Shown piece after piece: positions 1 through 64,000 of a stretch of DNA of 64,000 nt. The stretch is from Promethearchaeota archaeon (lineage in GTDB: Archaea > Asgardarchaeota > Thorarchaeia > Thorarchaeales > Thorarchaeaceae): NCBI GenBank assembly GCA_014728035.1, contig WJMJ01000059.1, forward strand, positions 310,001 to 374,000, in the 5' to 3' direction. Positions within the stretch are counted from its first letter, which is position 1. Each line of letters begins with the position of its first letter. The notes beneath the pieces were generated by a model, which saw only the letters and a list, made by a program, of their open reading frames with translations, made no database searches and was not told where the DNA came from. The translations under genes and the position numbers were made by a program.

Positions 1-1907
1 TCATGAGTGCTACCCCCTTCTGTAGACAATGTTGGTGTGTCAGCTGCTAACTCCATTTCTCTCAAGGTTGATGCAATTCCCGCATAGTACCCATCTTGTT
101 CAATTAATTCTTCATGAGATCCAATCTCTACAATTCTACCCTTCTCCATCATGACTATCAAGTCTGCATTTCGAATTGTGCTTAGACGATGAGTTATAAT
201 GAACGTGGTTCTTCCAATCATTAGCTTTTCCAAAGCTTGCTGTATTAGAGCTTCAGTTTTGGCATCAACAGAACTAGTCGAGTCATCCAGAATCAAAATT
301 TTCGGATCTGCTACAAGGGCTCGAGCAATTGCAATTCTTTGTTTTTGACCCCCACTCAATGTGACACCTCTTTCCCCAATTGTTGAGTCGTATCCTTCAT
401 CAAGACTAGATATGAAGTCATGAATGTTTGCTGACTTTGCAGCCGACTCTATTTCTTCAAATGGACAATTTGGTTTTGCAAAAGCAATATTTTCTCCAAT
501 CGTGGCTGAGAATAAGAAGGGATCCTGATGTACCATTCCAATATTCATTCTCAAATCTTCTAAACGATAATTTCTAACATCTTCTCCATCAATACGAACA
601 TGACCTGGTTCTCGAATCTGGTATGCTTTTCCCTCAATGACAATAGCTCCATGCTGTTCCTTGTGTTTTTCCCCATCAACTTCCACTGTATTATCTTCTT
701 GAATATGGTATATTTTATCATCGATTTCAACAGTAGGTCTATCATCCACATCATAGAATCTGGGAATCAAATTCATAAGACTCGTTTTTCCTGAACCGGT
801 TCCTCCTAGCAGTGCTACAACCTGTCCTGGCCTAGCAGTAAAATGAATATCTTTGAGGATGAACTTATCATCATGATAACTGAAGTAGACATGTTCAAAG
901 TCCACTTTGCCCTTGAATCTATCAATCTCAATTGGTTCTTCTGGATTCAATAATTCATCACGGTGGTCTAAGATGTAAAATGTTCTCTCACCGGCTGCAT
1001 CAGCTCTCTGATACATTCCAACACCCCAACTGAGGAATCTTGCAGGAAGTATGAGCATTCCTACAAGTGTAATATATCCTGTAAATACTCCGTAGCTCAT
1101 GGACCCCATTAAGAATTGAAGCCCCCCATAATATATGATGAAGCCTGTGGCAATTCCAAAAACGGTTGGCAGTAAGGGTCGATAGAATGAAAGAAGTCTA
1201 AGCGCTTCAGTTCTTTCTTCGAGAAATCTATAATTCTCTTTTTCGACTCGTTCAAATTCTCGCTCTGAAGCAGCATACGACTTTACAACTTTCATGCCTA
1301 CAATATTTTCTGCTAGAACCGAACTAAGTGTGCCATATTGTTCTCTAGCTGAATAGAATACTGGTCTAACTTTTTTGGCGAATACGTAAATGAATGCACC
1401 CGCAAATGGAATAAGTGCAAGAAGATACAAGGTCAGATCCAAATTTAACCATAGCATAACTATGTATGTTCCAATCATTTGAGCCAAACCAATCAGTATT
1501 ACTCTATATCCCCAGAAGAGAAACTCTCTCATTGTTGTCACGTCAGTAGTTACTCTTGCTAGTAGTTGTCCTGTTTCATTCTGGTCGTAAAACGATAGGT
1601 CTTTCTCCATCAGAGAATCGTAAAGTTCCCCTCTAAGGTCGTAGATTACTTTCTGTGCCGTAATAGCTGCTCCGTATCTTCCACCTATATCAAATAAAGC
1701 ATATAGTAGTGTGAGAGCTAGATATGTTAGTGCAAGTTGAATTACGATATTGTAGTTTCCGGAGGGTATAGCCGTATCGATAATTTCTACTATCACTAAT
1801 GGGGTTAGCAGATTGAAAACCGTACCTATTACTGCCGATGTCAAAAACCCAAAAAATAGTGGCTTATGCTTTAATGCATAATTTGTAAGACGAGATACGT
1901 ACCCCAT
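1..1907 (-). CDS. ABC exporter half-transporter (membrane domain fused to ATPase), C-terminus cut by window edge
   Basis: About 635 codons are visible; the frame is still open at base 1. The N-terminal ~330 residues are the multi-span domain of a type IV (ABCB-like) exporter. The ATPase follows with Walker A GGTGSGKTS (~367-375), Q-loop MVHQDPFLF, signature LSGGQKQR (~517), Walker B ILILDD (~537) and H-loop ITHRLS. The residue after the Walker B Asp is Asp, not the catalytic Glu. Such a degenerate site is typical of one subunit of heterodimeric exporters, so I infer a partner gene just beyond the left edge. About 46 extra residues (bases 609-746) sit between the Walker A helix and the Q-loop. 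The ATG at 1905-1907 begins MGYVSRLT. Substrate unknown. Confidence 0.93.
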   Translation of the reverse strand, partial: MGYVSRLTNYALKHKPLFFGFLTSAVIGTVFNLLTPLVIVEIIDTAIPSGNYNIVIQLALTYLALTLLYALFDIGGRYGAAITAQKVIYDLRGELYDSLMEKDLSFYDQNETGQLLARVTTDVTTMREFLFWGYRVILIGLAQMIGTYIVMLWLNLDLTLYLLALIPFAGAFIYVFAKKVRPVFYSAREQYGTLSSVLAENIVGMKVVKSYAASEREFERVEKENYRFLEERTEALRLLSFYRPLLPTVFGIATGFIIYYGGLQFLMGSMSYGVFTGYITLVGMLILPARFLSWGVGMYQRADAAGERTFYILDHRDELLNPEEPIEIDRFKGKVDFEHVYFSYHDDKFILKDIHFTARPGQVVALLGGTGSGKTSLMNLIPRFYDVDDRPTVEIDDKIYHIQEDNTVEVDGEKHKEQHGAIVIEGKAYQIREPGHVRIDGEDVRNYRLEDLRMNIGMVHQDPFLFSATIGENIAFAKPNCPFEEIESAAKSANIHDFISSLDEGYDSTIGERGVTLSGGQKQRIAIARALVADPKILILDDSTSSVDAKTEALIQQALEKLMIGRTTFIITHRLSTIRNADLIVMMEKGRIVEIGSHEELIEQDGYYAGIASTLREMELAADTPTLSTEGGSTH

Positions 1908-1985
1908 TTTCAAAGTCCCACCTTTTGGTGCTCCTGGCTTGATGATAAGGATTGTGTAGTATACACAGTATTTTCGTTTTATGGT

Positions 1986-2405
1986 TTATTCGACACACAA
2001 ATCTGAGAGAGTTCCACCGATTTTATTACATTTTTTGAGGTCAATTTCACTGGGTTGATCTTTGACCTTCAATGGTGTTTCAATTGCTGGAATACCCCCT
2101 CGCTCCTTTAATGCATCCATTATCATGTCTGGCGCCTCACCACTCCATCCATATGAACCAAATGCGAATACTGCCAATCCATTCCTAAGCTCTATTTCAC
2201 TTAGCAAATTTCTGACCTTCGGTAAAGGTCTTTTCATTCTTGTTGAGCTTCCAACCGCTAAAACGCACACGTTCTCAAGCCCTGCAAAATTTTCAGCTGG
2301 CAAGACCGTGCAATTCTTTCCCTTATCTATTACTCCTTCGCAGATAGCTTCTGCCATAGCTTTTGTTCGCCCTCTCGTGCTTTCGTAGATGACAAGAACC
2401 TTCAT
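1986..2405 (-). CDS. Flavodoxin-family protein
   Basis: About 139 residues, the normal length of a stand-alone flavodoxin. It opens with the classic first strand and FMN phosphate loop, MKVLVIYESTRGRTKAMAEA, and has the second FMN-contacting loop FAFGSYGWSGEA. A longer reading frame reaches 2468, but the extra N-terminus is basic and precedes the conserved first strand, so the ATG at 2405 is preferred. Expected role: FMN-dependent one-electron carrier in the cytoplasm. It lies downstream of the ABC exporter start on the same strand orientation but separated from it by about 80 bases. Redox partner unknown. Confidence 0.88.
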   Translation of the reverse strand: MKVLVIYESTRGRTKAMAEAICEGVIDKGKNCTVLPAENFAGLENVCVLAVGSSTRMKRPLPKVRNLLSEIELRNGLAVFAFGSYGWSGEAPDMIMDALKERGGIPAIETPLKVKDQPSEIDLKKCNKIGGTLSDLCVE

Positions 2406-2567
2406 GAAAATCAAAGTAGTCAAGCATTTTCTACTCAAAAGCTTTCTGAAACCGATACGCATAGACAAATTTGTTCATTTTGTGTGATTGATAGGAGAAT
2501 TATAATATGTGTAAATGCTGTTAGAAACATACTAGGTTTCAAAACTATTCATTGAGGTATCAGAGCA

Positions 2568-3251
2568 ATGGAACTTTCCTCGCAGGTTGTATCAGACATC
2601 AAACGAAAGGCAAGTAAAATATGTGATTTGCTCATTGCAAACTATGGTGAAACTGTTTCTTCTAAGCAAAGACCTCCCCTTGATGAATTGGTTTATACAA
2701 TTCTTAGCCAAAATACAACTGATGAGAATGCTGAAATCGCCTATCAAAACCTATTGGTTGAATTTCCGACGTGGGAACAAGTCATTGAAGCACCAGTAAA
2801 GACTATACAGAATCTTATTTTTCCATCCGGTTTTTACAAGGTAAAAACAAAACGAATTAAACGTACGTTGAAAGAGATAAAGAAACGAGTGGGAAAATTA
2901 GACCTAGATCTTCTTCAAGAAATGGAAATCGAAGATGCAAAAGAATGGCTAACTTCTTTACATGGGGTAGGACAAAAAACCGCTGCAATTGTCCTATTGT
3001 TCTGTTTTAGAAAACCTGTAGTTCCTGTTGACACGCATGTATATCGAGTTACTAAACGACTTGGTGTTGTACCTGATGATTATTCCAATGATAGCGCTCA
3101 GATATTTCTTGAAGCGATTTTACCACGCTATTGTATATTCTCTCTCAACCATAATCTTGTGACCCATGGACGACAAATCTGCAAATCCAGAACTCCTTTG
3201 TGTGAGGAATGTTTTCTGAACCATCTTTGTGAATACTATTTATCTCAATAA
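2568..3251 (+). CDS. nth: Endonuclease III (DNA glycosylase/AP lyase)
   Basis: A 227-residue protein of standard length for the family. The helix-hairpin-helix LHGVGQKTA carries the catalytic Lys (K137), and the conserved Asp is in VPVDTHVYR (D155). The C-terminal iron-sulfur loop has cysteines 205, 212, 215 and 221 in the exact C-X6-C-X2-C-X5-C spacing of Nth. Role: base-excision repair, removing oxidised pyrimidines and cleaving the abasic site. It is monocistronic, with a TATA-like stretch about 60 bases upstream and GAGGTAT before the ATG. All active-site and cluster residues are present, so it should be functional. Confidence 0.97.
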   Translation: MELSSQVVSDIKRKASKICDLLIANYGETVSSKQRPPLDELVYTILSQNTTDENAEIAYQNLLVEFPTWEQVIEAPVKTIQNLIFPSGFYKVKTKRIKRTLKEIKKRVGKLDLDLLQEMEIEDAKEWLTSLHGVGQKTAAIVLLFCFRKPVVPVDTHVYRVTKRLGVVPDDYSNDSAQIFLEAILPRYCIFSLNHNLVTHGRQICKSRTPLCEECFLNHLCEYYLSQ

Positions 3252-3358
3252 TCATTAGACCTTTTTTGTCCCTAGCAACATATTCAATAGTCAGAGTAGA
3301 CCTCCTTCATTTGTTCAAGTCACAACCTATACAAACATAGCAATTTGGAGTGTCGCTT

Positions 3359-4747
3359 GTGGAATTATTACTAGAAATTACCCCTTTACTCATCATTGGA
3401 GTTTCTCTTGTTCTTGCATTTGTCGGTGCAGAGGTTATGAAAAGAGCAGGCATCCCTCAGATTCTGGGATTCATGATTGCAGGATTAATACTTGGAATGA
3501 CTGGTTTCTTTAATGACGAGATTAGGAATTCTTTATTTCCATTAGTTGAGCTAGCACTAGGACTTATTGGATATAACATAGGGCTTGAAATCAGGAAAGA
3601 AGTCTTCAAAGGTCAAGTTCGAAAGATGTCTTTAATTCTAATAATGGAATCGATACTCACCTTTGTATTGGTTTCAGTGCTTGCATATATAATTCTAGAA
3701 TTTTTCGGTATTGCTGCTGGATGGGGAATAAATCCTTGGTTTATCGCTATTGTGTTTGGAGCTTTAGCTAGCGCAACTGACCCAGCTTCCACTGTTATGG
3801 TAATTTGGGAGCGGCATTGTAAAGGCAATCTAACTGATACTTTGATGTTTGTACTTGCACTGGACGACGTAATAGCTATTCTTCTTGCAAACATAACCAT
3901 TGCAGTTGCCATATCTGCTTTTTCCACTGCTGGAACAATCGCACTCTCAGAAACTTTGTTTCATACACTAGTTGAAGTTGTTGGGTCGAGTGCACTTGGT
4001 GCAATAGTTGGTGCAAGTCTAGTCTATTTCATTAATCGAGAAGATGACAGACGTGCTTTGCTTGAGTTTGAGCTTGGAATGATTATTCTACTTGTAGGAG
4101 TTACTGCAGTACTGGGTCTCAGTTCCATATTATCCTGTATGGTATTTGGATTCATTGTTGGAAATTACGTAGAACAATCAAAAGACCCAGTTAGTCATAC
4201 ACTGAAGACTGTAATGAGTCCCGTAGTAATGATCTTTTTTGTTATTGTGGGCGCCTCAATTGATTTAGCCCAGATTGCAGGCATTGCTGCAATCATTTTA
4301 GCAGTAGTATATGTTGCTGGAAGAAGCTTTGCAAAATACTTTGGTTCGTATGTTGGTTCCACGTTAGCCAAGATGCCAAAACTAACAACCAGATATATTG
4401 GCTTTTGTTTGATGTCACAAGCTGGTGTTGCCGTTGGATTGTCACTTGTCATAGAAGAGGCATTTCTAGGAATTGGTACTCCCGAGGCCCAAGCTGCTGG
4501 AGTCTTGATTCTAAATATTGTAGCCCTTACTACAATGATTCTCCAGGTATTTGGTCCTATTTCTGCCAGTGAAGGCTTACGAAAAGCCGGAGAGTATCCT
4601 GAATTTCTCGAACCTGGCTATACTGAGATGTTCGAGTTTTATCGACGATGTATTGACTGTCCAATGGGCAATACCTCGGACCATGATTTTCTTGGTGAGC
4701 CCACCGAGGAACGAATTGAGGATATGCCAGAGGATTACAGAACCTGA
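3359..4747 (+). CDS. Cation/proton antiporter, CPA2-like (copy 1)
   Basis: About 462 residues, roughly 12-13 membrane spans, in the monovalent cation:proton antiporter superfamily. Family signs are AGIPQILGFMIAGLILG at the N-terminus, ALASATDPAS in the middle, and the LALDDVIAI motif. The paired Asp (DD) resembles electrogenic Na+/H+ exchangers (NhaA/NapA) rather than the QD of Kef. There is no TrkA regulatory domain; the tail is short and acidic. A GTG at 3350 is possible, but GGAG at 3347-3350 sits eight bases before the GTG at 3359, which also matches the start of the paralogue at 8538. Ion unknown; Na+ is the likeliest. Confidence 0.92.
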   Translation: MELLLEITPLLIIGVSLVLAFVGAEVMKRAGIPQILGFMIAGLILGMTGFFNDEIRNSLFPLVELALGLIGYNIGLEIRKEVFKGQVRKMSLILIMESILTFVLVSVLAYIILEFFGIAAGWGINPWFIAIVFGALASATDPASTVMVIWERHCKGNLTDTLMFVLALDDVIAILLANITIAVAISAFSTAGTIALSETLFHTLVEVVGSSALGAIVGASLVYFINREDDRRALLEFELGMIILLVGVTAVLGLSSILSCMVFGFIVGNYVEQSKDPVSHTLKTVMSPVVMIFFVIVGASIDLAQIAGIAAIILAVVYVAGRSFAKYFGSYVGSTLAKMPKLTTRYIGFCLMSQAGVAVGLSLVIEEAFLGIGTPEAQAAGVLILNIVALTTMILQVFGPISASEGLRKAGEYPEFLEPGYTEMFEFYRRCIDCPMGNTSDHDFLGEPTEERIEDMPEDYRT

Positions 4748-4797
4748 CCAATAGAGTCATGAATCAATATACTATATGCTTGGAGTAGTTGATAATC

Positions 4798-5091
4798 ATG
4801 GCTGAATCGGAATGTATTCGTGAGACACCGTGGAGTGTCAAGATTAGGGTCATTAAACAAAAAGGTAGTTGTGTTGTCGGACATGAAGTAGATGATGAAA
4901 TCTTCATTACTGATTCTGGAGTAGAAGGAAAAATTTGTATCAGTTTACTCTACTCAGTATTGCCCAAAGTATATGCTATGATGTATAATGCACGATTTCC
5001 TTGGTTACAAAACCAGTGCAAAGCAACTCATGCTTGTCCTGATGCACATAATCCTCTTGTTGTAGAGTTAACTAGAATTGATTCAGACTAG
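4798..5091 (+). CDS. TIGR04076-like small protein (copy 1)
   Basis: 97 residues. The C-terminal block HACPDAHNPLVVELTRI matches the CPDxHNPVVFELRR ending I associate with the TIGR04076 family, whose function is unknown. The VKIRVIKQKGSC start followed by VGHEVDD is also family-like. A second copy lies at 14794-15090. An in-frame TTG at 4789 is only three bases from the GGAG, so the ATG at 4798 is preferred. The last nine bases overlap the convergent zinc-ribbon gene. The repeated Cys and His residues could bind metal, but no reaction is known. Confidence 0.8.
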   Translation: MAESECIRETPWSVKIRVIKQKGSCVVGHEVDDEIFITDSGVEGKICISLLYSVLPKVYAMMYNARFPWLQNQCKATHACPDAHNPLVVELTRIDSD

Positions 5092-5439
5092 TTCTTCTTC
5101 AGCATCCTCTTGAGGTTGTTGTTCTCTAAGCTCAGGGAATGCGGACTCGAGGTCTCGAAGCACCGCTTCTGATAAATCTCTATTTGACATAACTGCTAGA
5201 TTTCGTCCATACCATCCACAATCTAGGCAATAATATGCGGGTTGAAATGATCCAATATAACCCAAGTCATGATAAGAAGTCAAGTCCACAATTCTGGCAC
5301 TTTTGCAATTTGGGCAGACTGGAAAATCCGCAGAGATGCCTTTTCTCTTTAATCTATCAAGCGCTTCTCTCACAGCTCGAAGTCTTCTTAGCTCGATTAA
5401 TTCTCTTTTAGAGAGTATGCCACCAGTGAATTGTGTCAT
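5083..5439 (-). CDS. Zinc-ribbon protein with acidic tail
   Basis: 118 residues. A basic N-terminal helix (KRELIELRRLRAVREALDRL) leads into a Cys4 zinc ribbon: CPNC then, 28 residues later, CLDC. The chain ends in a Glu-rich tail. A start at 5463 is possible, but AAGGT lies about ten bases before the ATG at 5439. The 3' end overlaps the convergent TIGR04076-like gene by nine bases. The ribbon suggests nucleic-acid or protein binding; no family assignment is possible by eye. Confidence 0.75.
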   Translation of the reverse strand: MTQFTGGILSKRELIELRRLRAVREALDRLKRKGISADFPVCPNCKSARIVDLTSYHDLGYIGSFQPAYYCLDCGWYGRNLAVMSNRDLSEAVLRDLESAFPELREQQPQEDAEEELV

Positions 5440-5500
5440 TTGAATCAATACCTTCTGAAACAAATTTGAATAAACAACTTAGCTTATTCTATTTATTGTA

Positions 5501-5947
5501 CTAGGAAGCACTAGGCATGATCTGAACCATAAACGCAATAATTCCCAACAGATAGGCAATTAACCATAATATCAAAGTACTAATCATTAGTGGTCTTGTT
5601 CTCTTCAACAATTTCAATGGCATATCCTTTCTAGTTAGAAAAATTATTGAGAGAATTATCCCAAATGTTACGGCCAGTATGCCCACCAAATCATGGACAA
5701 TTTGATACCCGTTAGCTACTAAATCCATAAACGCTCCTTCTGCAGCAAGTGTGGCTGCTCTTGGAATCATCCAAGCTCCAACAGTAATTGAGTGGATTAG
5801 TACTACTGAATAGACCGCTTTGTGGTGTAAATCAAAATGCATCCGTCTAGCACCAAAGTACCACCCTATTGTTATTATCACAAATAGAATTGATTCAACT
5901 ATCATAATGATTGTAGCAATTTCTAGACTTTGACTCATTATTTGCAC
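5501..5947 (-). CDS. Four-span membrane protein, DUF420-like
   Basis: 148 residues with four predicted membrane spans and conserved-looking histidines (DLHHKAVYSVVLIHS, YQIVHDLVG). The layout is reminiscent of DUF420 membrane proteins linked to haem-copper oxidase biogenesis in other organisms, but that is only a resemblance. The GTG start at 5947 shares a base with the stop of the upstream gene, and the GGAGG sits inside that gene's last codons, so translation is probably coupled. It is the last gene of a unit that begins with the longin-like protein at 7774. Confidence 0.7.
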   Translation of the reverse strand: MQIMSQSLEIATIIMIVESILFVIITIGWYFGARRMHFDLHHKAVYSVVLIHSITVGAWMIPRAATLAAEGAFMDLVANGYQIVHDLVGILAVTFGIILSIIFLTRKDMPLKLLKRTRPLMISTLILWLIAYLLGIIAFMVQIMPSAS

Positions 5948-6684
5948 TATTTTTCCTCCTTGATTGCAATATCACTGACACTGCCTGTTGTAGTAAATAG
6001 ACTTGACGAGAGCAACGCTTCCCTTCCTTGATGTGCTGTGACAATGGCAGATGCAATCATTCCCCATGGACAAAATCGCACATCCAGATTTCGATATGCT
6101 TCTGAGTCATGAATTCTAGCAAAGGCGCATCGGTTTGCAGCAATAGTGACTTTGTTTTTGTCATATTTCACTCTTGCATATCCAACAAAATCGTGCTCCT
6201 TTATGAAATCCACATAAGCCTCTAATTTTTCTTTTAGCGGCGCTGTTGGATTTAACATACGTTCTGGAAGGTATGCAGAGAGAATATCTGACATTCTCAT
6301 AAATACATAGTTTTTGATTGCTGCTTCTCCAAGAATCTCGATGAAGACACTCTCGTAACCAAATATAGCTGCTCGTAATTTCCAGATGTCCTCCATAGTC
6401 AGGTCTTGTACTGACCCTTTATCAAACGCCTGATCCACTTTCTTCTTGAAATTCTCCATGAACTTCTTGAGTTCCGAACTCAGTGTATCTGAATCAGTTT
6501 CCTCTGAGAATGCCTCCGGTAGAAACTCCTTTACATAGTAGACCATTCTTGGAAGTACGTGATCCTCAAGGACGTCTGGCCCTATAAGCTCTGTACCCAC
6601 AGCTTCGTAAGCGTCTAGAATGCCTTTGTACAGAAAAACTGCTTCCATTGCAGCATTTTCAGGCTCGCTTTGTTGTGATTGCAT
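5947..6684 (-). CDS. Conserved-looking soluble protein with C-terminal Cys motif, unknown function
   Basis: 245 residues, soluble. The first 160 residues are mostly helical. The C-terminal part has a beta-rich block with two cysteines (ANRCAFARIHDS, then RFCPWGMIASAIVTA) that looks like a ligand- or metal-binding pocket, faintly like V4R-type domains. I cannot name a family. GGGGT precedes the ATG, and the stop overlaps the start of the downstream membrane gene. Position suggests it works with the longin-like protein upstream and the membrane protein downstream. Confidence 0.72.
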   Translation of the reverse strand: MQSQQSEPENAAMEAVFLYKGILDAYEAVGTELIGPDVLEDHVLPRMVYYVKEFLPEAFSEETDSDTLSSELKKFMENFKKKVDQAFDKGSVQDLTMEDIWKLRAAIFGYESVFIEILGEAAIKNYVFMRMSDILSAYLPERMLNPTAPLKEKLEAYVDFIKEHDFVGYARVKYDKNKVTIAANRCAFARIHDSEAYRNLDVRFCPWGMIASAIVTAHQGREALLSSSLFTTTGSVSDIAIKEEK

Positions 6685-6751
6685 CTTTACCCCATCTCAA
6701 CTTAGGCAACTTATCACACATAGATGCGGCCACTAAAATGTCTACCTCTTT

Positions 6752-7774
6752 CTAGGATAGGTTCTCTATAATTATATGACTTCCATCATTACTTCTTTCA
6801 AATCTAAGAATTTGAATTGTTTTCTCAATTTGGATAATCATACACTTTTGGATAGCTCTTCTTAAGAGAGAACGGAATACTCCCTCAACATTGTTCAACA
6901 AAGTAGAGAAAAATACAGGAGCCATTGAGGAGAATTCTTTCCCTTTCTTGTGGGTTAGTTGTCCATTTTTACTAAGTATTGCCTTACTGACGACATGTGT
7001 ATCATCTATTTTTTCCATGTTTGCTTCAGTATCATCCAAATAACAGATTTCAGCTGTTACTTTGACAAGGTCTTTTGGTGAAATTCGGATTGCACCTGTA
7101 GCAACTCCCAGCAATTTCCCATTATGGCATATAGTTGCGGAATAATTCGGTGATTGCATTATAAGATACTCATATGATTCCATAATCTCTAATTTTGAAA
7201 TTGCACGCATTATTGTTGAATGTGCCAATAGAACTTCTCGTACCTGCTCTGGCTTGAAGAGTGGCTTGGGGCGAGCAAATCTGGCAAGAGTCTTTTTTTC
7301 TTCAATATCTACGACAAAGGCAAGAGGAACATCAGTACGACTAGATAGCACATTTTCCATATATTCTCCTATAATTTCGCTTCCAAAGAATTGGCTTGCC
7401 AGTCGAGCTATCTTATTACTGATACGTTCTTGCTCGTCTTTTTTCATTACTTCTCCTTGTCCCTCTGGGATATTTGCGTGCTGAAGAATATCTTGTATCT
7501 TCTCAAGTATGCGGGAAGCTAATTTTCCTGAAGTTTGTTTTTCGAAGACCCCTACTACTACCGCTTTTCCTTCATGGCATGGAATGAATTGGAAAAACTC
7601 GCTTTCCGTTGAGAATGATTGTAATGCGTCAGACCTTGTCTGTTCACTGAAATCTCGAATCGCGCTCATTAACCCTGATGAAAGGACTGCTTGGTCACTA
7701 TTACTTGTTTCCGTATCGATATCATAATGATAAATGAGCATTCCGTCTTCAATGAGATAGACTTCTTTTAGCAT
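6752..7774 (-). CDS. Longin/roadblock-like domain protein, probable small-GTPase partner
   Basis: 340 residues. It opens with the pattern of Asgard longin/roadblock-like domains: first strand MLKEVYLIEDGMLIYHYD, a helix (LSSGLMSAIRDFSEQ), then strands ending KAVVVGVFE. A second block (LAFVVDIEEKKTLARF, helix, then YLIMQSPNYSATICHNGKLL) may be a second similar domain. In eukaryotes such folds form platforms or exchange factors for small GTPases; that role here is inference. A TTG at 7816 and ATG at 7780 are alternatives, but GGAAG is seven bases before the ATG at 7774. The downstream genes at 6684 and 5947 follow closely on the same strand. Confidence 0.78.
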   Translation of the reverse strand: MLKEVYLIEDGMLIYHYDIDTETSNSDQAVLSSGLMSAIRDFSEQTRSDALQSFSTESEFFQFIPCHEGKAVVVGVFEKQTSGKLASRILEKIQDILQHANIPEGQGEVMKKDEQERISNKIARLASQFFGSEIIGEYMENVLSSRTDVPLAFVVDIEEKKTLARFARPKPLFKPEQVREVLLAHSTIMRAISKLEIMESYEYLIMQSPNYSATICHNGKLLGVATGAIRISPKDLVKVTAEICYLDDTEANMEKIDDTHVVSKAILSKNGQLTHKKGKEFSSMAPVFFSTLLNNVEGVFRSLLRRAIQKCMIIQIEKTIQILRFERSNDGSHIIIENLS

Positions 7775-7887
7775 AGCCATACTTCCAAATTTGTTCTGAT
7801 TATGGTATGAATTCAACTATTGTAGAGATTGCTGATGACGTTATATTATTTACCAAAATTTCATACCTCTAAGTGGGAGATTAATAT

Positions 7888-8385
7888 ATGGAACATCATA
7901 CATTCATAAAATTGATTGCAGCAGAAACAAAAACTTGGCGAGATATGGAATTAACCTTGATGGAGAAAGAAGGTTGGATAGATTTATCATATCGTCCTCG
8001 AAACAACATGTCTTCTCTTGGTTGGGTCCTAGCTCATCAAGCTATGGTGCTTGATTATACTCTTAACACACTCATTCTTGGAGATAAGCCAGTTAATCCT
8101 GAGATATTCTCAAAATATCGTCCAGGAACGGATGGCAGCTGGGATGGTATATCCCTTAAAGATATTCTTGAACTGTATGACTCTCTCGAAACAAATTTCT
8201 TGGAATGGGCTAAGTCTGCTACAGTCCAAGATTTTTCAAGAGTGGTTTCCGGTGATTCTATCCCCTCCTTCTTTTGTGGAAAGACTGTTCTTGAGATTAT
8301 CCTAAGCACATTCACACATCTTGATTATCATACTGGGCATCTTAGTGCAATTAGAAAAGATTGGCTATCAACAAGGACCTCGTAG
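7888..8385 (+). CDS. DinB/DUF664-like four-helix protein
   Basis: 165 residues, the usual length for a DinB-like bundle. The three metal-ligand histidines expected for the fold appear as WVLAHQA near residue 50 and HLDYHTGHL near residue 145. Members include mycothiol- or bacillithiol-type thiol transferases and many uncharacterised metal proteins, so the substrate is open. GGGAG lies eight bases before the ATG. It is transcribed divergently from the longin-like gene and stands alone before the second antiporter. Confidence 0.83.
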   Translation: MEHHTFIKLIAAETKTWRDMELTLMEKEGWIDLSYRPRNNMSSLGWVLAHQAMVLDYTLNTLILGDKPVNPEIFSKYRPGTDGSWDGISLKDILELYDSLETNFLEWAKSATVQDFSRVVSGDSIPSFFCGKTVLEIILSTFTHLDYHTGHLSAIRKDWLSTRTS

Positions 8386-8537
8386 TATTCTTTAATCATG
8401 ACCTGTTGATGCAAATCTAATTCGTCTATACATATCCGAATAGAGTTAATATTTGTAAGTTATTTAATATCTGATAACAGAAAATTACATGAAAACTGGG
8501 GACCTGTAATTTTACTCTGCAGAAATGGTGAAATTAG

Positions 8538-9896
8538 TTGGAAATAGATTTTGTATTAATCATAGGTTTGGCGCTTGTATTGGCGTTTGTTGGTGCTTTG
8601 AGTCTGAAACGTCTAGGTGTGCCACAGATTGTGGGATTTATGTTGGCTGGACTTGTCTTAGGCCAAATTGGATTAATGAATGAAGCAGTTCTTCTTGATC
8701 TGAATTTTTTGGTTTCAATTGCGTTAGGACTCATTGGTTATAATATCGGGCTTGAGATGGAACTGAAGGCATTCAAAGGGAAAATTACGAAGTGGATTAT
8801 TATTGTTCTTATTTCAGCCATTTCTGCATTCGCTCTTGTGACACTCCTTGTTCATACAATTACCGGAAATATTGTACTTGCTCTTATTTTAGGTGGACTT
8901 GCGAGTGCTACCGCTCCAGCAGCAACAGCTGATGTAATCTGGGAAAATCAATGTGAGGGGCCTGTATCTGAAACCCTGATGTTTGTTCTTGCTTTCGACG
9001 ATATAATTGCTGTAGTACTTACAGGTGCAACTATCGCATTTGGTCTATGGGTATTCGCTCCAGCAATCTATCCTTTTGCATCAGTTATCATTAATCCTTT
9101 AATTGAAATCATATTTTCTACTGCATTTGGATTATTCTTTGGACTGATATTTATTCAAGCGGTAAACCGTTTCAAGGATCGCGGTCGACTTTTGGAGATG
9201 GAATTAGGCATGATTTTTCTTCTAGTTGGGTTGGCTAACACATTTCATTTCAGTGACATCTTTGTCTGTATTGTGTATGGGTTCATGGTTGGTAATTTCG
9301 TTAAGCGTGATACAGAGCAACTACCTCATTTATTGAAGCGAATTATGTCGCCAATTGTAATGATATTTTTCGTGATAGTTGGTGCCAAAATTGAAATTGA
9401 GTTATTCTTGGGCGAAACTGGACCATTTGTATTCATATTGGCTCTAACATACATCGTTGGTATGGTATCTGCCAAATATACTGGGACTTTTGTTGGATCA
9501 ACAATAACTGGAAGTCCTGATACAGTTAGAAAATATTTGGGAGCTTGTCTATTTTGTCAGGCGGGTGTAGCACTGGGGCTTGGATTCATAATTGAAGAAA
9601 CCTTCTTAGAAATTGGTGGTGAAGCAGCTGTGATTGGCAGTTTGATTCTAAGTGTTGTTGGAGTTGCCACTATGATTCTTGAGATGATTGGCCCCATTTC
9701 AGTAAAGTGGGCATTAGGAAAAGCTGGTGAGATTCCAATTCACGGAGAACTATTCACACCTCATGACTACATCTTTGATGAGCGAGAAATATTTGATGAA
9801 CTAGCTACACTCTATGAGATGGATGATGAGGAATCCTCAACAGATGATGTCTTTGATGAACTCGGAGCTCTCTATGAAATGGGCGAAGAGGAGTGA
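8538..9896 (+). CDS. Cation/proton antiporter, CPA2-like (copy 2), with acidic repeated tail
   Basis: 452 residues, paralogous along its length to the antiporter at 3359: LGVPQIVGFMLAGLVLG, GLASATAPAA and LAFDDIIAV align with the matching motifs there. The paired Asp is kept, but the ATDPAS motif of copy 1 is ATAPAA here, so one acidic side chain is missing from the core. The cytoplasmic tail holds a short tandem repeat (IFDELATLYEM, then VFDELGALYEM) rich in Asp and Glu. Translation starts at TTG with GGTGA eight bases upstream. A hairpin with a T-run follows the stop. Confidence 0.92.
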   Translation: MEIDFVLIIGLALVLAFVGALSLKRLGVPQIVGFMLAGLVLGQIGLMNEAVLLDLNFLVSIALGLIGYNIGLEMELKAFKGKITKWIIIVLISAISAFALVTLLVHTITGNIVLALILGGLASATAPAATADVIWENQCEGPVSETLMFVLAFDDIIAVVLTGATIAFGLWVFAPAIYPFASVIINPLIEIIFSTAFGLFFGLIFIQAVNRFKDRGRLLEMELGMIFLLVGLANTFHFSDIFVCIVYGFMVGNFVKRDTEQLPHLLKRIMSPIVMIFFVIVGAKIEIELFLGETGPFVFILALTYIVGMVSAKYTGTFVGSTITGSPDTVRKYLGACLFCQAGVALGLGFIIEETFLEIGGEAAVIGSLILSVVGVATMILEMIGPISVKWALGKAGEIPIHGELFTPHDYIFDEREIFDELATLYEMDDEESSTDDVFDELGALYEMGEEE

Positions 9897-9903
9897 AATC
9901 AAG

Positions 9904-9930
9904 AAGAGGTCATTAGACCTCTTTTCCTTT
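9904..9930 (+). terminator. Hairpin terminator after antiporter copy 2
   Basis: Perfect 8-bp stem AAGAGGTC / GACCTCTT with an ATTA loop, followed by TTCCTTTT. It begins eight bases after the antiporter stop and faces the convergent gene ending at 9981. Confidence 0.75.
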
Positions 9931-9980
9931 TAATTTCAGGAATTCTCGGATATGAACTTCTATCTCTTTTTGTAGCTCTG

Positions 9981-10427
9981 TTAATTCATCTTTGAGATGA
10001 GTTGTTTGATTTCCTTTATTCCTAAATTTGCCCAATGGAATTTCTTTATTTCTTCATTGTAATGTGTAATTCTTGAGTAGGTTTCCCAGAGCATCTTTCT
10101 TTCTGATTCTGGAAGATATTCTGCTCTACCAGAACGAATTCCAAATATCCAGAAGCCTTTTCGTAGTGGGATTTCATCTTCAAGCAGTTCGAGATTAACA
10201 ATAAGCTCATCAGCTAAATCATTACTAAGAGTTCTACTAGATTTTTCATTATTCCTTTTTTTGAAATATTCACCAAGCGATGTCCCTCCCAACATGCCTA
10301 AAAAATTGGAGATTAGTCTTGTCCCATCATTAAAAGCTGTTCCAAATGGCAAAAGTGATAATACCAAAATACTACCGGAAAGGGCTACACAAAAGAATAC
10401 ACCTAACCATATTCTTGATTCTTTCAT
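9981..10427 (-). CDS. Small membrane protein with cytoplasmic helical tail, unknown
   Basis: About 148 residues. Two hydrophobic N-terminal segments (IWLGVFFCVALSGSILVLSL and a weaker one around LISNFLGMLGG) are followed by a charged, helical C-terminal region of about 95 residues. I recognise no family. A GTG at 10439 is an alternative start; neither has a strong ribosome binding site. It is convergent with antiporter copy 2, and its start faces the secreted SGNH-like gene. Confidence 0.62.
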   Translation of the reverse strand: MKESRIWLGVFFCVALSGSILVLSLLPFGTAFNDGTRLISNFLGMLGGTSLGEYFKKRNNEKSSRTLSNDLADELIVNLELLEDEIPLRKGFWIFGIRSGRAEYLPESERKMLWETYSRITHYNEEIKKFHWANLGIKEIKQLISKMN

Positions 10428-10537
10428 ATCTCGAATCACAGCTTCTTAAAGTGATCAAACACTACTCAATTTTCTGTATCAAAAACTATCGTAAAAGATT
10501 TCAAGGTATTACTCTCTGATTCTAGAGAGGAATGTTA

Positions 10538-11545
10538 ATGAGAAAACTCGCACGCCTAACTCCAGTAGTGATATTATTCTCGTTGATTTTCATGAGTTCC
10601 ACAGGATTTTCTAATATGACAAGCACAGCCCGTCCCATTAGCCAGTCCTATTATTCACAATGGGAAGGTGGTCTTATAATAGACCACACCTGTCTTGAAT
10701 TTGATACTATCCCATTTGGTTCTATTCAAGCAGCTCAATCAAATGTCAAGTTTCACTATGCTCATACAAGTCATGGAGGTCAGATCACCACTGGACTGGG
10801 GCTAATTGAAGGTACCAACTCATCATACAGTGTGTCAATAGGATATGCTAGTCTTCCTACTACAGAAGATGCTCTATGTATCTTTGATGGGCAGGCAAAT
10901 AATGGGGGGGACACATATATCACACCTGATGAATATTGGGAAGAAGAGTCTGGAGTTCAGTTGACTCAAGGCACACTAGATGATAATCCGTCGTTAACAG
11001 TTTCAATGTGGTCTTGGTGCACTCAACTAAACTCATACTCCACCACACAGGCTCAATCTTATCTTGATACAATTACTGCTTTGGAGGAAGAGAATCCTGA
11101 TGTTACATTTGTGTATATGACATGTAATGCTCAGGCTACTGACTCATCGGGATACAATAGATGGTTGAACAACGAGCTGATTAGAGAATATTGTATTGAA
11201 AATGACAAAGTACTCTTCGATTTTGCTGATCTCGATAGTTGGTATAACGGTGAACAAAACACCTATCGTTATCATGAGGGCAGTACAAATTATCAGGTAC
11301 CTGTTGAACACGAAGAGTTCAATGGTGACGAAGCAGGTCACACCACTTATTCTAGTTGTGAACAAAAAGCGAAAGCTTTCTGGTGGATGGTCGCACAACT
11401 TGCTGGTTGGAACACTCCAACGAATACCACCACCGGAGATGAACCAAATCTCCCCACCAATACATTTCTATCAAGTGGGCTGATTATTGGTGGCATTGCA
11501 GCACTTGTTCTGTTTTCTGCTGTAGTATTATACTACCGGTCTTGA
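10538..11545 (+). CDS. Secreted, membrane-anchored SGNH-like hydrolase
   Basis: 335 residues. A signal peptide (basic MRKLAR then a hydrophobic core to about residue 24) is followed by an exported domain with FHYAHTSHGGQIT, SMWSWCTQLN and VTFVYMTCNAQAT, which resembles a divergent SGNH/GDSL-type hydrolase. A Thr/Pro linker and a C-terminal hydrophobic span with a basic end (SSGLIIGGIAALVLFSAVVL) should anchor it outside the cell. GAGAGG is seven bases before the ATG at 10538 but only one base from the ATG at 10532. Substrate unknown; a surface polysaccharide is a guess. Confidence 0.75.
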   Translation: MRKLARLTPVVILFSLIFMSSTGFSNMTSTARPISQSYYSQWEGGLIIDHTCLEFDTIPFGSIQAAQSNVKFHYAHTSHGGQITTGLGLIEGTNSSYSVSIGYASLPTTEDALCIFDGQANNGGDTYITPDEYWEEESGVQLTQGTLDDNPSLTVSMWSWCTQLNSYSTTQAQSYLDTITALEEENPDVTFVYMTCNAQATDSSGYNRWLNNELIREYCIENDKVLFDFADLDSWYNGEQNTYRYHEGSTNYQVPVEHEEFNGDEAGHTTYSSCEQKAKAFWWMVAQLAGWNTPTNTTTGDEPNLPTNTFLSSGLIIGGIAALVLFSAVVLYYRS

Positions 11546-11648
11546 GAGTTTCTCTTATTGGGGTTGGAGTGCACCGCGCTCCATCAATCCACAATATCAA
11601 TAAAGCTTCAATTTGTTATTCAATTATAGTAGAAATGGAGAAACTTGC

Positions 11649-12371
11649 ATGCCATTTGATGAAAAAGACGAAACTCCTGAAGATAGATTTCTTGGATTTG
11701 CAATCCCCATTGGGATACTCTTTATTGTGCTCCTTGCTACCGGAGTCATTTGGTTACTCATTCCTATTGTGATACTACTTCTTATTTTCATTTCAAATAT
11801 GTATGAAGAACGGCAGATGCTCTCAGCTCAACATAACATGGATCATTGGGTTGCTCCTGGAGAAGAAACCTTGTCTTCTGGAACTCGTTCAAGTGGAGCA
11901 AGTAAGAAACCTATCTTTGACAGAAAAAAGCAGAAAGAAGAGGGAATTACATGTGGAACTTTTATCCCAATTGTGATAATTGGTTGGTTGTATGTTGTTA
12001 CAACCTCTTGGATTTTTCTAATTCCTCTTTTTGTGTTGTTAGCTTCACTTGTTGGAGACCTCGCAAAGCGAACTCAGACCTCTTCAGAAGTTCGTGAGAA
12101 ACTAGAACGCAGTGAGGGACAATCAATACCTGAAATTGCAGATCGGACTGGTGTTCCTGAAGAACGCGTTAGACGTGTTATTGTTGAGGACAAGCGTCGT
12201 GGTGAATCTGATATTTGGTTCGATCCAGAAACCGGAAGTCGTACTTCTTCACCTGTTAGTGTAGTAGAGCCTTCTGCTAGTACTAGAACCGGTTGCGTTT
12301 ATTGTGGTTTCGCACTTAAGGAATCTGATAGATTCTGCCCATACTGCGGAGCTCCCATAATGGCTCGTTAG
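11649..12371 (+). CDS. Membrane protein with HTH-like segment and C-terminal zinc ribbon
   Basis: 240 residues. Two hydrophobic regions (about 20-50 and 105-140) flank a cytoplasmic loop. A short helix-turn-helix-like segment follows (GQSIPEIADRTGVPEERVRR), and the chain ends in a Cys4 ribbon (CVYCGFAL, then CPYCGAPI). The ribbon type is common in archaeal membrane proteins of unknown role. GGAG lies nine bases before the ATG at 11649; the frame extends to 11613 without a ribosome site. A GGAAGA...TCTTCC hairpin lies just after the stop. It could be a membrane-tethered regulator, but nothing shows DNA binding directly. Confidence 0.73.
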   Translation: MPFDEKDETPEDRFLGFAIPIGILFIVLLATGVIWLLIPIVILLLIFISNMYEERQMLSAQHNMDHWVAPGEETLSSGTRSSGASKKPIFDRKKQKEEGITCGTFIPIVIIGWLYVVTTSWIFLIPLFVLLASLVGDLAKRTQTSSEVREKLERSEGQSIPEIADRTGVPEERVRRVIVEDKRRGESDIWFDPETGSRTSSPVSVVEPSASTRTGCVYCGFALKESDRFCPYCGAPIMAR

Positions 12372-12380
12372 TTGTTGAAA

Positions 12381-12400
12381 GGAAGATGGATCTGTCTTCC
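12381..12400 (+). terminator. Hairpin after the zinc-ribbon membrane gene
   Basis: GGAAGA and TCTTCC pair around an 8-base loop ten bases after the stop at 12371; a T-run (ATTTT) follows within 15 bases. An overlapping alternative pairing AGATGGA / TCCATCT is also possible. Confidence 0.45.
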
Positions 12401-12431
12401 ATCTCATCTATTTTGAATATCAATGCAATAA

Positions 12432-12456
12432 TTTATAAGCTATTAACAATTGTTAA
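12432..12456 (+). promoter_or_regulatory. TATA box with TTAAC-N4-GTTAA palindrome
   Basis: TTTATAAGC at 12432-12440 is followed directly by the perfect 14-bp palindrome TTAACAATTGTTAA (12443-12456), between the TATA box and the expected start of transcription of the TspO-like gene. That position suits a repressor site. Near-identical palindromes occur upstream of the genes at 23754, 40662 and 50476. Confidence 0.6.
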
Positions 12457-12487
12457 ATTAGATGAGAAATCTTTTGGTGGTTAGGAT

Positions 12488-13291
12488 ATGAACTCTATCA
12501 ATCCAAAAATACTACAAATAATCAACTTCATAGCAGTTGTTGCTACAATTGTATTCAATCTTCTAGTAAATATTATTCCTCTAAATGGGGTTTACACTGG
12601 AGATGTGGCCAATTCGTATCCCAATTTCTTTACACCCCCTGGTTGGGTGTTTTCAATTTGGGGTGTCATATACATACTGTTAATCACTTTTGCAGTCTAT
12701 CAGGTTCGCTCAAATCAGACGGAAGAACCCTATATTCAAAAAATAGGCCTACTCTATCTGTTCAATGCTATCGCTAACATAGGCTGGCTAATAATATTCC
12801 ATTATTCATTTGGAAATCCGGGACTCTTTCTCTGGTCAGTTGTTCCTATTGTGTTGCTTTTGGTCATCTTACTATTGACATATGTGCAACTTAGCATTGG
12901 CCTGGAAGAGGTCCCTCTGAAACAGAAACTTGCAGTTCATCTGCCAATAAGTGTATATGCTGGCTGGATCTCTCTTGCAACTATTGCCAACATCGCATCA
13001 GCTCTGAATGTACTAATTCCAGGCATTCCTGCCGATCTTCAGCATCTTTGGACAGCAGCTGTGATTATCATCGCACTTCTGATTACCTTCCTTATGCTGT
13101 ATCTCCGTCATGACATTGCCTTCTCTCTTGTCGTGATCTGGGCGGGATTTGGTATTGCAATGAAACAGATGGCGATTCCAATAATCTTTGGAACCGCAAT
13201 TGCTGCAATATCTATAGTAGCTCTACTGATTATCATTCTACCGTTCATTCGCAAGCAGAGTTTTGTAGATTACTATCTAGTTCGATCTTGA
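12488..13291 (+). CDS. TspO/MBR-related membrane protein
   Basis: 267 residues with about eight membrane spans, longer than the five-span classic TspO. The signature FFTPPGWVFSIWGVIYILL corresponds to the PPGWVFxxVW motif of tryptophan-rich sensory proteins, and VYAGWISLATIANIA matches the later conserved helix. TspO-family proteins bind porphyrins and act in stress responses; the ligand of this long form is unknown. The promoter carries a TATA box plus palindrome at 12432-12456. A strong hairpin and T-run follow the stop. Confidence 0.8.
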   Translation: MNSINPKILQIINFIAVVATIVFNLLVNIIPLNGVYTGDVANSYPNFFTPPGWVFSIWGVIYILLITFAVYQVRSNQTEEPYIQKIGLLYLFNAIANIGWLIIFHYSFGNPGLFLWSVVPIVLLLVILLLTYVQLSIGLEEVPLKQKLAVHLPISVYAGWISLATIANIASALNVLIPGIPADLQHLWTAAVIIIALLITFLMLYLRHDIAFSLVVIWAGFGIAMKQMAIPIIFGTAIAAISIVALLIIILPFIRKQSFVDYYLVRS

Positions 13292-13300
13292 TTTACTATT

Positions 13301-13328
13301 GCGGTAGCTTCCAGCTGCCGCTTTTTTT
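13301..13328 (+). terminator. Intrinsic-type terminator after the TspO-like gene
   Basis: GCGGTAGCT pairs with AGCTGCCGC (9 bp with one G-T wobble, three-base loop) and is followed by seven T residues. It separates two convergent genes, the TspO-like gene and the nitroreductase. Confidence 0.8.
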
Positions 13329-13330
13329 CT

Positions 13331-14107
13331 TTATGTTTCTTCTATAGAAAATGTTCCGACTTTGGGATTCTCTTCGAATCTCCAAGAGCCTGTTTTTCCA
13401 ACTTTTCTAGCTCCAAGTTCTGTGTGTAACATAGCAATACCACAGTCCAGTCTTTTTGAGAGTTTCAAGTCAAATTTACCATCAAAGGAAATGGTAATTG
13501 CTGAGTTTGAAAAACTGAATCTCCATGGCTGGCGATTTATTGCAGATGGTGCCAATCTTGCCGCATGTATGGCTACCTTCTGCCACTCGCTAATCACACC
13601 TTTGGAATCTAGAATCAAATCATCAACTGACTTTCTCTTGTGGTCAACATAATGCCCGATTGTATCATTCTTTTTGTCTGCAATTCCAACAGGCGAGATG
13701 CCAATAACTCTTTCATCTGATCCAAGTGCAGTAACTTCATTTGTTTTATCTGAATGGAAGAAACCTGTAATCCAACATGTGTTTAGCCCGAGTGCTGTTG
13801 CCTCAAGTATCGCTGCTTCTCCAATATATCCCATTACAACCTGATGTTCTTGTTCTTTTTGATCCACTATAAATTTCATATAGTGTGGAGCATTCTTAAC
13901 TTTGAAAATTGGGCCAATTATTCCCTTAAACGGATCTATCTCCGGTTCTCGAACTAATTCAATTCTAGCTCCGGGAAATGGTCTAAAATCTGTACATATT
14001 TTTTGTAACTTGTCTAATTTTTGGTCTTCGACTCTTTCTCCATTATACTTTCTTTGAGAATGGCGAAGAGGTATCGCATTAAACCATCTTTCAACTGGTA
14101 TCTTCAT
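13331..14107 (-). CDS. Nitroreductase-like flavoprotein (TM1586 type)
   Basis: 258 residues. The N-terminal IPLRHSQRKYNGERV is the RxSxRxY start of the nitroreductase fold. The internal duplication typical of the long single-chain TM nitroreductase type is visible: an APSAINRQPWRF block appears near residue 190 after a first half with GEAAILEATALGLNTCW. Expected role: FMN-dependent NAD(P)H oxidoreductase; substrate unknown. The first four bases overlap the stop of the methyltransferase-like gene upstream (ATGA), so both are probably one operon. Confidence 0.85.
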   Translation of the reverse strand: MKIPVERWFNAIPLRHSQRKYNGERVEDQKLDKLQKICTDFRPFPGARIELVREPEIDPFKGIIGPIFKVKNAPHYMKFIVDQKEQEHQVVMGYIGEAAILEATALGLNTCWITGFFHSDKTNEVTALGSDERVIGISPVGIADKKNDTIGHYVDHKRKSVDDLILDSKGVISEWQKVAIHAARLAPSAINRQPWRFSFSNSAITISFDGKFDLKLSKRLDCGIAMLHTELGARKVGKTGSWRFEENPKVGTFSIEET

Positions 14108-14718
14108 GTTCTGATTCTCGGTAATAACATAGGTACCTCATCCTTATACTCTTGGTAAGCGGAACCGAACTCGCGAACCATCTCTCTCTCCTCTATCATG
14201 CACAATAGGATATTCACCAATATGATAGGAATAGTAGCATACAACGCACTTTCAGCCTGGAATATTAAGACGATTCCAATGTGTGCCAAGATTCCGCCTA
14301 TATACTGTGGATGCCTTACTCTAGAATATATCCCAGTTGATACGACTTCTGTCGGATGATGTGTTTCAGCAACCTCAATTCCCATCTCTCGAACACCTGC
14401 GATGCCTAAATATGCTCCTGGGATTACAAATACAATTCCAAGTATGAGATGATGTAAGATTAGCTGTAATCCAAATACGGTGATGATTATTGGCTCTAAT
14501 CCTATATCTAGATAGAATCTCGGTTGAGGTGCTAACCAGATGCCAAACCAGAAGCCAAAGAATCCCCACCCAGACAACATGCCTAAAGCATTTCCAATCT
14601 TTTCTCCCGTTTCTTTACCAAATCTATCTCTCAAGGCAATATGTCTGACCGATATATAGTGAAATGGTACCATCAACACCATTCCAACAAGAAAGATTTC
14701 AAACCACATTTCACTCAC
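14104..14718 (-). CDS. Isoprenylcysteine methyltransferase-like (ICMT/PEMT) membrane protein
   Basis: 204 residues with about five membrane spans. The C-terminal SAM-binding core of the ICMT/PEMT superfamily is clear: GIYSRVRHPQYIGGIL, then EEREMVREFGSAYQEYKDEV and a final PMLLPR. In eukaryotes ICMT methylates prenylated GTPase tails. The two small GTPases in this window lack C-terminal cysteines, so a lipid or other small substrate is at least as likely. It overlaps the nitroreductase start by four bases. Confidence 0.88.
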   Translation of the reverse strand: MSEMWFEIFLVGMVLMVPFHYISVRHIALRDRFGKETGEKIGNALGMLSGWGFFGFWFGIWLAPQPRFYLDIGLEPIIITVFGLQLILHHLILGIVFVIPGAYLGIAGVREMGIEVAETHHPTEVVSTGIYSRVRHPQYIGGILAHIGIVLIFQAESALYATIPIILVNILLCMIEEREMVREFGSAYQEYKDEVPMLLPRIRT

Positions 14719-14793
14719 ATTCTACAGATGCAATACATTGCTCTAGAGCATTCTTCATTAACCAAGAATACCTATGATATCTTGGTGAAACCT

Positions 14794-15090
14794 ATGCCAA
14801 AAGTCTACCGAATAATTGCCAAGGTTCATGAATTACGAGAAGATGCTGGAAACGGTCCCTGCAAGCTATACACTGTAGGTGATGAATTCGACCTGTCCAA
14901 ATCAGAGGAGCGAGCCAAAATATGTCGTTGGGCATTTAATTCGATGTTCCCATTCTTATCTGTTATGGAGTTCGATGGAACGTTACCTTGGGAGCCCGAC
15001 TCCGATAAAGCATACATTTCTTGCCCTGATCCACATAATGTAGTCGTGTTTGAGCTCAGGAGAGAAGGTGAATTCCAACCTGAAGATTAA
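14794..15090 (+). CDS. TIGR04076-like small protein (copy 2)
   Basis: 98 residues, paralogous to the protein at 4798. It ends in the fuller family signature YISCPDPHNVVVFELRR. GGTGA lies five bases before the ATG at 14794. The frame is open back to 14641, but that part overlaps the ICMT-like gene and lacks family similarity, so the short form is preferred. It carries GNGPCKLYTVGDEFDL near the start, matching the GSCVVGHEVDDE block of copy 1. Function unknown; the preserved Cys/His residues suggest metal or thiol chemistry. Confidence 0.82.
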   Translation: MPKVYRIIAKVHELREDAGNGPCKLYTVGDEFDLSKSEERAKICRWAFNSMFPFLSVMEFDGTLPWEPDSDKAYISCPDPHNVVVFELRREGEFQPED

Positions 15091-15179
15091 AGGTTCTGTA
15101 ATTTGATGTAATCCAATGCACTGAAATAAAGCTATATACATCCACATCAAGTACGTCATACCTAGAGGTGTAATATCTT

Positions 15180-15449
15180 ATGGCTTTTGCAGGTGGTGCA
15201 GCAGGTGGCTCAACCGCTGCTGCTACAATGCACACTAGTTCTTATCGTGTGAAGTTCAAAAAGAGGGAATTTCTAGAACTCGTTGAGATTGCCCGTCCTG
15301 ATGTTATTTACCATGTTGGACGAATCCATTTCTTTGCGTATGACGGTTTTGTTATGTATACATTCGAAGGCGAAACAGACTATTTCAGACAAAAGGGAAT
15401 CACAGTAATTGAGGCAATCGAGTTCTCAAACACTCAGTGGGCTGAATAG
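15180..15449 (+). CDS. Small conserved-looking protein with Gly/Ala-rich start, unknown
   Basis: 89 residues. A Gly/Ala-rich start (MAFAGGAAGGSTAAATMHTS) precedes a compact alpha/beta domain with KFKKREFLELVEIARP and GRIHFFAYDGFVMYTFEG. The pattern looks like a real folded domain, but I cannot name a family. GAGGTG lies about ten bases before the ATG. A pyrimidine-rich stretch ending in seven T residues follows the stop and may terminate transcription. Confidence 0.75.
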   Translation: MAFAGGAAGGSTAAATMHTSSYRVKFKKREFLELVEIARPDVIYHVGRIHFFAYDGFVMYTFEGETDYFRQKGITVIEAIEFSNTQWAE

Positions 15450-15525
15450 ATTCTCCCTCCCCCACTTTTTTTCATTGCGTAAGGCTATTAACTGGTTGCT
15501 CGTCGCCCTATCATAGTGGTCTGAT

Positions 15526-16479
15526 ATGACAAGGATACTAGTGACAGGCAGTTATGGCCAGATTGGTACAGAACTAATAGAAGCCCTACGAGCCAAATAC
15601 GGTGGAGAGAACATTATTGCAACAGGTCGGAAGAAACCTCCAGAAATTCTTCGAGAAGACGGTCCGTACTATCGGCTTGATGTGCTAGATGTGGACCACC
15701 TCCACAATATGCTTGTAGACTATGACATCGATATTATTCTTCACAATGCCTCTGTGTTATCTGCTGTTGGTGAAAAGAATCCTCAGCTTGCATACCGTAC
15801 AAATGTTGAAGGGTCTTACAATGTTCTTGAGGCAGCACGAATACTCAAATTGGACCAGGTAATGATTCCAAGCTCAATTGCAGCTTTTGGTCCTAGCACA
15901 CCAAAAGAGAATACACCTAATGATGTGATAATGCGCCCTACTTCTGCTTATGGTGTCACTAAAGTCTTCATAGAGCTATGGGGAGAGTACTACACGCAAC
16001 GTTATGATGTAGATTTCCGTTCTCTTCGTTATCCTGGAATCATTAGCTCTGAGGCTTTACCCGGTGGCGGAACAACTGATTATGCTGTGGAAATTTTCTA
16101 CGAAGCGTTGAAGAACAAAAAATACACCAGCTTTCTTGCTAAAGATGCTATGCTTCCGATGATGTACATGCCTGATTGCATCAAGTCAACAATTGACCTT
16201 ATCGAGGCAGATAAGAAGAGTCTTGATCATCAGAGTTTCAATGTGACCGCGATGAGCTTCACTCCTGAAGATATCGCTGCTGAGATTAAGAAGCACATCC
16301 CTGATTTTGAGATTAGTTATGAGCCTGATTTCAGACAGAAGATTGCAGAGTCATGGCCTAGATCTATTGATGATTCTACAGCTCGTGAAGAATGGGGTTG
16401 GTCCCCTGATTACGACCTTGAAGCTATGACCAAGGATATGCTTGAGAAACTCTCCAAGCGTCTTGGTATCAAATATTAG
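15526..16479 (+). CDS. tdh: L-threonine 3-dehydrogenase, short-chain (epimerase-like) type
   Basis: 317 residues. The Rossmann start ILVTGSYGQIGTELIEAL binds NAD+. The catalytic YxxxK is in SAYGVTKVFIELWGEYY, with the Ser in IPSSIAAFGP. The blocks RSLRYPGIIS, PGGGTTDYAVEIFYEA, LPMMYMPDCIKSTI and ESWPRSIDDSTAREEWGW are diagnostic of the SDR-type threonine dehydrogenase rather than a sugar epimerase. Reaction: L-threonine to 2-amino-3-ketobutyrate. The usual partner (2-amino-3-ketobutyrate CoA ligase) is not in this window. Confidence 0.92.
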   Translation: MTRILVTGSYGQIGTELIEALRAKYGGENIIATGRKKPPEILREDGPYYRLDVLDVDHLHNMLVDYDIDIILHNASVLSAVGEKNPQLAYRTNVEGSYNVLEAARILKLDQVMIPSSIAAFGPSTPKENTPNDVIMRPTSAYGVTKVFIELWGEYYTQRYDVDFRSLRYPGIISSEALPGGGTTDYAVEIFYEALKNKKYTSFLAKDAMLPMMYMPDCIKSTIDLIEADKKSLDHQSFNVTAMSFTPEDIAAEIKKHIPDFEISYEPDFRQKIAESWPRSIDDSTAREEWGWSPDYDLEAMTKDMLEKLSKRLGIKY

Positions 16480-16805
16480 ATGTGTATAGTGATGTGCCTG
16501 AATTGGTTCATCACTTATCTCTCTTTTTCGGGAAGCTTCGTTCTATTTTTGATGCGTTCTAATAATGATGAATGCAAGATTACACCCGCAACCGCCCGCA
16601 ACCCTCGGCATAACATGGTGTTATCCGTATGACATTCCAAATTGCCAGTAAGACTTCGGCACTGAATCTGATGTAGATATCCAATAAAATCGAGAACCGT
16701 TGTAATCCCTATCAGATGAAATTTTCCATCTTTTATGAATTGCAAAAAGAGTTAGGCCAGCGAGATATTAACCTCGCTGGATTAAGCAAGCAGCTCATTC
16801 ATACG
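16480..16805. other. Intergenic stretch, 326 bases, no supported gene
   Basis: Between the threonine dehydrogenase and the CPBP protease. It holds a CCGCAACC direct repeat near 16587-16602 and the terminator of the protease at 16744-16780. A 76-codon minus-strand frame is present, but its product has no protein-like pattern and no ribosome site. Confidence 0.5.
16744..16780 (-). terminator. Hairpin terminator after the CPBP protease gene
   Basis: Perfect 8-bp stem CCAGCGAG / CTCGCTGG with an 8-base loop (16757-16780), 25 bases past the stop. On the minus strand it is followed shortly by five T residues. Confidence 0.72.
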
Positions 16806-17921
16806 TTATTGTTCTGGATATGTTGTTAACGACATTTCAGTTCGTGATTTCATGATTGACAGTATGAAGAAGATTGCAGCGACTGTAATATAGCTCGCAA
16901 CGAGAATGATAACGTATGTCATAATCATCTCAGCTGTGAGAAGTTCGCCTCCTAGGATTATGATTACTGCAAGTTCTATCAGTGGTAGGAGAGTGATACC
17001 TACCAGGTAAATGACAATCATAATAACAAATGCTAAGGTCTTAACATTCTCAAGGTTCTCTGTCACTTTCGAAATCCACTGGCCCAGTTTCTTGTATGCC
17101 ATATATGCTCCAATTGGTAGCATAACTAGATAGACCACTCCAACAAATATGATAGCGACTATTAGTGATGCACTCAGAGTTCCAATATACGCTACGAAAG
17201 CTATTCCATTCATGACAGCATGGATGATTATTGGATATACTACATTTCTCGTCATGACATATACGATTCCTATGAAGAATCCTATAATGAATACACCTAC
17301 AAAGTGTTGGATTGCTCCAGGAACATTTCCGTTCAACAGGTCTAGTGGTACATGTGCCAATGCAAAAAGCAATGTAGAACCTACTATCGCCTCGCCCTCA
17401 TGCATCCCTCTCTCTTCCATTAAGGGGATAGCAGTTCTTCTGTAAAGCAGTTCTTCAAAAAGTGGGGCTCCTACACATCCAACTGCAAAGAATACTATTA
17501 CATTCATAGGATCTGCAAGATGCTCTTCTTCTAGATAGAGAACACCTGTATATCCACTTTCTGAAACAAGTCCAAGTGACAAAAAGATAAGCAATATGAC
17601 CAAATTTGCAATGAATGCAATAGTCATTATTATCGGAATACTAAGAAATGTGCGTTTGAATCCTTCAGAGCTAAGAGGATTATTCTTTACATCTCTGAGA
17701 CCGAGCATAGGTATAAACAATACCCCAATAACTATTGCTGCTATCAGCTGACCTACTAATGCAGTCTGGAGAGATCGAATGATGCTCTCGTCAGAAAGGA
17801 TTGGTATGCTCAAGTTGATTCCAAGGAGTATCAGTTGCACAATCGAGAGTAATGTTGAACCTGCAACCAAAACAGCAGCAGGTACAAAAAACCGTAATGC
17901 CTTTCCATCCTGATTTTCCAT
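16806..17921 (-). CDS. CPBP-family (CAAX-like) intramembrane metalloprotease, copy 1
   Basis: 371 residues, about nine membrane spans. The family motifs are in order: APLFEELLYRRTAIPLM (EExxxR), FALAHVPLD and IIHAVMNGIAF, supplying the Glu and His ligands of the metal. The N-terminal four spans and the C-terminal tail extend it well beyond the ~200-residue core. In eukaryotes the relatives trim prenylated CAAX proteins; in prokaryotes many process peptides or lack a known substrate. It is convergent with nothing close and ends in a hairpin terminator. Confidence 0.9.
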   Translation of the reverse strand: MENQDGKALRFFVPAAVLVAGSTLLSIVQLILLGINLSIPILSDESIIRSLQTALVGQLIAAIVIGVLFIPMLGLRDVKNNPLSSEGFKRTFLSIPIIMTIAFIANLVILLIFLSLGLVSESGYTGVLYLEEEHLADPMNVIVFFAVGCVGAPLFEELLYRRTAIPLMEERGMHEGEAIVGSTLLFALAHVPLDLLNGNVPGAIQHFVGVFIIGFFIGIVYVMTRNVVYPIIIHAVMNGIAFVAYIGTLSASLIVAIIFVGVVYLVMLPIGAYMAYKKLGQWISKVTENLENVKTLAFVIMIVIYLVGITLLPLIELAVIIILGGELLTAEMIMTYVIILVASYITVAAIFFILSIMKSRTEMSLTTYPEQ

Positions 17922-17994
17922 TATCCTTCAATCCTTGAAATCCCGATACCACAAGGCTTAATCAGTCTTCTTTACAGTGCAGTTTGATACACAA

Positions 17995-19281
17995 CTAACT
18001 GTTCATTTGTTCTAACTGTATCCATATGAGTTCAGCTAGACTTGTACCACCAAATTCTTCCATTTCCACTTCCCTACTCATATTCTCCCATGCATGATTT
18101 CCATAGATGAGTTTTAGCAATGCAACCTCGGTTTCATCATCCCCCTCAGAATACCGCCACAATTCAATACGATTATTGTTGCTGACTTGGACTGATGGTG
18201 TTTCTGAACAATTATTGGCATTTAACCAGAACTGAATCGAATAGTTAACTGACAGGTCAACTCTATCTGCCAAGAATCCCTTCTCTCCTTTTCCTCCCTC
18301 ATACAACACCTGTTCATCCAATACTCCATGAACATGAAGTATCGAAAGTGGATCAGACGGTTGTGGAATTACATACAGATCGCTGTCCTCTGTCATTCTT
18401 CCTCCTACACTTCCAGAAACGGGAGCTATTGCAGTCAGTATTTCTGAATGTTCAGCTGCAAATCGGTAGGTCATCATTGCTCCGTTGGAATGCCCTGTCA
18501 TGTAAATCTTTGATTGGTTTACCTTGTATGTTGCAATAAGATCCTGTATCAGATGATAAAGAAATGAAACATCACTAGCATTATTCTTGTACGCATATGC
18601 ATCAATATATCCTGAGTTCCATGTGTGGAATTGATATTCCATATCTCCTAACCCGTCTGGATATACTACTATGAATCCATATTCATCTGCAATTGTATCA
18701 AATCCATACGAGTTCTTCATACTCTTAGCATTGCCTCCTCCGCCATGAAGAGCTAAAAGTAATGGAATGTCACCCAGTTCGTTATAATTTTCTGGCAGAT
18801 GTAGGAGATACTGTCGTTGTGTTTCTCCAATGGTTATGTAGCTATAACCAGTAGACTGTGAACGAAGTGTTGCAAACAGTGGGAGTAAAATTAACAGACC
18901 AATTATGGAAATAGCAATCAAACGATTTCGTTTAAGTTTAGATTTATTCCCGTACATTATTAGAAAAGCGCCTATAATTCCAAGAATTGTGCCAAGGAAT
19001 ATCCCTGTACCAATCAATACTCCCCATATTGCTGAAAGAATAATGATGATTGGCCCCATCATACTCCATCTCGTAGATAGTATTGTACCTAATATCACAA
19101 GAATACCGAAAAGCATACCACCTATCGCTAGAATAATACCTGTAGATGGCATTATAGTGGCAAGTAATAGACCGAAATAGGTGAATCTTAGCCCATTGAG
19201 AAGGAGAAGGATACCTCCGACAATAGCAGTTATCCCTCCTAATCTGATGAATCGACTTGTTTCTTCAGAATTTACACTCAT
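17995..19281 (-). CDS. Membrane-anchored PHB-depolymerase/LpqC-like esterase
   Basis: 428 residues. The first ~145 residues hold four to five hydrophobic spans; the rest is an alpha/beta-hydrolase. It has the oxyanion block LLLALHGGGGNAKSM, the Ser elbow GHSNGA (nucleophile) and acid/His regions HVHGVLDEQV and GNHAWENM. The pattern is that of polyhydroxybutyrate depolymerase or feruloyl-esterase-like LpqC proteins. Substrate unknown; the enzyme domain probably lies outside the cell. The frame extends to 19347, but that would overlap the upstream gene; GAGAGGATCAGGAG precedes the ATG at 19281. Confidence 0.85.
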   Translation of the reverse strand: MSVNSEETSRFIRLGGITAIVGGILLLLNGLRFTYFGLLLATIMPSTGIILAIGGMLFGILVILGTILSTRWSMMGPIIIILSAIWGVLIGTGIFLGTILGIIGAFLIMYGNKSKLKRNRLIAISIIGLLILLPLFATLRSQSTGYSYITIGETQRQYLLHLPENYNELGDIPLLLALHGGGGNAKSMKNSYGFDTIADEYGFIVVYPDGLGDMEYQFHTWNSGYIDAYAYKNNASDVSFLYHLIQDLIATYKVNQSKIYMTGHSNGAMMTYRFAAEHSEILTAIAPVSGSVGGRMTEDSDLYVIPQPSDPLSILHVHGVLDEQVLYEGGKGEKGFLADRVDLSVNYSIQFWLNANNCSETPSVQVSNNNRIELWRYSEGDDETEVALLKLIYGNHAWENMSREVEMEEFGGTSLAELIWIQLEQMNS

Positions 19282-19333
19282 ATCTCCTGATCCTCTCTGA
19301 TATGAATAGGCGTTATGGATGATTAATACTCTG

Positions 19334-19774
19334 TTATTCGTTTTCAATAATTGGACGAATGCTGCTAGGTGTAGTCAATCCTCTAACCTCGACTATTCTG
19401 GCACCAAATCCACCAATTAATCCTGCAAATAACCATGTGAGATATGCTGTATCAAATCCAAACACAGATGAAATTGTAGATATGGAAAGTGCACTGAAAA
19501 CGATAACATCAGCAAAGAGTGTCAAGCCCGCAAACAACAAACCCGCAATCATTCCCTTTACAAGTGCACAGATTTGAAATTTTAGACTACATCCTCCCCC
19601 AACTAGATTTTTGTATATGATTGGAGCTGTCATTAGTACTAATATGATTGGAATCACCCACCGAAGCTGTATTAGTAGAGTGGATACTGAAGATAATACG
19701 ATGCTCAAAAAATAAATTGGAACCCAGTAGACGGGAACCCAAAACCATGTTCTAATCTCATCCAAGTAACTCAT
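19334..19774 (-). CDS. Four-span membrane protein, unknown
   Basis: About 146 residues with four hydrophobic spans and a short polar C-terminus. No family recognised. It lies 52 bases upstream of the anchored esterase on the same strand, so the two may be cotranscribed. The ATG at 19774 is preferred over the GTG at 19783; GAAGAG just upstream is a weak ribosome site. The region upstream holds the palindrome at 19838, shared with the divergent tiny-ORF operon. Confidence 0.68.
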   Translation of the reverse strand: MSYLDEIRTWFWVPVYWVPIYFLSIVLSSVSTLLIQLRWVIPIILVLMTAPIIYKNLVGGGCSLKFQICALVKGMIAGLLFAGLTLFADVIVFSALSISTISSVFGFDTAYLTWLFAGLIGGFGARIVEVRGLTTPSSIRPIIENE

Positions 19775-19837
19775 TCTCTTCACTGTAACAGTTTTCTTTT
19801 TTCTATTGATTACTTCTTGGGTATGGTCTCGTTTTAC

Positions 19838-19856
19838 TAGTCACAAATTGTGACTA
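19838..19856. promoter_or_regulatory. Perfect 19-bp palindrome, probable operator
   Basis: TAGTCACAAATTGTGACTA: 9-bp arms around one central base. It lies in the divergent space between the membrane-protein gene (start 19774, minus) and the tiny-ORF operon (start 19925, plus), 30 bases upstream of the TATA box of the latter. The symmetry fits binding by a dimeric regulator; which one is unknown. Confidence 0.6.
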
Positions 19857-19885
19857 CTTCCAGTGTCCTATAATCGTGGCTTTCC

Positions 19886-19893
19886 ATTATATA
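19886..19893 (+). promoter_or_regulatory. TATA box of the tiny-ORF operon
   Basis: ATTATATA lies 32 bases before the first ATG at 19925. With the usual archaeal spacing, transcription would start about eight bases before that ATG, giving a very short leader. Confidence 0.55.
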
Positions 19894-19924
19894 CTGATTC
19901 TGAGTAGTAATCTTGTGAACAATC

Positions 19925-20029
19925 ATGGCGTTAGCGATTAACTCCCGACCCAACTCAGAGACGAAGAACATCACCTGCAAGAAGCAGAGTACCAAGGCAC
20001 TCGCATATGCTTACACCTACCGGAGGTAG
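19925..20029 (+). CDS. Tiny basic peptide A (34 residues), unknown
   Basis: The peptide begins MALAINSRPNSETKN and ends STKALAYAYTYRR, with ten Lys/Arg. Its ending resembles that of peptide B just downstream (STKAITDAYFRR). About half the bases are G or C and codons end mainly in G/C (AAC, ATC, ACC, AAG, CTC), unlike the AT-rich flanking genes. The terminal Arg-Arg codons (CGG AGG) plus the stop also form the GGAGGT ribosome site of peptide B, eight bases before its ATG. There is no signal peptide or membrane span, and no family I know. Confidence 0.6.
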   Translation: MALAINSRPNSETKNITCKKQSTKALAYAYTYRR

Positions 20030-20035
20030 AACACA

Positions 20036-20119
20036 ATGGCGGTATCCAAGATTAAGATCATCAAGGCAACCAAAACTCCCTCAACCAAGGCTATCACTGA
20101 TGCCTACTTCAGGAGGTAA
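20036..20119 (+). CDS. Tiny basic peptide B (27 residues), unknown
   Basis: Starts MAVSKIKIIKATKTPSTKA and ends DAYFRR; about a third of residues are Lys/Arg. It looks like a shorter paralogue of peptide A. GGAGGT is eight bases before the ATG and lies across the end of ORF A. Its own terminal Arg-Arg codons (AGG AGG) form the AGGAGGT ribosome site of ORF C. Such strong basicity would suit RNA, DNA or membrane binding, or pairing with the acidic peptide C, but that is speculation. Confidence 0.6.
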   Translation: MAVSKIKIIKATKTPSTKAITDAYFRR

Positions 20120-20124
20120 TATCG

Positions 20125-20229
20125 ATGAAGCCTAGCGTTGAAGATATTCTATCAATTCCCACTCACCAAGACTCTAGCAAGAGCGGTGACCTAGCTACAA
20201 GCGAAGTGCTCGCGTTGGAAGCAACCTGA
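20125..20229 (+). CDS. Tiny acidic peptide C (34 residues), unknown
   Basis: Begins MKPSVEDILSIPTHQDSSKS and ends SEVLALEAT; net acidic, unlike A and B. A near-perfect AGGAGGT sits seven bases upstream, inside the last codons of ORF B. Codon use is again G/C-ending. It closes the three-ORF string; the next 180 bases hold AT-rich sequence and the promoter of the methyltransferase gene. No family recognised. Confidence 0.6.
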   Translation: MKPSVEDILSIPTHQDSSKSGDLATSEVLALEAT

Positions 20230-20369
20230 GCACACACTCTTTCAATTTACTCTATCCTTCGGACCTTATTCAATAGATATAATTCTGAATAGTGTATTAG
20301 AAAAGAGGTTGAATTGTTTATAATTAATTATTCCGACCAACTCATTGAAGAATTATTTTGGAAGTTGAC

Positions 20370-20378
20370 TTATAAAAT
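20370..20378 (+). promoter_or_regulatory. TATA box of the methyltransferase gene
   Basis: TTATAAAAT lies about 40 bases before the ATG at 20412, a normal archaeal promoter position with a short leader. Confidence 0.5.
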
Positions 20379-20411
20379 ACAAATAGTTCAATGTAATGTG
20401 ATTCTCGAACA

Positions 20412-21134
20412 ATGCCCGATCAAGATAATCGCCCAATCGCATTGGATGTCTATGAAGAGATTGCAGAAAGCTATGCTGCAAAGGTGGATACCAAAGCGCA
20501 TAACGCATTTATCGACTGGCCTGCAGTAACATCTTTACTTCCAAATCTGAACGACATTCTCGTATTAGATGTTGGTTCTGGGCCTGGAAGATATGCTGAA
20601 TATCTCCTTGAAAATAGTGCAAAAGTAGTAAGCATTGATGTAAGCTCTAATATGCTCAGGTTGGCACGTAGAAGAGTAAGGGAGCAGTCAAATTTCATCA
20701 GAGCTGATATCGAGTATAATCTTCCGTTCTTGAATTCAGATATCTTTGACTTGGTTCTTTGCCCCTTGGTTCTTGACTATATTTATGACTGGCATAAGAC
20801 GTTCAGAAGATTTTCCGAACTTCTGAAAAAAGACGGGCTATTGATTTTTTCTGCTGGACATCCATTTGATAAAGCATTCATTCGTTCTAAGCGTGAATAC
20901 TTCTTGGTCAAAAGAATGGAATATCCCTGGAGTGGTTTTGGAAAGCGTGTTATGATGCAATATTACCATCGTCCTTTGTCTGACATGATTGGTGCACTTC
21001 ACAGCTCTGGGTTTATTATTGAAGAGCTTCTCGAACCACGACCTATTAAGGAATGCAAGCAAATGGACCCTGAAACATACGAAGAGTCTAATTCATGGCC
21101 GAGTTTTATCTGCATCAAAGCACGTAACAGTTGA
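20412..21134 (+). CDS. SAM-dependent methyltransferase (class I)
   Basis: 240 residues. The N-terminal VYEEIAESYAAKVD is the usual lead-in of UbiE-like enzymes. Motif I is VLDVGSGPGRYAEYL, motif II VVSIDVSSNML, then FIRADIEYNLPF and the motif IV region FDLVLCPLVLDYI; LLKKDGLLIFSAGHPF matches the post-III motif. The C-terminal domain should choose the substrate, which is unknown. It has its own TATA box and is followed 54 bases later by a CPBP protease gene on the same strand. Confidence 0.88.
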   Translation: MPDQDNRPIALDVYEEIAESYAAKVDTKAHNAFIDWPAVTSLLPNLNDILVLDVGSGPGRYAEYLLENSAKVVSIDVSSNMLRLARRRVREQSNFIRADIEYNLPFLNSDIFDLVLCPLVLDYIYDWHKTFRRFSELLKKDGLLIFSAGHPFDKAFIRSKREYFLVKRMEYPWSGFGKRVMMQYYHRPLSDMIGALHSSGFIIEELLEPRPIKECKQMDPETYEESNSWPSFICIKARNS

Positions 21135-21188
21135 CAAAACATCTGTAAGTTTATTAACTACAGAGAAAAATCGCGCTGAGGAGTTGCT

Positions 21189-22034
21189 ATGAACGAAACT
21201 GATTCATCATCTAATCAAGTTTTTGTAAGAAAGCATACATTCTTTGTATTCTCGCTATTATCACTTGTAATTGGATTCATTGGTTATCTGCCAATGGTTT
21301 TGGCTGAGTATGGGATGTTCTCCCAAGATATAGTTGCACCATTTCTACTCTTAGGTGGTGGATCTCCTACTATTGCAGCTGTAATTACAGCTATTCTTGC
21401 TTTCGGCGGTGATGGGGCAAAGAATATCTTTTCTGGCTTTACTCGAGAAATCACACAAAAACCAATGATTGTTGTTGCTATTCTTTTGCCGTTTATTACA
21501 TTCTATGCTGCAATTGCTCTTATGGTCATTGCTGGTTCCTCTCTACTATTCTTAGATGCAAGCTATGCCGTGTTTCTCCCCATTTTACTAAGCAATTTTC
21601 TAATGAACATCTGGGAAGAAATTGGTTGGCGAGGTTTTGGATTGCCAACCTTACAAAAAACTCAGAATGCCTTTGTATCTAGCATTATTCTTGGAATCGT
21701 GTGGTCTCTTTGGCACTGGCAATATTTTGTAATTCCAAATAGTGCTCAGATTGAAATCTATGGGAATTTCCTCATCTTCTCTATACATACAATTGTTGTG
21801 ACAATTCTTTATACCTGGATCTATAATTCAACTAACGGTAATCTATTTTCAGTTACTTTGTATCACGCAATCACCAATACTGTTGGATTTCTAATTTATT
21901 CCACAGGATTTGTAATTCCTGCAATATTTACTCTTGGAATCAATTCTGTTCTTGCAATAGTCGTCATTGTGATTTATAGAGTCAAATCACTATCTTCAGA
22001 AGAGAAAGTCACAATTGACCAAATAATGGAATAG
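21189..22034 (+). CDS. CPBP-family intramembrane metalloprotease, copy 2
   Basis: 281 residues, about eight membrane spans. Motifs in order: NIWEEIGWRGFGLPTLQK (EExxWRG), GIVWSLWHWQYF and VTLYHAITNTVG, which supply the metal-binding Glu and His residues. It belongs to the bacterial/archaeal EExxWRG subgroup and is distinct from copy 1 at 16806. GAGGAG lies six bases before the ATG. Substrate unknown. It is convergent with the Rab-like GTPase gene. Confidence 0.9.
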   Translation: MNETDSSSNQVFVRKHTFFVFSLLSLVIGFIGYLPMVLAEYGMFSQDIVAPFLLLGGGSPTIAAVITAILAFGGDGAKNIFSGFTREITQKPMIVVAILLPFITFYAAIALMVIAGSSLLFLDASYAVFLPILLSNFLMNIWEEIGWRGFGLPTLQKTQNAFVSSIILGIVWSLWHWQYFVIPNSAQIEIYGNFLIFSIHTIVVTILYTWIYNSTNGNLFSVTLYHAITNTVGFLIYSTGFVIPAIFTLGINSVLAIVVIVIYRVKSLSSEEKVTIDQIME

Positions 22035-22079
22035 TTTCTCATTATATGGCAATAATTTGGGAGGCTTACTGTCTCCTTT

Positions 22080-22661
22080 CTATTTTAGTTTCTCTTTTCT
22101 TTCCTTGTATACTTCAATCATGAGATTGGTAAGATCACAGAATGCATCTTCGATATTTTCTCCTGTTAGTGCAGAAGTTTCCTTAAATAAGACTGGAATA
22201 TTCATTCGGTCACTAAATACCGATGCAAATTTTTTTCCCTCATCAGTTGTGACGATATCATGCCTGCTCTTCTGTTCTCGCAGGTCTATCTTGTTTCCTA
22301 CAACTACTGATGGTGGTAACGATCCAATGTATTTGTGAGCTTCAACCAACCATTTACTTGCATTGTCAAATGAACGTCTATCAACTACTGAATAGACCAG
22401 AATCACCGCACTGCATCCTTGATAGTAATAACTCCGAATCTTCTCATAAGCCTCTTGTCCTGCTAAATCCCATATGACAAGTCGTATAGTATTATCATTG
22501 ACTTTAACATATTTCTGTGCAAAATCCACTCCAATTGTTGCGAGGTGTTGAGCAACAAAACCACTTCCCATGTATCTACGCCTGATGCTGGTTTTTCCGA
22601 CTGATGCATCGCCTATCAGTACCAGCTTAAACATCATGCTCCGTAACTTATCCGAACTCAC
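22080..22661 (-). CDS. Rab/Ras-like small GTPase
   Basis: 193 residues, the size of a eukaryotic Rab. All G motifs are present: GDASVGKTS (17-25), switch I Thr in ATIGVDF (42), WDLAGQE (64-70), NKID (123-126) and ETSAL (161-165). The catalytic Gln in AGQE is kept. The tail is Lys/Glu-rich with no cysteine, so no prenylation as in eukaryotic Rabs. The GTG start has AGGTG about ten bases upstream; ATGs eight and nine codons in are alternatives. Asgard genomes carry many such GTPases. It stands alone here, convergent with the CPBP protease. Confidence 0.95.
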   Translation of the reverse strand: MSSDKLRSMMFKLVLIGDASVGKTSIRRRYMGSGFVAQHLATIGVDFAQKYVKVNDNTIRLVIWDLAGQEAYEKIRSYYYQGCSAVILVYSVVDRRSFDNASKWLVEAHKYIGSLPPSVVVGNKIDLREQKSRHDIVTTDEGKKFASVFSDRMNIPVLFKETSALTGENIEDAFCDLTNLMIEVYKERKEKLK

Positions 22662-22749
22662 ACTGAAATCACACCTACTTTCTATCCTTTGTTTGTATTC
22701 AATTAAGGCATTCTAGAAAAGCCGGAAGGAATGAGAACTGCTTCTCTTT

Positions 22750-23754
22750 CTAGAATCGTCTCATTTTGTCTTGATAATACATATTTGGTTTGTACGTTTG
22801 AGGCCACTCTGGTTCATTTTTCATGATTTCTTCAATCTCTTCCAAAGTTGTTGAAGATAATGTTACATCTGATGCTTTGACATTCTCAATCACATGTTCA
22901 GGTTTTGTGGCACCTGTGATTGCTGCTGATATCTCTGGCCTTCTCAATATCCATGCTAATGCTAATTGGCTCATTGAGATATCCAACGAGTCTGCTACCG
23001 TTTCAAGCTTTCTAAGCTTCTCGATGTTCTCTTCTGTTAATTTTGCTTTGAGTGAATCAGATCTACTTCCGCGAGACCCCTCTGGAACCCCATCGTTGTA
23101 TTTTCCAGTCAGTAGTCCCTGATATAATGGACTCCAGACGGTAAATCCCATACCGTGAGTCTTTGCAACAGGCATGATTTCAAGCTCAATGTGTCTGAAA
23201 AACATGTTATACATTGGCTGTTCGACTATTGGTGGTCTTGCACCTAATGCTTTAGCTACTGCATTAGCTCGTTCTAGTTGTGCAGCTGTCCAAACTGAAG
23301 TACCCCAATAGTGAATTTTTCCGGCTCGAATTAGGTCATCTAGAACTTCAACTGTTTCTTTTAGTGGCGTAGTGTAATCATATCTATGCATGTAATAAAT
23401 GTCAATATGATCTGTATTCAATCTATCAAGAGTGCCGTCTATCGCATTCATAATATTTTTTCGACTATTTCCCCAATCTGTAATGGCATCTCCTGTTGGC
23501 CAAAATACTTTGCTTGAAATTACCAAGTCCTTTCTATCGATTGTTTCTTCTTTCAACCATTCTCCAATAACTGCTTCTGCCTTGCCTTTGGCATAAATCT
23601 CTGCTGAATCTATGAAATTAATACCATGCTCTATTGCTGTTGTCATGCAAGTCTTAGCAATCTGATCATCCACTGTGCCTCCATATGTCAACCAAGAACC
23701 AAGGGAGATTTCACTTATTTTAAGACCGCTCTTTCCGACTTTTCTGTATTTCAT
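22750..23754 (-). CDS. Aldo/keto reductase (Kv-beta-like)
   Basis: 334 residues. The catalytic tetrad of the superfamily is complete: Asp49 and Tyr54 in FIDSAEIYAKGKAE, Lys82 in SSKVFW, and His123 in YYMHRYD. The sequence has the look of the Kv-beta/YghZ group, with WGTSVWTAAQ and FTVWSPLYQGLLTGKY. Reaction: NADPH-dependent reduction of an aldehyde or ketone; substrate unknown. The promoter has TTTATAATT followed by a palindrome of the TTAAC-N4-GTTAA type (23786-23799), suggesting shared control with the TspO-like and MsrB genes. Confidence 0.92.
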   Translation of the reverse strand: MKYRKVGKSGLKISEISLGSWLTYGGTVDDQIAKTCMTTAIEHGINFIDSAEIYAKGKAEAVIGEWLKEETIDRKDLVISSKVFWPTGDAITDWGNSRKNIMNAIDGTLDRLNTDHIDIYYMHRYDYTTPLKETVEVLDDLIRAGKIHYWGTSVWTAAQLERANAVAKALGARPPIVEQPMYNMFFRHIELEIMPVAKTHGMGFTVWSPLYQGLLTGKYNDGVPEGSRGSRSDSLKAKLTEENIEKLRKLETVADSLDISMSQLALAWILRRPEISAAITGATKPEHVIENVKASDVTLSSTTLEEIEEIMKNEPEWPQTYKPNMYYQDKMRRF

Positions 23755-23785
23755 ACTATTATCTCCGTGTCACATTCAAATAACA

Positions 23786-23799
23786 ATAACTATAGTTAA
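23786..23799 (-). promoter_or_regulatory. Palindrome at the aldo/keto reductase promoter
   Basis: Plus-strand ATAACTATAGTTAA (12-bp perfect core). In the gene's direction it directly follows the TATA box TTTATAATT, as in the TspO-like promoter. One base differs from the TTAAC half-site. Confidence 0.5.
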
Positions 23800-23938
23800 T
23801 TATAAATTAGCCGGTATGTGTTTTTTTTCGCGGTTTCATCTTAACTTTTTCATTCACCCTAATAATGACTATATGGACTCCTGTGATTTCTCACATAATC
23901 TAGAGGTATTCCACAGAATTTGACATTGGGGACTGCAA

Positions 23939-24220
23939 ATGATTCTTAAACTAAATTGCCCTGAGTGTTCTGCAGAGGCTACTATTGACTTGCCAACCGA
24001 TGAGGTTGAGCGAATAAAACAGACGATACTGACAGAGGGCCGATCACCAACTTTGATAGCACGATGTAAATCGAACCATAGTTTACTCGTTACACTATAT
24101 TTTCGTGATGATGCTTTAGGAGTCCGAGATGTTAGAATACCTTTGAACCCAAGCAGTGATGACAAAGAAACTGATGAAATGGACTGGGTTACTGGAGTAT
24201 TTGGAGGCAAACGAAAATGA
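23939..24220 (+). CDS. Small Cys-rich (zinc-ribbon-like) protein, first gene of the GTPase operon
   Basis: 93 residues. Starts MILKLNCPECSAEATIDLP, then a second cysteine and histidine in ARCKSNHSLLVTLYF, which could complete a metal site (CxxC...C...H). The body looks like a small beta-rich domain, followed by a flexible acidic tail. It overlaps the next gene by four bases (ATGA). The tight operon with a longin-like protein, a polytopic membrane protein and a small GTPase suggests a scaffold or sensor role. No family recognised. Confidence 0.75.
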   Translation: MILKLNCPECSAEATIDLPTDEVERIKQTILTEGRSPTLIARCKSNHSLLVTLYFRDDALGVRDVRIPLNPSSDDKETDEMDWVTGVFGGKRK

Positions 24221-24591
24221 CTATCCGTCTTGTAGCTAGAGTTAGGCCAAATGATCTTCATTCTACTATTCTATATCCTCATGACGATGAGAGTGAAGAA
24301 AGGGTCGCCATGTTAGCTGGAATTATTCAACTTGTTTCAGCTGCTCTGGTTAAATCAACCGAAGCTGATGGAGAAACTCCATTACGTTTTATGAAATCTG
24401 ATGATGGTGTAATTGGTTATTGTAAGCAGGGTGATTATGTAATTATCTGTGAAGGTGACTCAGAAGATACTGCAACTGAGGCAATTCAGGCTGTCCTTGA
24501 TAATCCTGGGGCTTCACCAAAAGAATTGGGCTCTAAACTTTCAAAAGTTGTTCATGATCGTGGTAAAGAAATAGGGGATTTATGGAGGTAA
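24217..24591 (+). CDS. Single-domain longin/roadblock-like protein
   Basis: 124 residues. Secondary-structure pattern: strand LVARVR, long helix (ERVAMLAGIIQLVSAALVKS), then strands LRFMKSDDGVIGYCK and GDYVIICEG and a final helix region. This fits a minimal longin/roadblock-like fold, a class known in archaea and eukaryotes to dimerise and bind small GTPases. A GTPase lies two genes downstream. Start overlaps the previous stop by four bases; its own last codons hold the GGAGGT for the next gene. Confidence 0.7.
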   Translation: MTIRLVARVRPNDLHSTILYPHDDESEERVAMLAGIIQLVSAALVKSTEADGETPLRFMKSDDGVIGYCKQGDYVIICEGDSEDTATEAIQAVLDNPGASPKELGSKLSKVVHDRGKEIGDLWR

Positions 24592-24595
24592 GAAT

Positions 24596-26014
24596 TTGGA
24601 TTTTGTACTCTCACTAACCATCTCAACAATTTTCTCTGCAATTTTGTTGTTTATTTCGCTTGGTATCTATTTGAAACGTCTAAGAGGAATTTTACCTAAC
24701 CTTACGGAAGCAACTGCCAATTCTCTACAGTTGTTCGCATTATCTTTGTTCTTCTTGGCGTTAGTAGCTACTTTCATCCAGCATACATCATTCTTATCAG
24801 TTACAGCAATTGCACTAATGTTTGGTATACTTATTGCTTCATTTCTTCAGTTGGTAACTGATGATGCTAAAAAGATGAAAGTGGGATTAATATTAGTTTC
24901 AATTGTCACTGGATTAATGACCATTGAAGCATTTTTGCGTTCCGTCTATTTATTACCCCCATTCTTTCTATCAATCGGTTTGCCTTTGTTGATGGTTACA
25001 AGTTTGCTCCTCTCAATCTATCTTGTGAAAGAATCATTCTCTCCATTCAGTGTATCAGGTCTTTTGCTTGTAATATCTTACATAATCGCAGGCTTTCTAT
25101 TCACTATTTCCGAGTTGGGTAGTTCTTCTCTTTTCATCCTTTACCTACATCCAAAGTATTTCTTTCTTCAAGTAATCCCGTTTGTAATTGGAGCAGCAAT
25201 ACTAGCATCACTTCTCCGTCCATGGAGATACATGGTTTCCCTCGGTCTATTGTTTTTTGCTTATACAATTGGCCTTGGTATAATGATTCCCGCTTTTATT
25301 GACGGAGATGTAATTATTTTTCAGACTATGTTGTTGCTTACTGTTGCATCATCTTTCGTAGCTATACCTTTGAATTTCTTTCTTGAACAGGTGTCCGAGA
25401 GCAGAGCACGAACGCCCAGGTACATTTCAGTAACATTGCTGTTTGTTGCAATTATATCAATATTGCATACAATGAATTACGCATTCTTTCTAAGTTATCT
25501 GGGTAATTTTGATGAGGGCTTACTATTCTTTGAATGGGTTCTTGGGGTTTCTGCTACCAGTACTTTTCTCTTAGCTGCCGCATCTGTTGGATTATCCAAA
25601 CGCATGCAAATCTATACTAGAGAAATTCTCATTGCTATTGGAGCAATATTGCTAACCCTTGGATTTCCTCTTATACGACGTATTCAATATGAGGATAGCA
25701 TGATTACCGTATTGGAATGGGACACTCTATTCATTCCGTTGCTTTTTCTAATTTTTGTGGCATTTATGGTCTTCTTTGGTGTGGCTAGAAGGATGGTCAA
25801 GGCCGGTGCGGTCCAAGCAGCGGTGCATTTTCTTACTTTCATGTTTTCAGCTCTTGGATTTGGTATTATCGCAATGTTCATCGAGCTTTTCCCATTACGC
25901 CTTCTAATAGTTATTATTGTTGGAATTATTGTACTACTGATTTTGGGTACACCTCGTACTATCGATAAAGTGTTTTCATTTTGGCGTTCTAAAGAAAACG
26001 TATCGGAAACATGA
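24596..26014 (+). CDS. Polytopic membrane protein of the GTPase operon
   Basis: 472 residues, mostly hydrophobic, about 13-14 membrane spans. No transporter, channel or kinase motif was recognised and there is no large soluble domain. The TTG start lies six bases after GGAGGT; the gap to the previous stop is four bases. It ends 13 bases before the GTPase start. Inference: it could be the membrane anchor or receptor through which the GTPase and the longin-like protein act. Confidence 0.8.
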   Translation: MDFVLSLTISTIFSAILLFISLGIYLKRLRGILPNLTEATANSLQLFALSLFFLALVATFIQHTSFLSVTAIALMFGILIASFLQLVTDDAKKMKVGLILVSIVTGLMTIEAFLRSVYLLPPFFLSIGLPLLMVTSLLLSIYLVKESFSPFSVSGLLLVISYIIAGFLFTISELGSSSLFILYLHPKYFFLQVIPFVIGAAILASLLRPWRYMVSLGLLFFAYTIGLGIMIPAFIDGDVIIFQTMLLLTVASSFVAIPLNFFLEQVSESRARTPRYISVTLLFVAIISILHTMNYAFFLSYLGNFDEGLLFFEWVLGVSATSTFLLAAASVGLSKRMQIYTREILIAIGAILLTLGFPLIRRIQYEDSMITVLEWDTLFIPLLFLIFVAFMVFFGVARRMVKAGAVQAAVHFLTFMFSALGFGIIAMFIELFPLRLLIVIIVGIIVLLILGTPRTIDKVFSFWRSKENVSET

Positions 26015-26027
26015 TGGAGGGAGATTT

Positions 26028-26573
26028 TTGGCGATAATCAAGGTAGCGGTGTTAGGAGATTCAGAAGTTGGCAAGACTTCTTTTACTGAGAGGTGGACAA
26101 AGGGTACTTTTCCAGATCCTGCTCTCTTGAAAACTACTGTTGGTGTTTCCTTTGACACCATTCGAACTGAATTATCCAATGGTGAAAGTGTAACATTGTC
26201 CGTATGGGATTTTGGCGGACAGAAGCGATTCATTGAAACACTGAAACAAATGGTTGATGGGGCAAAAGCAGGTGTACTCTTTTTTGATGCTTCTTATCTT
26301 CCAAGTCTTGATAGTGTGTACAACTATTGGGTTCCACTTATCCAAGACCACGGTGGGTGGGATTTTTCTGGTGGAGACGGTTGGAGATTCATCTTAGTTG
26401 GAAATAAAATCGATCTTCTTGGAGATGATTTTTCCAAAGTAGAGGAAGAAATGAATGCATTCTGTGATAAGTACGATACTGGCCATGCTTTGATCTCAGC
26501 AAAGACTGGTGTTGGTATGGAACAGCTTGATATGAAATTTCGAGATGTTATTGAAAGAGTTCTAGAGTCCTAA
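26028..26573 (+). CDS. Ras-superfamily small GTPase, divergent, last gene of the operon
   Basis: 181 residues. G motifs: GDSEVGKT (10-17), switch I Thr in LLKTTVGVSF, WDFGGQKRF (60-68), NKID (126-129) and SAKT (157-160). The G3 motif is DFGGQ rather than the DxAGQ of Rab. A Gly/Trp-rich insert (about 108-119) precedes the G4 strand, which is unusual. The C-terminus has no lipidation cysteine. TTG start with GGAGGGA upstream. Cotranscribed with a zinc-ribbon-like, a longin-like and a membrane protein; the last four bases overlap the convergent peptidase gene. Confidence 0.93.
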   Translation: MAIIKVAVLGDSEVGKTSFTERWTKGTFPDPALLKTTVGVSFDTIRTELSNGESVTLSVWDFGGQKRFIETLKQMVDGAKAGVLFFDASYLPSLDSVYNYWVPLIQDHGGWDFSGGDGWRFILVGNKIDLLGDDFSKVEEEMNAFCDKYDTGHALISAKTGVGMEQLDMKFRDVIERVLES

Positions 26574-27910
26574 CTTAGGAATTTCTCTACAATTCTTCTG
26601 TATCCTTTCACAGTTAGCTCCAACGAACCTATGGATATACGCTCATTTGGACCATGAATCATCGCCATGACTTCTCCCATTGACAATTTATCATCAAACA
26701 GAGAGAATCCGTACGCCTGTGAATTCCATTTTTGTCTGAAGAATCTACAATCCGTGACACCGGGTGACAATAGTGGAACAAGGCAGGATTCCTCTCCTAC
26801 TAACTCTTTCAGGACCTCTCTCATTGTATCAACTAATGGAGTATCGATATCACTAGCATTCCCGTAGGATGGTTCAGAACCTGCTTGTTCTGGAACTGGA
26901 CCAATCTCAATATCTTGTGCAAGATCACCCAACGCCTCCCTCACTGTTTTTAGAATGTACTCTCTATCTTGACCCGGTAGGCTTCTCACGTCAATATCGA
27001 TATATGCTTCACCTGGAACCACATTGACTTTTGTTCCTCCAGATGTGAGATTAGGAGAGATAGTCATGCGTGTTAATGCGTGAATCAATTTAGCTTGTTC
27101 GAGGTCGGTATTTGAGAGAACATCAATCGCTTTGTTAACAGTTAACCTGTTTGATATCAGTTTCTTTTGTGCGATACCGATTGGTAGATTCTCAACAAGA
27201 TGTCTTACATAAGTTGTATCAACAGGTGCTTTGTATTCAGTTAGTCTGAGGATTGCATTCGCAATCTTTTCAACTGCATTATCTGCCTTGTATGGCATTG
27301 AACCATGCTGTTCTGTACCAGTAGCGGTTAATCTGAGCCAAGTCCCACCTTTTTCTCCATATTGATAGAGAAAGTGATTTTCCCCCATTCTAAAGCCACC
27401 CATCTCTGATATTAGATAATCGACTTTTACTTTTTCAGGATAATTCTCAACCATCCATTTTGCACCGTACTGTCCTGCAGCTTCTTCATCTGCAACTATG
27501 AGCAGTTTCAGGTCACCTTTTGGTTGAAATTTTTCTTTGTGAAGATGTGTGAATGCAACAACTTGACCGACCACCATAAAGAGCATGTCTACCGTTCCTC
27601 TTCCCCAGATGAAACCATCTTTTTTTTCTCCAGAGAATGGTGGTATCTTCCATTTTGATTCGTCTTCTACAGGAACAACATCAACATGTCCTGGTCCCAA
27701 CATAAGGCTCGGACCCTCTCCTGTTCCTTGTATCTCGGCAAATAGATTCCCTCGTTCTGACGCAGTTACAAACACATCATGCTCGATATCATGTAATTCG
27801 AGATAGCTTGCTATTGATCTGATAGATTTCATTTCATTTCCTGGAGGATTGACACAGGTATTTCTAACGAGTTCTTGCAGTAGTTGGACAGCTTCGTCAA
27901 TCATACTCAT
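26570..27910 (-). CDS. M20-family metallopeptidase/deacylase
   Basis: 446 residues. Metal-site motifs in order: GPGHVDVVP (His, Asp), GRGTVDM (bridging Asp), ADEEAAG (catalytic Glu-Glu) and MIHGPNERI (last His). The dimerisation/lid domain lies between. The family covers ArgE, DapE, carnosinase and related amidohydrolases; no feature picks one. It is monocistronic, convergent with the GTPase operon. A perfect 14-bp palindrome at 27983-27996 lies upstream. Confidence 0.92.
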   Translation of the reverse strand: MSMIDEAVQLLQELVRNTCVNPPGNEMKSIRSIASYLELHDIEHDVFVTASERGNLFAEIQGTGEGPSLMLGPGHVDVVPVEDESKWKIPPFSGEKKDGFIWGRGTVDMLFMVVGQVVAFTHLHKEKFQPKGDLKLLIVADEEAAGQYGAKWMVENYPEKVKVDYLISEMGGFRMGENHFLYQYGEKGGTWLRLTATGTEQHGSMPYKADNAVEKIANAILRLTEYKAPVDTTYVRHLVENLPIGIAQKKLISNRLTVNKAIDVLSNTDLEQAKLIHALTRMTISPNLTSGGTKVNVVPGEAYIDIDVRSLPGQDREYILKTVREALGDLAQDIEIGPVPEQAGSEPSYGNASDIDTPLVDTMREVLKELVGEESCLVPLLSPGVTDCRFFRQKWNSQAYGFSLFDDKLSMGEVMAMIHGPNERISIGSLELTVKGYRRIVEKFLS

Positions 27911-27982
27911 TTCAGTTCATCAATGGAATAACCAATCTGGTATTTAATTTCTACAGAATCCTTTTTTCATCTCAAGAAAATC

Positions 27983-27996
27983 AGAACACGTGTTCT
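27983..27996. promoter_or_regulatory. Perfect 14-bp palindrome, possible operator
   Basis: AGAACACGTGTTCT lies in the 283-base divergent space between the M20 peptidase and the GTPBP1-like gene, 73 bases from the peptidase start. Which gene it controls is not shown. The rest of the space holds a TATA-like TTATATT near 28150. Confidence 0.45.
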
Positions 27997-28193
27997 AAAT
28001 ATTTTCACTTCTGAAGTATAATGAGTATCGGTAAGTGTGACCAACAAGATGTCTAACAAAACTGTTTCTGCATTCAAAGATTGCTTTATTTCACACAAGG
28101 TACTCACAAATGCTGACTTCAAATTTCTTATTGCAAAATCATCTTAACTTATATTCTATCAATTTCACATTGGTATGATTTGGAGATACACAC

Positions 28194-29858
28194 ATGGCAA
28201 CCATTGACGAACTCAGGACTATTCTCAAAATAGGTGAAAATGACACTACTGAGTTCAAGCAGAAACTGACAAAAACCGATCTGAAAAAGAAACGAAAAGA
28301 GAAGCTAATTTCCCGTATTCGATTCATGACACATGATCGCCCCTTCGAAGGAACCTTTCTTATTGGTGTAGAAGACATCAATGGAGAGTCATGGAATATT
28401 TTTGGTCTCTCCGAGTCAGCCCTCAAGCTTTCAGAAAAAGTCTTGACAACCATATGTGATGCTGCTGACGTAGAAATCATTGAAGAAACCCGAGTTGAAA
28501 CACCCAAAGGGCTGGTAGGAATCTATCTTCTAAAAAGAATTGCAGATGCTGATATTCGTGATACTTGCTCGATTAACATTGCAGGACGGGTCAACTCTGG
28601 AAAATCAACTCTCATTGGGGCTTTAGTTACTGGAATTCCCGATGATGGCCAAGGAAAAGCTCGATCGTTTCTATTAACTCATCCACAAGAAATCACACGT
28701 GGTCAGACTGCTGATATCCATATGGCCTTCATGGGATTTGATAGAGACAAAGAACCAATTCATCTTAGTAATCCATTGAGCAAATCCGAATGGGCCCGTG
28801 TGTTGGACCGTTCATCAAAAATCTTGATGTTTTTTGACGCTCCCGGTCACAAAGAGTACTCGAAGACAATGATTCGAAGCATTCTTGGCGGAGATGCTGA
28901 TTACGGTCTCGTTCTTGTGCCCGTTTCTGAGGAAGCAAGTCTTATTCATGCTTCTGAAATGAAGACAGGCAACAGGCGTTTGGATGATATCACTCGTGAA
29001 CACCTTATCCTCCTTTCTGGTAGAGATGTGCCTTTCATGATTGCTCTATCGAAAGTTGACAAGGCGAAATCTGATGACCTGGATTTTGTTAATACAGTTA
29101 CTCGTCAGACTCTAAAAGAGATAGGTAGAATTCCCGTAAGCGTGAAATCTCACGAAGACATAGATCCTATTGTGAAAGAGATTCGTCATGGTGTTGTAGT
29201 TCCTGTAATAGAGGCCTCTGCAACTGACCCCGAATCTCTCAAACTCTTGACTAAACTTCTTCAAGCTCTTCCTACTGACCTCAAAAACTCTGATGTCACA
29301 GGACCAGCTATCTCCTATGTAGATAAGGTGTATCGTGGCATCCCTGGCACAAATGTCGTGGTAACTGGAAATGTACGATCTGGTGTCTTCAAAAAAGGTC
29401 AACCTGTTCTCATTGGTCCCGACGAGAAAGGTAGTTACCAGGAGGGTCGTATAGCATCTATTGAAGTCTTCAAGAAAAGAGTGGGAACGGTTAAAGCGGG
29501 TGATATGTTTGGTTTTGACATTAAAGATGTTGACAAATTCAAGATTCGTCGTGGGCAGGTAGTAATAGATCCCGACCATTCATCACTCTCCAATCGTGTC
29601 TTTGAGGCAGATATTGTAGTAACTAGACATCCAACTCGTATTTCCGTTGGCTATTCTCCAGTATTGCAGTGCCAGACAATTCAACAAAGTGTGATAATGA
29701 AAAAGATTCATGATGCTGAATTTCTATCCGTTGGAGATTTTGCTACTGTTCAATTGGAGTTCATGCTATATCCGGAAGCTATCTCTGTAGGAGATAAGAT
29801 TGTACTTCGCGAAGGTAACACTCGTGCCATCGGTACTGTATCCAAACTGATTCATTGA
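28194..29858 (+). CDS. GTPBP1/GTPBP2-like translational GTPase
   Basis: 554 residues. An N-terminal extension (~120 residues) precedes the G domain: GRVNSGKST (131-139), EITRGQTAD (switch), DAPGHKEY (215-222), SKVD (286-289) and EASA. Two beta-barrel domains follow, as in EF-Tu. The EITRGQT switch and the extension match eukaryotic GTPBP1/2 and their archaeal relatives, which act in translation elongation, ribosome rescue or mRNA turnover. G4 is SKVD in place of NKxD. GGAG lies eight bases before the ATG. Confidence 0.92.
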   Translation: MATIDELRTILKIGENDTTEFKQKLTKTDLKKKRKEKLISRIRFMTHDRPFEGTFLIGVEDINGESWNIFGLSESALKLSEKVLTTICDAADVEIIEETRVETPKGLVGIYLLKRIADADIRDTCSINIAGRVNSGKSTLIGALVTGIPDDGQGKARSFLLTHPQEITRGQTADIHMAFMGFDRDKEPIHLSNPLSKSEWARVLDRSSKILMFFDAPGHKEYSKTMIRSILGGDADYGLVLVPVSEEASLIHASEMKTGNRRLDDITREHLILLSGRDVPFMIALSKVDKAKSDDLDFVNTVTRQTLKEIGRIPVSVKSHEDIDPIVKEIRHGVVVPVIEASATDPESLKLLTKLLQALPTDLKNSDVTGPAISYVDKVYRGIPGTNVVVTGNVRSGVFKKGQPVLIGPDEKGSYQEGRIASIEVFKKRVGTVKAGDMFGFDIKDVDKFKIRRGQVVIDPDHSSLSNRVFEADIVVTRHPTRISVGYSPVLQCQTIQQSVIMKKIHDAEFLSVGDFATVQLEFMLYPEAISVGDKIVLREGNTRAIGTVSKLIH

Positions 29859-29920
29859 TGTGTGATTATTTTGGAAATACAATGATAGGGAATATATGTT
29901 CCTTTCATCAAGCTATACCT

Positions 29921-30712
29921 ATGTTTACCTTACAGCTTGAAGAACATCATATCTCTTATCGGAAAAGTGGGACTGGTGATCCATTACTTCTGGTACATGG
30001 ACTCGGAGGTGACAACACATCCTGGGAATTTACCGAGCCATATCTTTCAAAAAACTTTGAACTGATACTACCAGACCTTCGATGTCATGGCGCATCGGGT
30101 TGTACAGAGGGCACCCCACCCCCCTCCGACTTTGCAGAAGATATGATTCGATTGGTTGAGTATCTAGAGATTGCCCCTATTCCTGTTGTTGGTACATCAC
30201 TTGGTGGAATGGTCGTGCAACAAATGATTCTAGAAAGGCCTGATCTTTTTTCTCATGCAGTTCTAATTGATACCACCCCACGTGTCGATGAGAGACTAGT
30301 TGATATGGTCTATGCTTGGCGTGAGGCTCAGATTGATGAAGGGGATAAAGCATACTGGTGGACAGCCACAAAAGACACACTAACTCCAAGATTTATTGAA
30401 GAAAATCCTGACACCTTGGACTATCTTCTGAATAAATTTCTATCCAGTGAGAACGAGGCTAATATACTTTCAGCAATTGGATTTGCAACTTTTGATGCGG
30501 TTAATCTGTTACAATCCGTTACTATTCCAGTTCTTGTCATTCATGGCGAAATTGACCAACTTATCATTCTTGAAGATGGTAAATTACTCCACAAATCGAT
30601 ACCTGGGTCTCGACTTGAAATCATTGCTGGATGTGGTCACAGTCCAGATATTGAGGTGCCTGAGAAACTTAGTTCGCTGATTACTAGTTTCGTAAAGAAT
30701 GAAGGTGCGTAG
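29921..30712 (+). CDS. Alpha/beta hydrolase
   Basis: 263 residues. Family marks: LLLVHGLGGDNTSW (oxyanion loop), VVGTSLGGMVVQQM (nucleophile Ser), VIHGEIDQL (acid region) and GCGHSPDIEVPEKL (catalytic His). Most like carboxylesterase or enol-lactonase types; substrate unknown. The open frame reaches back to 29855, overlapping the GTPase gene's stop, and an ATG at 29882 has GGA nearby, so the start is uncertain. The stop lies within the left arm of the terminator hairpin at 30707. Confidence 0.88.
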   Translation: MFTLQLEEHHISYRKSGTGDPLLLVHGLGGDNTSWEFTEPYLSKNFELILPDLRCHGASGCTEGTPPPSDFAEDMIRLVEYLEIAPIPVVGTSLGGMVVQQMILERPDLFSHAVLIDTTPRVDERLVDMVYAWREAQIDEGDKAYWWTATKDTLTPRFIEENPDTLDYLLNKFLSSENEANILSAIGFATFDAVNLLQSVTIPVLVIHGEIDQLIILEDGKLLHKSIPGSRLEIIAGCGHSPDIEVPEKLSSLITSFVKNEGA

Positions 30713-30730
30713 CAGTAAAAGCTGCTACGC
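30707..30730. terminator. Hairpin between convergent genes, overlapping a stop codon
   Basis: GCGTAGCAG and CTGCTACGC form a perfect 9-bp stem with a 6-base loop. The TAG stop of the hydrolase gene lies in the left arm, and the transporter gene on the other strand ends seven bases further. It could end transcription from both sides. Confidence 0.65.
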
Positions 30731-30737
30731 AAAAGAA

Positions 30738-32168
30738 TTACTCCTCCTCTTCTGGTTCGTCTGTGTATGCATATCCAAGACTTGCTAAGAGCTCCCTCTC
30801 TTTCTTGACATGGATTTCAGCCAGCCTTGCTTTTTTCTCTCTCCATTCAGGTCCTTCGAGTTTGTAGAACTTCCAGATAACTAAGAATGATATAGTCAAC
30901 AGAACAACTGGAATCACCATCCATGCTATCAATACACCAATCTCTACAGTGGCTGGTTGAGTTTCTGCACCCGAAACATATCCAAATGAAGCAAGAATGA
31001 GTGGCACTACCCCCTCTGCTATACTAATACCTGGCTTGGTAACGAACGAGTTGACACCTGCATACATACCTTCACGTCTTAGTCCTGTCACGCTCTCGTC
31101 ATAGTCGATCACATCTCCGTTCATGAGTGGGATCATGATGAACGAACCTGCGAATCCCACTCCCACAAATATCATGCCAATCATTGTCAGGATTACATTC
31201 AATCCGAAAAGGAGTATAATCATGCATCCGATTGCAAATGGGCCGATGAGGAGCAACATGCTCTTTTTAGTACCTACTGTTTCATTCTTAGTAATGAAGA
31301 ACCAGAAGCCAATCACTACTCCCGCAATTAATCCGATTATTTGCAGGAAGAACTCATCCATTGAATCTAGTACAAGCTGGACATAGTAAATTAGACCCAT
31401 TGGAAGAGCAGTCACAAGATAGATGCTTGTGAAGCTTATGAATTCAAAAGCAATGAATGAGCGATTTTTGAATGTTAGTTTGAGTGCTTCAACAAAAGGT
31501 GTTTGTTCTTCATGTTGTGTATACTTGTTTTCAGTGTAGAAATAAGTGCTTACGAATACAATGAATCCAACAAACAATGCTAGAAGTAAGTGAAATGTGA
31601 AGTATGGCATTACTGGATCTGTAGGCCCTGGTTGAATGATTGGCAGAATAATAATCGGCACTGCTATTGCAATCACACTGAAAAGAGTCTTCCAAACAAA
31701 GACTCGCGTTCTTTCTCTGTTCGATACAGCCATCTCATATGGCATGATATACAACGCAGTAGCTACCGCAGTGTACATAGTATCGTAGATAAACAATGCA
31801 AGGATAAGTTGAATAAAAAGCCCTAATTGATTTCCTTCAAGACCTGGAATTGGAGCCCAACAGAGAATATATCCAACAACAAGAATTGGAACGCCATATC
31901 GAATGTATGGGATTCTACGTCCTAGTTCATGTTTTGTCTTATCTGCAATATAGCCTATGAGTGGGTCATTCACGCTATTCCAAACAAGAAAAATCATCCA
32001 TGCAAGGAAGTTCAGTTCTACTGATAGCCCTCGAACATCTGTGAAATAGATTGCAAGTCCAGCACCTATCAAACCTTGAAGGAGTGCAACACTTGCATCA
32101 GCCATTGAGACCGATACTGCGCTCTTAGTGGGGATTTTCTCCTCGACCAGTGTTTCTGTGGCTGCCAT
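30738..32168 (-). CDS. MFS transporter, GPH (sugar:cation symporter) family
   Basis: About 476 residues, 12 membrane spans. The GPH signature follows the second span: WNSVNDPLIGYIADKTK, then GRRIPYIRYG. This matches the MelB-like symporters for glycosides, pentosides and hexuronides. Substrate unknown. The ATG at 32168 is preferred, with AGGTG about ten bases upstream; a GTG at 32180 is possible. Glycosidase-like genes occur elsewhere in the window but not next to it. Confidence 0.9.
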   Translation of the reverse strand: MAATETLVEEKIPTKSAVSVSMADASVALLQGLIGAGLAIYFTDVRGLSVELNFLAWMIFLVWNSVNDPLIGYIADKTKHELGRRIPYIRYGVPILVVGYILCWAPIPGLEGNQLGLFIQLILALFIYDTMYTAVATALYIMPYEMAVSNRERTRVFVWKTLFSVIAIAVPIIILPIIQPGPTDPVMPYFTFHLLLALFVGFIVFVSTYFYTENKYTQHEEQTPFVEALKLTFKNRSFIAFEFISFTSIYLVTALPMGLIYYVQLVLDSMDEFFLQIIGLIAGVVIGFWFFITKNETVGTKKSMLLLIGPFAIGCMIILLFGLNVILTMIGMIFVGVGFAGSFIMIPLMNGDVIDYDESVTGLRREGMYAGVNSFVTKPGISIAEGVVPLILASFGYVSGAETQPATVEIGVLIAWMVIPVVLLTISFLVIWKFYKLEGPEWREKKARLAEIHVKKERELLASLGYAYTDEPEEEE

Positions 32169-32305
32169 GTTAATCGACACCTGAGTTTGACTAGTGGTAC
32201 TTGTGTCTTTCCTTTCTAATTTGAAAGTTATCTTCTATCTTTTATTGGAATCATCTAATCTAGCTCGGTTTCGTTTTCTCAGGTTCTGAATCCATTCAAA
32301 TGAAG

Positions 32306-33559
32306 CTAGTCAGATTCCAGCAATTCATCCAGTGGAGGAGTTGTGATTCTCTTTTCAAGATAGTCCATCCATTTATTTCCTGTAACTTCTTCCAAGGCGT
32401 TTACAAAGTCTTCTGTTGTGGTTCTTGTCTTCTCCAAGCAGGTCTGTGCATATCTCTTTAATACCTGAATGAAGCCATTGCGTCCAATCTTCTCCCGTAT
32501 CTCGTGTAGTATTAGTGCTCCATAGAGATAGTAGAGAACTTGTGCATGGGGGTGAGTCCTCAATATCGATTTGATGGATGGCAAATCTTTCTGTTCTCTT
32601 AGATGCTTTCTTGCTCTATGTAGTGTTGATGAAAACCAGTCTTTTCCCAATATTTCCTCTGAAGCTAGGTACGATGTATATTCCGCACAAGCTTCATCAA
32701 TCCAGTTATGATAGTCTTCCACAGTAGCTTTGCAGAACCATGAGTGCGCTAATTCGTGAGCCCAAAATCTCAACAGGTTTTCTTTCTTATCCCGAATGTA
32801 TTCTTCTGACACATCATCCTGCATTACAATCAATCCACTTCTTGCATATCCTCCTCCAAAGTCTCTAGGAACCAGAATAATCTTCAGACTCTCAGCACTG
32901 GGTTTACCAAACCAGGATCTCATAAGTTTCTGAATTTCATAGAACTTTTCTTCAAGTGGTTTGAGTAGGTCTAGATTGCGTGGCTCTCCCCAAAATAATG
33001 TGCTATCCTCCTCTCTGATTGCATTCGATTTTGGTCTTCCGTGCAGGGTGAGATCCGTGCGAGGCCCTTCTGTTTTCCAGCGTGGTGGGGAATCAGAAAC
33101 TTTTGGTGCATTCATGATCCATATCCAATCTTCTGGGGCATGGAGAGTAATTGAGAATGAAGGCCTATCTGCGAAAGAAACCATGGGATACCAGAGAGCA
33201 TAGATTGCTAATTCGATACATTCCGAACGGATTCTACTTGTTGAAAAAGCGTAACGGTAAATTTTCCCCTCATAATCAAGCTCAAATTCACATTCTTGTT
33301 TATTTTCAAACTTGTCTGGAAGTTTTATTTCATAGGTGGTAGCTGGTAGGAAAATGTCTTCCTGCGTTCTTGTTTCAGTTGTTTTTATAATTACTCTCTC
33401 ATCATCTGCCAGCAAGTATAGATTGTTAATCTCCAGACATGGATTTAGAAGAAATTTTACATCCCCTGAAATATTGGCAAATCGAACTTTGCCACTGACA
33501 TGAATATGTGAAGTATCGGGTTGAATGGTTACATCAATATCTATCTTGTCAACTTCCAT
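32306..33559 (-). CDS. M1-like (gluzincin) metallopeptidase
   Basis: 417 residues, half the length of full aminopeptidase N. Zinc site: WAHELAHSWF (HExxH, ~268) followed by NWIDEACAEY, which aligns with the NEGFAEY block holding the third ligand. The N-terminal ~180 residues are the beta-rich M1 saddle domain. The GAMEN exopeptidase motif is not seen; the equivalent stretch reads SGLIVMQDD, so aminopeptidase activity is doubtful. The C-terminal helical domain is absent. GGTGA precedes the ATG at 33559. Confidence 0.85.
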   Translation of the reverse strand: MEVDKIDIDVTIQPDTSHIHVSGKVRFANISGDVKFLLNPCLEINNLYLLADDERVIIKTTETRTQEDIFLPATTYEIKLPDKFENKQECEFELDYEGKIYRYAFSTSRIRSECIELAIYALWYPMVSFADRPSFSITLHAPEDWIWIMNAPKVSDSPPRWKTEGPRTDLTLHGRPKSNAIREEDSTLFWGEPRNLDLLKPLEEKFYEIQKLMRSWFGKPSAESLKIILVPRDFGGGYARSGLIVMQDDVSEEYIRDKKENLLRFWAHELAHSWFCKATVEDYHNWIDEACAEYTSYLASEEILGKDWFSSTLHRARKHLREQKDLPSIKSILRTHPHAQVLYYLYGALILHEIREKIGRNGFIQVLKRYAQTCLEKTRTTTEDFVNALEEVTGNKWMDYLEKRITTPPLDELLESD

Positions 33560-33717
33560 CAATTTTCACCTTCTATCGTGTTTGTTAGATGAATTAAATA
33601 AAGTTGTTTTATCTGTGAAATTTTCTCAAATGATTTTTATAATCTTAGAACAAACTTGTTTAAGGACTTCAACTGAAAATCAGCTTTAATGCTACGATTA
33701 TATCTGATGTGATTTGA

Positions 33718-34089
33718 ATGAACAAAGAAAATCTCGAGGTTGCACTTCGCTTTAACAAATATATCAATGAAAGAAATCTTTTAGAATTGGGTAATTTGAT
33801 GACAGAAGACCACTCGTTCATTTCATCAAGCAACACTGTTGAGTCCGGAAAAGAACATATGATAGAAGCTTGGCGAGAATTTTTCGAATCCTATCCAGAT
33901 TACAGGAATATCTTTGAGTACACTGAAGTACACGAAGAATTGGTAATACTGGTAGGTTATTCGACCTGTTCTGAAGAATCTCTTGACGGGCCTGCTATAT
34001 GGACTGCAAAAATAAATGATGGGCTGGTTTCAGAGTGGAGAGTCTACGATGATACCATCGAAGTACGAACTAAACTTGGTATCAAATAG
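33718..34089 (+). CDS. SnoaL/NTF2-like protein
   Basis: 123 residues. A cone-shaped NTF2-like fold is suggested by the opening helix (VALRFNKYINERNLLELGNLM), SFISSSNTVESGKEHMIEAWREFF and the final strands IWTAKINDGLVSEWRVYDD. Members include polyketide cyclases, isomerases and many of unknown role. It is monocistronic between the M1-like peptidase and the membrane winged-helix regulator. Confidence 0.82.
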   Translation: MNKENLEVALRFNKYINERNLLELGNLMTEDHSFISSSNTVESGKEHMIEAWREFFESYPDYRNIFEYTEVHEELVILVGYSTCSEESLDGPAIWTAKINDGLVSEWRVYDDTIEVRTKLGIK

Positions 34090-34244
34090 ACTCGCTTCAC
34101 AAACTAAATTTGATTTATTCTTCAATTATTTCTCTGGTCTTTGTTATTAGATTAGGATTCAGTCCCATTAGTGTGGCAAGAATTTTTCTGGTTAACGGAT
34201 CCGCCAGCAGTTCTAATATTCTATCTGTCTGGTTTCCCTTTCCC

Positions 34245-35042
34245 TCATTTTTCATACATATCAACCTCCAGCACTTCTGCATGTGTATATGCTCTCCTGA
34301 AGTAGAATACTGCTACAGCGAGAAATACAACTCCTATAACTGACATTACCAATGCTTCTATTGAAGGAATTACAAGTGGCCCCGAGTATGATAGAGCAAT
34401 AATGAGAATGGCTAGAACAAAACCTGTTACTGAGGCGATTGTTACCGCAAGGAAGTTATTCCTATTTGGCGAGCGTATCAAAAACCAGTCTGGTTGAAGA
34501 AAGATTATTGCTGAAATACCAACTTTTAGTCTTCTAATCATTCTTCCCACCTTAATCATGGATCTTCCCAAAACTAGAATGCTAATTGTGGCGACGATTG
34601 CTCCGATTTGCCATCCAAAAACATTCTCACTGATTGAAATTCCAATGATGATGAGACTGAAAATCACTCCCATAAATCCAAAAACGAGACCCATTTGATT
34701 CATATAAAGGCTGACTTCTTGTTTTGGACTCATGGATAATACTGCGGATAAGACACCGTATTTGTCAATCTTTCTTTCTTCTTCTACCTGGTCTAGCAAA
34801 ATCATTGCTTTTTTCCCAAGTTCAGATATTCTGTATTCTTCTCCTGTCTTCTTAATCAATCCTACTTCAGTCAGCTCTTTAAGATGATAATTGAACTTCC
34901 CACTCATTAGATATGGATCAAGCCCCAATACCTTCATTATCTCTGAATATGTTGCTGAGCCCTTTCGTGCAATCTGTCGCATGATTGATCTGCGTGTCGA
35001 ATTAGACAGTGCTTTCAACACATCTTCGGAATCCGCATTCAT
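34245..35042 (-). CDS. Winged-helix (ArsR-like) regulator with membrane C-terminus
   Basis: 265 residues. The first ~90 form an ArsR-type winged helix: VLKALSNSTRRSIMRQIARKG, SEIMKVLGLDP, KFNYHLKELTEVGLIKK. About five hydrophobic spans follow, ending in a basic/acidic tail. It should be a membrane-tethered DNA-binding protein; the signal is unknown. Two TTGTCA...TGACAA palindromes lie just upstream of its promoter and may be its own binding sites. Confidence 0.85.
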   Translation of the reverse strand: MNADSEDVLKALSNSTRRSIMRQIARKGSATYSEIMKVLGLDPYLMSGKFNYHLKELTEVGLIKKTGEEYRISELGKKAMILLDQVEEERKIDKYGVLSAVLSMSPKQEVSLYMNQMGLVFGFMGVIFSLIIIGISISENVFGWQIGAIVATISILVLGRSMIKVGRMIRRLKVGISAIIFLQPDWFLIRSPNRNNFLAVTIASVTGFVLAILIIALSYSGPLVIPSIEALVMSVIGVVFLAVAVFYFRRAYTHAEVLEVDMYEK

Positions 35043-35084
35043 ACTTTTTCACAATATATCCTTCTCAACTGTGTATTTAACCCG

Positions 35085-35139
35085 TTGTCACTAATTTTAT
35101 TGACAATATCGTTTTTCGATTGTCAAAACTGTTTGACAA
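35085..35139 (-). promoter_or_regulatory. Two TTGTCA...TGACAA palindromes upstream of the membrane winged-helix gene
   Basis: Half-sites TTGTCA/TGACAA occur at 35085-35106 (10-base spacer) and 35120-35139 (8-base spacer). The first lies just upstream of a TATA-like GTTAAATA on the minus strand. The 310-base gap (35043-35352) also holds the promoter of the MFS gene at 35313. Confidence 0.55.
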
Positions 35140-35312
35140 ATCTGATTTTCTTCTACCAATACAATTCTCGTGTTTTTGTAATGTCATAGAATTTGAAATC
35201 CCACATCTCATTTCTATGTGATATATTGCGCAGATAGAAGCAACCATTCCTTTATTTACATCCTACTATCTTGTCCATAGTAACAAATTGAGTCCATTAG
35301 TTGTGGCTATCG

Positions 35313-35320
35313 ATTATATA
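35313..35320 (+). promoter_or_regulatory. TATA box of the MFS gene
   Basis: ATTATATA lies 33 bases before the ATG at 35353; GGTGA sits six bases before the ATG. Confidence 0.5.
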
Positions 35321-35352
35321 TTCATTGGACACAAAAGATATGGTGACTATCA

Positions 35353-36804
35353 ATGAGCCTGACAGCTAGATTCTTTGGATTTGAAAATCCAACCGAGCAG
35401 GGTCTAAAACTTGCAAAGACAATGGCATCTCTTGTCCCTGTGTTCTCTATGACTTTCCAAATCAGTACAACATTCTATATGTTATTTATTGCTGAAGCAT
35501 TAGGTGATGGTGATGCAGTTAAAGGAATGGCAATTGTAGGTGGTCTTGTTGCACTCCAATTCATTGTCCAAGTAATTCTTGACTATCCCACTGGCGCAGT
35601 CGGTGATTGGGTCGGACAAAGATATGTCATTATGTCAGCTCTGTTATGTTATGCCGTGGTGTTTTTCCTCACCTCACAACTCACTCCAGACCCTCCGCTA
35701 ATACTTCCCATTCTTATCTATGCTCTCTTCGGACTCGGAATCTCTCAGGAAAGTGGAGCTTGGGGAGCTTGGTTCGATAACAACTATCGTGTTGCTATGC
35801 CTCATGATACCAAACGTGAAGAATACGGTGTATTCTCCGGAAAGCTTGGCATGATTTCGCAGATATCGGCAACAGCAGTTCTCGTTCCTGGAAGTTGGAT
35901 TGCTCTCTATCTTGGTCGAGCTTGGGTATTTCAATTGCAAGCTTTACTGTTCATTGTTTTAGCTATACTTGTTCATAGATATGTACGTGACCTTCCTGAA
36001 GTAGAGGAACAACGCTCCGAACGTCCAGAAATGGGTGATTATGTCGGACTACTAAAGGATGGTGTCCGGTTTATCTGGTCAAGTAAGTTTTTCCTGTTAC
36101 TATTCATTGGTGAGATGATCTTTTTCAGTGTTGGGCCTGTCTGGGGTAATCTAATACTCTGGCCATTCTACAATGTGTACCTTCAGAGTGATGTTGCAAT
36201 CTCAACATTTCGTACTCTTATGTTTCTCCCACTCGCTATGACAAATGAACGAAGTGGAATTATTGCAAAGAAATATGAACCAAATACATGGATTCCTCGT
36301 TTTCGCTTATTTGCTTTCAATGGTGCAGCATTCTATTTCTTGCTGTCGATGATGTTCTTTATTGTTCCGCCACCTCCAATGGGCACTACAGCAACCGTTC
36401 AGTTGGTTATACCTTTCATCAATCTCCCTCTATTCGTGCTTCCTATAGCATCAGTAATACCTATCCTAATGATATTCATAATTTTCTTAATCACCTCCTT
36501 GTTTGGATCTGTTGGTGGTATTCTTACAAATCGAGTACTGCTTGATGTAGTACCAAATAAAATAAGAAATGGCATGTACTCACTTCGTGCAACATCATTT
36601 ACTGCAGCATCTATACCACTGCTAGTCTTCTTTGGATGGCTGGTACCATCTTTTGGTTTCTCACTAGCTTTCCTTCTAATGGGCATCATCTCAACAGTTG
36701 GAGTTGTCTTGATTGCTATGAGTTTTAAACAGGATATTCCAAAAGCAGGAGATATTGAGATTGAAGCAGTAGAATCAGAAGAAGTACTTGAAGAGATAAC
36801 TTAG
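35353..36804 (+). CDS. MFS transporter
   Basis: 483 residues, about 12 membrane spans. The motif A-like loop between spans 2 and 3 reads DYPTGAVGDWVGQRYV, which marks the major facilitator superfamily. The acidic C-terminal tail is cytoplasmic. Substrate not readable. It is divergent from the winged-helix membrane regulator, whose operator palindromes are 210 bases or more upstream, so shared control is possible but not shown. An imperfect hairpin (GAGGG...CCCTC) follows the stop. Confidence 0.88.
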   Translation: MSLTARFFGFENPTEQGLKLAKTMASLVPVFSMTFQISTTFYMLFIAEALGDGDAVKGMAIVGGLVALQFIVQVILDYPTGAVGDWVGQRYVIMSALLCYAVVFFLTSQLTPDPPLILPILIYALFGLGISQESGAWGAWFDNNYRVAMPHDTKREEYGVFSGKLGMISQISATAVLVPGSWIALYLGRAWVFQLQALLFIVLAILVHRYVRDLPEVEEQRSERPEMGDYVGLLKDGVRFIWSSKFFLLLFIGEMIFFSVGPVWGNLILWPFYNVYLQSDVAISTFRTLMFLPLAMTNERSGIIAKKYEPNTWIPRFRLFAFNGAAFYFLLSMMFFIVPPPPMGTTATVQLVIPFINLPLFVLPIASVIPILMIFIIFLITSLFGSVGGILTNRVLLDVVPNKIRNGMYSLRATSFTAASIPLLVFFGWLVPSFGFSLAFLLMGIISTVGVVLIAMSFKQDIPKAGDIEIEAVESEEVLEEIT

Positions 36805-36822
36805 GAAAAATGCGATGTATTC

Positions 36823-36841
36823 GAGGGGGATATTCTCCCTC
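36823..36841 (+). terminator. Weak hairpin after the MFS gene
   Basis: GAGGG pairs with CCCTC with one internal mismatch; only a modest T content follows. Confidence 0.35.
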
Positions 36842-37037
36842 TTGTTCCTGCTAATACAACCGTGATTTCTGGAAGATACTCCTCTGCCTCCTACGTGGTC
36901 TTTGCCCCCAAACACTCGAAACTGTTAATCGTTAGTTAGGTAATCGTCGAAACCGATTTTCAATTACTCTGATGATTTAAATAGTACAACTATCTGGTAT
37001 GTACTTCTAGTAGTTCCTCCAGAATTGGTGAGCAATA

Positions 37038-37907
37038 ATGTGTGAATGGTGCCTAAAGCATGGTGATGGTGGAAAATGGTATGAGAATGCCAGATTGTAT
37101 TCTGATGAATTAGCCAACGAATATAACCTACGTGAATATCTTGAAGAGCAATGGAAGAACATGGAAACTCTCTTCATTCGTAAAATTATGGGCTTTAGTT
37201 CAGTTGGTCTCGGCTATAAAATGCAGATGCCAATTATTGGAAAGATTATACGCAGAGCTGCTGAATCACAGATCCACAGTGAAGACCATGGACGCAATCC
37301 AGCCAGAGCTGATGGCCATTTCGGGCAGGTCATACCATTAGAAGATGCCCAACATATCATTGGAAACCTCGCAGCAGAACCAATCATCAAGAACTATTGC
37401 GTATGTCGATGGATGCAACGCGGAGTAAAAGATGCTGTCTGTATAAACTTTGGACAATTGTCTGGTGTGATTGAGAAACTTCCACGGTACATTCCTGAAG
37501 ATGTAAAATATCGATTAGACCGTGAAGAGGCCATTGCAGCTCTTGAAGAACAGAATAAGCGAGGTTATGTTGCATCTGTCTGGTTCCAACCAGTCCCTTA
37601 CATCAATGCTGTTTGTTCCTGTGAAAGTCCAGAATGTGGTGGTCTCAGACTTCGAAACGATTTTGGTCTTAAGACTGTTTACAAGGCTGAATATATCATC
37701 AATGTCAATCAAGATAACTGCCAAGGTTGTCAACAATGTGTAAAAATGTGCCAGTTCAATGCATTACGTTATCTTCCATCCGTGAAACGAGTGATTGTGG
37801 ATTTGGACAAATGTTTTGGATGTGGTGTGTGTCGCCATGCCTGTAAACATGATGCTCTAGAGCTAGTTCCTAGGAGTGAAGTCCCCGGCCAGGCTGGAAG
37901 ATTCTAG
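37038..37907 (+). CDS. Iron-sulfur protein with C-terminal 2x[4Fe-4S] ferredoxin domain
   Basis: 289 residues. The N-terminus has a CEWC pair (MCEWCLKHGDGGKWYENAR) and a central region with more Cys (NYCVCRWMQRG, VCSCESPECGG). Two classic cluster motifs follow: CQGCQQCVKMC and CFGCGVCRHAC. The first 220 residues are helical and of unknown role. It probably passes electrons to or from the small ferredoxin encoded 11 bases downstream. A TATA-like TTTAAATA lies upstream. Confidence 0.87.
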   Translation: MCEWCLKHGDGGKWYENARLYSDELANEYNLREYLEEQWKNMETLFIRKIMGFSSVGLGYKMQMPIIGKIIRRAAESQIHSEDHGRNPARADGHFGQVIPLEDAQHIIGNLAAEPIIKNYCVCRWMQRGVKDAVCINFGQLSGVIEKLPRYIPEDVKYRLDREEAIAALEEQNKRGYVASVWFQPVPYINAVCSCESPECGGLRLRNDFGLKTVYKAEYIINVNQDNCQGCQQCVKMCQFNALRYLPSVKRVIVDLDKCFGCGVCRHACKHDALELVPRSEVPGQAGRF

Positions 37908-37918
37908 GAGGTCACATG

Positions 37919-38200
37919 ATGAAAAAGACAAAAATCAAAATCGACTACTCAAAATGTGGTCCTGAAGGAGCTACTGATCCTCGGGAATGCAGAAAATGTA
38001 TGCATGTGTGTGACCCTGCAGTGTTTCTAATGCATCCCACTCTGGATAAACATCCAGACCCATGGAATCCTGAATTGTGGAAGGTCACAGCGGTATGGCC
38101 CTCTATGTGTATGGGATGCAACAAATGTGTGGAAGTCTGCCCTGAGCAAGCTATAAGCTTAGACTTTGGTGAATCTCTTCAGATGATTCGTGCTCCTTAA
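37919..38200 (+). CDS. Small ferredoxin-like [4Fe-4S] protein
   Basis: 93 residues. It carries a complete motif CMGCNKCVEVCP near the C-terminus. A second cysteine set at the N-terminus (KCGPEGATDPRECRKCMHVC) has an expanded first spacing, so the second cluster may be atypical. GGAGGT lies six bases before this ATG and three before an ATG at 37916. It follows the iron-sulfur gene by 11 bases, so the two should be cotranscribed. Confidence 0.85.
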   Translation: MKKTKIKIDYSKCGPEGATDPRECRKCMHVCDPAVFLMHPTLDKHPDPWNPELWKVTAVWPSMCMGCNKCVEVCPEQAISLDFGESLQMIRAP

Positions 38201-38230
38201 TGGTCAACATCATTAGACCATACTTTATAA
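38201..38230 (+). promoter_or_regulatory. Short hairpin after the ferredoxin gene and TATA box of the acetyltransferase
   Basis: TGGTC (38201-38205) pairs with GACCA (38216-38220) right after the ferredoxin stop. CTTTATAA (38223-38230) then forms a TATA box that places transcription start just before the ATG at 38255. Confidence 0.45.
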
Positions 38231-38254
38231 TTAAGGATGCAAAAACATCAAATC

Positions 38255-38830
38255 ATGTATAGTGGTGAACTTGTTACTCTTCGTGCATTCGAATTAGATG
38301 ATCTTGACGAGATAATGCAGCATTGGAATAATTACGAGTTGCGAAAATTCGTGGATAATGTGCTTCCTGTTTCAAGTGTAAGTGAGAAAGAATGGCTTGA
38401 ACGTGTAGCCAAACTAAATCCTTGGAGAGACCACGAACTACTCTTCGCTATCACAGAAACAAAGACTGGAAAATTAATTGGTGGGGCTGGCTTACATGAT
38501 ATTAGTTTCGACAGCCGCCATACAGAATTTGGCATATCAATCTATAATCCCGATTATTGGTCAAAAGGTTACGGAACTGACGCTACGACCTTAACTCTCT
38601 GGATTGCTTTTCATATATTAGGTCTGAACTCGGTTACACTTCGAGTTTTTGAATACAACACACGTGCGATAAAGGCATATGAGAAATGTGGCTTTAAAAG
38701 AGTGGGTATATTGCGAAAAAGGAAGTTTATTGATGGTGATTTTCATGATGAGATTATCATGGATTTCTTGGCTGATGAATTCTTCGAAAGGTTTCCTCCT
38801 GGAACAAAACCTTGGGGTTGCAAGCGTTGA
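38255..38830 (+). CDS. GNAT acetyltransferase, RimJ/RimL-like
   Basis: 191 residues. The start MYSGELVTLRAFELDDLDEI and the CoA-binding region SIYNPDYWSKGYGTDAT, with LRVFEYNTRAIKAYEKCGF, are typical of RimJ/RimL N-acetyltransferases. Role: transfer of acetyl from acetyl-CoA to an amine; substrate unknown. An ATG at 38237 exists but lies only about ten bases from the TATA box, so the ATG at 38255 is preferred as a near-leaderless start. Confidence 0.9.
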   Translation: MYSGELVTLRAFELDDLDEIMQHWNNYELRKFVDNVLPVSSVSEKEWLERVAKLNPWRDHELLFAITETKTGKLIGGAGLHDISFDSRHTEFGISIYNPDYWSKGYGTDATTLTLWIAFHILGLNSVTLRVFEYNTRAIKAYEKCGFKRVGILRKRKFIDGDFHDEIIMDFLADEFFERFPPGTKPWGCKR

Positions 38831-38844
38831 AGGACTTGATTCAA

Positions 38845-39033
38845 TTACCGTGAGAATCGTAGTAGTCTTGCTTTACCTGAATATTTCTCCAGTGGAACAT
38901 TTGTGATATCTTGTCCACTATTGCCAACTATCTTAAAACCCTCAATTTCTTGAAGTGTATTCGGCAATGAACTAATAACCGCTTGCCGAAACGTCATATC
39001 TGGTGTTCCTTTTATTACATATTCTTGGCTCAT
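38845..39033 (-). CDS. Possible small protein, unknown
   Basis: 62 residues from an ATG at 39033: begins MSQEYVIKGTPDMTFRQAV and ends in a basic stretch. The amino-acid pattern (alternating hydrophobic and polar) looks like a folded domain, and it fills most of a 363-base gap. No clear ribosome site and no family. The frame extends to 39078. Confidence 0.42.
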   Translation of the reverse strand: MSQEYVIKGTPDMTFRQAVISSLPNTLQEIEGFKIVGNSGQDITNVPLEKYSGKARLLRFSR

Positions 39034-39160
39034 ATATGTATCAATTAAGATTCGATGAATAATAGATCTATTTTGCATTGTTTATTGCCTGGCAGTAGGT
39101 GGCCTACACTTAACTATGGATAAGATTCCTTTTATACTTGGTCATATCTTTGTGGATAAG

Positions 39161-39184
39161 AAAAGGCATCGATTAATCGATGCC
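39161..39184 (-). terminator. Palindromic terminator after the MscL-like gene
   Basis: GGCATCGATTAATCGATGCC is a perfect 20-bp palindrome; on the minus strand it is followed by TTTT. It begins ten bases past the channel gene's stop. Confidence 0.7.
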
Positions 39185-39194
39185 ATAGAACTGT

Positions 39195-39578
39195 TTATTT
39201 CAGCCCGAATTTTGTAGCAATCTTTACGATTAGGAAGATAACAATTGCAATCACAATGAATGTAATCAGATCCGCCATAAACAAACCAATTCGAAATTGA
39301 CCAACAGTCAGAGCTTCCCATTGAATGGCTTCTCCTCCTCCCAGAGCAATTAGAGCAATCTCGACCAGTGGCATTATTAAATTATCCACTAGTGATTTTA
39401 CAAGAGCTCCAAGGTATAGTCCCATTATGAAAGCGACGGCTAGTCCAAGTACTTGGTATTTTTTCAGAAAAGTAAGAAATTCATCTTTGATCCCCTCTGG
39501 TGGTGGCGGTGGTGGGGGTGGCATAAGTAATTTCTTAATCTCACGCAATTCTTCAAGCATAGCATCTTCTGTTGACAT
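39195..39578 (-). CDS. mscL: MscL-like mechanosensitive channel with N-terminal octaproline
   Basis: 127 residues. The core matches MscL: FLKKYQVLGLAVAFIMGLYL (first span), SLVDNLIMPLVEI, then a second span (ADLITFIVIAIVIFLIVKI). In MscL the N-terminus is cytoplasmic. Here it carries eight consecutive prolines (LLMPPPPPPPPEGIKDEF) before the channel helix, an insertion not usual for MscL. AGGAG lies nine bases before the ATG. Role: pressure-relief channel during osmotic downshift. Confidence 0.87.
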   Translation of the reverse strand: MSTEDAMLEELREIKKLLMPPPPPPPPEGIKDEFLTFLKKYQVLGLAVAFIMGLYLGALVKSLVDNLIMPLVEIALIALGGGEAIQWEALTVGQFRIGLFMADLITFIVIAIVIFLIVKIATKFGLK

Positions 39579-39762
39579 TGGAATACACTCCTATCTAGAA
39601 TAATATATGAAGCGAAGCTTCAATATAGCATTTATTAGCTATTTAAAACAAAATTAATCCCTACTCGTTCGATACTTTATCAACTATTTAGATATTAACT
39701 CTATTTCTCAATGTTATATTGAAGTTCTTTTTCAGTCGATGTCTTTTCTTCAGGAAAATAAT

Positions 39763-40221
39763 TTACATTCGAATCTGTTTAGCTTTGTGAGAATGGTTGC
39801 AACGAGGACATTTGAAGGTTAGTGGACCAATCCAAACCACTTCGCTGATATCCAGTTTTACACCACAGTTATCGCAGTAAGCTGGTATATCATACCCTGT
39901 GTAACTTCCACCTGATCCTGATGCCATGATATCTTCATTTTCAATTGAAGGTTCCATGATTTTTGTAATATGATGTGATGTTCCTTCCTTCATTGGCTGT
40001 TTGAATACTTTGGCAATCATGAATACAACGAATATCACTCCAAAACCTGCCATTAAATATGGCAGAAATACAAAAGTTGATGGAAAGATATCTGACCCCT
40101 CAATTGACCATCTTGATGTAAATTCGGCAAATTGATTCCCCATCCAGATAGCAGTTCCAATCCATATGAGTAAGAAAGCTAACGGACATATAATAGCAGG
40201 ATTTAGCTTTTTCCGAGTCAT
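39763..40221 (-). CDS. Two-span membrane protein with C-terminal zinc ribbon
   Basis: 152 residues. Two hydrophobic spans (ICPLAFLLIWIGTAIWM and FLPYLMAGFGVIFVVFMIA) are followed by a Ser/Gly-rich linker and a Cys4 ribbon (CDNC, CPRC). It resembles other membrane zinc-ribbon proteins in this window (11649, 40769). No family or function assigned. Confidence 0.72.
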   Translation of the reverse strand: MTRKKLNPAIICPLAFLLIWIGTAIWMGNQFAEFTSRWSIEGSDIFPSTFVFLPYLMAGFGVIFVVFMIAKVFKQPMKEGTSHHITKIMEPSIENEDIMASGSGGSYTGYDIPAYCDNCGVKLDISEVVWIGPLTFKCPRCNHSHKAKQIRM

Positions 40222-40275
40222 TGTAATCGATTTATATGGTCTTTTAATGATTGATATATTCTTCTGTCTATAAGA

Positions 40276-40662
40276 CTAGTCTTTTTTAACGAAATCTAAA
40301 GCTGCTGAATTTATGCAGTAGCGCAAACCTGTTGGTCTTGGTCCATCCTTGAATACATGTCCGAGGTGACCTCCACATTTAGCGCATTTCACCTCAGTTC
40401 GAACCATTCCATGGCTTCTGTCTTCAACCATCTCAATGTTTTCTTTTGATATCTTGTCCCAAAAACTAGGCCATCCACTTCTAGACTCGAATTTTGTATC
40501 AGATGCAAACAATTCAGTTCCACATCCAGCACAAACATAGGTTCCATCCTCTTTATGGTGAACATATTTCCCACTAAAAGGGGGTTCTGTCCCACATTGT
40601 CTAAGTATCCTGTATTGCTCTGGTGAGAGTTTAATCTTCCATTCCTGATCTGATTCATCCAT
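40276..40662 (-). CDS. msrB: Peptide-methionine (R)-S-oxide reductase
   Basis: 128 residues, the usual length. The MsrB fold is marked by [21 protein letters not shown], the structural zinc cysteines CAGC and [13 protein letters not shown] and GHLGHVF. The catalytic Cys is in RYCINSAAL. Role: repairs methionine-R-sulfoxide in oxidised proteins. MsrA is not in this window. The ATG at 40662 matches the domain start. The promoter carries a TTAAC-N4-GTTAA palindrome 14 bases before that ATG. Confidence 0.95.
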
Positions 40663-40676
40663 CTCAATTAACCTAT

Positions 40677-40690
40677 TTAACAATAGTTAA
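40677..40690 (-). promoter_or_regulatory. TTAAC-N4-GTTAA palindrome at the msrB promoter
   Basis: TTAACAATAGTTAA on the plus strand. In the gene's direction a TATA-like TTTATTTG precedes it by about five bases, and the ATG follows 14 bases later. Confidence 0.55.
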
Positions 40691-40768
40691 ATACACAAAT
40701 AAACCCTTTGTATGTTGTAAATAACTAAAGAGCTTGCTTGTATATGCTGAAATTCTGGTGTGATGCTG

Positions 40769-41398
40769 ATGAATCAAGAATATATTATGAGAGTTCCAAC
40801 CAAGGACATCGAGTATCCTTCAAAATGTCCCGTCTGTGGTGAAGATGCAGATACTTCATCATATGTTACTCTTAATCCATCATCTTCTGGTTTTGAAAGA
40901 CCTCGTGATATACGATATTATCCCGCTGAGAGATATACTGAGCAAAAAGTTGTAACAGGTATTCAGCAATCCGCCTATGTACAGCCACTTTCGAGACCTC
41001 AAAAGACATACCTTGGTATTCCTACCTGTGAATTTCATGAGAATTCATCAATTCATGAAAATAGGAAGATAGTTGTTTTGTTTTTCTTGCTAGTTTTATT
41101 ATTTGCAAGTTTCTTTACAATTTTCCAAATTACTAATTCATATTTTCTTGGTCAAAACTGGTTTCCTTCTCTTGTGGTTTTAATTGGAATATTATCGATT
41201 ATCAGTGTACTCTCTGTTCTCACATATTTTCCTCCTCCGATTCAAAGGGCTTTCAAAATACTAGATATCTCTGCAGATGGCAAGTACATATATTTGCAGC
41301 TAACTAATCAAGAATATTTTGAAGAATTTGGCATTCTCAATAGAATGCATATCGAGTACCTCTCTCCAAAACAAATGAAGGAAGAACTTGAAAAATAG
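40769..41398 (+). CDS. Membrane protein with N-terminal CPVC motif
   Basis: 209 residues. A CPVC zinc-binding pair (YPSKCPVCGEDADTSSYV) near the start is followed by a polar region with another Cys (IPTCEFH), then two hydrophobic spans and a soluble C-terminal domain. No family assigned. GGTG lies eight bases before the ATG at 40769; upstream GTG/ATG starts (40760, 40763) are possible. Confidence 0.72.
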   Translation: MNQEYIMRVPTKDIEYPSKCPVCGEDADTSSYVTLNPSSSGFERPRDIRYYPAERYTEQKVVTGIQQSAYVQPLSRPQKTYLGIPTCEFHENSSIHENRKIVVLFFLLVLLFASFFTIFQITNSYFLGQNWFPSLVVLIGILSIISVLSVLTYFPPPIQRAFKILDISADGKYIYLQLTNQEYFEEFGILNRMHIEYLSPKQMKEELEK

Positions 41399-41490
41399 TA
41401 TTGATATCAGTTACAAAAAACCAGATTCCATAAATAGGAAAACTTCCATATCCTGTTATCACCTTAGTTTCAAAATTGGTGAGATTACAG

Positions 41491-43755
41491 ATGAGGTCAA
41501 GAACACGCGAGATACTTAGAATAGTATTTGGTATACTGACGATATGTCTGATTTTGATTATATTTGTATTAAGTGACCCTCCTTGGGATACACATGGATC
41601 TGGAATAGCCTTCTATTCTGTCCTGGCATTTCTGTCTGTAATTGCTACTGCTACAGCTCTTGGTAGAGTACGAATGGATGCGTCTCCAACTCACAAAATA
41701 ATGCTGAGTGGGCTGGCATTTCTGTCACTCCTCAATATTGGTGCTGCATTATTCAATTTCTTTGATGTATTTTCTGTAGGACATATTCGTTCATTTGGAG
41801 TATTCTTTGCCCTGCTTGAGCTAACTCTATTTAGCATTTTCATGTTGGTTGCAGGATGGTTTAACACTCACCGAGCAAAAGAAAATTCAATCTGGCGTTC
41901 GAAAAAATTCATTCCTATTTTGATTGTTGTGCTAATTTCATTATATACCTCTAGCTATCTTCTTACAATGAATCTCACACTTGATTTCATTTTCATTCCG
42001 TTTGGATATCTATTAGGAATCATTGCAATCGTATGTTTTCTTCTATCAGCTTATCTACATATCTCGCAACCTAATGGGCTTTCAGATAACGATCCAATAC
42101 GACTGCTCTTCATGAACATCCTATTTGTATTCGCATCAATTGTTATGCTAATCATTCTTCCAGCTCCAAGTTCGTTATGGGTTCTATCCCTTACATTTCA
42201 AGCCTCAGCTCTATTGTTTGCAAGTATTGCCATCGGCTACCCTATTCTTACTGACCTTGGCTTGAGTAAAAGAATGGCATATGGTCTCGTGATTGCAATT
42301 ATTTCTCTAATCATTCTTCCATTCGTTCTCTCTCATCTGATTGAGATATGGCTGCCATTGGTAGAATATGTGAATGTGGGGGTTTCCGTGATAGTTCATA
42401 GCGGCGGGGTTGTATTTACGCTTGTAATGGGATTCATATTATATATGAAAGCACGCGCAAAGGCAGCTTGGTATCATTCTCCCATTATCTTTCTTCTATT
42501 TTCATGGAGTATTTTTGAATCCTCTATAGTAATCTTCCACCTTTTGCCACAGTATTATGGAATATCTGAACCCTTGGTCCCTTATGTTGGAGGAGGTATC
42601 ATCTCTACAATTGCATTCTTGATTGCTATCAAGAAAATCCTTTCCACTTCCGAGAAACCTCCAAAAATATCAAAGATTGCTCATTTGATAGGGTATGCTT
42701 TTGTCATTGCCATAGTCGTAATTGGTGAAGTCATTCAGAATCAGCTATTTGCAATGTTTCCTTTCTTGATTGATGGCATTCTTGGTGGAATTGTTCTGTT
42801 AGCTCTTGCATATGTTTCAACGTTTGTAATGATTAGTTTCATACTGCTATTAGTTGCTGAATCCGGCCAGAAGGCGACATTTGAACTAGTAGCTGCAGGG
42901 TCTCAATCATTATGGATTGTTTCTCTACTTCTTCGTGTCAATTTTTCAGTTTGGACCGCAGGATGGTGGATGGCTGAAGCGGTTATAGGTGGTGCAATAA
43001 CAGTATTTCCATTCATTTTGACTTATTTCTACATTAGAGACATATCTTTAACCCAAAGGTATGAAAATCAAAGTAAGGTGTATGCACATCTGCTAAAAGA
43101 GGATATAGAATATCCACATTCACTAGCAATAGATGCAATTCATAAACTGAGTGGTGATCCTATACTCACCGATAGTAAGTTAGAAAGTCTATCTGAAGCA
43201 CTTGGTCAGATCTCTCATGCAGATGAGATGACTCGTGTTCTTCGTCTACTTATTGAATCTGATATATATGACAAACGTGATTTCGAATCAACTAATCTTG
43301 TGAATAGCATTCGTGACGCATTTGAACAACTCCAAGCATCTAATCCTCAAAGACGACTAGAATTGAAATTGGAATGTATTCCAGGTGAATGCTCTGTTAG
43401 GAGTGATCATCTTCTTTCAACCTCTCTATACTATTTAATGGATGGTATCGTTCAACGTGCAGAATTAATTACTACCTTTGAAGTTATTATTGACCAACAT
43501 CCAAAACAATCTGAAATGTGGAGCGTTCAAATCAAAGTAGATATGTCTGGGGAGACTCTTGAACAACGTCAGAATCTTCTGCGTAGATACATTATTTCTG
43601 TGTCTTCTGGGGGATATGAATTCTTATTGATGCGTCGATTGATACGAATGATCGGTGGCAAAATCAATATGGAAACTCCTTCGGATTCAGAATCAAATGA
43701 ACTTCTGTTTACTATATTACTTCCAATCGCAGAAGATGCAGAAAGTCCAATCTAG
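41491..43755 (+). CDS. Large membrane protein with degenerate histidine-kinase-like C-terminus
   Basis: 754 residues. About 500 N-terminal residues hold roughly 15 membrane spans. The C-terminal ~240 look like a histidine kinase: a DHp-like helix pair (KEDIEYPHSLAIDAIHKL) and an ATPase-like domain ending YEFLLMRRLIRMIGGKINM and LLFTILLP. The N box Asn is not found (LYYLMDGIVQRAE instead of NLxxNA), so ATP binding or catalysis may be lost. No response regulator is nearby. GGTGA lies eight bases before the ATG at 41491. Confidence 0.78.
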   Translation: MRSRTREILRIVFGILTICLILIIFVLSDPPWDTHGSGIAFYSVLAFLSVIATATALGRVRMDASPTHKIMLSGLAFLSLLNIGAALFNFFDVFSVGHIRSFGVFFALLELTLFSIFMLVAGWFNTHRAKENSIWRSKKFIPILIVVLISLYTSSYLLTMNLTLDFIFIPFGYLLGIIAIVCFLLSAYLHISQPNGLSDNDPIRLLFMNILFVFASIVMLIILPAPSSLWVLSLTFQASALLFASIAIGYPILTDLGLSKRMAYGLVIAIISLIILPFVLSHLIEIWLPLVEYVNVGVSVIVHSGGVVFTLVMGFILYMKARAKAAWYHSPIIFLLFSWSIFESSIVIFHLLPQYYGISEPLVPYVGGGIISTIAFLIAIKKILSTSEKPPKISKIAHLIGYAFVIAIVVIGEVIQNQLFAMFPFLIDGILGGIVLLALAYVSTFVMISFILLLVAESGQKATFELVAAGSQSLWIVSLLLRVNFSVWTAGWWMAEAVIGGAITVFPFILTYFYIRDISLTQRYENQSKVYAHLLKEDIEYPHSLAIDAIHKLSGDPILTDSKLESLSEALGQISHADEMTRVLRLLIESDIYDKRDFESTNLVNSIRDAFEQLQASNPQRRLELKLECIPGECSVRSDHLLSTSLYYLMDGIVQRAELITTFEVIIDQHPKQSEMWSVQIKVDMSGETLEQRQNLLRRYIISVSSGGYEFLLMRRLIRMIGGKINMETPSDSESNELLFTILLPIAEDAESPI

Positions 43756-43763
43756 CCCAATCG

Positions 43764-44609
43764 CTATGAGATATGTCTTTGGATAAGCTCGGTTATTAAC
43801 TCTGCAATCATAAGAGCTCCGGTTGAATTAAGATGAAGATAGTCCGCATGAAGCTGAAATCCGCTATCTTCAGCTATTCTATCCCATGATCGTCGTAACA
43901 AGTATCTCTTTAGCACTCCCTTTGCAATCTCAATGTATGAATCTCCGTATTCATAATTCGGACTGCTTGGGTTATCTTCTAGATATTTCTCCATTTCTTC
44001 ATGAAGTGCAAGATATTCTACTCCATGTTTCTGGGCAAGTTCCTTAATGGTGATACTATATGCCCGACTTTGTTTACACTCTGTTGAATCAAGATCTTCA
44101 CCAATTGTCGGTATTGAGAGAATGGCAATGAATGAATCTGTTTTTGTTTTTAGCTGCCTAATAATTTTCGAAAGATTTGATTTGAACCAAGCATGGTCTG
44201 GCTCTTGCGGTAGATTCATTCTCTTAATTGCACGACTTCTATTCTTTGGGGTCAGAGCGTCATTTGCATCATTTGTACCAATCAAGATTGTAACTACATC
44301 TGGATCGCAAGCAATAATTTCGTCTAATCGTTGGAGGAGATTCCATGTCAATTGGCCATTTATTCCTGCATTTATGAACTCGAATCTGGAATTGTTTAAT
44401 TCTCTCGAAACGAATTTTATGTAATTTTCTCCAATTCTTCCATGAGTTATACTATCTCCCGCAAAAACAATTACCGATTTGTTGCCCTTTTCCTTCTTCT
44501 TCAAATATTCACTTGGCGTATTATCTGGTTTTTTCGTTCCTTGATAAAATGCATTTAGTAGTGCAATAGACATGATGATACTGAAAAGGATTAACACAAG
44601 CTCTAGCAT
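43764..44609 (-). CDS. SGNH/GDSL hydrolase with N-terminal membrane span
   Basis: 281 residues. One N-terminal hydrophobic span (LVLILFSIIMSIALLNAF), then the four SGNH blocks: VFAGDSITHG (Ser), NAGINGQLTW (Gly), ILIGTNDAND (Asn) and LHADYLHLNSTG (Asp/His). Family roles include lysophospholipase, esterase and carbohydrate deacetylase; substrate unknown. The enzyme faces whichever side the single span dictates. Convergent with the histidine-kinase-like gene, eight bases apart. Confidence 0.9.
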   Translation of the reverse strand: MLELVLILFSIIMSIALLNAFYQGTKKPDNTPSEYLKKKEKGNKSVIVFAGDSITHGRIGENYIKFVSRELNNSRFEFINAGINGQLTWNLLQRLDEIIACDPDVVTILIGTNDANDALTPKNRSRAIKRMNLPQEPDHAWFKSNLSKIIRQLKTKTDSFIAILSIPTIGEDLDSTECKQSRAYSITIKELAQKHGVEYLALHEEMEKYLEDNPSSPNYEYGDSYIEIAKGVLKRYLLRRSWDRIAEDSGFQLHADYLHLNSTGALMIAELITELIQRHIS

Positions 44610-44778
44610 CAGATTTTCCTTCCTTGCTTTTTCATGTCAAAATAATTTACCAACAGCAATGCAGAATCAATCTCTTTTGAATGTAATGTCTTACTTTATT
44701 AGAGAATTCTATAAATAACACTCCTATCATTGTCAGAAACAAACATTTGATATTGTATTTTGTAAAGGTTCAATTACC

Positions 44779-46089
44779 TTGACTGATCATTCTCCAAAGG
44801 CTTTGTGTCCAAAATGTGGCAAGCTAGTTCCATCTCAAGAAGTTGTTGACGCAGGATGTGTGTATTTAGAACATAACTGTCCTCAACATGGAACCTACAG
44901 AAACCTAATTTCTACCGATAGTGAATATTGGGAATGGTCAAGATCCTATGACCGCCCTGGCACACAACCTGTTGTATGGTCCTCAACTATAGAAAAAGGA
45001 TGTCCTCATGATTGTGGTATTTGCCCTGATCACGAACAGCATAGTTGTGTTGGAATTATAGAGATAACTGGAAAGTGTAACCTGCAGTGTGATGTCTGTT
45101 TTGCAGCGAGTCCATTTGGCAATCATGTTTCCTATGATTCTATTGTTGATATGATTAATGCTTTTGTTTCATACGAGAGTCAACCAGAAATCCTTCAGCT
45201 TAGTGGTGGTGAACCAACATTACACCCCGATTTGGTTGAGATTGTAAAATATGCAAAATCTCTTGGAATTGGTGATGTCACTATCTCTACTAATGGCATT
45301 AAACTGCTTGATGAAGATTTTAGTCGAGAACTTGCAAAGGTTGACCCAGTCATCTATCTACAGTTTGACACTTTCAAACCTGAGGTATCCAAAATGATGC
45401 GATGCCGAGACTTGATAGATGAAAAACAAAGAGTTGTTGAGATTTGTAATGAATTTTCAATGACCACGGTTCTTGTTCCCACTATTGTAAAAGGATTGAA
45501 TGATGATGAAATCGGTGACCTAGCTAGATATGCTCTATCACAGGAAAAGGTGTTTGGCATCAACTTCCAGCCGGTTGCCTTTACAGGACGTACGACATTG
45601 GAAGATGCCCGTTCACTTACTATTCCAGAAGTATTGAAAAAACTGGAAGAACAGTCAGATAATTTATTCAAAACCTCTGATTTTCGTCCAATTCCCTGTC
45701 CACATGCACACTGTACTGCAATATCGTATTTTCTTGCAGAAGAGAGCGGGTTTTCACCGCTTGCAGAATTAGTTGCTATTGATGACTATATTGACTATGC
45801 TCGAGATCGAACTTTGGTAAGTGAAGCAATCCTAAAAGAAAAGGCATTTGAGACCCTCTTTTCTTCAAGTGCTGTTCCGGGTACAGAAAAGAATCTTGAA
45901 GCTTTTTGCGAAGCATGCGGAATTGCTATTCCCAATCTCAGTGGAAATATAGTGAAGATGATAGCAGTTCATGCCTTCATGGATCGTCAAACATATCAAT
46001 TAGAACGAGCGAGAAAATGTTGCATTCATGTGATTCAACCAGATGGGAGGATGATTCCTTTCTGCAATTTCAATCTCTTTCACAGATAA
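44779..46089 (+). CDS. Radical SAM enzyme, Tes/MJ0619-like family
   Basis: 436 residues. An N-terminal zinc-ribbon region (CPKCGKLVPS, then NCPQHGTY) leads to KGCPHDCGICPDHEQHSC and the radical SAM CNLQCDVCF (4Fe-4S, SAM). LQLSGGEPTLHPDL binds SAM. The C-terminus has CCIHVIQPDGRMIPFCNFN. This order matches the family of tetraether-lipid synthase Tes, which couples lipid chains, and of many relatives with unknown substrates; lipid coupling here is not shown. TTG start with AGGTT upstream. An ArsM-like methyltransferase follows 21 bases later. Confidence 0.87.
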   Translation: MTDHSPKALCPKCGKLVPSQEVVDAGCVYLEHNCPQHGTYRNLISTDSEYWEWSRSYDRPGTQPVVWSSTIEKGCPHDCGICPDHEQHSCVGIIEITGKCNLQCDVCFAASPFGNHVSYDSIVDMINAFVSYESQPEILQLSGGEPTLHPDLVEIVKYAKSLGIGDVTISTNGIKLLDEDFSRELAKVDPVIYLQFDTFKPEVSKMMRCRDLIDEKQRVVEICNEFSMTTVLVPTIVKGLNDDEIGDLARYALSQEKVFGINFQPVAFTGRTTLEDARSLTIPEVLKKLEEQSDNLFKTSDFRPIPCPHAHCTAISYFLAEESGFSPLAELVAIDDYIDYARDRTLVSEAILKEKAFETLFSSSAVPGTEKNLEAFCEACGIAIPNLSGNIVKMIAVHAFMDRQTYQLERARKCCIHVIQPDGRMIPFCNFNLFHR

Positions 46090-46110
46090 GTGGTTTGGGA
46101 GTGTGATAAG

Positions 46111-46893
46111 ATGTATGAGAAGGAACTTGGTCAGTGTTGTGCAGATTTCTATAATCATCCGGTAGTAAAGCACCTCCTTGATGGTGTATTTCATCCGGGT
46201 GGAGTTGCTCTTACGAAACTAATGGCAAAGGAGATGGGTATTGATTCTACTTCACGAGTTCTTGATATCGCCTGTGGAGATGGCATGAGTGCTGCTTTTC
46301 TGGCAAAGACACTGAAATGCCATGTCACTGGGATTGATGTAGGTTCTGATATGATTAGACAGGCAATAGAGAGGTCTCAGAATATGGGTGTTGGTGATTT
46401 GACAAACTTTCAGACTTCTCTTGCAACCGAACTTCCATTTCGGACTGGATATTTTTCCGCTGTCTATAGTGAGTGTGCACTTTGTACATTTCCTGACAAG
46501 GAAACTGCGGTGTCAGAAATCCTTAGGGTCTTGGCTGAAGATGGAGTTGTTGGAATCAGTGATGTTGTAATCTCTGATTATGATTTACTTGATACTGATT
46601 TACAGGGTCTATTTGGACAAGTTTCCTGTATTGCTGGTGCTTTATCAGCTGAAGATTATATCTCACTCTTTAAGAATGAAGGTTGTCGACTTCTAACGAC
46701 CTCTAATCATAGTGAACAACTTGAAGTGATGGCTAGACAAGCAGTTGGCAAAGCAAAACTCTCTGTAAGTCTTAGTTCTATTGATTCTGATATCAAAGAG
46801 AAATATAGGACCGCTTTGGATTTATTGGAATCTATTATATGTCAAATAAAAGATGGCGTTATCGGCTATCACATCTTCATCTTTCAGAAATAG
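46111..46893 (+). CDS. SAM methyltransferase, ArsM-like
   Basis: 260 residues. Motif I reads VLDIACGDGMSAAFLA; VTGIDVGSDMI follows. Cysteines occur where arsenite methyltransferases place theirs: CGDG, SECALCTF and VSCIAGAL. A Cys pair in the start (GQCCADFYNHPVV) is also notable. The substrate may be arsenic or another soft metal or metalloid, or a small molecule; this is inference. GGGAG lies nine bases before the ATG at 46111. It should be cotranscribed with the radical SAM enzyme. The 3' end overlaps the convergent methyltransferase by 17 bases. Confidence 0.83.
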   Translation: MYEKELGQCCADFYNHPVVKHLLDGVFHPGGVALTKLMAKEMGIDSTSRVLDIACGDGMSAAFLAKTLKCHVTGIDVGSDMIRQAIERSQNMGVGDLTNFQTSLATELPFRTGYFSAVYSECALCTFPDKETAVSEILRVLAEDGVVGISDVVISDYDLLDTDLQGLFGQVSCIAGALSAEDYISLFKNEGCRLLTTSNHSEQLEVMARQAVGKAKLSVSLSSIDSDIKEKYRTALDLLESIICQIKDGVIGYHIFIFQK

Positions 46894-47551
46894 ATCTCTT
46901 TCTGAAAAGGCATTCATAAAACAGGCCAGAATAGATTAGATTCTCACTAACTAATTCAAACATATTTGAGGCTATTTCTCTTACAGGAACTGAATATGTT
47001 TCTTCATTCCCTCCTAGCTTGGTGGATAAGAAGATAGCAAGTGGATTGAAAACCTCTAACATCCCATCAAACTTTTGGCAATCCAGTAACATCACGAGTC
47101 CATCCGTTTTCAATACTTTTCTAATCTCTTTCAACACGGTCGGTGAATCTGGAATTATTGATAGAGAATATGTGGAAACAACAAGGTCGAACTCATCTCT
47201 CAAGACCTTGGTCATCTTTTTTGCATCTACTAGCTTCAGACTGATGTCATGCCAATTATTTTCCTTAATTCTCTTCTTAGCTCTCGCTAACATCTGTGGA
47301 GTGTAATCTATTCCGACTATCTCTTGATAATCTGGATAACGCTTAATCAAATGAGAGAAATTAGCTCCAGTACCACATGCAACATCAAGCATCTTGGGTG
47401 AAGTTAGACCTGGAAGTCGCTCGAACGCCTCAGTTCGCCATTTTGATAATCTCACTCCCAATATCTTGTATATTCCAAGAATGATCTCATATCTTCTAGC
47501 GGTTTCACTATAGATCCGTCTAATATCCTCATTTCTGATTGATCTCTTCAA
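46877..47551 (-). CDS. SAM-dependent methyltransferase (UbiE-like)
   Basis: 224 residues from a TTG start. Lead-in RRIYSETARRYEIILG, motif I MLDVACGTGANFSHL, then VGIDYTPQMLARAKKR, FDLVVSTYSLSIIPD and LKTDGLVMLLD. Substrate unknown; the profile is that of quinone or lipid-type methyltransferases. It lies 11 bases after the longin-like gene on the same strand, so it is probably the last gene of that operon. Confidence 0.87.
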   Translation of the reverse strand: MKRSIRNEDIRRIYSETARRYEIILGIYKILGVRLSKWRTEAFERLPGLTSPKMLDVACGTGANFSHLIKRYPDYQEIVGIDYTPQMLARAKKRIKENNWHDISLKLVDAKKMTKVLRDEFDLVVSTYSLSIIPDSPTVLKEIRKVLKTDGLVMLLDCQKFDGMLEVFNPLAIFLSTKLGGNEETYSVPVREIASNMFELVSENLIYSGLFYECLFRKRSISER

Positions 47552-47562
47552 TCATGCCATCT

Positions 47563-48285
47563 CTATTCGATTTTGTGGACTGTTGATGAGAAACAATGGA
47601 CTATACCATAAGTGTGCAAGAACTTCACAGTGGTTTCTATTAATTTGGTGTCATGCGTTTTTAGTTTTTCATCTGCTAATATTTCCGAAGGATGTTTTTT
47701 CTCCTCCAAGATATCACATAATCTAACAAGATCGTCCATTGGGAGATTAAGCATATCTTTCATAGGGGATAAAAGAAAATAATTTGCAAATAGCTTGTTT
47801 CCCTTCCACCTCTCATTCTGATGGGATGCTAATTGGAAAGTATGTTTCTCGTCCCAAATGAAGACATCATCTTGTTGTGCGAATATTGTTCTTCCACTCT
47901 TTGCAATAATCTCATCCAATTTTGCTGTACGTTCACTGGTAATCTCACCAATATCATCCAGAAACCCCTCGTCTTCAATGATATCTCCAATTTTTTGCAA
48001 TTCTTGTCTAGATCTATTGAAGAATTCTGAACTGGCATCATCTGTTAGAAGTACAACTAAGCTATTTTCTGTTCGAACGTAAACCAAGTCATATGCTCGG
48101 AATCTTATTGTGTCCAAGGCTCCGTCTTCTTCTAACCCCAAGCTCAAACCAACATTCTCGATTGCTGATAGAAGCCCTCCAAATAGTGCATCGTCGATTT
48201 GCAGTTTTCCAGTCCCGACGTGCGCAATTGGCAATCCACTCTTATGGATTACAAACAATTCATTTATGCCTTTGACTTTACTCAT
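47563..48285 (-). CDS. Longin/roadblock-like domain protein with C-terminal helix-turn-helix-like region
   Basis: 240 residues. The first ~110 have the Asgard longin/roadblock pattern: INELFVIHKSGLPIAHV, helix DDALFGGLLSAIENVG, then strands to NSLVVLLTDD. A middle helical part and a C-terminal helix-turn-helix-like end follow (DDLVRLCDILEEKKHPSEIL, TVKFLHTYGIVHC). The same two-part layout occurs at the tail of the giant surface protein at 52522. The start directly follows the stop of the methyltransferase-like gene. Confidence 0.75.
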   Translation of the reverse strand: MSKVKGINELFVIHKSGLPIAHVGTGKLQIDDALFGGLLSAIENVGLSLGLEEDGALDTIRFRAYDLVYVRTENSLVVLLTDDASSEFFNRSRQELQKIGDIIEDEGFLDDIGEITSERTAKLDEIIAKSGRTIFAQQDDVFIWDEKHTFQLASHQNERWKGNKLFANYFLLSPMKDMLNLPMDDLVRLCDILEEKKHPSEILADEKLKTHDTKLIETTVKFLHTYGIVHCFSSTVHKIE

Positions 48286-49293
48286 TTAGTTCCCCTCTTT
48301 TTCTGCAATTATCCAATTATCTCCAATAGTTTGTATTATGAGTCCATAAGTTGCAAAGACTCTCTCAATGTAATCACGGTCAAGTGGTTGTGGATACCCC
48401 TCAATAGTCTGCATCAAAATATACGCTGGACTACTCAGTGTTTCACCTTGAGGGAGTATTGGATCATTTGTAATTATCTTAGCTCCCGGTCGTAAGTATG
48501 ATGAAACGATTTCAACACGATTCTCAAGAGTGTCATGATCATATGCAAATAGTTCCTCTCCATAGATTAAATCCAAGTGTGCATCAATACTTCTTCCAAG
48601 GAGATCTGTTGTCAATTTCTCAAGTATTGTACTTTCAGACGAGAGTCTAAGAACCGATGTTAATGGTGAGAGCCATCTATAGTTCTGCATGAAAAGATGA
48701 ATCCGTTTTGGAGAGAGTATGTCTTGTATCTGTTTTAGTGTATATGGTAAACCAACATCTGCGAAAGCAGCTACACCAACCTCGGTTGGATTCTTAGGAG
48801 CAAATGATTTCAGAAGAACTGCTCGTCCTTTCTCTGTTAGTGTGCTACTAAATACTGACTCCAATACTATTCTTGGAACTTGGTCTAATTCTACATTTTG
48901 ACCTCTGAGAGCAGCTGGCAGATATTGAGCACAGTCATAATAGAAGTTTGTAAGAACCGTACCAATATCCTCAGGTCTAATTGGGGACGTCTTTACTTCC
49001 TTGATCTGATAGATTCCATCTTTCTCTTGTAAAATATCCTCTTCTTTCATGAGTCTCAATATTTGATTTAACAATGGAATATTGGTATACTCATATTCTT
49101 TGGCTAAATCCTCTGGTGCCATTGGTTTAGATAAAGACACCATCCATCCTTCTGACAGAATCGTATTGATAATCAATCGAAGAGCGATTTCTTCTGACTC
49201 TTTATACTCTGCATATGCCTGTCTAAGGTCCGAATCAGTTAGATACTTTCCAACTTTTAACAGACCAAATTTTGTTCCTCTAAATCGCTCCAT
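48286..49293 (-). CDS. O-methyltransferase-like protein with winged-helix start, possibly inactive
   Basis: 335 residues. Residues ~35-100 form a winged-helix/dimerisation domain (MAPEDLAKEYEYTNIPLL, LKEEDILQEKDGIYQI-like) as in O-methyltransferases. The rest resembles a methyltransferase: HLDLIYGEELFAYDHDTL and VSSYLRPGAKIITNDP match the later motifs, but the Gly-rich SAM loop (motif I) is not recognisable. It may be a regulator that kept the fold. It overlaps the DUF547 gene by one base and abuts the longin-like gene. Confidence 0.65.
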   Translation of the reverse strand: MERFRGTKFGLLKVGKYLTDSDLRQAYAEYKESEEIALRLIINTILSEGWMVSLSKPMAPEDLAKEYEYTNIPLLNQILRLMKEEDILQEKDGIYQIKEVKTSPIRPEDIGTVLTNFYYDCAQYLPAALRGQNVELDQVPRIVLESVFSSTLTEKGRAVLLKSFAPKNPTEVGVAAFADVGLPYTLKQIQDILSPKRIHLFMQNYRWLSPLTSVLRLSSESTILEKLTTDLLGRSIDAHLDLIYGEELFAYDHDTLENRVEIVSSYLRPGAKIITNDPILPQGETLSSPAYILMQTIEGYPQPLDRDYIERVFATYGLIIQTIGDNWIIAEKEGN

Positions 49294-50024
49294 TACTTAA
49301 TGCTCTCCGATTCGTTAGTTAGATTCAGTGACCAATCATAATCGATGTATTTAATCTCTATCTCTTCTCTGTTTTCTTGAATAAATCTCTGTTTATCCTC
49401 ATCAATATATTGCATAATAAAATCAATCATTGATTCACCATTTTGCTTAAAGTCGTCTTCATACCACTTGAATATCATACTTAGAAAGAGTATGCATTCT
49501 TCTTGGTCGAGTTTCAGACCTTTTGAACTTTTCAAATACAATTCAGTTGCTTGGTCTAGTTCATCATCAAGATTCTCTGCACTATACAAACCATCTTTCA
49601 GAGCAGGACACCCTTGTGATGAACAATTTAATGCAAAGTGAATTCTTGGGTCTTGGAACTCTTTTCTGATTTTATTCTCAATATCTCGCAGAGTATACTT
49701 CTTCCCGCCCACAACGAATTTCTGTAATGCAAAGAACCTAACCCGTTGAATCCAGCTACTATTACCTTCTTCAGCATATTCTGGGTCGTTTTTCAATTTC
49801 TTAACAACACCAGCAATCGAAAGAGCATTATAACAATTAATCCAGAAGGCAAGTTGTTCATTTTTTGTTTCTAGTTGCTTGGTATCGAATTCTTTCAATG
49901 ATTCTGCATATTGTACAATTGCAGCATCTCCCATAAGAGCAAAATAGTCAATATTGCCATCAATACCTCGATATCTCTCCAATATGCCCTGAAGTGTTTG
50001 AGACAGCATTCCTTTGTTTTTCAT
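49293..50024 (-). CDS. DUF547 protein
   Basis: 243 residues. Family blocks: AFWINCYNALSIAGV, DPRIHFALNCSSQGCPAL, LSMIFKWYEDDF and the ending IKYIDYDWSLN. DUF547 is widespread and of unknown function; the Cys and His in the conserved block hint at an active site. There is no signal peptide, so this one is cytoplasmic. It heads the unit of four genes running down to 46877; its stop overlaps the next start. Confidence 0.85.
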   Translation of the reverse strand: MKNKGMLSQTLQGILERYRGIDGNIDYFALMGDAAIVQYAESLKEFDTKQLETKNEQLAFWINCYNALSIAGVVKKLKNDPEYAEEGNSSWIQRVRFFALQKFVVGGKKYTLRDIENKIRKEFQDPRIHFALNCSSQGCPALKDGLYSAENLDDELDQATELYLKSSKGLKLDQEECILFLSMIFKWYEDDFKQNGESMIDFIMQYIDEDKQRFIQENREEIEIKYIDYDWSLNLTNESESIK

Positions 50025-50107
50025 TTTCAGACCTCAGAAAAGTTTCATTTGGTTGAACTATTATTGAAAATAATTGGACGATCAACCAGAATGGTTGATC
50101 CTTTAGA

Positions 50108-50476
50108 CTATAAACCCCATTTAGACCAATCAAGAATCATTATCAGGAAGGTTATGCCGCCCAACACGACTTTGAGTGTATTCAGAAAGTCACCGAGTTG
50201 TGGAACTGAAGCCATCGCATCTGGGAAGAATGGGAGTATACCCATGAACAATAAAATCAATCCGATTGCGATTAGCCAAATCTTGCCATTTAGCATCTCT
50301 ATGTCTGTTTCAAGAAATGCTACAACAAGTGTAATCATCGCGACTATAATTTTCACAATACTAAGGGGGATTCCCGGAATAGCTTGAGCAATTTCGGGTA
50401 TCAAAGAAATAGCTCCAACAATAATCAAAGTTATTCCATTGATCCACATCCACGCTTTGGTTCCTAACAAATTCAT
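50108..50476 (-). CDS. Small four-span membrane protein
   Basis: About 122 residues with four hydrophobic spans and no recognised family. The ATG at 50476 is preferred over a TTG at 50488; a TATA-like GTTTATTA lies about 50 bases upstream. A near copy of the TTAAC-N4-GTTAA palindrome ends 13 bases before the ATG, nearly the same position as at msrB. Confidence 0.65.
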   Translation of the reverse strand: MNLLGTKAWMWINGITLIIVGAISLIPEIAQAIPGIPLSIVKIIVAMITLVVAFLETDIEMLNGKIWLIAIGLILLFMGILPFFPDAMASVPQLGDFLNTLKVVLGGITFLIMILDWSKWGL

Positions 50477-50489
50477 TTCCAATACCAAC

Positions 50490-50503
50490 TTTACAATAGT
50501 TAA
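50490..50503 (-). promoter_or_regulatory. TTAAC-N4-GTTAA-like palindrome upstream of the small membrane gene
   Basis: TTTACAATAGTTAA, 13 of 14 bases identical to the msrB copy. It ends 13 bases before the ATG at 50476. Confidence 0.5.
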
Positions 50504-50642
50504 TTTACGATGGTTACAATCCGTAATAAACCTTTGTGAAAAATGTCTATCAGAATATTATGCTGTTCTTTTTGGGATTATCTTGACTCATATCAGATTC
50601 TTTTTTCTATGCGTTTGTATAATCTTCATAGTGGTGCAAGTA

Positions 50643-51494
50643 ATGTCTTCGCTGAACAAGAAATCGTTAGTTATTTTGCTCTCACTTACAGTAATCGGAA
50701 TCATTCTGAGTGTGTTCTGGGCATTTTTTGCTTCAAGCTGGAATGATATTACTCCTATTTTCGGCTTACCAACACCATATCATTTCTTACTTGTAGCTTT
50801 TGCAATTCCTATGCTTGGAGGGATTGTTACCGGTTTGATATTTCCAAGAATAATTGCTCCGATATTCAAGAGATTACTTGGATTGAAGATGCGTGGATAC
50901 AAATCTGCGTACCTTCCAGTTCATCATGATAGTCTTAGTCTTCGACGATGGTTTGGGAGAGCTGTACTGACATCTTTGCTTATCCTGGGTCTTTTGGCTG
51001 CTATCATCAATGTGATAGATCCACAGCTATTCATGCCGCCTTCTGAATACGCTGCATTTTTAGCTGAAACTGGTTTACCACAATACACTCCACCAGTTAC
51101 TATCTCTCTTGCTGGATTTCTTTCTCCAATTGCTTTTGGACTTTGGGCAGCATCTTGGGCTTTAGAGGATGCGGGAATTATTCAATACTATCTCCCTGAA
51201 AAAGATGGTATTCTCTACGATATCGAACCAATTCATCATCAATATAGTGGATATCTCAAGGGATATGCTGGATTATCTGCAATCATTTTCTTTGCTTCAA
51301 TTTTCTTTCTATTTGCAGGTCAGGAAGGACTTGTTGAAGTTGCAGCTTTTACGCTCATTATCCCCTTGTTTCTAATTCTTCAGACGATACCAGGTTATAT
51401 TGTATTCACTCGGACAAGCAAGGCATACCTTCGAAAAGGATTACCAAAGGCTGGACCTCTGACAGAATCTGATTTAGGTCTATCAGTTGGTTAA
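50643..51494 (+). CDS. Polytopic membrane protein, unknown
   Basis: 283 residues with six to seven hydrophobic spans; a polar loop (KRLLGLKMRGYKSAYLPVHH) follows the second span. No family recognised. The open frame extends to 50439, but the extra part has odd composition and overlaps the divergent gene; GGTG lies six bases before the ATG at 50643. Confidence 0.75.
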   Translation: MSSLNKKSLVILLSLTVIGIILSVFWAFFASSWNDITPIFGLPTPYHFLLVAFAIPMLGGIVTGLIFPRIIAPIFKRLLGLKMRGYKSAYLPVHHDSLSLRRWFGRAVLTSLLILGLLAAIINVIDPQLFMPPSEYAAFLAETGLPQYTPPVTISLAGFLSPIAFGLWAASWALEDAGIIQYYLPEKDGILYDIEPIHHQYSGYLKGYAGLSAIIFFASIFFLFAGQEGLVEVAAFTLIIPLFLILQTIPGYIVFTRTSKAYLRKGLPKAGPLTESDLGLSVG

Positions 51495-51509
51495 GTCGTA
51501 TTGATTCGG

Positions 51510-52340
51510 TCAACGTGGTAGACTAAATTCCACTTTGACCGAGTCTAATTCATCTCCTATTATTTCAGGTTCAAGAGTACCAAGGTCGTATTTACTTGCT
51601 TGAACTAGATGTTCAATCTGGGTCGGATCCAAGCTCATCATCTGAGCCATTACTGAATCTACTGAAACTGGTTTCCGTCCCACAATGAACGCACCAATTT
51701 CGTGTGTCTTTGGCCCATTCCAACCTTCAACTCCCACTCTTGCATCGATAATACAGAGTTGTGGTTGTACAATACGATTGAAGTCGATTACAATATCTGT
51801 GATTTTTGAATGAAACGATGCCTGTCTCTTTTCTGGCAACAAACCGAATTGATTTTTCAGTGCTCCAGTAATCCATGTTAGATAATGTGTCTTTGCAACA
51901 GGCACTGTGATGAAATAGTGCGGTTTTATCAGTTCTTCTGGAAGCTTCGCTTTTTTGAAATACCGTCCATCAAAATCGGTTTCTATCATTCTTGACTTGC
52001 TTAAATTAACCAATTTGAGATCTTTTTCATCCTCATTATATCTGTCAACTAAATCAGTATAGCCAAATTTTTCGAATGCTTCATCGGCATATTTGCTTTG
52101 GCTGTCTGATTCAATTACTCTAATAGAACTATCAGGTCTCTCTTCAAATAGTATGTGAATAATTGCATCAATAAGTCTAATGTCGGAAACCGAATGTCCT
52201 GTTCCATCTGATATTGTGCAAATATTTGGTTTGATGAGGATTGGAGATGATAACGGTCCAATGCCTCCAATAAGTTCGAGACCCTCTCCTATTATTTCTC
52301 TTAATTTTCCTGTGTGCTTGAGAATTGCGACTCTATTCAT
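51510..52340 (-). CDS. DUF362 protein without ferredoxin domain
   Basis: 276 residues. DUF362 blocks: ILIKPNICTISDGTGHSV (metal- or cluster-linked loop), VPVAKTHYLTWITGALKNQFG and the C-terminal IDARVGVEGWNGPKTHEIG with AFIVGRKPVSVDSVMAQMMSL. Many family members also carry a 4Fe-4S domain; this one does not. Function unknown, with suggestions of metal or cofactor chemistry. GGATTGA lies before the ATG at 52340. Confidence 0.85.
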   Translation of the reverse strand: MNRVAILKHTGKLREIIGEGLELIGGIGPLSSPILIKPNICTISDGTGHSVSDIRLIDAIIHILFEERPDSSIRVIESDSQSKYADEAFEKFGYTDLVDRYNEDEKDLKLVNLSKSRMIETDFDGRYFKKAKLPEELIKPHYFITVPVAKTHYLTWITGALKNQFGLLPEKRQASFHSKITDIVIDFNRIVQPQLCIIDARVGVEGWNGPKTHEIGAFIVGRKPVSVDSVMAQMMSLDPTQIEHLVQASKYDLGTLEPEIIGDELDSVKVEFSLPR

Positions 52341-52521
52341 TGTATTCAATCCTAATGAGTGGGATTATGTATGTAAGTGCTGTTATTTCGAAGCCAACCA
52401 TGAGAATGGCTGAGAGTCCGGGAATTATAGTCCTTTGTGGTGATATTAATTGATATCAGGTTCGTGTAACCTCTTGAGATATTTGAATGAGTATCTATTT
52501 TGGTTAGCTGAATCTGTCTTA

Positions 52522-55500
52522 TTAGTCATAAGATATTGAATCATCAGTGTGCGTTTCATCTTCATCAACTGGTTTGATTAGATCTTTCTTAATGGCTTCC
52601 ATAATGAGATAGTAGACACGTCCTTCCTCGATACCACACATTGCCATCTTCTTCGCAAGTTCGTCAAGTTCAAGACCGCTGTCATCAGCAGTGCCAGCAC
52701 CTAACTCGAGACATTTCATACCTCTTGGAATTTCCTTATCCGCATCAAGTTTGTATCTATTTAGTAATGAGCCATCAAGGATTTCGTTGAACAATTCATC
52801 AAATGCATCCTGTGTTTCTAGATCAAGAATCTCTGCTGGAGTAATTCTGAAGAACTCGTCAAATTGTTCACCTACCGCCTCTCCGAATTCAATCATCTTC
52901 TCCCGATGATACATTGAGGGGCTTTTTACTGTGATAAATGCACAGACCAGAGTTTCAGTAGAAATCACTCTGATAATATCTGACACTGGTATTAGTGCAT
53001 CTGTTGGAATCAGACTGTCTTGTTCGACTTCCATTCTAAACTGAGTTACGGCTGTAATGAATGCTGAAATCATAGCCTCGTCGAAACCCCCTCTGAGGAA
53101 CTTAGAATAGACAGGTAGTCCGCTTGATCTATGAAGCACTAATACCCCGATTAAGTTGTGCAGGTCGTCAAATTGACGTTTGACTGCTTGATTTCTGAGA
53201 ATTTGCGCTCGTCTTCTCCTGTCATAAATCTTGTAACCTACTACAAGTGCAAGTGGACCTCCTATTACAAGAGCAATAATTGGCGACCAACTGACCACAA
53301 CTGCTGTTAGCCTTGCATTGTCATTGTACCTAGGTACCAGACTTGTTTCAAAGTATGTGTCCTCTAAAGTATGAAATTCCTTATCAACGAATATCCGAAT
53401 AGAATATGTCTCTTCTCCATAAGCAATTGGCATCGTTATTGTTGTAGTATAGACACCTGCTTCTTCTTCAGTCATTTGAATTAGCGATTGTGGGTCGTTA
53501 TCATCAAGCGATATTCCACATGTAACTTCTGCTCCAATTACTGGATTTCCTGTGTCACTCTCAATGAGTTTGATTCTGACTTCAAAATCCATACCCTCCA
53601 TTGCACTCAATGATGACAGAACATCTATTTCAATAGGTACTTGAATGACTGTATAATCAATTAGAAATCTCTGAGATTCAAATCCCTCTCTTTCAAAACG
53701 AATTGTGGTCTGGTATCTCCCTAATGCGATTGGCACTAATTTGATACCATAGCTTCCATTCTCGAAGCTAAATACCTCAAGCCAATCTGTAGAGTTTCCC
53801 AGAAGCACAGTTGAAGCTCCTTGGATTCGAGTATCGTTAGATGAAATGATGTAATCTTCAATCCACGTGTAATCTCGCCCATATACAATCTGGCCCAAAT
53901 CAATATCTTGAATCGAATCAGTTTCGATGTTGCGTACTTCAAGAATGAATTGTTTTGACTTGCTCTGGTAATTATCTTTTGAAGCGGATATTGTAAATGT
54001 CCATGTTCCAGTAGAGGTTGCGGTTATTTCTATACAGTAAAGTCCCGTGTCTTCGAAAATTGTGATGACCAATCCATCAAGGTCTGTAGTGTAGATATTG
54101 AGTTGAGCATCAGTAATGTTCTGAATCAAATCGGTACGTGAATACTGCACTAAAATATCGTGTGACTCTTTGTATCTAATCGATGCTGAAGTATCTCCAA
54201 TGAATGAAAGAGCTGTTGGAATCTCGGTTACTATGAGGCTGAATCCAACTGTTGCATTCTCATAATTTGATTGTACTGCTCTGAATGCAAGTGTATATGC
54301 TCCGATTGTGCTTGGTATTATTGTCACGTTATACTTGCCTGAACCCAGTGGAATCACATCAGAGAAGTTAAGACTACCAGGTGGGTCTAAAACTATGATT
54401 GTAGCTAAATCAAGCGTATTCATGTCTTCGTCAGTGAATATCATCTGTAACGTGTATGTCTGATCCAAAGCTATTGTTTTGCTTCCTGTATTTACCGTAA
54501 GTATTGAGGGAATATCATTGACCGTCAATGTGAATGTGATTGTTCTCGTCAAATAGTTAGTCCGATTTGCTTGAAACAGAATTGAATAAGTCGCTGTGAG
54601 ATTTGGTCTAAGTGTGACTTTATACCGTCCGTCACCGAGGGGAATTGCATCATCAATACTCATACCCCCTTCTGGATCTATACTTAGAACTGAGATATTT
54701 GCGCTGTCAAGACCATACCCTGTGTTGTTAGTGTATTGAATAATGATAGAAAAATTCTCTCCATACTGTATCATTGCAGAAGTACCATTCAGGATTTGTA
54801 TCTTAGTTCCAATAGACTCCACAATTACTGAAAATGATGTTACCTGACTCTGATAGTTCGAGAGATTAGCAGCCAATGTTACCAAGTAACTTCCGGATTG
54901 ATTTGCAATCACAGTGATGGTATAGTTTCCATTATCACTTTCGCTGATTGACATATCTAATCCAGAATACGAATTAACTAGACTTAGTGTAGCTCCTTCT
55001 AATCCATTATCCTCAAGGTCTGTGAATGAAGCTTGTACATTAAGCACATCCGAAATAGCAATAGTAGCACTTGTTACATTAACAATGAGAGATGTTGGAA
55101 CTTCAGAACCCGTCAAGGTGAATGTGGTTGTTTGGGTGACATGATTTGTGATATTTGCTCTGATTACAATAGTGAATGTTTCTGTATTTTGTGGGGACAG
55201 GTATATCGAGTAATAGCCATCTGTAATATCACTAAAAGTTCCATATGTCAAACCTATGGACGGCGAAACTTCCACTATAGCTACCGTTGCATTTTCCAAT
55301 CCAGAACCAGTGCCATTTAGATAGTGAACGACTAGATTATACGACTGATTGACTTGTACTATTCCTGAGGTACCATTGGCTCGAAGAAGTGAGGATGCTT
55401 TTGGCTCAAATATTAATGAGAATGAGGTAACACCGTCAACGTAATTGGATAAATCAGCAGCCACCTTTATGAGATATGTTCCCTGAAGATTTGCACTCAG

Positions 55501-58500
55501 AGTGAGTGTATAGTCACCATCTGATAATTCTGCAATTATCACACTGATATTTGCCGGTTGGTCAATAATGCTGACTAGTGCCCCGTCTAGACCATTTGCA
55601 TATTTATCTGCAAAGGAAACTTGGACATTAATCGAATCGTAAACTGGTAATGTTGCACTTGTAATGTTCACTGTTAGAGTTGTAGGAATTTCAGAACCAC
55701 TTAGGGTGAAGGTTAGAATTTTCGTCGCATGATTTAGACGTTCTGCTGTAATCTCTATTGTGAATGTGTTTTTGTTTTCAGGGGTTAGTAGAATATCGTA
55801 GTATCCATTATAGAGATGTGAAAATGAGGTATTTGTTAATCCTGTGGACGGTGTGATGCTTGTAATTTGGATATTTGCATCATCAAGACCAGATCCAGTA
55901 CTATTCGTATATCGGACAACTAGTCTATACTCATCGAGTATCTCTACTATTCCTGATGTACCATTGACACTCTGAAAGATGGTCCCTATTGGATTAACTG
56001 TTAGCGAAAATGATGCATAACTTATCTCGTAATTAGTTCGGTTTGCTGAGAACCTTAAGATATAGGTTCCAACCAATGAGGACTGAATTGAAATTGAATA
56101 GTTACCATTCGTTTCCTCTTGAATGTTTATGGAAACTTCTGTAGGTTGATCTATTACTGAGATTGTTGCCGAATCGAGCCCATTTGAATATACGTCTTCA
56201 TAAGATGCTTGAACAAATAGCGTGTCTGTGAGACCCATACTTACCGATGAAACATTTAGCGTAAGTGAAGTCTGAACTGGGGTGACCGCTAAAACAAAGG
56301 TAGTTGTCTGTGTTTCATGATTGGTTTTATTGGCACGTATCGTAAAGGTATACGTTTCGACCTGTGTTGGAGTTAACTCAATAGAATAGTATCCATTTGT
56401 ATCATCAACAAAAGTACCATAGGTCACTCCTGAGCTAGGTGACATTGAGGTTATCTGAACAGTAGCTCCTTCCATACCATGTCCAGTTGAATTCTCATAA
56501 AATACTGTGAAGTGGTAGCTCTGAAACACCTCTTGTATATCTGAGGTTCCATTCATACTAGTCAAGTCTGTATTTATTTTGACCACAATAAGAGTAAATG
56601 TTTCTTGAGTTGTTTCGTAGTAATCTTTCACTCCTGATAGGGTAACTGTATAGGTACCTGTTTGGAGAGTGGAAACGATCAGCGTATAGTTACCATCTCC
56701 ATGATCATTTGTGGTTCCTTGATTTAATCCTCCTGATGGTCCCGAATAGCTCATCTGGATATTCGCACCACTAATTCCGGTTCCATTTTCAAAAGCATAT
56801 GTCAAATCTATTGTTTCATCCATAAACACTTCAGTTTCAACTGGCTCGGAACCAACGTTAGTAAGTGTAAATACTGTTGGATATATTGACTCTATGATGA
56901 ATTGGCAACTGACCGAATCATAGTATGGTTGTGAGGCATTTACTACCACTGTAAATTGACCGTTGGACTCGAGTGAGGTATCAAAGCTTCCCTCCCACCA
57001 ATTTCTTAATAGATTTGGTTCGAAATTAACCGTACTTCCTGACCAATTGCCCTTGATTGTAGCTGCATCATTCATCAAATATTGACCATTATCTGCATCC
57101 AAAAATTGAATGAAGTTTGTCACAACTAACCCATGTTCTGTTTCAATTAGAGAATTGGCCGGGGTCAAAGTTGTTGCATGATACAACTCTAATAGTGCAA
57201 TTCCATAAGCCACCTCGGTTCCATTATTCCAGATGTAATCATAGAACCATTGCCCAGCTGTTGTATTTATGCCACCTAAAGTCCATGAGCTTGTGTTCAC
57301 TTTGTAATCTACCTCATTAGTAATAGAATCATCCGCCCATATTGTTCCATTTGGCATTATGAGTGAAACATTGACTGAATCATGCAGAAGGGGTTGATAT
57401 GTGCCATGACTTATTTCTATGGTTGCTCTGGTTTCGTTTCCGCTTCTGAATGTTGAAGTATTTTCCCATTGTCCCAAAGAGTTGTCATATTTTTGAACTG
57501 TTGCATTTGCAGCATAATTAGGTGAATCAATTATAATCTCCCACCAACCTAATCTGCTGATTAATGATGTGGGAATAGCAATTTCTCCATTTGTAATTGT
57601 ACACTGTGAAGTGACATCGTTTAGAAATGGGTCATATATTGTAGCATTCTCCCAATCTATTGGGTAATACAGAAATAGCTCTTGATCTTCATATGTGCTC
57701 GTAGAACCAAGATAGAAATAGAATTCGTTATCTGAGCTAGAACCAGGTTCTATAGAATATGTAACACCCGGTTTTGAGTTATCTGTTGTCCATGAGGAAT
57801 TTGTAAATCTGTGATTCAGTAGTCTTGATTCGTAATCGTATGATATGCTTGCATTGGATGATACTGTGATGTTGACTGGTGAATCGGTCCAAAAATTGTC
57901 GGCATATATCGTAGCATTTCCAATTCCTGATGCTCCTTCTATACTTGTAGAATTGGTATTTGCTTCAAATTGGAGATTGACACTCTCCGGGGTTGGTGCT
58001 GTTTCTCCAATCAAATGTACATTATCTAGATGAACTGTGATATATGCTGCGTTATCCAATCCATCTGCAACTGAGTCATTATCAAGGTCTTCTGCTCCAT
58101 TAAGATTCATTGTTTCATCGATTTCCAAGGCAATCTTGAAATCGAAATCACCAATTTCTGAAACTGTGAAGTCAATATCTCCTGTATTATACCATGTTCC
58201 CCTAGAAGTAAGTGTGGTCAGACTTTGATTCCATATAGCGGTATTATTTACATATGCTACTATTGAACAGTTACCAGAAAGTGAATCTCCACCTGGTTTT
58301 TCTAAGGGGCCCCGCAAATAGAAATAATCGAAGTTTAATGTGAAATTTTGGATTGTAGGAGTGTTTTGAATCGTTTGCATCCAATTTATCCAAGTTCCAG
58401 CAAAATGGTCATACTTTGTTCCTTGGTTCTTATATGCACCTTGATTTTCCAAAATCACATATACTGGATTGGTTGAGTCGTATGATGCTACTTGAGTCTG

Positions 58501-58983
58501 TGAAGGATCCGTATTGGAGCTGTAGGCATCCCATCCAAATGGATAATGACTCACAGAACCACTTGGATTGTAATTATAACCCGGTATGCCTTCATCAAAA
58601 GTCCCATTGTCTGCATAGAGCCGTTCAAGATTCCATAAGTTAATCTCTGCAAGACTTGCTTTCCAATTGTTATCCGTGTCGATTGGAAGCTCGAAGATTT
58701 CATTAAAGCCGGGTGCGGTAATCGTGCTGATAGTCCCTGTTGTGTAATAGCCTATAGTTTCCACTAATGCTGGTTCTAAAACTCCTGTCTTCAAACCACC
58801 CTCTGCTAAGAACCTCTCTGGGATGACCCCTTCTCTGTTTCCGCTGTCCGGCACAATCCTCTCTGAAAGTACCTTTTCCGTGAAATCATCTTGCTCGTCT
58901 TCCAATGTGGGATGTCCCACAAAGGCTGAAGCCACCAATAGAAACACCAAGGCAAGAACAGGGGTCATGCGAATTAATCGCAT
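52522..58983 (-). CDS. Giant cell-surface protein: Ig-like repeat stalk, one membrane span, cytoplasmic longin-like/HTH tail
   Basis: 2,153 residues. A signal peptide (MRLIRMTPVLALVFLLVASA) is followed by a large exported domain (~25-700) rich in Tyr, Asn and Trp. About 12 Ig-like repeats of ~99 residues follow (~700-1890); neighbours alternate in type, and each has a GxxxAxxxI-like block and a GxYxxxL block, with many N-x-S/T sequons. One span (~1892-1914) and an RRRR stop-transfer come next. The inside tail (~239 residues) has a longin/roadblock-like domain (IGVLVLHRSSGLPVYSKFL) and a final helix-turn-helix-like region. GAGGTGA lies six bases before the ATG. It looks like a receptor or adhesin that could signal to small GTPases; this is inference. 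Confidence 0.9.
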   Translation of the reverse strand: MRLIRMTPVLALVFLLVASAFVGHPTLEDEQDDFTEKVLSERIVPDSGNREGVIPERFLAEGGLKTGVLEPALVETIGYYTTGTISTITAPGFNEIFELPIDTDNNWKASLAEINLWNLERLYADNGTFDEGIPGYNYNPSGSVSHYPFGWDAYSSNTDPSQTQVASYDSTNPVYVILENQGAYKNQGTKYDHFAGTWINWMQTIQNTPTIQNFTLNFDYFYLRGPLEKPGGDSLSGNCSIVAYVNNTAIWNQSLTTLTSRGTWYNTGDIDFTVSEIGDFDFKIALEIDETMNLNGAEDLDNDSVADGLDNAAYITVHLDNVHLIGETAPTPESVNLQFEANTNSTSIEGASGIGNATIYADNFWTDSPVNITVSSNASISYDYESRLLNHRFTNSSWTTDNSKPGVTYSIEPGSSSDNEFYFYLGSTSTYEDQELFLYYPIDWENATIYDPFLNDVTSQCTITNGEIAIPTSLISRLGWWEIIIDSPNYAANATVQKYDNSLGQWENTSTFRSGNETRATIEISHGTYQPLLHDSVNVSLIMPNGTIWADDSITNEVDYKVNTSSWTLGGINTTAGQWFYDYIWNNGTEVAYGIALLELYHATTLTPANSLIETEHGLVVTNFIQFLDADNGQYLMNDAATIKGNWSGSTVNFEPNLLRNWWEGSFDTSLESNGQFTVVVNASQPYYDSVSCQFIIESIYPTVFTLTNVGSEPVETEVFMDETIDLTYAFENGTGISGANIQMSYSGPSGGLNQGTTNDHGDGNYTLIVSTLQTGTYTVTLSGVKDYYETTQETFTLIVVKINTDLTSMNGTSDIQEVFQSYHFTVFYENSTGHGMEGATVQITSMSPSSGVTYGTFVDDTNGYYSIELTPTQVETYTFTIRANKTNHETQTTTFVLAVTPVQTSLTLNVSSVSMGLTDTLFVQASYEDVYSNGLDSATISVIDQPTEVSINIQEETNGNYSISIQSSLVGTYILRFSANRTNYEISYASFSLTVNPIGTIFQSVNGTSGIVEILDEYRLVVRYTNSTGSGLDDANIQITSITPSTGLTNTSFSHLYNGYYDILLTPENKNTFTIEITAERLNHATKILTFTLSGSEIPTTLTVNITSATLPVYDSINVQVSFADKYANGLDGALVSIIDQPANISVIIAELSDGDYTLTLSANLQGTYLIKVAADLSNYVDGVTSFSLIFEPKASSLLRANGTSGIVQVNQSYNLVVHYLNGTGSGLENATVAIVEVSPSIGLTYGTFSDITDGYYSIYLSPQNTETFTIVIRANITNHVTQTTTFTLTGSEVPTSLIVNVTSATIAISDVLNVQASFTDLEDNGLEGATLSLVNSYSGLDMSISESDNGNYTITVIANQSGSYLVTLAANLSNYQSQVTSFSVIVESIGTKIQILNGTSAMIQYGENFSIIIQYTNNTGYGLDSANISVLSIDPEGGMSIDDAIPLGDGRYKVTLRPNLTATYSILFQANRTNYLTRTITFTLTVNDIPSILTVNTGSKTIALDQTYTLQMIFTDEDMNTLDLATIIVLDPPGSLNFSDVIPLGSGKYNVTIIPSTIGAYTLAFRAVQSNYENATVGFSLIVTEIPTALSFIGDTSASIRYKESHDILVQYSRTDLIQNITDAQLNIYTTDLDGLVITIFEDTGLYCIEITATSTGTWTFTISASKDNYQSKSKQFILEVRNIETDSIQDIDLGQIVYGRDYTWIEDYIISSNDTRIQGASTVLLGNSTDWLEVFSFENGSYGIKLVPIALGRYQTTIRFEREGFESQRFLIDYTVIQVPIEIDVLSSLSAMEGMDFEVRIKLIESDTGNPVIGAEVTCGISLDDNDPQSLIQMTEEEAGVYTTTITMPIAYGEETYSIRIFVDKEFHTLEDTYFETSLVPRYNDNARLTAVVVSWSPIIALVIGGPLALVVGYKIYDRRRRAQILRNQAVKRQFDDLHNLIGVLVLHRSSGLPVYSKFLRGGFDEAMISAFITAVTQFRMEVEQDSLIPTDALIPVSDIIRVISTETLVCAFITVKSPSMYHREKMIEFGEAVGEQFDEFFRITPAEILDLETQDAFDELFNEILDGSLLNRYKLDADKEIPRGMKCLELGAGTADDSGLELDELAKKMAMCGIEEGRVYYLIMEAIKKDLIKPVDEDETHTDDSISYD

Positions 58984-59122
58984 CCTGTTTCACCTCTTTT
59001 TACCTGATTGTGGCTATATTCTTTTGATAGCCACGATGCACACCAATGATAACAATAGGTATTTTCTAATATAATAGTTGTGAGAATATTTTACGCCTTT
59101 GAATGTGGCAAATCTGCTTCTT

Positions 59123-59341
59123 TTAGATGAGGTCTATACAATCAATAACAGAGGCTACCACCTTGAATGCTTCAGAACTAATCCAGTCTCCGTGGATATA
59201 GACTTTATTTCCAATAATGGAAACAAACTTGTCTTGATCGTCTGGATTTTTGTATATAGCAATTCCACCATCCTCTTCTCGTTTGACATAGATTTTGTAA
59301 GTCCCACCTGACTCGTTATTCTTGATAGATATCTCTTTCAC
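59123..59341 (-). CDS. Small protein, unknown
   Basis: 72 residues, polar, with alternating strand-like pattern (GTYKIYVKREEDGGIAIYK, KVYIHGDWI). It fits a single beta-rich domain. Upstream lies the glycosidase-like gene on the same strand, 94 bases away. No ribosome site is obvious and no family is recognised. Confidence 0.52.
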   Translation of the reverse strand: MKEISIKNNESGGTYKIYVKREEDGGIAIYKNPDDQDKFVSIIGNKVYIHGDWISSEAFKVVASVIDCIDLI

Positions 59342-59434
59342 TATTTCACGCTCAGACTATCGTATTCAGTACTAGCAGTCTTTCATTCTATATTAGATAT
59401 TTCCTGTTGAACACACTTTTGTGTTAATTGATGG

Positions 59435-60628
59435 TTATTTTCTTCTTTTGGATGCTAATGCTATTGCCGCAGAAAATCCACCTATGATAGCTATCAGAAT
59501 TATGAGTGTATAATTTGGCAAGTTTCCATTGTCTTTTATTGTCGCTTTGAATGCGGAGGTAGCTTCAGTGTAGAATGGTGCGGTACTGTCACCAGATAAA
59601 GCGTCTATTAAGAGGCTATCATTATTCTCTGGCTCGTTTAACTCAAAGATACTAAAACCTGAAATATTGTTCAGCCTCCCATATCGGATTTTATTCACTA
59701 TCTCAGTAGCAACTTGTTCCTGTGTAATTGTTTCTTCTTGCCAGACACCAGAATACCATCCTAATCCCATGAATGTCTGTTCAACTACTTCTTCTGGAAA
59801 TGTGTTCCAGATGTCTACTTCTCCCTTCCACCAATCTGTATCAAAACAGTATTCCATTGATATGTGATAGTCCAGCTGCTCATTTGCAATCCAATCTACA
59901 GGATCCTGTTGGACTCCAAAACAGGTTGGATATCCATCATGGTTGTAACCAGCTTTATTCCAGCGATTTACAGAATCTGTTTCATATTCATTGAACCAGT
60001 CTATATACCATTGTGGAAGTTGATCTTCAGATGCACGAATCTCTCCAGAAAGTGGCCAGCCTGCAGTTGTTAAGAATTTATCTGGAAATAAATTAGATAT
60101 TTCCACTTTTGCCTGACCAATCAAATCACTTATCGCATTCATTTGAGTCGAGTTGACAGTTTCAAGTTCTTTTGAACGAATATAATCGAAATGAATCCCA
60201 TCAAGTTTTGGATATGTGGTTAAAAGTTGCTTTACCCAGCTGATTTGTTGAATCTGTTCCGTTTCATTGGTGAAATCAGCTGCAACCCCCTTCAGACGAT
60301 AGAGATTTGCAATCCATGCATGAACACTAAGACCATCAGCACTCAGCACATCAAGCATCACTGCGAAATCGTTTGGATCTGACCACCCTTTATTACCCCC
60401 GATGGGTGGTGCAATAAGGAATACTGTATTTAGATTTGCAGTACGAATTTTATTGATGGTATCATTTCGTATATTGTCAGAGTTAAATGCATAATCGTTG
60501 AGCCAGACTGCACGAGTTTCAATAGTTTGATTTGCAAAATTATGTTCTCCATTGGTTGGCATGAATGATATGCAAACTGTAATTAAACAAAAATAGACAA
60601 GTTGTTTCTTTGTAATTTGACAAATCAT
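59435..60628 (-). CDS. Exported, membrane-anchored glycosidase-like protein (GHL10/DUF187-like)
   Basis: 397 residues. A signal peptide (hydrophobic core VYFCLITVCISFM) precedes a TIM-barrel-like domain that starts ETRAVWLNDYAF and has DGIHFDYIRS and KFLTTAGWPLSGE, blocks seen in glycosyl-hydrolase-like 10 proteins. A C-terminal span with a Lys/Arg end (YTLIILIAIIGGFSAAIALA) should anchor it. Expected role: attack on a surface or environmental polysaccharide; substrate unknown. AGGA and GAGGGA precede the ATG. It may be part of the same surface gene group as the giant protein next to it. Confidence 0.8.
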   Translation of the reverse strand: MICQITKKQLVYFCLITVCISFMPTNGEHNFANQTIETRAVWLNDYAFNSDNIRNDTINKIRTANLNTVFLIAPPIGGNKGWSDPNDFAVMLDVLSADGLSVHAWIANLYRLKGVAADFTNETEQIQQISWVKQLLTTYPKLDGIHFDYIRSKELETVNSTQMNAISDLIGQAKVEISNLFPDKFLTTAGWPLSGEIRASEDQLPQWYIDWFNEYETDSVNRWNKAGYNHDGYPTCFGVQQDPVDWIANEQLDYHISMEYCFDTDWWKGEVDIWNTFPEEVVEQTFMGLGWYSGVWQEETITQEQVATEIVNKIRYGRLNNISGFSIFELNEPENNDSLLIDALSGDSTAPFYTEATSAFKATIKDNGNLPNYTLIILIAIIGGFSAAIALASKRRK

Positions 60629-60744
60629 TCCTGTCCCTCAGCGAACAACTCTCTCTATTGTTTTTAAAAACAATGCTAGTTCTTCTGAGCCTTCAAATAG
60701 AAGAACTTCGATAGCATCAAGAGATTACTTTGTCTGGATCTTGA

Positions 60745-61194
60745 TTAAGCAAGTCCTTTCCAAATTCGAATAACCTCTGCCCATAGAAAGGCACAACCCG
60801 AAATGCCTAGGACGAGGGCGAAAACATTGTGAGTACTATAGTCAAATCTGACAATTGCAACATAGATTACAAGAACTATGGTCAAGAATACCGCATAGAA
60901 CAAAGTTCGGGGAACAATCTTCTCCTTCAGGAATAGGAAGTTATCCAAGAATCCTATGTCTGCTTTAGGATCTATCTGATATTCGCCATGAACATCCTTT
61001 ACCACCAGCTTGTGGTCTTTGAGTTTATCAAGATGGTAAAGAGCTACACTGGGACTACTCAGGTCAAGATGACGAGCCAGCTCTCTGGGCCCTATGGGCC
61101 TCTTGATACTTAGTATGGTGACCAAGACCTTCCAAGTTGTTTCACCTAATTCAAAGACCAATGAAATATCCAATTCATCATCATCTTTGGTCAT
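60745..61194 (-). CDS. Winged-helix protein with two membrane spans
   Basis: 149 residues. An N-terminal winged-helix region (TTWKVLVTILSIKRPIGPRE, LARHLDLSSPSVALYHLDKL) is followed by two spans (FYAVFLTIVLVIYVAIV and VFALVLGISGCAFLWAEVI). It is likely a membrane-tethered regulator. GGTGA lies upstream of the ATG at 61194. It starts 16 bases after the large membrane gene and should be cotranscribed with it. Confidence 0.8.
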   Translation of the reverse strand: MTKDDDELDISLVFELGETTWKVLVTILSIKRPIGPRELARHLDLSSPSVALYHLDKLKDHKLVVKDVHGEYQIDPKADIGFLDNFLFLKEKIVPRTLFYAVFLTIVLVIYVAIVRFDYSTHNVFALVLGISGCAFLWAEVIRIWKGLA

Positions 61195-61210
61195 CTCTAT
61201 CACCTTATCA

Positions 61211-63097
61211 TTAGGTGTATTTCTTCAATGCATATGTTAGTATCCATGACACAGGAACCAGAATTGCAAGATATACACCTGGTAGTAGAATCAATGGTAC
61301 ATCTAACAAGTTCGCTACAATCAGAAATGACCCTGCCATAGCTAGAGGCCCAAGCATTGCTACCAAGTTAGGTATCCTTACCTGCCAAATATTGTCCTCT
61401 CTTAGTATATATAACATTGCCAGAAATGGAACCCAGAATAGAGCTATTACAATAACGCTTACAAAATTCTGTGGGAATCCAGTGGGAAATATCAAACTAC
61501 CCTCATTCCATGACACTAATAGCAATAATGGTACAAAACCTAGATAATTGATTTCATACATGTCAATAAACGGACCACTTTGCATATTTACTATGAACCA
61601 AGGTACAAATATACTGCCTAGTGATAGCCAAAATGGGATAGATTTTACATTCTTTAGTTGTGAAATCCATTTTTGATTTTCTGTATTTTTCCATAACGTG
61701 ATGATAGCTGCAAAAATCAGTGAAACCGCAACGGTGATGACTATGGTTTCTCCTGGTGAGAGTGCAAATCCCAAAAATTCGAAATATGCTAGGTCTATGT
61801 CCAGAATCAAGTCATTCGATCCTGAAATATCCTGCTGGATGTCAATATCTGTTTCTGAACTGATGAACATTATCTGATCCATTACATATATTCCCAGAAT
61901 TAGTGAACCCATTATAGCTGGAATATAGAGGTAATCTATTTCGTGGACAGCTATACTCCAAAATCGGTAATATGAAAATGAAATCCAAGGCCCATCCTGA
62001 AACTTGTATTTGACAGTGGAGTTCTCATTAAATAATAGAACCGACATCTGTAGATGTGGAACTCTGGGATTAAGGTCTATTTGTAGCTTTAGAGTACCAA
62101 TTGGAGCGTGTACTATGGTTTTCTTTCCACTCTCAACTAGAAATAGTATTGAACTCTCCTCCCAGAAGTCGAAGGAAACATGCCATCCTATAACGCCTTC
62201 ATATTCGCCCTCTGGCAAATATATGGTTTCATTTCCCACTGGAATATAGATTCTAGAATAATTCTCCTTCATTGAATTGGTTAGACGTAGATAGGGCGTT
62301 GGTCCTAACTCTTTTGAATATGGATTTGAATACAGACTATTTCCATCTGATGCTTTCATGTCAATCGTCACAGGATACAAATCGATGTCATACTCTGCTG
62401 TGATTTGTACACTCTTGATAATGATGGATGAATAAAGGACAGAGTCCAATCTAATTCTGAAATCAGCTTGAACCATCCAGTCATCAGTGGCATTATTAAT
62501 CATCCAGAGTGGAACATCCACCTGCATAGTATACATCTCTGGAGTACAAGTGGAATAATATACTGTATATCTGGTATGATTCGCAAAGGTGTTATTAAAT
62601 GGCACCGAGAGAAGGTCTTTCCATCTTTCAATTCCAATGTACATGCTTAGGTTTGTGGTACCTTGTAAAACCTCAACATCAGCCTCAAAAGTAAGCTTTG
62701 TAATGTTGTGAAGAGGTATGTTCACATCAGTTGAGAATACCATCTCAGTATCTTCAAAATCTATTTTCAACCCAGTTTCTCTTTCAGTATACGAATATTG
62801 AGCAACACCTCCAATAGAGTATACCTCAAAATCCCATTTTCTATCACCTGGAAACGGAGTGGCGTTCAACAGCATGCCATCAAAGGGCATTTCCAAGTCC
62901 TCTAGGTATGATACCGCGTCCTGTTGATCATTTATCTGTTGCCCCTCTATTATTCTCGTCTGGGGAATGGTTGACATTGGTACAAATGCAATAATAGCTG
63001 AGCTAACGACAATTGCAAGAATTAATGCTGCCAATACACTTTGAATAAGTTCTCTCCTGAACCGTGTGTTCATTCTCTCTGGCGACCTATTTGTCAT
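61211..63097 (-). CDS. Large membrane protein with extracellular beta-rich domain
   Basis: About 628 residues. One N-terminal span (SVLAALILAIVVSSAIIAFV) leads to an exported domain of ~350 residues with many strands and several N-x-S/T sequons, followed by six to seven spans. No family recognised. Paired with the membrane winged-helix gene immediately downstream, it may sense an external signal. Start choice is uncertain: ATG at 63097 or 63073, or TTG at 63106. Confidence 0.77.
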   Translation of the reverse strand: MTNRSPERMNTRFRRELIQSVLAALILAIVVSSAIIAFVPMSTIPQTRIIEGQQINDQQDAVSYLEDLEMPFDGMLLNATPFPGDRKWDFEVYSIGGVAQYSYTERETGLKIDFEDTEMVFSTDVNIPLHNITKLTFEADVEVLQGTTNLSMYIGIERWKDLLSVPFNNTFANHTRYTVYYSTCTPEMYTMQVDVPLWMINNATDDWMVQADFRIRLDSVLYSSIIIKSVQITAEYDIDLYPVTIDMKASDGNSLYSNPYSKELGPTPYLRLTNSMKENYSRIYIPVGNETIYLPEGEYEGVIGWHVSFDFWEESSILFLVESGKKTIVHAPIGTLKLQIDLNPRVPHLQMSVLLFNENSTVKYKFQDGPWISFSYYRFWSIAVHEIDYLYIPAIMGSLILGIYVMDQIMFISSETDIDIQQDISGSNDLILDIDLAYFEFLGFALSPGETIVITVAVSLIFAAIITLWKNTENQKWISQLKNVKSIPFWLSLGSIFVPWFIVNMQSGPFIDMYEINYLGFVPLLLLVSWNEGSLIFPTGFPQNFVSVIVIALFWVPFLAMLYILREDNIWQVRIPNLVAMLGPLAMAGSFLIVANLLDVPLILLPGVYLAILVPVSWILTYALKKYT

Positions 63098-63242
63098 TTG
63101 AATCAAGTAAGAATTCTCTTGTAATTACTTCAATCTAAAGTTTAGAACGGATAGAACTTTCTGTTTCAAAGTGTAGAACGGTATAATCAACCGTTGAATT
63201 CTATATGACCTTCATATGAACAATATACTTCATAATCTTAGT

Positions 63243-63839
63243 TCATCTGATGAGGTTCAGTGTAAAGTTACTGCCTTTTCCATAGATTCGTCTTTGTCGA
63301 AAACCAGCTAGTTCAGCTATTTCCAGAATCTCCTTTGTTGTGAGGCTATCCGGGTCACCGGGTTGTTCAGTAATTGATAGTAATCCATTGTCCGTTAGAA
63401 TTCGATTTATCTCTTTCAGACACATGAGCTTATCTGGAATCTCTCCAAGAACTGCGACTAAAAAGACAACATCAAATGTTTTATCCAAGAACGGCATTTT
63501 TTCTCCATTTGCTTGGATGAATCCTGTTCGGTTATTGCTTCCTAGTCTGCTTCTTACTTTCTCAAGCATTTCTTTTTGGATATCTGCCATAATGTGTTGA
63601 CCGTTATCCACTCGATTTGAAATTTCTCTGCTGAAATATCCTGGACCTGGTCCTAGCTCTAGTATTCTAGAGTCTGACATGAGATTTAGTCTGTTTACTA
63701 GTTCACTTGGAGATAAGATGAACCTTCTAAATGGATTTAACAAACCAAATGAAAATTGATAGGGACAAACTCCTTTTCCAAAGAAGCTTCTCACTATCTT
63801 TTTCATTCTTGAGAATCTTGATTGTTTTTTCTTATCCAT
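63243..63839 (-). CDS. SAM-dependent methyltransferase
   Basis: 198 residues. After a basic start comes motif I ILELGPGPGYFSREI, then HIMADIQKEMLEKVRSR, FDVVFLVAVLGEIPD and LTDNGLLSITEQPGDPDS. Substrate unknown. A ribosome site (AGAGG) lies about seven bases before the ATG, inside the gap of 16 bases to the upstream partial gene, so the two are probably cotranscribed. Confidence 0.88.
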   Translation of the reverse strand: MDKKKQSRFSRMKKIVRSFFGKGVCPYQFSFGLLNPFRRFILSPSELVNRLNLMSDSRILELGPGPGYFSREISNRVDNGQHIMADIQKEMLEKVRSRLGSNNRTGFIQANGEKMPFLDKTFDVVFLVAVLGEIPDKLMCLKEINRILTDNGLLSITEQPGDPDSLTTKEILEIAELAGFRQRRIYGKGSNFTLNLIR

Positions 63840-63855
63840 TAAGATATCCTCTCAA

Positions 63856-64000
63856 TCATGTTTCCTCGTTCACAAGTCGTTCCTTCCCGAAGGTTATGAT
63901 GACAATGATTGCTGTAATGAAGTTCCCCACAAGGCGAATCATGTCTAGAGGTGATTCCATTGTGAAAATTTCTCCTCCCAAGTTATTCACCAAATGATAT
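63856..64000 (-). CDS. C-terminal end of a gene entering from the right edge
   Basis: An open frame of 48 codons ends in TGA at 63856. It contains a hydrophobic stretch (LVGNFITAIIVIITFGK) and ends KERLVNEET, like the last span and tail of a membrane protein. Too little is visible to name it. Confidence 0.45.
   Translation of the reverse strand, partial: YHLVNNLGGEIFTMESPLDMIRLVGNFITAIIVIITFGKERLVNEET

Follow-up and report, generated by a model that had tools for sequence, protein, structure and literature searches.

A giant receptor-like surface protein of Thorarchaeota with a predicted longin/roadblock-like cytoplasmic tail

Introduction

Ras-like GTPases and roadblock/longin proteins number in the dozens in Asgard archaea. 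The longin domains of SNAREs and adaptors serve without regulating GTPases, and longin SNAREs consist of an N-terminal longin domain, a SNARE motif and a C-terminal anchor, with no ectodomain. In NPRL2 and NPRL3 of GATOR1 the longin domain is followed by winged-helix domains. The S-layer proteins of archaea and the Ig-repeat adhesins of bacteria generally finish in a short tail or an anchor. Dimers of roadblock (RB) and longin domains are platforms for small GTPases; longin domains are not always GTPase regulators, as the SNAREs illustrate, and in Asgards the genes for GTPases generally do not share operons with those for RB or longin proteins (PMC10933270). The Streptomyces conservons (CvnA-D), for example Cvn9, link a sensor in the membrane with both a roadblock protein and a Ras-like GTPase (PMC4316618). 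An "NPRL2-like longin" has been listed in Lokiarchaeum (PMC9834061).

The giant protein described here compares with each of these systems in part. According to AlphaFold2 and Foldseek, its tail shares the core sheet-and-helix fold of MglB, LAMTOR/Ragulator, the TRAPP core and the Asgard Roadblock proteins and, as with the Roadblock/longin GTPase platforms, the cell has many Ras-like GTPases. The known platforms are soluble or peripherally bound, whereas the domain of the giant forms the inner end of a membrane-spanning chain with about 1870 residues outside; its tail also adds a winged-helix-like extension and stays below the Pfam cut-offs of both families. A longin fold on a membrane protein is shared with the longin SNAREs (Sec22b, VAMP7, Ykt6), but there the longin domain comes first and the anchor last, with a SNARE motif and without ectodomain, and the order in the giant is the opposite. 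The conservons are a functional analogue, although their sensor (a histidine kinase), roadblock protein and GTPase are separate genes in one locus, whereas the giant fuses sensor and roadblock-like part in one chain and has no GTPase gene nearby. Like S-layer proteins and Ig-repeat adhesins, the giant has a signal peptide, a series of Ig-like repeats, numerous glycosylation sites and a C-terminal span, but here the span leads to a folded two-domain cytoplasmic part. NPRL2 and NPRL3 share with the tail the order of longin and winged-helix(-like) domains, but are not on the cell surface. No earlier report of this layout in Asgards was found in the literature searched, which excluded preprints and most subscription journals, so that a prior mention is possible.

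Results

Architecture of the giant gene

The gene lies in a window (the whole stretch of DNA analysed) of 64,000 nucleotides, and its features are as follows, from the N-terminus to the C-terminus of the protein.

52522..58983, (-) strand: whole gene, 2153 residues, single open frame with ATG start and stop at 52522-52524
58918..58983, (-) strand: Sec-type signal peptide, residues 1 to about 22 (hydropathy peak 4-22, score 2.2, basic n-region)
57979..58794, (-) strand: membrane-distal N-terminal beta domain, residues about 64-335 (conservation, AlphaFold2)
56824..57978, (-) strand: two more conserved beta domains, residues 336-720 (conservation, model, profile match)
53917..56811, (-) strand: ten clear Ig-like repeats of ~97 residues each, residues 725-1689 (Pfam, repeat profile)
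53350..53772, (-) strand: two divergent Ig-like repeats, residues about 1738-1878 (weak profile matches, 4.9e-4 and 3.9e-3)
53233..53310, (-) strand: single transmembrane helix, residues about 1892-1917, limits by eye (hydropathy peak 1895-1913, score 2.04)
53155..53235, (-) strand: juxtamembrane helix, residues 1917-1943 (helix 2-28 of the AlphaFold2 model, pLDDT 81-92)
52780..53154, (-) strand: longin/roadblock-like core, residues 1944-2068, b-b-a-(b)-b-b-a-a (AlphaFold2, Foldseek, profile comparison)
52570..52758, (-) strand: winged-helix-like domain, residues 2076-2138 (AlphaFold2 model, pLDDT mostly 80-94)

The sequence-only reading had proposed a giant surface protein at this position, and the open frame coincides with it exactly. 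The order of parts is signal peptide, conserved all-beta outer domains (residues 66-720), 12 Ig-like repeats, one span and a cytoplasmic tail of ~235 residues. Only two stretches rise above the hydropathy cut-off, the N-terminal signal and the segment peaking at 1895-1913. The first of these, with the basic residues preceding it, gives the signal-peptide-like N-terminus (MRLIRMTPVLALVFLLVASAFVG) that had been proposed. The proposed single span passed a simple test of hydropathy and charge that places the tail inside, with a basic stop-transfer stretch directly after the helix (K+R in 5 of the 15 residues after the span and in 2 of the 15 before it). Hydropathy and composition describe a type I single-pass protein, with a signal peptide, the N-terminus outside, one span and a folded tail inside.

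The ectodomain

An N-terminal domain had also been proposed, and the segment of about 64-335 is indeed kept in 33 Thorarchaeota giants and modelled by AlphaFold2 as an all-beta domain, mostly with confidence except for model residues 87-108. The beta domains of residues 336-720 are kept in about 35 giants and modelled with a pLDDT of about 90, and their profile matched a giant of the Asgard family f2 (L041) at 3.5e-39. No ligand-binding fold was found for the outer domains by Foldseek, in which the best matches were generic beta-sandwich surface proteins. A more specific identity was abandoned because the matches were scattered across many folds with TM-scores of 0.1-0.2 by query; the predicted domains can be interpreted as an all-beta surface module and no further.

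The stalk contains Ig-type domains above the curated Pfam cut-offs (CarboxypepD_reg 1e-16, Filamin 1e-12, Big_1 2e-9, Big_6 5e-7), and its repeats alternate in type as pairs, giving a super-period of 196 residues. Since the repeat profile resolved ten clear repeats and two divergent ones (1738-1785 and 1828-1878), the earlier estimate of "about 12" was right. The ectodomain carries 57 N-glycosylation sequons, compared to 29.3 +/- 4.6 in shuffled sequences, and the tail none.

The cytoplasmic tail

The AlphaFold2 model of the tail (pLDDT 84, pTM 0.80) shows a helix followed by a longin/roadblock-type domain and a winged-helix-like domain. The helix continues the membrane span and leads to the longin core; it occupies the position of the N-terminal helix of roadblock domains. 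In the core, the elements E29-36, E42-47, H54-71, (E83), E89-93, E97-103, H109-126 and H140-153 follow the longin order b1-b2-a1-b3-b4-b5-a2-a3, with a very short third strand. The C-terminal part (E161-164, H172-182, H191-199, H205-217, E221-223) is tri-helical.

Chains of the longin/roadblock superfamily, or complexes containing them, accounted for almost all of the 50 best Foldseek matches. AP sigma and zeta-COP led the list, which also held Rag/Gtr C-terminal domains, LAMTOR, MglB, Asgard Roadblock3 and TRAPP; the best single match was the longin domain of Sec22b (TM 0.67-0.68 by target, 0.68 at best). When normalised by query the TM-scores were low, at 0.3-0.4, and no match had an E-value below 1e-3. 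With hhalign, the tail core aligned in register over 108 columns with 11 Roadblock proteins that this genome encodes (E 2.9e-4, probability 40%), whereas five column shuffles gave E-values of 0.21-0.62 and the winged-helix part 0.69. This remote match gives a measure of sequence support that does not depend on the structural model.

Pfam returned no match to the tail of this protein and NCBIfam none either, and when the tail profile was run against solved structures, the matches were at chance level only. Among 26 tails, neither Longin (PF13774) nor Roadblock/LC7 (PF03259) was matched; the former had no match above cut-off in 20 genomes, and the genome's true Roadblock proteins reach 74 bits with the latter. 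Given this and the Foldseek E-values, the tail is a remote family member at best. Predicted fold and structural superfamily nevertheless agree with the longin/roadblock-like tail proposed from the sequence, and the helix-turn-helix-like end proposed for it took the form of the tri-helical winged-helix-like domain in the model.

Conservation within the tail is highest in the longin core and, by comparison, poor in the winged-helix part. The profile match to tails of other Asgards, which spans 220 columns, takes in the latter domain as well. For this domain, no sequence family match and no convincing DNA-binding family match was obtained. A DNA-binding role is disfavoured by the acidic composition of the tail (D+E 19%, K+R 12%). 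Membership in the NPRL2 family of GATOR1 (PF06218) was rejected, as none of 39 genomes had a match above cut-off and the genome itself had no match at all.

Relatives and gene neighbourhood

Among the fetched loci, another 33 frames, spread over 19 genomes of Thorarchaeota, carry the tail and share the layout. A genome-wide locus search was run with a 9-row alignment; the architecture is conserved in Thorarchaeota, where a single genome can have as many as 7 matches. More distant versions are present in several further Asgard families, so that the search for this layout beyond the window, suggested by the sequence-only reading, was successful. The repeat number of the giants ranges from 2 to 12; the stalk is variable in length, and both ends of the chain are kept together by descent. 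Tail and ectodomain are equally conserved and are inherited together, with a correlation between their distances across 32 proteins (r 0.78, permutation p 0.0005). Of the 47 genomes in the family, 11 had no match to the conserved ectodomain, and several of these 11 are nearly complete; the giant is therefore not an indispensable sensor.

Both GTPases that had been noticed in the window proved to be Ras-family frames, listed here as candidate partners only.

26028..26573, (+) strand: Ras-family small GTPase, PF00071 6.5e-23, 26 kb from the giant gene
22080..22661, (-) strand: Ras-family small GTPase, PF00071 3.8e-45 at G000:C25:332119-332628, 30 kb away

With 36 Ras-family matches in the 4.3 Mb of this genome, which also encodes about 13 roadblock proteins above the curated cut-off, two GTPases at 26-30 kb are unremarkable. 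No GTPase gene and no ESCRT or adaptor gene was present among the scanned neighbours of giants (34 loci and the window). The genes that recur next to the giants have housekeeping functions (folE2, PTPS and DNA ligase; MscL, PEMT and AlkZ), and an operon link between giant and GTPase was rejected.

Discussion

The observation of a giant surface protein with a longin/roadblock-like tail holds. Sequence and structure prediction together describe a glycosylation-rich Ig-like stalk that would hold the conserved beta domains off the membrane, and one predicted helix that spans the membrane and runs on into the cytoplasmic longin/roadblock-type domain. We favour, with a probability of roughly 0.5, the reading of the giant as a surface receptor or adhesin that crosses the membrane once and provides, in its tail, a membrane-anchored longin platform for small GTPases; the fold suggests that the tail may bind them. 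In such a receptor the outer domains would bind a ligand, a neighbouring cell or a surface, and this binding would cluster or re-orient the giant chains. The tail domains could then pair via the conserved sheet and central helix, like roadblock and longin domains, and the paired tails, alone or with a free longin/roadblock protein, would form a platform recruiting a Ras-like GTPase, of which the cell has many, or the regulator of that GTPase. In this way a contact outside would determine the GTPase state at that membrane patch, and an outside event would be passed to a GTPase as the earlier reading proposed.

A structural, adhesive or sorting role is possible instead. The ectodomain resembles adhesins and S-layer proteins in Foldseek (SraP, PrgB, S-layer chains), its repeat number varies as in a stalk, and Lokiarchaeum has many protruding surface proteins without a highly ordered S-layer (PMC9834061). 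The giant may thus be an envelope or adhesion protein, with its Ig stalk part of the irregular protein coat observed on Asgard cells and a tail that only dimerises it or ties it to inner scaffolds or the cytoskeleton without regulating GTPases. A plain anchor, however, needs no two-domain tail of 235 residues that is conserved like the ectodomain and recognisable phylum-wide, and a protein without a match in 11 of 47 family genomes is not the general coat, so that we regard this role as somewhat unlikely. It is less probable again that the tail, like the longin domains of SNAREs and adaptors, steers the giant to protrusions, vesicles or ESCRT sites with the outside part as cargo. The position of Sec22b, AP sigma and zeta-COP among the structural matches and the longin domains of Asgard ESCRT-associated proteins (PMC10936438) are in line with such sorting, but the SNARE layout, with N-terminal longin, SNARE motif and C-terminal anchor, is not seen in the giant, and ESCRT and adaptor genes are missing from the scanned neighbourhoods.

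The single span and the winged-helix-like C-terminal domain would also fit a Notch-type regulator, in which ligand binding leads to cleavage of the tail and the winged-helix part acts on DNA. The acidity of the tail, the poor conservation of this part relative to the longin core and the lack of a convincing DNA-binding family match make this extremely improbable. That the tail has an unrelated alpha/beta fold and its longin likeness is a coincidence of modelling would agree with the Foldseek E-values and the low query-normalised TM-scores; it is very improbable in view of one consistent superfamily throughout the top 50 matches, the in-register match to Roadblock proteins with its negative controls, and secondary-structure elements in the expected order.

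Taken with its relatives across the Asgards, the longin/roadblock tail makes the giant a candidate for an ancient receptor coupling outside contacts to GTPase switches. We tentatively suggest, as a rather doubtful extension of the receptor reading, that the giants could be pan-Asgard single-chain surface receptors linking outside recognition to the control of Ras-like GTPases via a membrane-anchored longin/roadblock tail, a design undescribed in bacteria or eukaryotes which could be older than the signalling from receptors to GTPases in eukaryotes. As a conserved surface protein that ends in a longin tail, the giant offers a concrete candidate for the point at which outside conditions act on Asgard GTPases, and bears on the origin of eukaryotic GTPase signalling and of contact-dependent cell behaviour. 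The giants are also candidate sequences for the protruding surface proteins observed on Asgard cells in cryo-tomography. The giant gene of the window is itself under purifying selection, with a dN/dS of about 0.10 relative to its sister orthologue.

Architecture and topology of the giant protein

The open frame predicted by the sequence-only reading was present at exactly its proposed coordinates, and its signal peptide, single membrane span and about 12 Ig-like repeats were recovered as follows.

Features of the giant surface protein
52522-58983, minus strand: giant surface protein gene, ATG start, 2153 residues
Residues 4-22: N-terminal signal-peptide-like segment (hydropathy)
Residues 725-1689: ten clear repeats (repeat profile)
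Residues 1738-1785 and 1828-1878: two divergent repeats (repeat profile)
Peak residues 1895-1913: membrane span near the C-terminus (hydropathy)

The two hydropathy segments were the only strong ones in the chain. Ig-type domains between them exceeded Pfam cut-offs, and the repeats, analyzed with a profile made from nine of them, showed a 196-residue super-period. The ectodomain contained 57 N-X-S/T sequons, compared to 29.3 ± 4.6 in shuffled sequence, the tail contained none, and basic residues directly followed the span. The agreement of these three simple measures (hydropathy, sequon distribution and basic residues) supports a predicted topology with the N-terminal side outside and the tail inside. 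A dN/dS of 0.10 indicated purifying selection. Against the sister-genome orthologue (L059:4545-10991), synonymous divergence (pS) was uneven along the gene, with 0.48-0.57 at residues 336-1510 and 0.70-0.94 in the N-terminal domain, the last repeats and the tail; this may reflect recombination, or gene conversion, within the ectodomain. The sister genome also has a second giant paralogue (L060:6459-12352 / L091:3821-9738; G001:C1, about 634-640 kb), which is split near its N-terminal third into two overlapping frames by frameshift, assembly error or decay.

Fold of the cytoplasmic tail

Residues 1916-2153 gave no Pfam match. An AlphaFold2 model based on an alignment of 24 Thorarchaeota tails (pLDDT 84, pTM 0.80) showed a long helix running on from the span, the order strand-strand-helix-(short strand)-strand-strand-helix-helix, and then a compact, winged-helix-like helical domain with two short flanking strands. 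Foldseek against the PDB returned no match with E < 1e-3. The best 50 matches (E 1.2e-3 to 1.6e-2) belonged overwhelmingly to one superfamily or to complexes containing it: AP sigma subunits, zeta-COP, Sec22b longin (TM 0.67-0.68, normalised by target length), Rag/Gtr C-terminal domains, LAMTOR, MglB, Asgard Roadblock3, TRAPP and Fuzzy-Inturned. Independently of the model, hhalign aligned the core with Roadblock proteins of the same genome over 108 columns (E 2.9e-4, probability 40%), whereas five column-shuffled versions gave E 0.21-0.62 and the winged-helix part 0.69. The tail retains the N-terminal helix of roadblock domains and has the extra helix behind the core that is a feature of longins (compare PMC10933270). 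It is best called longin/roadblock-like, a probable remote member below the Pfam cut-offs of both families, and the AlphaFold2 model and the Foldseek matches support the fold first proposed.

Conservation and inheritance in Thorarchaeota

The tail search matched in 39 of 59 genomes, and all 22 named matches of the genome scan were Candidatus Thorarchaeota. The genome of the window belongs to this family too, which places the window in Thorarchaeota. Within the fetched loci, 33 further frames from 19 genomes, including the window's own, matched at E < 1e-28. Forty giants were surveyed (the window copy, those of Thorarchaeota and a small number of others). Just ahead of the tail, 34 had a segment with a mean hydropathy of at least 1.6, and all 40 had one of at least 1.2; in 38 this segment was the most hydrophobic stretch outside the N-terminal region, and a dense basic stretch followed it. 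The N-terminal domains at 66-335, 336-545 and 546-720 were kept in 33-36 of the 40, with 2 to 12 detectable repeats per giant.

Distances for the ectodomain correlated with those for the tail (r 0.78; r 0.53 for the N-terminal domain; permutation p 0.0005), and both parts had on average diverged equally (0.59 each). As judged from these comparisons, the tail is an integral part of the giant, inherited together with the ectodomain. Domains 336-720 were found in 36 of 47 family genomes, nearly always in one frame with the tail; most frames lacking it reach contig ends, as compared by eye with the tail-profile matches. Four Thorarchaeota genomes that are 95-98% complete (G005, G010, G012, G013) had no match to the conserved ectodomain. 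A tail in family f9 (L129:1-1323, G122:C331; E 3e-48) was far nearer Thorarchaeota than the rest of f9, suggesting either lateral transfer or a misbinned contig.

Gene neighbourhood

Giants recurred in two contexts, folE2-PTPS-DNA ligase or MscL-PEMT-AlkZ-TspO. A third is common to the window copy and the orthologue in the sister genome, with downstream genes in the same run, judged by size. In the window, TspO-like and PEMT-type methyltransferase genes (12488-13291 and 14104-14718) had no giant between them; in other Thorarchaeota, genes of similar type lie on either side of giants at the MscL-AlkZ locus. Upstream of the giant, a 397-residue protein (59435-60628, minus strand) with a signal peptide and a C-terminal span had no Pfam match and gives the impression of a glycoside-hydrolase-like surface enzyme.

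The two window GTPases noted earlier correspond to the following genes.

Ras-family genes in the window
22080-22661: Ras-family gene
26028-26573: Ras-family gene

Their distance of 26-30 kb from the giant is unremarkable, since the genome holds 36 Ras-family matches in 4.3 Mb.

Proposed function

The analyses show a predicted surface protein with a stalk rich in predicted glycosylation sites, conserved outer domains and a modelled helix from the span into a longin-like domain. The layout behind the suggested link from an outside event to GTPase signalling stood; a GTPase was not found among the scanned neighbours of the giants. Small-GTPase genes of Asgards generally lie outside operons of roadblock or longin genes (PMC10933270, on MK-D1), so that a GTPase-free neighbourhood is neutral on the link.

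Among functional analogues, the Streptomyces conservon comes closest; there, separate genes encode the sensor kinase in the membrane, the roadblock protein and the Ras-like GTPase (PMC4316618). The literature searched, preprints being outside its scope, yielded no report of a surface receptor that carries a longin/roadblock tail. The parts of the giant are known and their combination appears new, with a reasonable chance that it represents a new receptor class. Roadblock/longin dimers have an established role in GTPase platforms. Given this role and the abundance of both partners, we favour, with a probability of about one half, a mechanism in which binding by the outer domains would cluster or turn the chains and the tails would pair, then bring in a Ras-like GTPase or the regulator of one. 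That known longins also do other work counts against such a platform. A purely structural or adhesive role of the giant is rather unlikely, a sorting role of its tail is clearly less probable still, and anything beyond these readings has a small share.

Longin-like modules in other proteins and Asgard families

The tail profile matched 198 of 228 Asgard genomes at E ≤ 1e-4, some matches being soluble longin-like proteins. In the window's genome, matches outside giants included tandem single genes (L051:5436-7330), modules behind TPR repeats (L052:6434-8383, L054:4971-6980) and one behind five membrane spans (L055:4024-5157), which suggests a general adaptor module.

Among the matches listed outside the window's family, 44 of 62 sit in open frames of at least 880 residues (own count). 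Twenty such stretches were fetched, and nearly all had the same layout of a signal peptide, a long ectodomain, one span and then the module. Their tails aligned with the Thorarchaeota profile over 220 columns, the winged-helix part among them (E 1.6e-25), and a family f2 giant (L041) had ectodomain domains in common with Thorarchaeota giants (3.5e-39). A strikingly uniform giant of about 1930 residues was common to several families (f2, f27, f28; L110, L111, L112, L113, L115, L117). Its longin module lay at about 1610-1850, and it had an additional stretch at the C-terminus that often ended near ATLLKLIPDL.
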